In this document: positions 1 through 34,422 of the stretch, one piece after another | Layout of the letters: each line of letters opens with the position of its first letter | Position numbering within the stretch: position 1 is the stretch's first letter | DNA from: Chitinophagaceae bacterium | GTDB taxonomy: Bacteria > Bacteroidota > Bacteroidia > Chitinophagales > Chitinophagaceae | Direction of reading: 5' to 3' | DNA length: 34,422 nt | Assembly: GCA_947372235.1 (NCBI GenBank) | Contig: CANBSW010000033.1 | Span: 1-34,422, forward strand | Position numbers and translations under genes: made by a program | The notes under the pieces: model-generated | Databases searched by the model: none | Seen by the model: only the letters and a program-made list of their open reading frames with translations | What the model was told of the DNA's origin: nothing

Positions 1-320
1 TTTCAGTGTTGACTGAATAATTAGTTTGTCCGAAAAGGTAGCTAACGGATGTTAAACAGATAATTAAAAATATGAAATATGAGGTAAGTTTCAAAAATTA
101 AAGGTATTTATATTTTTAATTAACTATTTGATTATCATTTTATTAATTATGTATATTTAAATTTTAAATATCAGTATTAAATAATCTTTGGCACAATGTT
201 TGGCCATTGTGGCCGATAAAGTTTTGGAAATAAAGGGGTAAAATCCTGCATATTACCTAAGCTTTTCCTATTTTACTAAAATGGATAAGCCGGATTGCCT
301 ATTCAAATTACTACTTCATA

Positions 321-1586
321 ATGAAAAAACTGATCTGGATTGTTTTATTTTTAGCATTTTGCTTTCCTCTGCAGGCGCAGCTGGATACAGTTGCTATTGA
401 AACAGGAGCAAATGCCAGATCATTACCAGACTCATTCATCATTATTGGCAAACCGATTTTGGGTTCTGCCGGAATGTTTAGCAGTAAAGCCGACGGCATG
501 AAAACTGCCAGTGGTGAAATTTTCAGTAACATGGAATTAACGGGGGCCTGTAATAAGTTTAAGTTCGGTACCTGGGTAAGGGTAACCAATCTTAAAAATA
601 AAAAAACGGTTTTGGTCCGGATAAACGACCGTACTTCTAAAAAACCTTCTGCTCCCATAATAGAAATGAGTAGGGCAGCTGTTACTGTTTTAGGGTATTT
701 GAAAACCGGAAATGCTAATGTAAAATTAGAAGAAATATCTGTAATCAATTTAAAACCAGAAGGTAATAGTAATATAGAGTTATCGGAAAAGATCATTTCT
801 AAAAAAACAATTGATACCAGCAACTCCACCAGTACGTATCAAACCAAAGGGAAACCCATTACCGGGATCGCCAGTTTTTACAGTGCAAACCTTGATGGAA
901 CCAAAACAGCTACGGGTGAACGGTATCGGAATAAAAAGCTAACTGCCGCCAGTAATAATTTTAAATTGAACACCCTGGTATTGGTTACCAACCAGAAAAA
1001 TAATAAATCTGTCATTGTACGGATCAACGACAGGATGCATCCACGGATGAAGAAAAAAGGCAGGGTAGTTGATCTTAGTGGCAGTGCCGCTCAAGCTCTC
1101 GACATGGTGAAAGACGGTTTGGTCAAAGTAAAGGTTCAGGAGATTTCTTTCCTGAAGGATGGCCCACCTGATCTTTCGGAAACTGATTCGCTTGCATCAG
1201 TTATTAAGGATACTTCAACATCGGTGACAATAATTGATTCTGTAAAAACCGATAGTGTTCAAAAAAAGGAAACTGTGATTATTGGGCTGGCAGGATCTTA
1301 TGCTGCAAATTTGGAAGGTTCTAAAACAGCTTCGGGGGAAATAATCAGAAATACTAAGCTTACAGCCATCTCAAATCGTTTTGAGATTAATACATTTATA
1401 AAAGTTACCAACACAAGAAATAATAAATCTGTTATTGTGAGAATTATTGATCGATTTCCAGTAAAAATGAAAAAGAACAAAAAATTGCTCGATTTAAGCA
1501 AAGCAGCTTCTAAAAAGCTGGATTTTACGAAAAAAACACCCTATAAAGTCAAAATTGAAGTTCTTAACAAACAGAGTCTGAACTAA
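321..1586 (+). CDS. Secreted protein with three tandem RlpA-like double-psi beta-barrel domains
   Basis: N-terminal signal peptide; three repeats of G-A/S-x-Y/F-x(n)-K-T-A-S/T-G-E ... LTxxxNxFxxxTxVxVTNxxNxKxVxVRIxDR ... DLSxAAxxxLd, the RlpA/DPBB signature. No SPOR domain seen. Confidence 0.85.
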   Translation: MKKLIWIVLFLAFCFPLQAQLDTVAIETGANARSLPDSFIIIGKPILGSAGMFSSKADGMKTASGEIFSNMELTGACNKFKFGTWVRVTNLKNKKTVLVRINDRTSKKPSAPIIEMSRAAVTVLGYLKTGNANVKLEEISVINLKPEGNSNIELSEKIISKKTIDTSNSTSTYQTKGKPITGIASFYSANLDGTKTATGERYRNKKLTAASNNFKLNTLVLVTNQKNNKSVIVRINDRMHPRMKKKGRVVDLSGSAAQALDMVKDGLVKVKVQEISFLKDGPPDLSETDSLASVIKDTSTSVTIIDSVKTDSVQKKETVIIGLAGSYAANLEGSKTASGEIIRNTKLTAISNRFEINTFIKVTNTRNNKSVIVRIIDRFPVKMKKNKKLLDLSKAASKKLDFTKKTPYKVKIEVLNKQSLN

Positions 1587-1636
1587 ATGGGTATAATATA
1601 AAGTTATCTTAATTTTTAAAAATCAGATTCTGACTG

Positions 1637-1644
1637 TATTTTTG
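1637..1644 (+). promoter_or_regulatory. Candidate Bacteroidota -7 element (TATTTTTG, fits TAnnTTTG)
   Basis: TATTTTTG 26 bp before the ATG of the OmpA gene; no convincing -33 box. Confidence 0.3.
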
Positions 1645-1669
1645 TTTAGAATATACTAAAACTTGCACT

Positions 1670-3034
1670 ATGAAGAAAATCATCTTTTCCCTGATTGTTC
1701 TTGGTTTGTCAGCTGGAGCATTTGCCCAAACAATGCCTAGTTATAAAAAAAGACCAACACTTTCGGTCAATTTCTTTTTGAAAGATATGAAGACAGCTGA
1801 TCTTATTGATCATACATCTCTTTCAACCGTTCTTAACAATAAGCAATGGACAAAAATGAAAGACATGAATCCAGGATTAGCCATTCAATATTTTGAAGGG
1901 TTATCTGAACATGTTGATTTCATGGGAAGCATCGGTGGCTCATTTGTTAAATACCCGTTTTCTTATTTTTCAGGAGTAGCTTCTCCTACTGAGACAAAAT
2001 TTTTGATGGAAGCATCTGCTAATCTGAATATTAAATTATTAACAGATAAATATTTCATGGTTCCGTATTTTTCCCTTGGAATAGGTGCCTCAATGTATGC
2101 TGGTACTTATTTTGCTGCCTATGTTCCAACTGGAATGGGATTGCAGTTTGACCTTGGAGAAGGAACTTATGTTCATACACTTTTTGGATATAATGCCAAA
2201 ATATCTGCACTTTCTACCAATCACCTTACTTATTCAATTGGAATCAGTTCTCCTTTAAAAGATAAGAAAGCGCCAGTTTTAGTAGCGGCCCCACCACCGC
2301 CTCCTCCTCCTGCACCGGTTGTAGTTGAAAAAGATACTGACGGAGATGGAATTGTTGACAGCAAAGACAAATGTCCAACGGTAGCCGGTACAGCTAAATA
2401 TGATGGATGCCCCGTTCCTGATAGAGATGGGGATGGTATTAATGATGAGAATGACAAGTGTCCGGATGTAAAAGGAGTGGCCAAATACAATGGCTGTCCG
2501 GTTCCTGATAGAGATAAGGATGGTATTAATGACGAGGAAGACAAATGTCCTGATGTAGCAGGTGTTGCGCGTTACCAGGGTTGTCCAATTCCTGATAAGG
2601 ATAATGATGGTGTTAATGATGAAGAAGATAAATGTCCAAATGAACCAGGAACAAAAGCCAATAATGGTTGTCCGGAAATTCAAGCTAAAATTTCTGAACT
2701 TGCGAAAAGCGTTTATTTCACTACAGGGGGTGCCATTGTAACTTTTAGAGCATACAAACCATTAAATGATGTGACAGATATTCTGAAAAAATATCCTACT
2801 ACTTCTTTAAGTGTAGAAGGACATACAGATAATACAGGTAACACTGCCCTGAATAAGAAATTATCGCAGAAACGCGCTGATTCAATTAAAGAATACTTTG
2901 TTAAACAAGGAATAGATGCAGGAAGAATCACCGCTACAGGTTATGGTTCGGAACAACCAATAGGCGATAACAAAACTGTTGAAGGTCGTGCCAAGAACAG
3001 AAGGGTTGAAATGAAAGCAACCTATAAGCAATAA
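1670..3034 (+). CDS. OmpA family outer membrane protein with thrombospondin type 3 calcium-binding repeats
   Basis: Signal peptide, beta-barrel-like N-terminus, Pro-rich linker, DxDGDGIxDxxDKCP repeats, C-terminal OmpA domain (VEGHTDNTG...LSQKRADSIKEYFV...GYGSEQPI...NRRVEM). Confidence 0.93.
   Translation: MKKIIFSLIVLGLSAGAFAQTMPSYKKRPTLSVNFFLKDMKTADLIDHTSLSTVLNNKQWTKMKDMNPGLAIQYFEGLSEHVDFMGSIGGSFVKYPFSYFSGVASPTETKFLMEASANLNIKLLTDKYFMVPYFSLGIGASMYAGTYFAAYVPTGMGLQFDLGEGTYVHTLFGYNAKISALSTNHLTYSIGISSPLKDKKAPVLVAAPPPPPPPAPVVVEKDTDGDGIVDSKDKCPTVAGTAKYDGCPVPDRDGDGINDENDKCPDVKGVAKYNGCPVPDRDKDGINDEEDKCPDVAGVARYQGCPIPDKDNDGVNDEEDKCPNEPGTKANNGCPEIQAKISELAKSVYFTTGGAIVTFRAYKPLNDVTDILKKYPTTSLSVEGHTDNTGNTALNKKLSQKRADSIKEYFVKQGIDAGRITATGYGSEQPIGDNKTVEGRAKNRRVEMKATYKQ
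2332..2670 (+). repeat. In-frame TSP3 repeats, about 87 bp (29 aa) per unit
   Basis: Recurrent CPxVxGxAxYxGCPxPDxDxDGxNDExDK units. Confidence 0.85.
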
Positions 3035-3073
3035 TCAACAATACATCGAATCAGAACTGATTTGATCAATATA

Positions 3074-3110
3074 AAAGCCGCCGCAGTAATATTGCGGCGG
3101 CTTTGTTTTT
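3074..3110 (+). terminator. Intrinsic terminator of the OmpA gene
   Basis: Perfect 12-bp stem AAAGCCGCCGCA-GTAATAT-TGCGGCGGCTTT followed by GTTTTTT. Confidence 0.9.
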
Positions 3111-3196
3111 TATGGCATACAAACCAAACTCATTGAATGATCGGTTCAGATATTTCATCTTTTAAATAAGATGCTGACCAATGGCTTCATTATTTA

Positions 3197-3241
3197 AAAG
3201 CGAAGAGGATCTAACCTATATGATTAGATCCTCTTCGCTTT
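3197..3241 (-). terminator. Large perfect hairpin, likely terminator of the downstream OMP gene (possibly bidirectional)
   Basis: 18-bp perfect stem AAAGCGAAGAGGATCTAA / TTAGATCCTCTTCGCTTT with 9-nt loop, between convergent genes. Confidence 0.75.
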
Positions 3242-3286
3242 ATACTTTTTGAAAAGTAGATCTTAAAACAGATCAGTAAATAAACA

Positions 3287-3883
3287 TCAGAAAATAAAGC
3301 CGGTACTAACCTGTATTGATTGACTTTTCCAGTTATTCTGTGAGCTAACAGCATTTACATCAGATAAGCCAATCAAATAACGGGCGCCAATATGTAACCC
3401 AAGAATAGGGAGTCTCCATTGAAAACCACCACATAAAGAAAAATCACCTGATTTGAAAGCATCTGCCCCATTCTGAAGCAATGTTGTATTGTTATTGATC
3501 TTTAGACTGTATTGAGGTCCTACCTGAAATTTGAAAGCCCCACCCAGATTTAGCATTATTGGAATATTCAGGTAATCCAAAGTAACCATTTTGTTAGATG
3601 CATTGTTTGGATCGAAAGCCTGGGTAACCGTACTTGAAGAAGTGGTTTTAGATTGTGAGAATAAAACTTCGGGTTGAATACTAACTCTGGGTACAAGAGG
3701 GATCTGTATAAATCCTCCTAAAAGATAGTTGTACTCAAAGCCATCCTGAAAAGAAACACCGGTTATTTTATTTCCATTAACCCCGCCTTTAATTCCAATA
3801 TGAAACCCTTTTTTTTGTGCCAGTATTGTTGTACATAATCCTGTCATGACAACAACCATGAAAACTTGCATTGTTCTTTTCAT
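3287..3883 (-). CDS. Porin family / outer membrane beta-barrel protein (PorT-like)
   Basis: Signal peptide (ends TILAQ), GIKGGVNGNKI, LGGFIQIPLVPRVSIQPEVLFSQ, C-terminal aromatic. Confidence 0.8.
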   Translation of the reverse strand: MKRTMQVFMVVVMTGLCTTILAQKKGFHIGIKGGVNGNKITGVSFQDGFEYNYLLGGFIQIPLVPRVSIQPEVLFSQSKTTSSSTVTQAFDPNNASNKMVTLDYLNIPIMLNLGGAFKFQVGPQYSLKINNNTTLLQNGADAFKSGDFSLCGGFQWRLPILGLHIGARYLIGLSDVNAVSSQNNWKSQSIQVSTGFIF

Positions 3884-4137
3884 AAAATTTTAGTTTAATG
3901 ATATAAATTATTATAAAAGAAATTCAAAAAAATGATGATCTAAGGATACTTTTAATTGGCAGTTTTTGTATTGCTTGGTTGATTTTTTTGTAATTTCCAG
4001 ATTAAAATTAACTTATCCTTTTAAATATTTTTTAATATTTGACAATTATATTAAATTGGACTTTAGTTTTATCTCCCCCGATAAAATAGATTATAATAGT
4101 AACAGACATCTTGTAATACGTGTTAATTTAATTATAT

Positions 4138-6105
4138 ATGATGCCAAAATACCTGATTTTAGCTGTTTTAGTATGCGTATTATCAACTCAAAAAACAAGT
4201 GCGCAAGGGAAGGATTTGCCGGTTGAGGTAGTGGTTGATAAATTAAGTCATAAAAATATCCGGGGGTTTCTTGAAAAAACGGTTGAGGCAACTTTTAAGT
4301 TTTATAATGATGATATAAGCCCGGAAAATAATATTACTAATAAATGTCTTGTTTTAAAATCTACGGATAAAGAAAAAGCCATCAATACAGCCGATGACAT
4401 TTCTCTTAGTTCTCTCAGAACTTTAAAGCAATTCAAGATCAATCCAGGTACGGGTGTGATCAGCATTAAAATGGAGAGTTTTAAGAATGATAAAGGAGAA
4501 CCCTGCGAGTTTGATAAAGGCGATAACTATCATTCAGTTGTTTCACTTGATGTAAAACTTAGTGAATTGAATCCGGGTGTATTTTCTGCTCAATTACCTT
4601 TCATTGCCAAAGATGATAAATTTGCTGCATCCGTTAGGATCAGATATGGTATACCTGCTCCTGCCGCAATTAACCCGGAAGGAATTGATAAAGTAAATGA
4701 CCCTTCAAAATCAATCACACTTAAATCATTACTTGATCTGGCCAATAAAACCAACCTGAATTTTGTTTGGGAATACAAAACAGATGATGATAATAACTGG
4801 AAGGAATTAGGTAAAACAACAACAGAAACTTTTGTTTTTAGCCCTGCAAAAGATGTTTTCAAAAAAACGATCAAAGCCAGTGAAACCATTCATCTCAGAA
4901 TGAAGGCTATGTCTACAGAAATATCCGGCCCTTATTCTGCAACCTGCGATATTTTATTTACACCACCTGCCCCACAGTTTGATAAGAATGAGGTAACTAC
5001 TGTTGCTACCTGCCCCAATAGCCCATCAGGAAGTGTAAGCATTAAAACAATATCAGGTATTGCAGATAACCTTGCCTATTATATTATTAAGGGAAAAACA
5101 TTGGAAGCAACGGAATATCCTGATGTGATTGAGCAAAACAAAAAAGTGTTTTCAGGAACTGTTACCAATAACAAACCCCTCTCGGTTCAAAAACTGGAGG
5201 AGGGTGATTATACAATTGTTGTTTACAATGCTAGTATGCAGGTAGGAAAAATGTTTACTACGCATTCTTTTTCTGTTAAGAAGATCGCTAATCTTGCGAT
5301 CAAATCGGAAAGTGTAACTGAAGCTACCTGTGGGAATATTCCTGATGGACAAATATTGATCGAAATTGAAGGTGGCAGTCCCGGCAAACTCGTTACAACC
5401 ATCACACCCAATACCGGAAAAGTAAAACAGTTTAGCAGAAATATTGTTTTTTCTGAATTACCAGCCGGCAGCTACACGGTCTTTATTAAAGATGAATGCA
5501 GCCAAACCATTGCTACCAAAGAATTAGAGATCACCAAGAAAACTGTTCAGATAAAAGGAAAAGTGGATGTGGAATCTGAACCACTTAATAATTTTTCAAA
5601 TGGATCGGTTAAAGTGAGCCTGGAAGGAGGCTCCGGTCAATACAAATATATTTTAACCAAGGGTACTGTTGCAAGACCAGAAAAAACAGTAACGGCCTCT
5701 CCATTTATGATCGATAATATATCTAAAGGCATTTATAAATTAAAGATCATTGATATGAGTTTGCCTTTATGTCCGGGATGGGATACTACTTTTAATGTGA
5801 CCGGTAAAACCCTGGTGGCAGATACAACAGAAACTCCATCAGTAAAGAAAGATACTACTGTTGCACAACCTGAGAAGAAAGATACTGTTCAACATCAAAT
5901 AGCAAAACAGATCAGTGAACAATTAAGGCAGCAAGAATATCTGACGATTGTAACCATATTATCTGATAGAAACAATCAGCTGACAGAAAATTTGGTAAGG
6001 ATGGGTTATAATCATGAGTTTTCAATTTTTGCAAACAAGAACAAGATAATTGTTGATATTCATTTGAACAGTTACCAAAAAGATAAATCAGGACTGATTG
6101 TATAG
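4138..6105 (+). CDS. Secreted hypothetical protein with SprB-like / Ig-like repeats
   Basis: Signal peptide (ends TSAQG); segments ATCPNSPSGSVSIKTISG, EATCGNIPDGQILIEIEGGSPGKL, FSNGSVKVSLEGGSGQYKY resemble SprB repeats. Confidence 0.6.
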   Translation: MMPKYLILAVLVCVLSTQKTSAQGKDLPVEVVVDKLSHKNIRGFLEKTVEATFKFYNDDISPENNITNKCLVLKSTDKEKAINTADDISLSSLRTLKQFKINPGTGVISIKMESFKNDKGEPCEFDKGDNYHSVVSLDVKLSELNPGVFSAQLPFIAKDDKFAASVRIRYGIPAPAAINPEGIDKVNDPSKSITLKSLLDLANKTNLNFVWEYKTDDDNNWKELGKTTTETFVFSPAKDVFKKTIKASETIHLRMKAMSTEISGPYSATCDILFTPPAPQFDKNEVTTVATCPNSPSGSVSIKTISGIADNLAYYIIKGKTLEATEYPDVIEQNKKVFSGTVTNNKPLSVQKLEEGDYTIVVYNASMQVGKMFTTHSFSVKKIANLAIKSESVTEATCGNIPDGQILIEIEGGSPGKLVTTITPNTGKVKQFSRNIVFSELPAGSYTVFIKDECSQTIATKELEITKKTVQIKGKVDVESEPLNNFSNGSVKVSLEGGSGQYKYILTKGTVARPEKTVTASPFMIDNISKGIYKLKIIDMSLPLCPGWDTTFNVTGKTLVADTTETPSVKKDTTVAQPEKKDTVQHQIAKQISEQLRQQEYLTIVTILSDRNNQLTENLVRMGYNHEFSIFANKNKIIVDIHLNSYQKDKSGLIV

Positions 6106-6125
6106 ATTTTAGTATTGAGATAAAC

Positions 6126-6156
6126 AAAAAGGGGCCGTTAGGTCCCTTTTTGTTTT
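6126..6156. terminator. Bidirectional intrinsic terminator between convergent genes
   Basis: AAAAAGGGGCC-GTTA-GGTCCCTTTTT, A-rich and T-rich on both sides. Confidence 0.8.
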
Positions 6157-6164
6157 ATAGATGT

Positions 6165-7184
6165 TCAGAGAATATTCACTTCCCTTTCCAGCGTAATCCC
6201 GAATTTTTCCTGCACACTTTCTATGATGGATTGGGAAAGAGAATAGATGTCGGAACCATTTGCATCACCATAGTTTACCAATACCAATGCCTGTTTATCA
6301 TAACATCCCGCATCGCCGTTTCTGTATCCTTTCCATCCGGTATTTTCTATTAACCATCCTGCTGCAATTTTGATTTCGTTGTTTGCAGAAGGATATCCGG
6401 GTAAGGATGGGTAAGAGGTTTTTAACTTTTCAAATAATGCTTGTGGAATGATGGGGTTCTTGAAAAAACTTCCTGCGTTACCTGTTACAGCGGGATCGGG
6501 AAGTTTAGCGGTTCTGATATTGATGACGGCATCTGAAATAGATTTGATGGACAGGTCCTGAATCTGCATCCTGTTCAATTCCTGCTCTATGGCACCATAT
6601 TGTGTATGAAAAACGGGTTGTTTTTGTAAACGAAAAGTGACATTCAAAATAATGAATTGCCCTTTGTGTTTTTTCTTGAAAACACTTTCCCTGTATCCAA
6701 ATTCACAATCTTTATTCCTGAATGTATAGGTCTTTTTTTCTTTGAGATGAAATGCTTCCAGTTCATAAAAAACATCTTTGATCTCAACCCCATATGCACC
6801 AATATTCTGCATGGGGGAGGCGCCAACATTACCGGGTATCAGACTGAGATTTTCTATACCTGCATAATTATGATTGATGCAATACATCACAAATTGATGC
6901 CAGTTTTCGCCGGCACTGGCTTTTACATAATAATGAGCGGCATCTTCCTGCACAAGTTCTATTCCTTTTATTTCATTTTTTAAAACATAACCATCAAAAT
7001 CTTTTGTGAATAAAATATTGCTGCCGCCACCAAGTATTAATAAAGGTTGATCGGCACGAAAAGAAGGTCCGGCAAGTATTTCATTCAATTGTACAAGTGA
7101 TGTAAAACCTGCAAAGAACCTGGCTTTTGCATCAATACCAAAACTGTTTAATGGCTTGAGTGATATATTCTCTGATAAAATCAT
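6165..7184 (-). CDS. murB: UDP-N-acetylmuramate dehydrogenase
   Basis: ILGGGSNILFTKDFDGYVL, ENLSLIPGNVGASPMQNIGAYGVEIKDVF, GYRESVFK, AGSFFKNP, AAGWLIE: MurB signatures. Confidence 0.96.
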   Translation of the reverse strand: MILSENISLKPLNSFGIDAKARFFAGFTSLVQLNEILAGPSFRADQPLLILGGGSNILFTKDFDGYVLKNEIKGIELVQEDAAHYYVKASAGENWHQFVMYCINHNYAGIENLSLIPGNVGASPMQNIGAYGVEIKDVFYELEAFHLKEKKTYTFRNKDCEFGYRESVFKKKHKGQFIILNVTFRLQKQPVFHTQYGAIEQELNRMQIQDLSIKSISDAVINIRTAKLPDPAVTGNAGSFFKNPIIPQALFEKLKTSYPSLPGYPSANNEIKIAAGWLIENTGWKGYRNGDAGCYDKQALVLVNYGDANGSDIYSLSQSIIESVQEKFGITLEREVNIL

Positions 7185-7193
7185 ACAGGTTTT

Positions 7194-9635
7194 TTAAACT
7201 GGATCCACATCCGGTAAAATGGTTACACTTCGGTATCTTTTGTTTGACTGGATGATGATGGTTTGTTGTTGAATCTGTTTTTTACATTGGTTGATCCGTT
7301 TGGCATCTTTTGGAAGTTTGATCAATATTTCCCATAGATATTGGTTTCTAACCCGGTCTACCACAGGCTGTGCGGGTCCATTACAATAAGTTCCAAAATT
7401 TACTTTCAGACCCTGCATCATTATATTGGCGGCTTCTTCTGCTAGATGTTTTTCTTTGTGTTTGAATGTTACCTGTATCAATCTTGTAAACGGGGGGTAG
7501 TCAAATTGCTTTCGGTTATAGATCTCCAGTGTATACAGTTTTGTAAAATCATGCTCTTTTACAAATTGCAGAACCGGGTGATGCAGATTACTTACCTGTA
7601 TCAAAACAGTTCCTTTGCCATCTTTTCTGCCGGCTCTTCCGCTAACCTGCTCCATCAATTGAAAGGCTCTTTCGTTTACCCTGAAATCTGTGAAGTTGAG
7701 TATACCATCTGCATCAACAATGCCAATTAAATTTACGTGTTCAAAGTCCAATCCTTTTACCACCATTTGTGTACCTACTAAAATATCTACCCGTTGTTGC
7801 TCAAATAATTTGATCAGTGCATCATGATCATTCTTTCCTTTTACACTGTCATAATCCATTCGTGCCGTTTTTGCATTGGGAAATGCTTCAACTATCATTT
7901 CCTCAATTTTTTCCGTACCAAAATTTTTCTGGGTAAAATTATGACTTCCGCAAGCTGCGCAGGTATTGATCACAGGGTAAGAAGTGCCACAATAATGGCA
8001 TGATAAAGTATTCTTTGCTTTGTGATAAGTTAAGGTAACATCACAATGTTTACAATGAGGAATCCATCCACAGGTATTGCATATGAAATAAGGTGAATAG
8101 CCTCTTCTGTTTTGAAATATGATCACCTGTTTATTTTCCTTCAGTGAGTTTTCGATAGCTTGTAATAATGCCGGGGTGAAGGGTGTTTGCCCTTTTTCTT
8201 TGGCAGGTATTTTTTTGATATCGATCAATTCGATCTGTGGTAATTCTACCTGGCCATACCTTTCGCCAAGGGTTACAAGTCCGTATTTGTTTTGCTCACA
8301 ATTGTAATAACTTTCAATAGATGGGGTGGCACTTCCTAACAATACTTTTGCTTTTGTTAGGGAAGCATAATAAATAGAAGCATCTCTTGCATGATAGCGT
8401 GGTGCGGGTTCCTGTTGTTTGTAAGAAGCATCATGCTCTTCATCTGCGATTACCAAACCAAGGTCTTTAAACGGAAGGAATAAAGAAGATCGTGCGCCCA
8501 ATACTATTTTTGTTTCACCATTTTTTACTTTATTCCAGATCTCCACCCTTTCATTTGGATTGAATTTGGAGTGATAGATCGCAATATATCCACCAAAATG
8601 TTTTTGCAATCTTCTGATGATCTGAGAGGTAAGTGCAATCTCAGGAAGCATATACAGAACCTGTTTCCCGTTCAGAATATAATCTTCGATCAACTTTGTA
8701 TAAATCTCTGTTTTGCCACTGGCTGTTACACCATGTAGTAAACAAACAGCCTTGCCTGTAAAGTGTTGTTTGATCTCATTCAATACTTCCTGCTGTCTTT
8801 CGGATAAAGTAAAATCGATCTGAATATTTCTTGGTAAACTTTGGATTCTGTCGGTAGCTCTTTTTTCGGTCAATAATATTGCTTTCTCACACAATCCTTT
8901 TAACTGTGCAGCAGTGGCATTAGACTTTTTTAGAAGATTGGGTTGTGTAACTTCTCCTTCTGTTTTAAGTATATGGAGATAGGATAGCAACAGCTCCATT
9001 TGTTTGGGTGCTTTGCTCCAGTTGTTCAGCAGATCGGCCAATGCCTCTTCATTATGGTATTTGGAATGAAGGGTAATATATGTCTCCGTTTTTGCTTTGT
9101 ATTTTTGTTTCAGTTCTTCCCAAACATGGCAAACGCCTTTCTCGATCAGTTTTTTTATAACGGGATATACATTCGATGCATCCAGTAATTGCTGAACTTC
9201 ATTTAACCTGAGTTCTTTTTTGATCTCCAATGCCTCGGCAACAACAAATTCATTATCGGTGAGGTCACTGAAATCATAACTCCTTTCTTCATTCCAGATC
9301 AAAATGCTTTCACTGGATAATTTAAGGTTGGCAGGAATGGCAGCCTGCATTACTTCTCCTTCACTGCACATATAGTATTGTGCCATCCATTCCCAGAATT
9401 GTAACTGCTCTGTATACACCAATGGTTCAGAATCCAATACATTCAAAATATCTTTTGGTTGAAAGGCATCCGGTTTTTCTGTTAGGATCTTTTTTACAAT
9501 TCCTGCATAACGTTTATTCTTGCCCAATACCACTTCCACCCGTACACCGGGTTGTATAGCCAACTGCATTGACTGTGGAACGGCCCATGTATAATTTTTA
9601 GGTAAAGCCAGTGGTATGATTACTTCAACAAACAA
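7194..9635 (-). CDS. priA: Primosomal protein N' (PriA helicase)
   Basis: LLHGVTASGKTEIY (Walker A), DEEHD, GSATPSIES, CNTCGWIPHCKHCDVTLTYH...LSCHYCG zinc-binding cysteines, GTQMVVKGLDF. Confidence 0.97.
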   Translation of the reverse strand: MFVEVIIPLALPKNYTWAVPQSMQLAIQPGVRVEVVLGKNKRYAGIVKKILTEKPDAFQPKDILNVLDSEPLVYTEQLQFWEWMAQYYMCSEGEVMQAAIPANLKLSSESILIWNEERSYDFSDLTDNEFVVAEALEIKKELRLNEVQQLLDASNVYPVIKKLIEKGVCHVWEELKQKYKAKTETYITLHSKYHNEEALADLLNNWSKAPKQMELLLSYLHILKTEGEVTQPNLLKKSNATAAQLKGLCEKAILLTEKRATDRIQSLPRNIQIDFTLSERQQEVLNEIKQHFTGKAVCLLHGVTASGKTEIYTKLIEDYILNGKQVLYMLPEIALTSQIIRRLQKHFGGYIAIYHSKFNPNERVEIWNKVKNGETKIVLGARSSLFLPFKDLGLVIADEEHDASYKQQEPAPRYHARDASIYYASLTKAKVLLGSATPSIESYYNCEQNKYGLVTLGERYGQVELPQIELIDIKKIPAKEKGQTPFTPALLQAIENSLKENKQVIIFQNRRGYSPYFICNTCGWIPHCKHCDVTLTYHKAKNTLSCHYCGTSYPVINTCAACGSHNFTQKNFGTEKIEEMIVEAFPNAKTARMDYDSVKGKNDHDALIKLFEQQRVDILVGTQMVVKGLDFEHVNLIGIVDADGILNFTDFRVNERAFQLMEQVSGRAGRKDGKGTVLIQVSNLHHPVLQFVKEHDFTKLYTLEIYNRKQFDYPPFTRLIQVTFKHKEKHLAEEAANIMMQGLKVNFGTYCNGPAQPVVDRVRNQYLWEILIKLPKDAKRINQCKKQIQQQTIIIQSNKRYRSVTILPDVDPV

Positions 9636-9663
9636 GTACAGAGAATTTGATCAAAAATAAGCT

Positions 9664-10422
9664 TTAAGCAGGTGGATAGTTGCGATAGCGTCTGAGCCCT
9701 GCATCCATAACTGCATATACATCACTTTTCAGTTGCTGGATATCTGCGATACTGAGTCCTTTAACCGGAATTTCTTCCAGGTACACAACCCGACTTACTC
9801 CTGGTGTTAATTTAAAAAGGCTTTTGTAGTGGAGCCGGTCTAATGTATCAACCAGCAATACGGGTTTGATAGGTGTTTCTGTTTCGATAGCGATTCTGAA
9901 AGCTCCATCGAAGAAATCCTTTAATGGCAAGGGCGTTTCATTGAATGTGCCCTCCGGAAAAATAAAGATCGAAATATGATATTTCAATGCAGATTTTAAA
10001 GCACGAACACTTCTTGAGCGGGTTTCAGAATTTCGCCTGTCAACCAATATTACGGCTGCGCGGTAAATCCATCCAAAAACGGGCACTTTTACCATCTCAT
10101 ATTTCCCAAGAATTCTCACCGGCTGATGTGCTATCAAAACAATGGGTGGAATATCCATATAAGAAATATGGTTGGCAACAAAAATGTATTGTTTGGATCT
10201 GTCGTGTGGATGTTCATAGATCTCTTTATGATTAACGCCTATTAATACATACCAAACGGCTGCCCAAAAACGGCAAAGCTGGTAGATCATATTTCCACCC
10301 TGTATTTTGCCAAACAATAAAGAGAGTAAAACAAATGGGAGTACAATAAACATCAATACTATAAAAGTAAGAAGGGCATAAACACAGTAGATGTATTGTA
10401 AGGGCTTTACCAGCAGTTTCAT
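9664..10422 (-). CDS. 1-acyl-sn-glycerol-3-phosphate acyltransferase family protein
   Basis: NHISYMD (NHxSxxD motif), FPEGTFNETP, PVLLVDTL: PlsC family. Confidence 0.9.
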   Translation of the reverse strand: MKLLVKPLQYIYCVYALLTFIVLMFIVLPFVLLSLLFGKIQGGNMIYQLCRFWAAVWYVLIGVNHKEIYEHPHDRSKQYIFVANHISYMDIPPIVLIAHQPVRILGKYEMVKVPVFGWIYRAAVILVDRRNSETRSRSVRALKSALKYHISIFIFPEGTFNETPLPLKDFFDGAFRIAIETETPIKPVLLVDTLDRLHYKSLFKLTPGVSRVVYLEEIPVKGLSIADIQQLKSDVYAVMDAGLRRYRNYPPA

Positions 10423-10481
10423 TTTTCTAACTTAAGCAGAAAAACTAAGGTAAACGATAAATTGATTATATAATCAAAAAC

Positions 10482-11729
10482 TCAGGCGCCTGCAGTTTTT
10501 ATACCGGGTGTAAAAGTGAATGATTTTGCTGTTTTGGGTGGATGCTCCAGTTTAAGGGAAAGGTGGGTGGTATTTTTGAAATTATACAGATAAACAAACC
10601 CAATGATACTCGCAATCAATGAACCTGCGATCACAGATACTTTTGAGATCACCTGCATCGATTCGCTTTCATAAGCAAGGGTAGATGTGAAAATAGACAT
10701 AGTAAACCCAATACCACCCAATAGCCCAATGCCCCAGAGCTGCTTGAAATTTGTATTTGAAGGGAGAGAGGCAATACCCAGTTTAATGGCAATAAAAGAG
10801 AAGAAGAAGATACCCAGTGGTTTGCCAAGTATCAGTCCCAGCATCACACCAAAACTGATGGTTGATGTGAAAACATCGCTGATCTTATCAGGGAAAATGA
10901 TGGCTGTATTAGCCAGAGCAAACAAAGGCATGATGATAAAATTTACAGGCTTGTATAACCGGTGTTCCATTCTGGCCAGACTTTTCAGTGGCATACAAAA
11001 TGAAGTTATCACTCCGGCTATAGTTGCATGAACCCCTGAATTGAAAATGCTATACCAAAGTACAACTGCGGGGATGATATAGAATAAGATATTTTCAACC
11101 TTGCTTTTATTCAGACCAACTAAAACGGCAACTGCAAGAGCTGCAAAAATCAGGTAGATAAGATGCAGTGTTGCTGTATAAAAAATAGCGATCGTAATTA
11201 CTGCACCCAGGTCATCAATAATGGCAAGTGCTGCCAGGAATATTTTTAATTGAACGGGAATTTTCTTCCCTAAAAGAGATAATACACCCAGTGAAAAAGC
11301 AATATCAGTTGCCATGGGAATCCCCCAGCCACTTTTACCTGGTGTATGAAAGTTATAAAATGAAAAGATCACAGCCGGACAAACCATTCCACCTAAAGCA
11401 GCCAAAACAGGTAACAATGATTTTCTAATGGAGGCCAGCTCACCAATGGTTAATTCTCTTTTAATCTCCATTCCTACGAGGAAGAAGAATAAGGTCATCA
11501 AAACATCATTGATCAGTAATAAATAAGAATCGGGGAGGTGTATCTGTGAATTTCCTGTTATGTGAACAGTGTGCTGCCAGATCGAGGTGTAAAATGATTG
11601 TGTAAGAGAAAAGTTAGATAAAAAAATTGAGGTAATGGTACAGCTGATAAGTATGATACCGGTTGCCCTGCTGTCATTAATAAAATCTCTGATAGGAGTG
11701 AAGAGCCTGTTTAATCTTTTTTGGGGCAT
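10482..11729 (-). CDS. nhaA: Na+/H+ antiporter NhaA
   Basis: FFFLVGMEIKREL, WGIPMATDIAFSLGVLSLLGKKIP, AIIDDLGAVITIAIFYT, GIGFTMSIF. Confidence 0.96.
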   Translation of the reverse strand: MPQKRLNRLFTPIRDFINDSRATGIILISCTITSIFLSNFSLTQSFYTSIWQHTVHITGNSQIHLPDSYLLLINDVLMTLFFFLVGMEIKRELTIGELASIRKSLLPVLAALGGMVCPAVIFSFYNFHTPGKSGWGIPMATDIAFSLGVLSLLGKKIPVQLKIFLAALAIIDDLGAVITIAIFYTATLHLIYLIFAALAVAVLVGLNKSKVENILFYIIPAVVLWYSIFNSGVHATIAGVITSFCMPLKSLARMEHRLYKPVNFIIMPLFALANTAIIFPDKISDVFTSTISFGVMLGLILGKPLGIFFFSFIAIKLGIASLPSNTNFKQLWGIGLLGGIGFTMSIFTSTLAYESESMQVISKVSVIAGSLIASIIGFVYLYNFKNTTHLSLKLEHPPKTAKSFTFTPGIKTAGA

Positions 11730-11735
11730 GGGCGA

Positions 11736-12113
11736 TTAATCTTTCCTGTTCTTATTAAGATCTTCTGCTGTTGCAGGTTTATTTTTAACAACTATTTTAT
11801 TTACAACCTCCAGATCACCAATTGATAAAGATTCCCACCAATCATCGGTTACATCATCAAGTCTGTATTCAGTATCTACATCATAGTCCCCATCTTTATC
11901 AATCTGGTAAAAACAGTTATTTAAGGTGTCCAGTACGCTGTTTACAGATTTCAATTCTACAAACAATAACCTGCTCACCAGTTTTTTATTTACTTTCTGC
12001 TCCAAAAACTCAACTCGGTGTTGCAGGTCAAGAATCTTATCATCTTTTCTGGCTAAAAAATAGCTTGCCGCAAAAAGTGATAGAATAAAAACAACAAATA
12101 GGATTGATATCAT
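11736..12113 (-). CDS. Hypothetical protein, N-terminal membrane anchor plus coiled segment
   Basis: ORF directly upstream of nhaA on the same strand; N-terminal TM helix followed by a charged region. Confidence 0.55.
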   Translation of the reverse strand: MISILFVVFILSLFAASYFLARKDDKILDLQHRVEFLEQKVNKKLVSRLLFVELKSVNSVLDTLNNCFYQIDKDGDYDVDTEYRLDDVTDDWWESLSIGDLEVVNKIVVKNKPATAEDLNKNRKD

Positions 12114-12174
12114 ATGGAACAGTTAACAACGTCTACTTCTTTCTAAAACAGGATTCTAAGCTTTTTATAAAAAC

Positions 12175-12220
12175 CAAATAGCTCCGGTAAATACCGGGGC
12201 TATTTGATCTTTTTGTTTTT
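12175..12220 (-). terminator. Intrinsic terminator downstream of amt (copy 1)
   Basis: CAAATAGCTCCGGTA-AA-TACCGGGGCTATTTG (15-bp stem, one wobble) with T-runs on both strands. Confidence 0.85.
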
Positions 12221-12233
12221 CTCATGTTCGGTA

Positions 12234-13832
12234 TTAGTCTACATAACCATGTACACCTGTTTCAGGTATATCAAGGCCAGCAATTTCATCAGCTTCTTTA
12301 CTTCTCAACGGAATTACTTTGTTCAGAATTTTAAAGAAGAAGTACATAACTACGAATACGAATACAATACATGTCAATGTACCAATACACTGTGCGAAGA
12401 ATTGTTTTGTATCACCATAAAACAATCCTTTTACAGTTCCGGGAACACCGTTCCAGCCATCGCCATAAGATCCGTCTGCAAAAAGGCCCAGGGAAAGTAC
12501 ACCCCATGCACCATTTACGCCATGTACCGCAACTGCACCAACGGGATCATCGATTTTCAATTTTGTATCGATAAAATTGTAAGCTAATATTACAAGGATA
12601 CCTGCAATCGCACCGATAAGTACAGCAGATAAGGAAGTAACAAAAGCACAAGGTGCGGTAATTGCAACAAGACCTGCCAGCATACCGTTAGCGATCATTC
12701 CAGGATCTGCTTTTCCTCCTTTGATATACATAAAGAATAAAGCAGAAAGAGCACCTGCACCACCAGCCAGCATTGTATTAACGGCAACTACACTGATTCT
12801 GAGGTCACCACCAGCCAATGTTGATCCAGGGTTAAAACCAAACCAACCAAAAGCAAGAATGAAAGTACCAATGATAGCCATTGGGATATTATGACCTGGG
12901 ATTGTATTTACCGTTCCATCTTTACCATATTTACCATAACGTGGTCCGATTACGATTGCCCCCGCTAATGCCGCTACACCACCTACCATGTGAACAACAG
13001 ATGATCCCGCAAAATCAACATGACCATGACCTAAGCCAAAGTTAGATCCCAGCATAGCTAACCATCCACCACCCCATACCCAGTTACCAAACAAAGGGTA
13101 TACAAACATTGAGATAAAGAAGCCATAAACAACGAACGATTTAAGCGTCCATCTCTCAGCCATTGATCCTGTTGGGATAGTAGCTGTTGTATCCATGAAA
13201 ACCATTTGGAAAAGGAATAAGGTAAATACACCTACATCATAATATTTGCTGCTAAGGAAATAACCTACAGTACCGGCAATTCCAAAATCATGACCAAATA
13301 AATGGATCACATATTCATGAGGGATCACACCGGCGGAACCTCCCAGATTAGCAACATTAAGTGCACCGCCAAACATAATGGCAAATCCACAGATCCAGAA
13401 ACCGATCATTCCTATGGCATAGATCAGGAAGTTCATACACATCGTATGTGCAACATTCTTCTTTTGTGTAAATCCTGTTTCAACCATTGCAAAACCGGCT
13501 TGCATAAACATTACAAGAAAACCGGTAATCAGTGTCCACATGATGTTTATTGCGATCTTGTTATGACCATCTGCATTGCCAATTGACTGTACTGCAGTTG
13601 CCAGTTTGTTTACACTGGATCCAACTTGAGAAAGTGTTGTGTCTTTTGCTTTTGCTACCGAATCGATCACTTTTGCTGCGGTAGTGTCTATATCACTGAT
13701 GGTTCCTGTTTTTGCACCGGTAGGATCCTGTGCCATAGAACCAACGGGTACTGCCATTACAAGTAAAAGTACCATCATCATTGCGGCAATAAAATGCCTC
13801 CCGATCTTAGTCTTGCTAATTAATTGTACCAT
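12234..13832 (-). CDS. amt: Ammonium transporter with signal peptide and extended N-terminus
   Basis: MQAGFAMVETGFTQKKN, FAGSSVVHMVGG, FGWFGFNPGSTLAGGDLRI, DDPVGAVAVHGVNGAWG: Amt/Rh family with both His-containing motifs. Confidence 0.94.
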   Translation of the reverse strand: MVQLISKTKIGRHFIAAMMMVLLLVMAVPVGSMAQDPTGAKTGTISDIDTTAAKVIDSVAKAKDTTLSQVGSSVNKLATAVQSIGNADGHNKIAINIMWTLITGFLVMFMQAGFAMVETGFTQKKNVAHTMCMNFLIYAIGMIGFWICGFAIMFGGALNVANLGGSAGVIPHEYVIHLFGHDFGIAGTVGYFLSSKYYDVGVFTLFLFQMVFMDTTATIPTGSMAERWTLKSFVVYGFFISMFVYPLFGNWVWGGGWLAMLGSNFGLGHGHVDFAGSSVVHMVGGVAALAGAIVIGPRYGKYGKDGTVNTIPGHNIPMAIIGTFILAFGWFGFNPGSTLAGGDLRISVVAVNTMLAGGAGALSALFFMYIKGGKADPGMIANGMLAGLVAITAPCAFVTSLSAVLIGAIAGILVILAYNFIDTKLKIDDPVGAVAVHGVNGAWGVLSLGLFADGSYGDGWNGVPGTVKGLFYGDTKQFFAQCIGTLTCIVFVFVVMYFFFKILNKVIPLRSKEADEIAGLDIPETGVHGYVD

Positions 13833-13881
13833 AAAAATAATTTATAGGTTTTATGAAATAAGGGATCCTGTATTATTGATA

Positions 13882-14916
13882 CTAAAATTTATATACGGCT
13901 GCCAAAATAAAGCTGAGTGTACTTTTGGTAGTTCCACCATTTTTAGAGAAGATAGCTCCGCTGCCACTATCCAATCTCAGTTCAGGGATAATGGTCAGAT
14001 TATCCACTTTAGCGTTGGCAGAAAGCGTGGTTGCAAAAATATTTTTTGAACCAGCGATCAACGGATTGATCTTTCTGTCGTCAAAATAGTCTGCACGCAG
14101 TGTCCAACCCAATGTTTTAGCAGGATCATAATTCAGATAAAGTGCATGACTTTTCCAGCTTGAGTTGGCTGTACCCTGTTTAGTAGATTGCAGATTGCCA
14201 TCATATACAAGGTTAACTTTATCACTCAGTGTTCCCTGAACAACCAGGTTGAAATGGGTTAAACCGGTACCGCCCTGAAAGTTTACATACGCTTTCAGTT
14301 TATCATTGGCAGTTCCTGTGCTGAATTGTGCGATCAGTACTTTTACACTGTTTGGAGCACTTACATAATCCGTTGGATTGGCAATACCCAGCATCATAGC
14401 ACTTTTTCCTCCTAACGAGAAATCAGCTTTGATACCTGTGTGGAAGAATGGTCCGTAAGAGAACCCGTATGACATACTGTAGTTTCTATTAGCATATGCA
14501 TCTAACAGTTCCCAACCAATATGAGTGGCCCATTTACCGATAGTGAATTTCACTTTGTCGGAAGGGGCGTAGCTAACATATGCCTGTTTAATAGCAGTAA
14601 GGGTTGTTCCTACATCATTGTAAGAAAACTCCTGGGCTCTTTTGCCAAAACCAACATCTGCAGTTGCAGAAACTTTGCCAAAACTGTGGTCAACCTTTAG
14701 GGAAGCCATTCCCAATTCAAAAGAATTGTTTGAGTTTGTAAAACTTGTGAGGTTGTTGGTTGCCCCTGTAGGTGCATTAAAGTTAAAACGATAATAAGCA
14801 TCTACAGAACCGGTAAATGTTGTGGTTGCGGTTGGTTTTTTAGTGGAATCTGTTTGGGCATTAACAGATACGAGTGCTAAAATTCCAATAAATCCTGCGG
14901 AAATTTTCTTTAACAT
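13882..14916 (-). CDS. Outer membrane beta-barrel protein (porin-like)
   Basis: Signal peptide MLKKISAGFIGILALVSVNAQ; beta-barrel strand alternation; C-terminal aromatic (AAVYKF). Supplied ORF starts at 14940 with TTG; the ATG at 14916 begins the signal peptide directly. Confidence 0.8.
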   Translation of the reverse strand: MLKKISAGFIGILALVSVNAQTDSTKKPTATTTFTGSVDAYYRFNFNAPTGATNNLTSFTNSNNSFELGMASLKVDHSFGKVSATADVGFGKRAQEFSYNDVGTTLTAIKQAYVSYAPSDKVKFTIGKWATHIGWELLDAYANRNYSMSYGFSYGPFFHTGIKADFSLGGKSAMMLGIANPTDYVSAPNSVKVLIAQFSTGTANDKLKAYVNFQGGTGLTHFNLVVQGTLSDKVNLVYDGNLQSTKQGTANSSWKSHALYLNYDPAKTLGWTLRADYFDDRKINPLIAGSKNIFATTLSANAKVDNLTIIPELRLDSGSGAIFSKNGGTTKSTLSFILAAVYKF

Positions 14917-14943
14917 TGCAATGGGTTTTATGATTAACAAATG

Positions 14944-15042
14944 GGTACAGCCTTTAAACTTGGTCAGAAGTTTATCAAATGGCTGTACCTTATTTTTTTA
15001 CGTAAGGGTGCAAAGGCATAACTGTAACCTGGTCAGAGGTTT
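14944..15042 (-). promoter_or_regulatory. Candidate structured 5' leader with two same-loop hairpins
   Basis: Minus strand: GGTACAGCC ATTTGAT AAACTT-CTGACC-AAGTTT AAA GGCTGTACC (14944-14989) and AACCT-CTGACC-AGGTT (15026-15041). Confidence 0.5.
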
Positions 15043-15138
15043 CTTCGTTAGTAGAATCAGCTATTCCCGTTTGTGAACCGGCTCATCTGAATATAAGCCT
15101 CTCTCTTCACCTATATATTTAAATGCGTATGACTAAGC

Positions 15139-16485
15139 TTACGCATGTTGTGGCGTGCGACCGTATTTCTCATCGTGTTGCGATGCATCAAGCCCCATTT
15201 CTTCTTCTTCTTCAGAAACCCTCAGTGGCAGTATTGCACCAATGAATTTGAAGATGAGAAAAGAAACAACAAAACTGTATGTAACTACTATCAGTAAAGC
15301 TTTTACCTGAATAAAAAAGAAAGAAGCGTTTCCATAGAATAATCCATCGGCACCGGCACTGTTCACAGATTTGGTAGCAAAAATCCCTGTCATTAACATA
15401 CCAACCATACCACCTAAACCATGGCAAGGGAATACATCCAGCGTATCATCCAATGTTGATTTTCCTTTGTAATAAACAGCCAGGTTAGAAATGATGGCTG
15501 CAACAACGCCTATAAAAATACTTTGTGGAACTGCAACAAAGCCGGCGGCAGGTGTTATGGCTACAAGGCCAACAACGGCACCGATGCAGAATCCTAATAC
15601 AGAAGGTTTTTTCCCACGGATCACATCAAAGAACATCCAGGAAAGACCTGCAGCAGCTGCAGCTGTATTGGTTGTTCCGAAAGCAGATACTGCTAAGGAA
15701 TTTGCGCCTAATGCAGAACCTGCATTAAAACCAAACCAGCCAAACCAAAGTAAACCGGTACCGATCAGTACATAAGGAATATTAGCCGGCGGAATTTCTT
15801 TGCTTTCAATATGCACTTTGCGGCGTTTTAATACCAGTGCACCTGCCAATGCCGCACAACCTGCAGAAATATGTACAACCGTACCACCAGCAAAATCCAA
15901 AGCACCCATTTTAAACAGGAACCCTTCAGGATGCCATGTCCAGTGTGCAATAGGAGCATATACTAAAAGGCTAAATAAAGCGATGAATAAGATAAAAGCT
16001 GTGAACCGGATTCTTTCGGCTACCGCACCCACAACCAATCCGGGAGTAATGATAGCAAACATCAATTGAAACAAGGCGAACAAGGCTAATGGAATGGTTG
16101 GTGCCAGACTCCATGGAGCACCTGAGTTTACACCTTTAAAGAACAAATGTGTCATTGGGTTGCCAATAAAACCTCCGATAGTATCTCCAAAGCAAAGGCT
16201 GTATCCAACAAAAACCCATAATATACTCACAACTCCAGCCGCTACCACACTTTTGATCATGGTAGAAATTACATTCTTACGGTGTACCATTCCTCCGTAG
16301 AAAAAGGCCAAACCGGGTGTCATCAGGAAAACAAGTGCAGTGGCTACAATAATCCAGGCGATATCTGCGGCACTATATTTACCTCCGTCATTAAAATTAG
16401 GAAGTGAAGGAATAAATAAAGCGCCGATAGCTACGGCTACTAAAACTACAAAAGGGGCAAATTGTTTTACTGTTGATTTTGACAT
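15139..16485 (-). CDS. amt: Ammonium transporter (AmtB-like)
   Basis: MTPGLAFFYGGMVHRKNVISTM, FAGGTVVHISAGCAALAGALVL, GLLWFGWFGFNAGSALGAN, DVFPCHGLGGMVGMLMTGIFA. Confidence 0.96.
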   Translation of the reverse strand: MSKSTVKQFAPFVVLVAVAIGALFIPSLPNFNDGGKYSAADIAWIIVATALVFLMTPGLAFFYGGMVHRKNVISTMIKSVVAAGVVSILWVFVGYSLCFGDTIGGFIGNPMTHLFFKGVNSGAPWSLAPTIPLALFALFQLMFAIITPGLVVGAVAERIRFTAFILFIALFSLLVYAPIAHWTWHPEGFLFKMGALDFAGGTVVHISAGCAALAGALVLKRRKVHIESKEIPPANIPYVLIGTGLLWFGWFGFNAGSALGANSLAVSAFGTTNTAAAAAGLSWMFFDVIRGKKPSVLGFCIGAVVGLVAITPAAGFVAVPQSIFIGVVAAIISNLAVYYKGKSTLDDTLDVFPCHGLGGMVGMLMTGIFATKSVNSAGADGLFYGNASFFFIQVKALLIVVTYSFVVSFLIFKFIGAILPLRVSEEEEEMGLDASQHDEKYGRTPQHA

Positions 16486-16663
16486 AATTAATGAACGATT
16501 AGATATTATAATTTAATGTAATAATTAATTAATAATCTAAAATAACAACTATTTTTTGAATTAATGAAAAATATATTAACATTTTATATTTTTTAATATA
16601 TTTCAATATGAAAGGCATCTCATTTATCAATTTTAAATATTTGAGCATTTTATTGAATAAATT

Positions 16664-16698
16664 AAAAAAGCCCAATTATAGATAATTGGGCTTTTTTT
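16664..16698 (-). terminator. Intrinsic terminator at the 3' end of gltD
   Basis: AAAAAAGCCCAATTA-TAGA-TAATTGGGCTTTTTT, bidirectional-type. Confidence 0.88.
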
Positions 16699-16716
16699 AA
16701 ATAATATGCTATTCTA

Positions 16717-18189
16717 TTATATACTTATTAAATAGCTTTTATCCTTCGATTCAAGCACAGAACTGCCCATCAGGTATTCATCTACTTTTCTGGCACATTC
16801 ACGGCCTTCACTGATGGCCCAAACTACCAGCGATTGCCCTCTTCTCATATCACCCGCTGTAAAGATCTTTTGGATATTGGTTTGATAGGATTGTTCGGTT
16901 GCTTTTACATTTCCTCTTTCATCGAGGTCAATATCTAACTGTTTTAATAAACCTTCATGCTGGGGGTGTACGAATCCCATGGCCAGTAAGGCAAGTTCGC
17001 ATGGAATCTCTCTTTCACTGCCCGGAACTTCTTCAAATTTGGCAGGCCCGCCACCTTCCGGGGTTTTCCAGGCAAGATCTACCACTTTCAAGGCTTTCAG
17101 GTGCCCGTTCTCATCGCCAATAAAAGCTTTGGTAGAGATTGACCAGTGACGATTGGCTCCTTCCTCATGTGAAGAAGTGGTCTTTAAAGTCATAGGGTAA
17201 GTGGGCCATGGCATAGATATCGTTCTACCTTCCGGCGGCTTGGGCATCAGTTCAAACTGGGTTACAGATGCAGCACCGTGACGATTGGATGTTCCCACAC
17301 AATCACTTCCTGTATCACCACCACCTATTACTACTACGTTTTTGGCAGTAGCAAAAATATCTTCTCCCTCAACCGGTCTTTCACTAACTCTTTTATTCTG
17401 TTGTTTCAGGAAATCCATGGCAAAATGAACACCTTTCAATTCTCTTCCCGGAATATCAAGGTTGCGGGGAATGGTTGATCCACCGGCTAAAACTACTACC
17501 TGGCATTCTCTTAACAGATCATTGATACTCACATTCACACCCACATTGGCGTTGTATTTGAAAGTAATACCTTCTTCTTCCATTAAAGAAATTCTGCGTT
17601 GTACCACCCATTTTTCCAATTTGAAATCGGGGATGCCATAACGTAATAATCCACCGGCTGCGTCATCACGTTCGTAAACAGTTACTGAATGGCCTGCATA
17701 ATTTAATTGAGCAGCAACAGCAAGTCCGGCCGGACCTGAACCAACCACTGCTACTTTTTTACCCGTTCTCACATTTGGATTACGTGGTTTTACAAACCCT
17801 TTATCAAATGCGATCTCAATAATATGTTTTTCAATTTCTTCAATCGTTACAGGTGGTTGATTGATACCCAATACGCAGGAACTTTCACAGGGTGCAGGAC
17901 AAATGCGGCCCGTAAACTCAGGGAAATTATTGGTAGCACTTAATATCTCATATGCTTCTGCCCAGCTTTTACGGTAGACAGCATCATTGAATTCAGGAAT
18001 GATATTTCCTAAAGGGCAACCGCTATGACAAAACGGTACGCCACAATTCATACAACGTGCAGATTGCTGGTTGAGTTTTTCTTCGGGAAGTTTTTCTACA
18101 AATTCATTGTAATCAGTCAAACGCTCTTTTGAAGCACGTTTGCCCGGAAGTTCTCTTGTAAATTCTATGAAACCTGTTGGTTTACCCAT
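16717..18189 (-). CDS. gltD: Glutamate synthase small subunit
   Basis: RCMNCGVPFCHSGCPLGNIIPEFND, GRICPAPCESSCVLGI, VAVVGSGPAGLAVAAQL, VVVIGGGDTGSDCVGT. Confidence 0.96.
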   Translation of the reverse strand: MGKPTGFIEFTRELPGKRASKERLTDYNEFVEKLPEEKLNQQSARCMNCGVPFCHSGCPLGNIIPEFNDAVYRKSWAEAYEILSATNNFPEFTGRICPAPCESSCVLGINQPPVTIEEIEKHIIEIAFDKGFVKPRNPNVRTGKKVAVVGSGPAGLAVAAQLNYAGHSVTVYERDDAAGGLLRYGIPDFKLEKWVVQRRISLMEEEGITFKYNANVGVNVSINDLLRECQVVVLAGGSTIPRNLDIPGRELKGVHFAMDFLKQQNKRVSERPVEGEDIFATAKNVVVIGGGDTGSDCVGTSNRHGAASVTQFELMPKPPEGRTISMPWPTYPMTLKTTSSHEEGANRHWSISTKAFIGDENGHLKALKVVDLAWKTPEGGGPAKFEEVPGSEREIPCELALLAMGFVHPQHEGLLKQLDIDLDERGNVKATEQSYQTNIQKIFTAGDMRRGQSLVVWAISEGRECARKVDEYLMGSSVLESKDKSYLISI

Positions 18190-18197
18190 CTTTATTA

Positions 18198-18252
18198 TTT
18201 TAAATGTTGAATGTTACATTTAAATGTGTTGTCCTGCATTCAACATTTAAAA
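18198..18252. repeat. Inverted repeat of the TTGAATG heptad family between gltB and gltD
   Basis: TTTTAAATGTTGAATG (18198-18213) and CATTCAACATTTAAAA (18237-18252): perfect 16-bp arms. Confidence 0.85.
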
Positions 18253-18270
18253 TCTAACATTCAAAATAAT

Positions 18271-18308
18271 TTTTTAACTATTCACTTTTAATTTTTCACT
18301 TTTCACTC
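18271..18308 (-). repeat. Degenerate heptanucleotide repeat (AGTGAAA-like) covering the gltB C-terminal codons and stop
   Basis: Minus strand: AGTGAAA AGTGAAA AATTAAA AGTGAAT AGTTAAA. Confidence 0.8.
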
Positions 18309-21300
18309 CCAAAGCTTTTTTATAATCTCTCGGGAATACTTTAATGAAATTCTTTTGCTGTGCTTCGAAATCATCCAGAACAAATTTTGCAACGGTGCTT
18401 CCTGTGTATGCGTAATGGCGGGTGATCATATCGTGCAACAGTTGTGCATCATCCTGGTTTAACGGGTCGAGGTCAACCATTTCTTTATTACACATTTCAT
18501 CAAACTGTCCGTTTGCATCATATACATAAGCGATACCGCCACTCATGCCGGCAGCAAAGTTTCTTCCTGTGTTGCCCAGTATCACTGCGGTTCCGCCGGT
18601 CATGTATTCGCAACCATGATCGCCAACACCTTCTACAACTACATTGGCACCTGAGTTTCTTACCGCAAATCGTTCACCTGCTTTACCGCGGATAAATGCT
18701 TCACCGGAAGTGGCACCATAGAAGGCAACGTTTCCGATAATGATATTTTCTTCCGGCACAAAGCTTGCCTGTTTAAACGGATACACGATCAGTTTTGCGC
18801 CGCTTAATCCTTTACCAAAATAATCGTTCGCATCTCCTTCCAGTTCAAGCGTTACTCCTTTTGTGTTGAAGGCGCCAAAACTTTGCCCGGCAGTTCCATT
18901 GAAAGTGAAGTGGATCGTATCTTCCGGTAAACCTTCTGCTTTATATACTTTGGTGATTTCGTTTGATAAAATTGTTCCCGCCGTACGGTCTGTATTTTTT
19001 ATTGGGAAGGATGCAGATACTCTTTGTTTCTTATCAATAGCAGGTTGTGCGGCTTTTAATAATTGCCAATCGAGTACTTCACTGATTCCGTGATCCTGTT
19101 CTTCCATTTTATATAAACCGGTTTCTGCAGAAGCGGGCTCTTTATATAACACGGCAGACAGATCCAGTGTTTTATATTTCCAATGGGTGATATCATCCCG
19201 CATTTCCAGAGAGTCTACCTGACCGATCATTTCGTTGATGGTTCTGTAACCCAGTTCTGCCATGATCTCGCGTAATTCTTCGGTGATAAATTTGAAGAAG
19301 TTAACAACGTGATCGGCGTTTCCTGTAAAGCGTTTGCGCAGTTCGGGATCTTGTGTAGCAACACCAACAGGACAGGTATTCATATGGCATTTGCGCATCA
19401 TGATACAACCTTCTACAATTAATGCGGCTGTTGCAACACCCCATTCTTCTGCACCTAATAATGCAGCAATAGCAATATCTCTACCTGTTTTCATCTGGCC
19501 ATCGGCCTGAACAACTACACGGCTGCGTAATTTATTTTTTACGAGTGTTTGATGGGTTTCGGCAAGGCCCAATTCCCATGGTAAACCTGCGTGTTTAATA
19601 GAACTGATAGGAGAGGCACCGGTACCACCATCAAAGCCTGATATTAAAACCACATCGGCTTTTGCTTTGGCAACACCTGCTGCAATGGTTCCTACACCTG
19701 CTTTAGAAACCAGCTTCACGTTGATGCGTGCTGCACGGTTTGCATTTTTAAGATCGAAAATTAATTGTGCAAGATCTTCAATAGAATAAATATCATGGTG
19801 TGGTGGTGGAGAGATCAAACCTACACCCGGTGTGGCATGTCGTGTTCTGCCTATCCACTCGTCTACTTTATGTCCGGGCAATTGTCCGCCTTCGCCTGGT
19901 TTTGCTCCCTGTGCCATTTTGATCTGCAATTCATCTGCCTGTGTTAAATAGTAACTTGTAACACCAAAACGTGCAGAAGCTACTTGTTTAATGGATGAAC
20001 GCATTGAATCTCCATTCGCTAATTTTTCATAACGAATTTCATCTTCTCCGCCTTCACCGGTATTACTTTTTCCACCAAGGCGGTTCATCGCAATAGCCAG
20101 TGTGGTATGGGCTTCCCATGAAATGGAACCGAATGACATGGCACCGGTTGCAAAACGTTTGTAGATATTTTCTGCAGCTTCCACTTCGTCAATTGAAATA
20201 GAAGGACGATTGCGTTTGAATTGAAACTGGCTGCGTAAAGTGCAGGCTTTTTCTGCCTGATCGTTTACCAGTTTTGTATACTTTTTGAAAGTTGCATAAT
20301 CATTCATTTTAGTAGAATGCTGCAACAGGTGAATGGTTTGCGGATTGAATAAATGAAATTCCCCTTTTCGTTTCCATTGATAAATTCCACCAACGGGAAG
20401 CCTGTCGATAGGAATGTCTTTCTTGCTGAATGCGAAATAATGTTTGGCCAAAGTTTCTTTAGCGATCTCATCCAATCCCATACCCTGAATACGTGAAGTG
20501 GCACCAGTGAAATATTGATCAACCACGGTTTTATTCAAACCAATGATCTCAAATATTTGTGCGCCCTGGTAAGATTGTAAAGTAGAGATTCCCATTTTTG
20601 AGAACACTTTCAACAAGCCTTCATTTACAGCTTTTACATAATTCTTTTTCAGGTATTCTGCGTCAAGATCTGTTTGCAGTTTACCATCCAGTTTCATATC
20701 GCGGATAGAAGACAATGCCAGGTAGGGATTGATAGCCGTTGCGCCAAAACCAAGCAGGCAGGCAAAATGATGAACTTCCCAAACATCGCCGGCTTCTACA
20801 ATGATACCTACCTGACCACGATAACCTTTCCGGATCAAATGGTGATGAACGGCTGCAGTTGCAATGAGCGAAGGGATTGGAGCATGATCAGAATCGATGG
20901 CTCGGTCTGTTAAGATGATCACTTCAAATCCGTCTTCTACTGCATCAACCGCATATCTGCATAAACGGTCGAGACCCGCTTTTAATGAGCCCGGTTTACC
21001 ATCTGCACGGAAATAGGTCTGTAATGTTTTTGCCTGAAAGATACCAGTATCAATACTTCTGATCTTTTCCAGTTCGTGGTTGTTGAGTACCGGATGTTTT
21101 AAGGCTACACTATGGCAGGACAATGGATCTTCCACCAATAAATTACCATTGCTTCCGGCAAAAGTTGCGAGCGACATCACCATTCTTTCACGAATCGGAT
21201 CAATTGGTGGATTGGTAACCTGGGCAAATAATTGCTTAAAATAACTGCTTAAATGTTGTGGCTGTTCACTAAGAATTGCCAGTGGTGTATCCGTGCCCAT

Positions 21301-22806
21301 TGAACCGATTGGTTCTTTGCCATCCAATGCCATTGGTGCAATAATCGTATCCAGGTCTTCTGTCGAATAACCAAATGCTTTTTGGTATTTAAAAACCTGG
21401 TCGTGCTCAAGGTGCGTAAACATAACACGTGGTTCGGGTAATTCTTCCAAACGGATTTTATACTTGTTTAACCATTCGCCATAAGGTTTTTGTGAGCAGA
21501 TGGATTCTTTCAGCTCATCATCGCTAATAATACGGCCCTGTTCCATATCTACCACAAACATTTTGCCCGGTTGTAATCTTCCTTTTTCTTTGATCAGTGT
21601 TGGATCGATAGGTAATACACCGGTTTCTGATGCCATGATCACACGGTCATCATGTGTTACTGCATAACGTGATGGACGTAATCCATTTCTGTCAAGTGTT
21701 GCTCCAATGATCTTTCCATCAGTGAATGAAATAGAAGCCGGTCCATCCCATGGTTCCATCATACACGCGTGGAATTCATAGAAGGCTTTTTTAACAGGAT
21801 CCATCTGTTCGTTACCATCCCATGCTTCCGGAATCAGCATCATCATTACATGTGGTAAGGATCTTCCGGTTAATGTAAGCAGCTCGATCATGTTATCAAG
21901 ACAGGCAGAATCTGATTGTCCGGCTGTTACAATCGGTAATAACATCTCCATTTCTTCATGTGTGAAATAAGGAGATGTAAATCCTTTTTCACTGGTACGA
22001 AGCCAGTTCAGGTTTCCCTGTAAAGTATTGATCTCACCGTTATGTGCGATATAACGGAATGGCTGAGCCAGTTTCCAGGAAGGGAAGGTGTTTGTGGCAA
22101 AACGGGAGTGAACCAAACCGAATGCAGACACCACTCTTTTATCACTCAGGTCGGGAAAATATCCGCGAACCTGCATGCTGGTTAATTGGCCTTTATAAAT
22201 TAATGTTTTATAAGAAAGAGAAGCGATATAAAAACCGATCTCATCTTTTTTAACTGCGCTGCTGATGGTATGGCTTGCATAGTTGCGGAGTACAAATAAT
22301 TTTCGCTCAAATTCATCAGGATTGGTAATGCTGTCAGGACATGCAACAAAAACATGTTCCATGCAAGGTTCAACAGATAATGCGGTTGGGCCAATATCTT
22401 CTTTATTAACCGGTACTTTTCTGTATGCTAAAATTTCCAGCCCGAGTTTTTCTGCAGAGCGGTTAAAAATGTCGCGGCATTCTTCGCGCAGGCGAATTTC
22501 TTTTGGAAAGAATACAACGCCAACACCATACTTACCAAATGCCGGTAAATGAACGCCGAGTTTAAGACATTCATCAAAGAAAAATTCATGAGGAATCTGC
22601 AGCATGATACCTGCACCATCGCCGGTGTTTACTTCACATCCGCAGGCACCGCGGTGCTCCATATTTTCCAATACGGTTAACGCATCAGTGATGTGCTGGT
22701 GAGATTTATTGCCTTTGATATTCGCTACGAAACCAATGCCACAGGCATCATGTTCAAAGGATGGGTCGTAAAGACCTTCGCTATGTTTAGAAACAAGCAT
22801 GTACAA
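18274..22806 (-). CDS. gltB: Glutamate synthase large subunit
   Basis: [91 protein letters not shown]. Confidence 0.97.
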
Positions 22807-22917
22807 TCGGGTTAATGTTCAGGAAATAAAATGGCAGGCAATCGTGGCGTGAATTTACGAAAAAAATCATGCCTAATCAAATACTATACAAATAAATTAT
22901 CAAGATAGGTTGATAAC

Positions 22918-22945
22918 ATTCAATCAAATCAACGATTTGTTGAAT
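22918..22945. repeat. Imperfect palindrome between ispE and gltB
   Basis: ATTCAATCAAATC-AAC-GATTTGTTGAAT (12 paired bp with one bulge), no T-run typical of a terminator. Confidence 0.55.
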
Positions 22946-22972
22946 ATTATCTAACAAGTAAGCTAACGTTTG

Positions 22973-23800
22973 TTATTGTATATAAAAAATCTGCCAGCCG
23001 GTTTGTGAAGAGAGTTGCGGAGTAGTGTTTTTGTGGAAAATCCCATAAACAGTGCTTCCGCTGCCGGTCATGGATGCATAAATGGCCCCTTTTTGATACA
23101 ATTCCTGTTTGATATCGGCAATTGCCGGATGGGATTGTGCAATGGATTTTTCGAAATCATTTACCAAAAGGCCTTTCCATTGTGTAACAGGCAATTTGAT
23201 GATTTCTGAAACAGACTGTGTTGGCAGGCTCGGGATAATCTGCGAAAAAGACGCTGCTGTAGAGATATGAATATTGGGATTTATGATCACAAAACGATAA
23301 TCGGAAAGATTCAATTCTATTTCCTGCATGATTTCCCCACGGCCGGTGGCGAAGCATGGTTTGTTCAGGATAAAAAAAGGACAATCACTTCCTAATTGCA
23401 ATGCGTATTGGAGAAGTTGTTGTTGAGAAAGACCCAACTGGCATAATTGGTTGAGCAGGATAAGGGCAAAAGCCCCATCAGCACTGCCTCCACCCATTCC
23501 GGCACCCATGGGAATGGCTTTATGCAAATGCATTTGAACAGAAGACAGTTCCGGAAAATCTTTTTTTAGCAGTTGATATGCTTTTATGCAAAGGTTATCA
23601 TCAGCCATGCCGGCAATAGCCAACCCGGAACTGCTAAATTCAATTCCAGACTCCAGACTATTAACTCCTAACTTAATCCCCTCCAATGCATCTTTTAAAC
23701 CGATTGGATAGAAAACGGTTTCCAGATCATGATAGCCATCGTCTCTTTTGCGGGTGATGTTTAGACCGAGGTTGATTTTGCAATTGGGAAAAGTAACCAT
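22973..23800 (-). CDS. ispE: 4-diphosphocytidyl-2-C-methyl-D-erythritol kinase
   Basis: FPNCKINLGLNITRKRDDGYHDLETVFYP, PMGAGMGGGSADGAFALILLN, LGSDCPFFI, MTGSGSTVYGIF. Confidence 0.95.
   Translation of the reverse strand: MVTFPNCKINLGLNITRKRDDGYHDLETVFYPIGLKDALEGIKLGVNSLESGIEFSSSGLAIAGMADDNLCIKAYQLLKKDFPELSSVQMHLHKAIPMGAGMGGGSADGAFALILLNQLCQLGLSQQQLLQYALQLGSDCPFFILNKPCFATGRGEIMQEIELNLSDYRFVIINPNIHISTAASFSQIIPSLPTQSVSEIIKLPVTQWKGLLVNDFEKSIAQSHPAIADIKQELYQKGAIYASMTGSGSTVYGIFHKNTTPQLSSQTGWQIFYIQ
23643..23681 (-). repeat. Degenerate heptanucleotide repeat inside ispE
   Basis: Minus strand AGTTAGG AGTTAAT AGTCTGG AGTCTGG AATTGAA, encoding KLGVNSLESGIEF. Confidence 0.75.
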
Positions 23801-23842
23801 TGTCTGAACCTGGATTTAGGAGGATTAGAATGATTAGAGAGG
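23801..23842 (-). repeat. Short repeat (period about 9) immediately upstream of ispE
   Basis: Minus strand CTAATCATT CTAATCCTC CTAAATCCA GGTTCAGACA next to the ATG. Confidence 0.55.
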
Positions 23843-23851
23843 AATATAAAA

Positions 23852-24439
23852 TTATTTTCTTTTATTAATCTCATCCCTGATAGAGATGGCGCGGATATAG
23901 TCTTCGTGTTCGAGTACTTCGTTTAGTAAGGTTTGCAGTTCTTCAAGGCTTAATTTACTTAGATCATCTCTATTGCCGCCGGTTTCTTCAATACCAACAG
24001 ATTCGCCTTTGTTCTTTTTAGGAGTGCCATCTTCCATTAAGATTCCGGCATTTTCAAGTATGTGTTCGTAAGTGTAGATAGGACATCCAAACCTAACTGC
24101 TAATGCAAGTGCATCGCTGGTTCGGCTGTCAATCTCAACGGTATCATTTTCTGTGAAACAAACGAGTTTGGAGTAAAAAATACCTTCCTGCAGGTCGCTG
24201 ATGATGATCTCCTGTAATTCAACATTGAATGCGTTCATGAAATTCTTCATGAGGTCGTGGGTGAGGGGGCGACTGGGTTGCATGTGTTCCAAAGCCACCG
24301 CAATGGCCTGGGCCTCAAATCCTCCGATCACGATAGGTAAACGGCGTAATCCGTTCATTTCTCCCAAAACCACAGCATAAGAATGGGTTTGGGTAATGCT
24401 GTGTGAAAGGGCTACTATTTCCAGTTCTATCTTTTTCAT
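23852..24439 (-). CDS. Bifunctional nuclease family protein (DUF151) with C-terminal UVR-like motif
   Basis: LPIVIGGFEAQAIAVALE, SRTSDALALAVRFGCPIYTYE, C-terminal LNEVLEHEDYIRAISIRDEI. Start at MKKIELEI (24439) preferred over supplied 24472. Confidence 0.88.
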   Translation of the reverse strand: MKKIELEIVALSHSITQTHSYAVVLGEMNGLRRLPIVIGGFEAQAIAVALEHMQPSRPLTHDLMKNFMNAFNVELQEIIISDLQEGIFYSKLVCFTENDTVEIDSRTSDALALAVRFGCPIYTYEHILENAGILMEDGTPKKNKGESVGIEETGGNRDDLSKLSLEELQTLLNEVLEHEDYIRAISIRDEINKRK

Positions 24440-24620
24440 ACTCAGGTACGAAAGTAATTGAAAATAAAACACGAAAAAAACAGGATTGAGATATATGTAA
24501 ATTATATTTCATATTAAAATGAGGTATAAAGATTAGGTCATCTTTGAGAAGTACGACTGAGTATCGCAGAAGCTTTAATTGTTTTTGAAGCCTACTGTGG
24601 TTTTTTGAGCCATCTTAGGT

Positions 24621-24690
24621 GTGGGACACAGATTGCTTGTGCCATCGCGAAAGTTAAGGCGACACGCGATCGTGCCTTGCAATGACGCAG
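24621..24690. repeat. Candidate interspersed repeat (GTCATTGCAAGGCACGA...GCACAAGCAATCTGTGTC type)
   Basis: Minus strand CGTCATTGCAAGGCACGATCGCGTGTCGCCTTAACTTTCGCGATGGCACAAGCAATCTGTGTC; paired ATTGC...ATCGCG / CGCGAT...GCAAT ends. Confidence 0.5.
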
Positions 24691-24732
24691 TTCATCTGTT
24701 CCTTGCTCATCTGTTCGATATTCATCCGTTCT
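24688..24732 (-). repeat. Three 15-bp repeat units upstream of the ABC-F gene
   Basis: Minus strand GAACGGATGAATATC GAACAGATGAGCAAG GAACAGATGAACTGC. Confidence 0.75.
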
Positions 24733-24747
24733 CTTCTCTTCTTTCCT

Positions 24748-24755
24748 TAGTTTTG
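24748..24755 (+). promoter_or_regulatory. Candidate -7 element TAGTTTTG just before the ABC-F ATG
   Basis: Fits TAnnTTTG, 4 bp before the ATG at 24760; no clear -33 box. Confidence 0.3.
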
Positions 24756-24759
24756 CCGC

Positions 24760-26688
24760 ATGCATTATGTTTCTGTTGAAGGTTTGACAAAGAGTTATGG
24801 TATTAACCCGCTTTTTAAGAATATTTCCTTTCATATTAATGAGGGCGACAAGATTTCGCTGATTGCCCGGAATGGAGTTGGTAAGTCTACCCTGTTACGG
24901 ATCTTGAATGGAGATGAGGTTGCTGATGAAGGCAAACTCTTTATCCACAAGGATGTTACGGTGGCTTTGTTTGAGCAGGATCCCAAGTTTGATGAGGGTA
25001 AAACCGTGTTGGAAAACATCTTTCACACCAATCATCCGGTAATGAATGTGATCCGCGAATATGAAATGGCGAGTGAAAATGAAGATGGGGAAGCCATGGT
25101 GGAACTATTTGGTAAAATGGACGATCTGAATGCCTGGGAGTTTGAAGTGAAAGTGAAGCAGATCCTCACCAAACTGAATGTGCATCATTTGGAGCAGGCG
25201 GTGAGTGATCTGAGCGGTGGCCAAAGAAAGCGTGTTGCATTGGCCAAGACCCTGATTGATATTGGGTTTGATCACAAGCATACTTTGCTGATGATGGATG
25301 AACCTACCAACCACCTTGATGTTGAAATGATCGAATGGCTGGAAAATTATCTGAACCAGGAAAATGTGACATTACTTCTTGTTACACACGATAGATATTT
25401 TTTGGATGCAGTGAGCGAAGAGATATGGGAACTGGAAAGAGAAAATATGTACGTGTACCGTGGCGACTACGAAAATTATGTAGAAAAGAAAGCTGCACGA
25501 ATAGAAAGTGAACTGGCGAGTATTGATAAAGCCAAGAACGAATACCGAAAAGAACTGGAATGGATGCGCAAACAACCCAAAGCCAGAACCACCAAAAGCA
25601 AAAGCAGACAGGATAATTTTTATGAAGTAGAAGCAAGGGCCAAACAAAAAATTGAAGATGCACAGGTACAACTGCAGGTAAAAATGAGCAGGCTGGGAGG
25701 AAAGGTGGTTGAGATGAAAAAAGTGTACAAGAGTTACGGAGAACTTGAAATTTTAAAAGGGTTTGATTACACATTCAGCAAAGGCGAAAGAATTGGAATA
25801 ATAGGAAAGAATGGAGTAGGTAAATCTACTTTCATGAATGTATTGCAAAAAATAGAAGATGCAGATAGTGGTAAAGTGAATATTGGTGATACTGTGATCT
25901 TCGGAAATTTTTCGCAGCAAGGTTTGGTGATCAAAGAAAATATGCGGGTGATCGAATTTGTTAAAACATTCGCAGAAAATTTTCCCTTGGCCAATGGAGG
26001 CAGTTTAAGTGCTGCCCAATTTTTGGAATTGTTTTTATTTACTCCGGATAAGCAATATACCTATCTCAATTCATTAAGCGGCGGGGAGAAAAAACGATTA
26101 CAGTTACTGACGATACTTTTTACCAATCCTAATTTTTTAATTCTTGATGAGCCTACCAATGATCTTGATCTTCCTACACTGGCAGTGCTTGAAAATTTTT
26201 TGAGTGAATACCAGGGTTGTGTATTGATCGTTAGTCACGACAGGTATTTTATGGATAGATTGGTTGATCACCTTTTTGTTTTTGAAGGTGAAGGTGAAGT
26301 GCGCGATTTTCCCGGAAACTATACACAATACCGTTTGTGGCTGAAGGATAATGAGAAGAAAGAAAATAAATGGGATGTGTTGGAGGAGAGAAAGAGTAAG
26401 GGCGAGACGACGGAGTCTGTTGTAGTGAGTCGTGAGTCGTCAGGTGTGAGTAGTGATGTAGCTCCTGCCAAAAAGAAAATGAGTTTTAAAGAGAAGCGTG
26501 AGTTTGAAACTTTGGGTAATGATATTGCTTCGCTTGAAACAGAGAAAGTATCGATCGCAGAAAAAATGAGTACGGGTAATCTTGGGTTTGAGGAATTGCA
26601 GAAACTAAGCGCAAGAATGATTGAAATTTCTCGGCTATTAGAAGAGAAGGAATTGAAGTGGTTAGAGTTGAGTGAGATGACAGCGTAA
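24760..26688 (+). CDS. ABC-F family ATP-binding protein
   Basis: Two ABC domains (GVGKSTLLRIL, LSGGQRKRVALAKTL, LLMMDEPTNHLD; GKNGVGKSTF, LSGGEKKRLQLLTILF, LILDEPTNDLD), no TM helices, C-terminal coiled CTD. Confidence 0.96.
   Translation: MHYVSVEGLTKSYGINPLFKNISFHINEGDKISLIARNGVGKSTLLRILNGDEVADEGKLFIHKDVTVALFEQDPKFDEGKTVLENIFHTNHPVMNVIREYEMASENEDGEAMVELFGKMDDLNAWEFEVKVKQILTKLNVHHLEQAVSDLSGGQRKRVALAKTLIDIGFDHKHTLLMMDEPTNHLDVEMIEWLENYLNQENVTLLLVTHDRYFLDAVSEEIWELERENMYVYRGDYENYVEKKAARIESELASIDKAKNEYRKELEWMRKQPKARTTKSKSRQDNFYEVEARAKQKIEDAQVQLQVKMSRLGGKVVEMKKVYKSYGELEILKGFDYTFSKGERIGIIGKNGVGKSTFMNVLQKIEDADSGKVNIGDTVIFGNFSQQGLVIKENMRVIEFVKTFAENFPLANGGSLSAAQFLELFLFTPDKQYTYLNSLSGGEKKRLQLLTILFTNPNFLILDEPTNDLDLPTLAVLENFLSEYQGCVLIVSHDRYFMDRLVDHLFVFEGEGEVRDFPGNYTQYRLWLKDNEKKENKWDVLEERKSKGETTESVVVSRESSGVSSDVAPAKKKMSFKEKREFETLGNDIASLETEKVSIAEKMSTGNLGFEELQKLSARMIEISRLLEEKELKWLELSEMTA
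26424..26458 (+). repeat. Degenerate heptanucleotide repeat in the ABC-F linker
   Basis: GTGAGTC GTGAGTC GTCAGGT GTGAGTA GTGATGT, encoding VSRESSGVSSDV. Confidence 0.8.
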
Positions 26689-26691
26689 TTG

Positions 26692-26757
26692 TTTTGAATG
26701 TTGAATTTTAAATGTTGAATGAGATATAACTCAACATTTAAAATTCAACATTCAAAA
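26692..26757. repeat. 27-bp perfect inverted repeat made of TTGAATG heptads; probable bidirectional terminator
   Basis: TTTTGAATGTTGAATTTTAAATGTTGA / TCAACATTTAAAATTCAACATTCAAAA with 12-nt loop between convergent genes. Confidence 0.9.
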
Positions 26758-26762
26758 TAAAA

Positions 26763-27197
26763 CTACACAAAGCTGATCAGCTCAACATCAAATATTAACG
26801 TACTATTCGGCCCTATCTGGGCACTTACTTGTCTGTCGCCATAACCCAAATGTGCGGGAATAAAGAAACGCCATTTGCTTCCTGCTGGCATTAATTGTAA
26901 ACCTTCGGTCCAGCCCTTGATTACCATATTCAATGGAAAAGATGCGGGTCGGCCTCTTTGTACAGAACTGTCGAAAATGGTACCATCTATCAGTGTTCCA
27001 TGGTAATGACAAGTAACTTCATTATGTGCCAAAGGTTTTGCGCCTTCACCAGTAACCAATACTTCATATTGTAATCCGCTCGGTAATTCAGTTACTTCGG
27101 CTCTTGTTTTATTGCTGGCCAGAAAATCCTGTCCGACTTTCAGATTGGCATTTGCCTTTTCTGCTTTTAATTGTGCTAATTGATCTGCTACTCCCAT
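26763..27197 (-). CDS. FKBP-type peptidyl-prolyl cis-trans isomerase
   Basis: VTCHYHGTLIDGTIFDSSVQRGRPASFPLNMVIKGWTEGLQLMPAGSKWRFFIPAHLGYG. Confidence 0.96.
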   Translation of the reverse strand: MGVADQLAQLKAEKANANLKVGQDFLASNKTRAEVTELPSGLQYEVLVTGEGAKPLAHNEVTCHYHGTLIDGTIFDSSVQRGRPASFPLNMVIKGWTEGLQLMPAGSKWRFFIPAHLGYGDRQVSAQIGPNSTLIFDVELISFV

Positions 27198-27447
27198 GTT
27201 TTATTTTTTTGTAAAGATAAGCTTTGAAACAGAGAATTATAACAGGCTGGCAACAAATGAATTAAGATTTTTATCAATTTGTTTTAACATTAATTAACCT
27301 TAAGAAAAGTGTGTTATTGATTGAAAAACTTACTTTCAATATCAATTCCTCCAAAAAAACGATAAGTATTTTCCAACTATTTAGTTAATGCCTACTCTTT
27401 AGAAAGCAAGAACTGATTGTTTTATTTTCAACCATAATCAAAACCGA

Positions 27448-28341
27448 ATGCGAAAATCATTACTTACCACATTCTTCTTTTTATTCATTTGTTTGTGCGC
27501 CTCTTCCCAGGCAGCTGATACAGCTTTTGCTTCTGTACGCTATACATTGAAGCATATCATGGATACTACACAACCAGAAAATCCACTGATCAGTAAAATG
27601 GTGCTTCAGTTGGGTAAGAATATGAGTAATTATACAAGGGATAATACTCCGGTTGCGGGAAGAGACAGTGTAAGAAATGTTGTTGTTTCTGATGTGGCCC
27701 GCAGTGTTTCTGTTAGTGGCGGAAATATTTCAGTAGTTGGAGGAATGCCATTGCAGGGTGGCCCTTCCCCTTTTGCCACTCTGGGTAATTATTATAAGGA
27801 TATGAATACTTCCAAAATGGCTTACATGCAATTTGCCGGGGGTAAGGTTTTTTCAATAGAAGAAAATACACCTGTCATTAACTGGACAATTACACAGGAT
27901 GCGAAAGAAATTCAGGGCTTACAATGCCAGAAAGCGATAGGTGATTTTAAAGGACGTACTTATGAAGCCTGGTTCTGCAGTTCTTTGCCTTACAGCAATG
28001 GCCCATGGAAATTAGGCGGATTACCCGGATTGATCATTGAGGCATCTGATACCAAAAAAGAAGTGGTGTTTCAATTTGTGGGATATGAAAATATTACAAA
28101 GAAAGCCCCTGTAATCGAAATTCCTGCTACTGCATTAAAAACCACCCCTAAAGAATTTAAACAATACCAGGATGCATTGCAGAGGGATCGTGATGCTGGA
28201 ATTTCCAATAACGCATCAGCTGGAGGAGCAATAATTGCAGTTAGAGGTACAATGATTAGTAGTGGAACATTGACAGGCCCCGATGGGAAACCAGTGAAGC
28301 CCAGACAGATGAATAACCCTATTGAAAAAGCGGATAAATAA
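27448..28341 (+). CDS. GLPGLI family protein
   Basis: Signal peptide; WKLGGLPGLIIEASDTKKEVVF (GLPGLI motif); AWFCSSLPYSNGPWKL. Confidence 0.93.
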   Translation: MRKSLLTTFFFLFICLCASSQAADTAFASVRYTLKHIMDTTQPENPLISKMVLQLGKNMSNYTRDNTPVAGRDSVRNVVVSDVARSVSVSGGNISVVGGMPLQGGPSPFATLGNYYKDMNTSKMAYMQFAGGKVFSIEENTPVINWTITQDAKEIQGLQCQKAIGDFKGRTYEAWFCSSLPYSNGPWKLGGLPGLIIEASDTKKEVVFQFVGYENITKKAPVIEIPATALKTTPKEFKQYQDALQRDRDAGISNNASAGGAIIAVRGTMISSGTLTGPDGKPVKPRQMNNPIEKADK

Positions 28342-28346
28342 TATTC

Positions 28347-31010
28347 ATGTCAGATCTTGGAATAAAATTTCTCGCCTTATTTTTTTTTATAACCATTTCT
28401 TTAAAACTGGAAGCTCAGGTTGCAGTTAGTGGAACTGTGATGGATAGCTTTGGGAAACCTTTGTCATCTGTTAGTGTTACATTGAAAAAAAATAACGGAA
28501 TTGTTTTGGCTTTTGGTATCAGTAATGCAAGTGGCGCTTATAAAATGCAATCTGCAAATGCTTCTGTAAAAGATACATTGTCCGTAGAAGCCAATTCAAT
28601 TGGTTTTGCCAAACAAAAAATACCACTAATTACTGCTACACAGGTTACCAATTTTACCATGCAGTCAACCAGCGTAAAATTGCCCGATGTAACCGTTTCC
28701 AATAACAACCTTTTGCGGAAAGAAGGAGATACTTTGAATTATAATGTAGCTGCTTTTAGTAACAAACAGGATAGAACAATTGGAGATGTGATCAAAAAAT
28801 TACCGGGTGTAGAAGTAGCAGAAAATGGACAGATTTCTTATGGCGGGAAACCGATTAACCGCTTTTATATTGATGGTGATGATTTACTGGATGGCAAATA
28901 CAATATTGCCACAAAGGGGATCCCTAATGATATGGTTTCTAAAGTTCAGGTATTGGAAAACCATCAGCCCATTAATGCATTAAAGGATCAGGTGAAGAGT
29001 GAATCTGCAGCTATGAATTTGGTTTTAAAAGACAAAGCCAGGATGAAGGTCCTGGGTACAGGTGATCTGGCAATAGGAACACCGGATGTGTATAATGGTA
29101 CTGCCAACGCCATGCTTTTTAAAAAGCAGGTAAAATTCATCAACTACATCAAAATGAATAATGCCGGGGTTGATAACGGTAATGACATCTATAATTTCTT
29201 TGGTGGCGATAATGCACAGCCGGTAAATATCCTGAATGCCGGAACCGGTAATCCTGATCTGTTAAAGAAAAGATACCTGTTCAATAATGTAGGGTTGATA
29301 AATGCAAATGACATGATCAATCTGAAAAATGAATACCAGTTACGCATCAATGCTTATTATTTGTGGGACAGACAATACCAGACCAATCAATACAGTTCTG
29401 TTTACTATTTACCGAATGATACCATTCGCTATGCAGAAAAACAAGATGCGAGAACCATTAAAAATACATTCAATACACAGTTTACTTTAACCGCTAATAA
29501 GAAAAATTATTATTTGAATAATGTAACTGTGATCGAGAATACACCAAGCCAGATCTTAACAGGATTGCAGGCAACCTCCAATAACAATATTGTTCAGCAT
29601 TTGAATGGAACTACTACTACGATTTCAAACAGGTTTACTATCGTTAAAAAATATACAGATGGGCATATCCTTCAAGCTAATTCATCATTCAGTAATATCA
29701 GCAACCCTGCAACACTGCAGGTAGAACCCGGATTATATGCTGCCCAGTTTAATAATAATATTGCTTATGCAGGATTAATACAGCAAGCGGCGGTGCCATC
29801 TTTTCAGACTGACAACAATGTAAGTTTTAGTAAGATCTGGCCAAGGTTCCAGATGCATTATAAGATCGGTGTGGATTACCAGAATCAACAGCTGAATACA
29901 TTGCTTGAATCAACACAATTGAGTGGGAGTAAAGGAAGCGTTGCAGATAGTTTCATTAACCGTCTTAACTGGACCAGGTTACGCTCTTATGTACAGGCAG
30001 AGTATACCTATAACAAAGAGCCGATCACCATTACAGGAACCATGCCTCTTACTTATCAGAACACAAAATATACGGGTAGGTTAGTTAGCAACCAGCTGAA
30101 TACTCCTTTATTCACACCTCGGGTTTATATAAGATATACAACAGGTAAGGAGGATTATTTTGCGGTGAGTTATAATTATGGTGATACCTATGGCGGAATT
30201 AGTCAGGTGTATGATGGCTATGTTATGCGCGGATACCGTGATTTTTTTAGTAATGGAACCTTATTGAATGAAACAAAATCACATTTATTCAATGGGGGTT
30301 ATTATTTTAAAAATACGCTGAAGATATTTTTCTTTGCGGTTGGAGGTTCCTATTTTACCAATACCGGTAATACTTTGAACGACCTTAGGTTAAGTTCGTT
30401 ATTGCAACAATCGAAGTTGATCCCCTATGAGAATGTTTCTACTGGGTCTAATTTATATACCTCTTTCAGCAAGTATGTGTTTCCATTACAAACAACGATT
30501 GGTGCAAGAGTATCCTGGCAGAGATCGGTAGGTAATCAGCTGCAGAATGGAGATCTATTACAAACACAGAGTGATTCTTATTCTTACAATGCAAATATCA
30601 ATACCAGATTCAGTTCGTTTTTTAATATGAGTTATACAGGAACCTTTACCACTTTTGGAAGTAAACCAATTGGCGGAAAATTAACCACAAGACCTGCTTC
30701 GCCCAAAGTAGAAAGATGGCAGCATGAAGTAGCTGCCAATTTTACACTGAGCAGTAATTTCTTTTTCAAATTAAGCGGTGATAATTACCGATACCTGATA
30801 CCGGGATCGCAGGATAACCAGTACACTTTTGCTGATGCCTACTTTACTTATAAGCTGAATAAACTGAAAACAGATATTGAATTGTCTATGACAAACCTGG
30901 CAGGGATTGACACCTATTCAACAGCCTCCTTATCTTCCAACAGCATTGTGGAAAGCAGTTACCGCATCAGGCCAAGGATGGTGATGGTGAAATTTTATTA
31001 TCGGTTTTGA
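28347..31010 (+). CDS. TonB-dependent-receptor-like outer membrane protein with carboxypeptidase-regulatory-like N-terminal domain
   Basis: Signal peptide; VSGTVMDSFGKPLSSVSVTLKK; plug-like DVIKKLPGVEVAENGQISYGGKPINRFYIDGDDLLDGKYN; long beta-barrel C-terminus; 5 bp after the GLPGLI gene. Confidence 0.88.
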   Translation: MSDLGIKFLALFFFITISLKLEAQVAVSGTVMDSFGKPLSSVSVTLKKNNGIVLAFGISNASGAYKMQSANASVKDTLSVEANSIGFAKQKIPLITATQVTNFTMQSTSVKLPDVTVSNNNLLRKEGDTLNYNVAAFSNKQDRTIGDVIKKLPGVEVAENGQISYGGKPINRFYIDGDDLLDGKYNIATKGIPNDMVSKVQVLENHQPINALKDQVKSESAAMNLVLKDKARMKVLGTGDLAIGTPDVYNGTANAMLFKKQVKFINYIKMNNAGVDNGNDIYNFFGGDNAQPVNILNAGTGNPDLLKKRYLFNNVGLINANDMINLKNEYQLRINAYYLWDRQYQTNQYSSVYYLPNDTIRYAEKQDARTIKNTFNTQFTLTANKKNYYLNNVTVIENTPSQILTGLQATSNNNIVQHLNGTTTTISNRFTIVKKYTDGHILQANSSFSNISNPATLQVEPGLYAAQFNNNIAYAGLIQQAAVPSFQTDNNVSFSKIWPRFQMHYKIGVDYQNQQLNTLLESTQLSGSKGSVADSFINRLNWTRLRSYVQAEYTYNKEPITITGTMPLTYQNTKYTGRLVSNQLNTPLFTPRVYIRYTTGKEDYFAVSYNYGDTYGGISQVYDGYVMRGYRDFFSNGTLLNETKSHLFNGGYYFKNTLKIFFFAVGGSYFTNTGNTLNDLRLSSLLQQSKLIPYENVSTGSNLYTSFSKYVFPLQTTIGARVSWQRSVGNQLQNGDLLQTQSDSYSYNANINTRFSSFFNMSYTGTFTTFGSKPIGGKLTTRPASPKVERWQHEVAANFTLSSNFFFKLSGDNYRYLIPGSQDNQYTFADAYFTYKLNKLKTDIELSMTNLAGIDTYSTASLSSNSIVESSYRIRPRMVMVKFYYRF

Positions 31011-31067
31011 TTTTTTTATGAAATAAAATAGCTCTTGTGTAACTTAGAACAGATATAAACCATTGTT

Positions 31068-31517
31068 ATGAACGATCTTTTTAAATCCGTTACAGCACTG
31101 ACTGTTAAAAGCCGCATAGAAGCACTTCAGCCCGATAGTAAAGCATTATGGGGAAAGATGAATGTTGCACAAATGTTATCACATCTTCAGGTTCCATTAC
31201 AGGGAGCATTGGGAGAGGTAAAACTTAAACGAACACTGATCGGTTATTTGTTTGGAGGCATTGCCAAAAAACAGATGGTAAATGAAAAACCATTTAAACA
31301 AAACCTGCCCACAGATCCTGCATTCATCAGAAAAGATGACCGTGATTTCTATCTCGAAAAAAGTAAATTACTGGACGGTATTGATAAGTTTGTAGCAGTT
31401 GGTCCAAAGGGATTAAGTAGGGAGCCACATCCTTTTTTTGGTAAGTTAAGTCCGGAAGAATGGTCGGTGCTCATGTGGAAACATATTGATCATCATTTAA
31501 GACAATTTGGAGTTTAA
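31068..31517 (+). CDS. DUF1569/DinB-like protein
   Basis: LWGKMNVAQMLSHLQVPLQGALGE ... HPFFGKLSPEEWSVLMWKHIDHHLRQFGV. Confidence 0.8.
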   Translation: MNDLFKSVTALTVKSRIEALQPDSKALWGKMNVAQMLSHLQVPLQGALGEVKLKRTLIGYLFGGIAKKQMVNEKPFKQNLPTDPAFIRKDDRDFYLEKSKLLDGIDKFVAVGPKGLSREPHPFFGKLSPEEWSVLMWKHIDHHLRQFGV

Positions 31518-31577
31518 TATATGAGCCACAGATTCGCAGATTATAAAAAAAATCTGCGAATCTGTGGCTTATATATT
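31516..31577. repeat. 27-bp inverted repeat of the CCACAGATTC family; probable bidirectional terminator
   Basis: AATATATGAGCCACAGATTCGCAGATT / AATCTGCGAATCTGTGGCTTATATATT, one G-U pair, 8-nt loop. Confidence 0.88.
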
Positions 31578-32433
31578 ATTTCAAATTCGCTTCAAAAAAA
31601 TCAAGTGTTCTTTTCCATGCGTGCAAAGCCGCATCGGCATTGTAACGTGCTTCAGAAGTGTCGTTATGAAATGCATGATTAACGCCGGGATACATAAACA
31701 ATTCGTATTTGATATTGGCTTTCTTCAATGCTTCTTCGTAAGCCGGAATACCCGCATCAATTCTTTCATCCAAACCTGCGTAATGCAATTGAACGGCAGC
31801 TTTTATTTTGGGAACATCCGCTGCATTGGGTTGTGCACCATAAAAAGCAACGGCTGCATTCAGGTTAGGCACATTCACGGCCAGTTGATTGGCAATACCA
31901 CCACCCCAGCAAAAGCCCACACAACCCACTTTTCGGTTGGTTTCTTTTCTAAGTCTTAATATTTCAACAGATTTTACAAAATTGGCTAGGTTCTTTTTTG
32001 GATCGAGTTTGGTAAACAAATTTCTTGCTTCATCTTCATTAGCCGGTGTTCCGCCGGATTCTGATAAGGCATCGGGTGCCATGGCCATATAACCTGCTTT
32101 GGCAACTCTGCGAGTAACGTCTTTAATATGATCGTTCAATCCACGGTTCTCATGTATCACCATTACGGCTCCCATATTCATGCGCTTTTTGGGTTTTGCG
32201 GTATACGCGAACATGGTAATATCATTTACTTCATAAGCGATGGTTTCTGTGTCCAGATCATCATCATCTTCGGCAATGGTGGCGGCTTTGGCTTTGTTGT
32301 TTTCGAGTAAGGGCACAAGCGTTAAAGCCATAGCCATACTGCCGGTGATCATGGCTAATTTTTTCAGAAACACTTCGCGGCTTAAGGGTTTGTGGGTGTA
32401 TTCGTCGTAGAGGTTGATGATTTTTTGATCCAT
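31576..32433 (-). CDS. Dienelactone hydrolase family protein
   Basis: VGCVGFCWGGGIANQLA (Cys nucleophile), HYAGLDERIDAGIP, YPGVNHAFHND; N-terminal hydrophobic segment. Confidence 0.93.
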   Translation of the reverse strand: MDQKIINLYDEYTHKPLSREVFLKKLAMITGSMAMALTLVPLLENNKAKAATIAEDDDDLDTETIAYEVNDITMFAYTAKPKKRMNMGAVMVIHENRGLNDHIKDVTRRVAKAGYMAMAPDALSESGGTPANEDEARNLFTKLDPKKNLANFVKSVEILRLRKETNRKVGCVGFCWGGGIANQLAVNVPNLNAAVAFYGAQPNAADVPKIKAAVQLHYAGLDERIDAGIPAYEEALKKANIKYELFMYPGVNHAFHNDTSEARYNADAALHAWKRTLDFFEANLK

Positions 32434-32460
32434 GGTAAGTGTTTTAGAAAATTAAATATA

Positions 32461-32516
32461 GCCAGAGATTCACAGATTAGTCTAGAAAAATCTGTGAAAA
32501 TCAGTGAATCTGTGGC
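32461..32516. repeat. Second, imperfect copy of the CCACAGATTC inverted repeat
   Basis: GCCAGAGATTCACAGATTA ... AATCTGTGAAAATCAGTGAATCTGTGGC. Confidence 0.8.
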
Positions 32517-32583
32517 AAAAATGATTCTGTATAATCAAGCTTTTTGTATGTATCGAAAGATGTTCATTTAATAATCAATAGTT

Positions 32584-33366
32584 CTATTGTTGTTGAGCCC
32601 CAAGTGCAGTCATTAATAAAAAATCTAAGGCTTTTGAATAATCCAACAATTCGTATTCAATCCCTAATTGCCTGATATTTGAATAATAGCTTTCCAGATT
32701 TTGATAATATTTTTTTTCAAGTTGGATGGCTGTTGCTTTATCTCCCAGTTTTTCAATCAAAAACCATTTTTCCAGCAATCTCGCAATCCTTCCATTACCA
32801 TCCTGAAACGGATGTATTTTCACAAAAACGAGATGGATATATGCGGCAAAATAAAAAACTTCAAAGGGATCAAGAGTGCTTTCTTGTAAAATAGAAATAT
32901 CGCTAAAAAGCTTGTCTAATTCAGCCTTTAGTTTTGCCGGTTCTGCTGCAACATATTCAATTCTGTCCTGCCTGTTAATTACAAACATGGGATTATTACG
33001 AATAAATCCTTGCTGACTCTTCGGCAAAAGATTAGCACTTAAAATCGCATGGGCTTTTTGTAAGTTCTCAAGTGTAAGTGTATATTTAAAAATAAATTCA
33101 TAAGCTGAATACAGATCGTCAGCCTTTTTTGTATAATCGGGCTGAAACTGAATGTTCATGAATTTGTGTTTGAAAAAACTGTCGAAATCAATATTCTCAC
33201 CTTCAATTTTTGAAGAGTAAACGGACGAAACAGAGTTGTAGAATTGAAAATAATCGACAGGTGTTTCTACTTTTTCAAGCCTGAGCAATACATCAAGAGG
33301 CGACTGATTAAGTGCTTCCTTAAATTTTGCTAATAGGGCTGTACTAAGTATTGTTAATTCCATCAT
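32584..33366 (-). CDS. Fic family protein
   Basis: HPFQDGNGRIARLLEKWFL active-site loop; SSKIEGENI matches the (S/T)xxxE(G/N) inhibitory motif. Confidence 0.95.
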   Translation of the reverse strand: MMELTILSTALLAKFKEALNQSPLDVLLRLEKVETPVDYFQFYNSVSSVYSSKIEGENIDFDSFFKHKFMNIQFQPDYTKKADDLYSAYEFIFKYTLTLENLQKAHAILSANLLPKSQQGFIRNNPMFVINRQDRIEYVAAEPAKLKAELDKLFSDISILQESTLDPFEVFYFAAYIHLVFVKIHPFQDGNGRIARLLEKWFLIEKLGDKATAIQLEKKYYQNLESYYSNIRQLGIEYELLDYSKALDFLLMTALGAQQQ

Positions 33367-33382
33367 TTAGAGGGTTACTTAA

Positions 33383-33390
33383 CAAAGATA
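33383..33390 (-). promoter_or_regulatory. Candidate -7 element (TATCTTTG on minus strand) for the Fic gene
   Basis: Exact TAnnTTTG 16 bp before the ATG at 33366; -33 box not convincing. Confidence 0.4.
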
Positions 33391-33611
33391 GTTTGTGGGT
33401 TGGAATTGTAATGTTTTATGTCAGGTGAAACACCTTTTCTTCAAGAGTTTCCAGACAAAGAGATCTTAGGATTCCATAAAAACTTCAATTTAAATAGCAA
33501 CAGGCTAAGCTACTCCTTTATTGAAATTAACCCTATGTGAGAAAAATCGAGTTCTCTATTGAGAGACATCGGCGTAGAATACTCTATCTTTTTGTTAGTA
33601 ATTTGTAATTT

Positions 33612-34115
33612 TCATTTATTACTATAAAAATCGAAATCAAAGTAGTGTCTTTTATCATGTTCCCAAACTTCCCCAATTATTTTTTTCGCACATAAATCAA
33701 CAGGAATAGCTTTTTTTCCATTTAATTCTGATAGAGAACCGAAATAGATTGAAAAAGTTGTTTTGTCAAATTGAATTGCCATCCAGTGTGCAATTGCATT
33801 ATATTTCTTTTCAGAAGTATAGGCTTTGTCATATGCATTATTCCCAAGATTATATCTGGAGTTTAAGGTTCCTTTTTTCTCAAATTTATTTCTAGCTTTT
33901 ACACTTATAATAATTTTAATTCCATCTTTAACACATTCAAGGTCTGCAAAAGGTTCATTTAAACTTTTGTCATTTAGGTTTCTTATTCTATCATAACCTC
34001 TATCAACGAGTGCTTTAATAGCAAATAATTCACCAAGTTCACCCAATGATTTTTTTCTCGCAGCTTCTTTTTTGTTTAGATCTTCCATTTTTGTTTCAAA
34101 ATATTGGTCTGCCAT
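33612..34115 (-). CDS. Hypothetical protein, possible PD-(D/E)xK nuclease-like fold
   Basis: SLGELGELFAIKALVDRGYDRIRNLN ... PFADLECVKDGIKIIISVKARNKFE resembles E...D...xVK. Start at MADQYFETK (34115) is a plausible alternative to supplied 34154. Confidence 0.5.
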   Translation of the reverse strand: MADQYFETKMEDLNKKEAARKKSLGELGELFAIKALVDRGYDRIRNLNDKSLNEPFADLECVKDGIKIIISVKARNKFEKKGTLNSRYNLGNNAYDKAYTSEKKYNAIAHWMAIQFDKTTFSIYFGSLSELNGKKAIPVDLCAKKIIGEVWEHDKRHYFDFDFYSNK

Positions 34116-34275
34116 ATACTTGCGGCTAACACTTAAAATTACACTATCTCCCAAACACTACAAACTACGTATAAATACCCCCGTTAAAAAACACGAAAAA
34201 TAGGTATAAACCGTATAGGACAGTCAATCCCAAAATCCTTATTTCGCTTATCACTATGTTTCAAACTTACTATAT

Positions 34276-34422
34276 ATGCGATTGATAGAACGTTTACAGG
34301 ATTACCTCATTCAAAGCAATATTTCAGCTTATGCATTCGAGCATACTTGTGGATTATCTAATGGTTATTTAGGCAAACAGATCAAAGGGAAGGGTGCAGT
34401 TGGTTCTGATATTCTTGAAAGG
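34276..34422 (+). CDS. HTH (XRE-like) regulator, truncated by the window end
   Basis: MRLIERLQDYLIQSNISAYAFEHTCGLSNGYLGKQIKGKGAVGSDILER, 49 codons open to the edge; helix-turn-helix-like. Confidence 0.65.
   Translation, partial: MRLIERLQDYLIQSNISAYAFEHTCGLSNGYLGKQIKGKGAVGSDILER

Follow-up and report, generated by a model that had tools for sequence, protein, structure and literature searches.

The window analysed here is the whole stretch of 34,422 nucleotides of a Chitinophagaceae contig (CANBSW010000033.1). It encodes, on the minus strand, two ammonium transporters and an outer-membrane porin. The gap of 222 nt between the first transporter gene, amt1, and the porin gene contains two hairpins with the same CTGACC loop. 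The features of the locus are:

16664 to 16697, minus strand: strong intrinsic terminator between gltD and amt1 (AAAAAAGCCCAATTATCTATAATTGGGCTTTTTT), upstream border of the operon
15139 to 16485, minus strand: amt1, ammonium transporter (Pfam PF00909)
15026 to 15041, minus strand: distal hairpin, AACCU-CUGACC-AGGUU, with the same hexaloop as the proximal hairpin on a different stem; lineage-specific
14990 to 15000, minus strand: A-rich tract directly 5' of the proximal hairpin, able to pair with a U-rich stretch 3' of the hairpin
14944 to 14989, minus strand: proximal hairpin, with outer stem GGUACAGCC/GGCUGUACC, asymmetric internal loop, inner stem AAACUU/AAGUUU and hexaloop CUGACC
14917 to 14943, minus strand: linker and porin translation initiation region, 27 nt, of near-constant length in relatives
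13882 to 14916, minus strand: BBP2 outer-membrane porin gene (Pfam PF07642), ATG at 14916-14914
12234 to 13832, minus strand: amt2, ammonium transporter (Pfam PF00909)
about 12168 to 12206, minus strand: terminator-like hairpin and T tract after amt2, read by eye, downstream border of the operon

Because a terminator precedes amt1 and a terminator-like hairpin follows amt2, the three genes amt1, porin and amt2 are probably expressed as a single predicted transcript. In 33 of the 100 loci described below, the hairpin starts at most 20 nt from the upstream stop codon, which leaves no space for a promoter in that gap.

The proximal hairpin consists of a 9-bp outer stem, whose arms lie 28 nt apart, and a 6-bp inner stem. 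Read along the minus strand, the 5' outer arm GGTACAGCC (14989-14981) is followed by ATTTGAT, by the inner stem AAACTT (14973-14968) and AAGTTT (14961-14956) around the loop CTGACC (14967-14962), and, after AAA, by the 3' outer arm GGCTGTACC (14952-14944). The preliminary description had placed the end of a 9-bp outer stem some tens of bases before a start codon, and it indeed ends 27 nt before the ATG of the porin. Both hairpins lie where that description had put them, at 14944-15042, except that 15042 is one base too far, since the distal hairpin spans 15041-15026. When folded alone, a 65-nt segment with the proximal hairpin reaches −19 kcal/mol, vs −8.1 ± 2.4 for shuffled sequences (z −4.6, 0/200). 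The whole spacer, folded as a 232-nt segment, gives a z of only −1.5, and the proof of the structure thus rests on the comparison across relatives. The minimum free energy fold of the window sequence shifts the pairing of the inner stem slightly; the alignment backs the 6-bp version.

Related genomes carry the proximal hairpin in 100 loci, and nearly all of these belong to one bacterial family, which is probably Chitinophagaceae. A search at the DNA level of 61 genomes of the genus found the spacer in 20, with the similarity centred on the region from the proximal hairpin through the start of the porin. We built a first covariance model from 19 sequences and ran it without gene information on 299 genomes of the family: it matched 33 genomes, once in each. 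All 30 of the loci tested for their context had the match on the same strand, between amt1 and a BBP2 porin. A broader model matched 68 of 147 genomes of the genus. Such a search across relatives had been suggested in the preliminary description, and the conservation of loops and stems in orthologous leaders agrees with what was proposed there. There was no model match outside the family among 299 genomes of the order and 393 of the phylum, nor in four genomes from Niabella, Chitinophaga (two) and a Taibaiella metagenome-assembled genome (MAG). Further porins are preceded by divergent forms that score below the threshold and were recognised by eye; one of these porins belongs to a sister family (L208). 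A loose pattern scan of the whole collection returned nearly exclusively chance matches, and among 65 rescored loci only one was true: a Bacteroidetes MAG (L129), which has the element in an unchanged gene order.

The element is absent from some loci of the family, namely five sampled amt1-porin loci (L189, L190, L195, L198, L228) and six sampled porins in other gene settings. The spacers of two of them, L189 (upstream of the porin) and L228, hold an unrelated, terminator-like hairpin (AUAAAAGGGGAUUG..CAAUUCCCUUUUAU and GGGCCUUUUC..GAAAAGGCCC, respectively) and no conserved element. In the sister family f15 (L210, L211, L213, L217-L222), the spacers of 150-300 nt between an amt2-type gene and a BBP2 porin have a strong predicted structure: a hairpin lies 10-70 nt past the amt stop, with loops CGGCAA, CUGCAA, CUGUAA or UUGCAG, and is followed by an apparent long-range stem. 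These spacers have no match in Rfam and are too diverse to align. They possibly carry a separate structured RNA, as predicted from folding, at the equivalent place of the operon.

Within its own genome the element stands alone. No other YYTCTGACCARR site has a stem of more than four pairs, the total number of YYTCTGACCARR matches is not above that of a control pattern, and only the two sites in the window join a CUGACC loop with such a stem and position. We thus rejected the idea of a genome-wide regulon, since these two are the only hairpins of this kind in the genome.

We aligned 92 proximal sequences, 73 of them distinct; this alignment was fitted to the model and hence favours the structure. 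Among the 73 distinct sequences, standard pairs occupy 96.5% of the cells and double compensatory changes occur at 12 of the 15 pairs. In total, 115 cells show double changes, vs 24.7 ± 3.9 after shuffling (0/500), and sliding the partner by one column lowers the pairing from 96.5% to 44% or less. The first alignment, made with MAFFT from 19 sequences with a hand-written structure, had 97.3% of paired cells and 20 double-change cells vs 4.9. The end of the outer stem, GGUAC/GUACC, is nearly invariant, and the internal loop is variable. The apical loop is CUGACC in 56 of the 100 loci (45 of 58 within the genus); elsewhere it reads CUGAUC, CUGACAC, CUGGAAC, CUGGCA, CUGCGAA, UUGACG and more. Given this drift outside the genus, the recognition code may not be a single fixed one. 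The comparison across relatives shows the hairpin to be selected as an RNA, with the loop and the outer stem end constrained in sequence. The preliminary description had seen a selected RNA in the constant loops and compensated stems of two hairpins, and the same pattern now extends to 73 distinct hairpins of the proximal type and 27 of the distal type. A near-invariant pair of outer arms could also be expected of an element acting as DNA, either a palindrome bound by a regulator or a mobile repeat. We regard this as extremely improbable: the inner stem and the distal stem change in compensating fashion, which is a strong argument against it, and the element has a single copy per genome at a constant place in the operon, with arms 28 nt apart.

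Two alternative pairings were considered and rejected. A pairing of GGUACAG with the loop, in which CUG-ACC equals the 3' arm minus a U, is lost in loop variants such as CUGCGAA or CUCGCAA. In the genus the inner 3' strand could also pair with the linker (GGUUU/AAACC), but this option is not kept elsewhere.

The position of the hairpin is fixed relative to the porin. Its end lies 26.8 ± 1.8 nt from the AUG of the porin (24-31 nt in 94 of 97 loci), while the distance from the upstream stop codon ranges from 5 to 380 nt. In L200 there is no amt gene upstream of the porin (amt1 lies downstream), and the hairpin is kept, 30 nt before the AUG. Together, these observations indicate that the element is part of the porin leader and not of the 3' end of amt1. 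It combines compensatory base changes with a constant position before one gene family, the general marks of a cis-regulatory RNA. The linker has conserved A at −13 to −10 and at −6. In Flavobacterium johnsoniae, A at these positions promotes initiation, and the region from −20 to +20 tends to stay unpaired in translation (PMC6847099); the hairpin is placed just beyond this zone. One locus, L149, has an extra terminator-like hairpin and T tract (GTGAACTTTTAAGTTCAC..TTTTGATCTTTTTT) between amt1 and the conserved hairpin; the porin of this genome would accordingly have a promoter of its own.

The flanks of the hairpin raise the main rival explanation. On average over the 100 loci, 6.5 of the eight positions nearest to its 5' side are A, and a U-rich stretch follows the stem, so that the element resembles the intrinsic terminators or attenuators found between genes of an operon, with their A-tract, stem and partly U-rich tail. 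It might then halt some of the transcripts that arrive from amt1 or that start at a promoter of the porin's own, lowering the expression of porin and amt2, perhaps in a regulated manner. Several loci fit this scenario: 61 of 100 have at least five T in the first eight nucleotides past the stem, the A/U stem is perfectly extended in L196, L200 and L177, and the spacers of L189 and L228 hold unrelated terminator-like hairpins in place of the element. However, T directly follows the stem in only 36 of 100 loci, and TT in 4 of 100, and the U tail is weaker than in the two terminators bordering the amt operon. Termination would also work with a variable loop and at any distance from the AUG, whereas here the loop, the stem end and the distance to the start codon are constant. 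We therefore hold attenuation to be unlikely, even if it is the foremost competitor of the reading we prefer.

A second explanation starts from the same A-rich single strand, which is conserved directly 5' of a stable hairpin and, in most loci, lies between cistrons. An RNase could cut in this tract and the hairpin could passively shield the 5' end of the porin-amt2 mRNA, raising the porin above amt1. Operon hairpins and the ompA leader are established cases of such differential stability. It leaves unexplained why the loop is constant in tandem hairpins with different stems and why GGUAC/GUACC is nearly invariant, and we find it quite improbable.

The distal hairpin is a partial match to the covariance model (17.8 bits) and is separated from the proximal one by 36 nt. 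We searched for its counterparts in the loci with a long spacer, i.e., more than 40 nt from the stop of amt1 to the proximal hairpin. Within the genus, 29 of the 34 such loci have a further hairpin upstream, its loop of the CUGACC type. Outside the genus most long-spacer loci lack a second hairpin, with L161, from another genus, as the sole exception, and most other genera have one hairpin only, the proximal. Thus, of the two-hairpin pattern initially described, the proximal part proved general and the distal part is limited to these 29 of 34 genomes of the genus and to a single case beyond it. The upstream hairpins with the loop CUGACC, 27 of them distinct, differ in their stems, as in AACGGTCAATAAACTT-CTGACC-AAGTTTATTGACCGTT (L139), CCGGAATACCGGGCCT-CTGACC-AGGTCCGGTATATCCC (L161) and ACCGTATGGCCGCCGG-CTGACC-CCGGCAGTCGTATGCT (L254). 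Pairwise identity is 0.93-1.0 in the loop columns, 0.73-0.86 at the closing pair and mostly 0.23-0.6 in the outer stem columns, and the four pairs nearest to the loop are formed in 25-27 of the 27. On this comparative evidence, the general element is the proximal hairpin and the distal one is a lineage-specific addition. The two hairpins are likewise separated in the other tandem loci. In L003 a long inverted repeat (AAGTGATAGGTAGTAAGTAATAAG..CTTATTACTTACCACTTATC) lies between them, and the separation is ~125 nt. We also considered a kissing interaction between the two loops and rejected it, since CUGACC lacks self-complementarity.

A pair of short hairpins that share one hexaloop, in the leader of nitrogen-related genes, recalls the targets of ANTAR proteins such as NasR, AmiR and EutV. 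There, A1 and G4 of the hexaloop are required, and about 5-12 nt separate the two hairpins (PMC3369931). In contrast, CUGACC has C1 and A4, the gap in the window is 36 nt, and the proximal hairpin stands alone in most genera, with the tandem hexaloop pair occurring in the window and in the 29 long-spacer loci of the genus. The preliminary description had set the element apart from ANTAR targets on account of its loop, and the spacing now separates them as well. A search for the ANTAR domain (PF03861) matched 0 of 31 genomes of relatives and was equally silent in 14 control genomes. The window has no match in Rfam at the gathering score, and the covariance models of the glnA RNA (glutamine riboswitch) and of the Downstream-peptide motif, which likewise act in cis at nitrogen genes, ammonium transporters among them, do not match here; these have a cyanobacterial multi-stem fold.

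Mini-ykkC, as it was formerly named, was eventually shown to be the guanidine-II riboswitch. It shares with our element small tandem hairpins with a loop more constant than the stems, and this likeness, together with the nearby nitrogen genes, would suit loops that bind a small metabolite directly. Its hairpins had been interpreted in 2010 as protein-binding (PMC2864571), which makes it a cautionary precedent. The loops differ (ACGR there vs CUGACC here), as do the genes and the logic of loop dimers: within CUGACC no dinucleotide is self-complementary, as loop-loop dimers like those of guanidine-II would need. In addition, the second hairpin is absent in most genera, the internal loop is unconserved, and the guanidine-II model of Rfam gave no match in three loci at E up to 1. 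A ligand sensor of this type is thus very improbable.

We somewhat favour, from sequence comparison, a cis-acting regulatory RNA in the BBP2 porin leader, whose loop would be read by a trans-acting factor that alters access to the porin start. The structured RNA would sit in the porin leader within the predicted amt1-porin-amt2 transcript, and the factor recognising the apical CUGACC loop would most likely be a protein. What stays constant is a small apical loop and the end of a helix, while the internal loop varies; this makes a protein a better candidate than a metabolite. Binding would alter the access of ribosomes to the porin start, possibly with closing of the A/U flanks as a step, and the output of the porin would thereby be set separately from that of amt1. 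In some lineages, the distal hairpin would provide a second binding site. Only the nearby genes suggest a nitrogen-responsive role; that the signal is perhaps nitrogen status is a guess, and the direction of control is likewise a matter of guessing. More tentatively, the CUGACC hairpins may be sites for a loop-recognising RNA-binding regulator (or a ligand) that keeps the synthesis of the outer-membrane porin in step with ammonium transport in one family of Bacteroidota. They would then represent a new, ANTAR-unrelated class of control by tandem hairpins, beside a start site that lacks Shine-Dalgarno pairing.

We found no earlier description of the element in the open-licence literature, and the comparative evidence marks the porin-leader hairpin as a previously undescribed candidate element controlling the porin. 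ANTAR systems of other phyla are the main known case of tandem hairpins that exert loop-specific control. If our reading is true, Bacteroidota would have a new RNA-control system, family-wide and single-site, with a fixed loop at a fixed distance from the start codon, and the 46-nt hairpin would be a simple bait for fishing out its regulator. The arrangement suggests that these bacteria apparently handle the porin as part of ammonium uptake.
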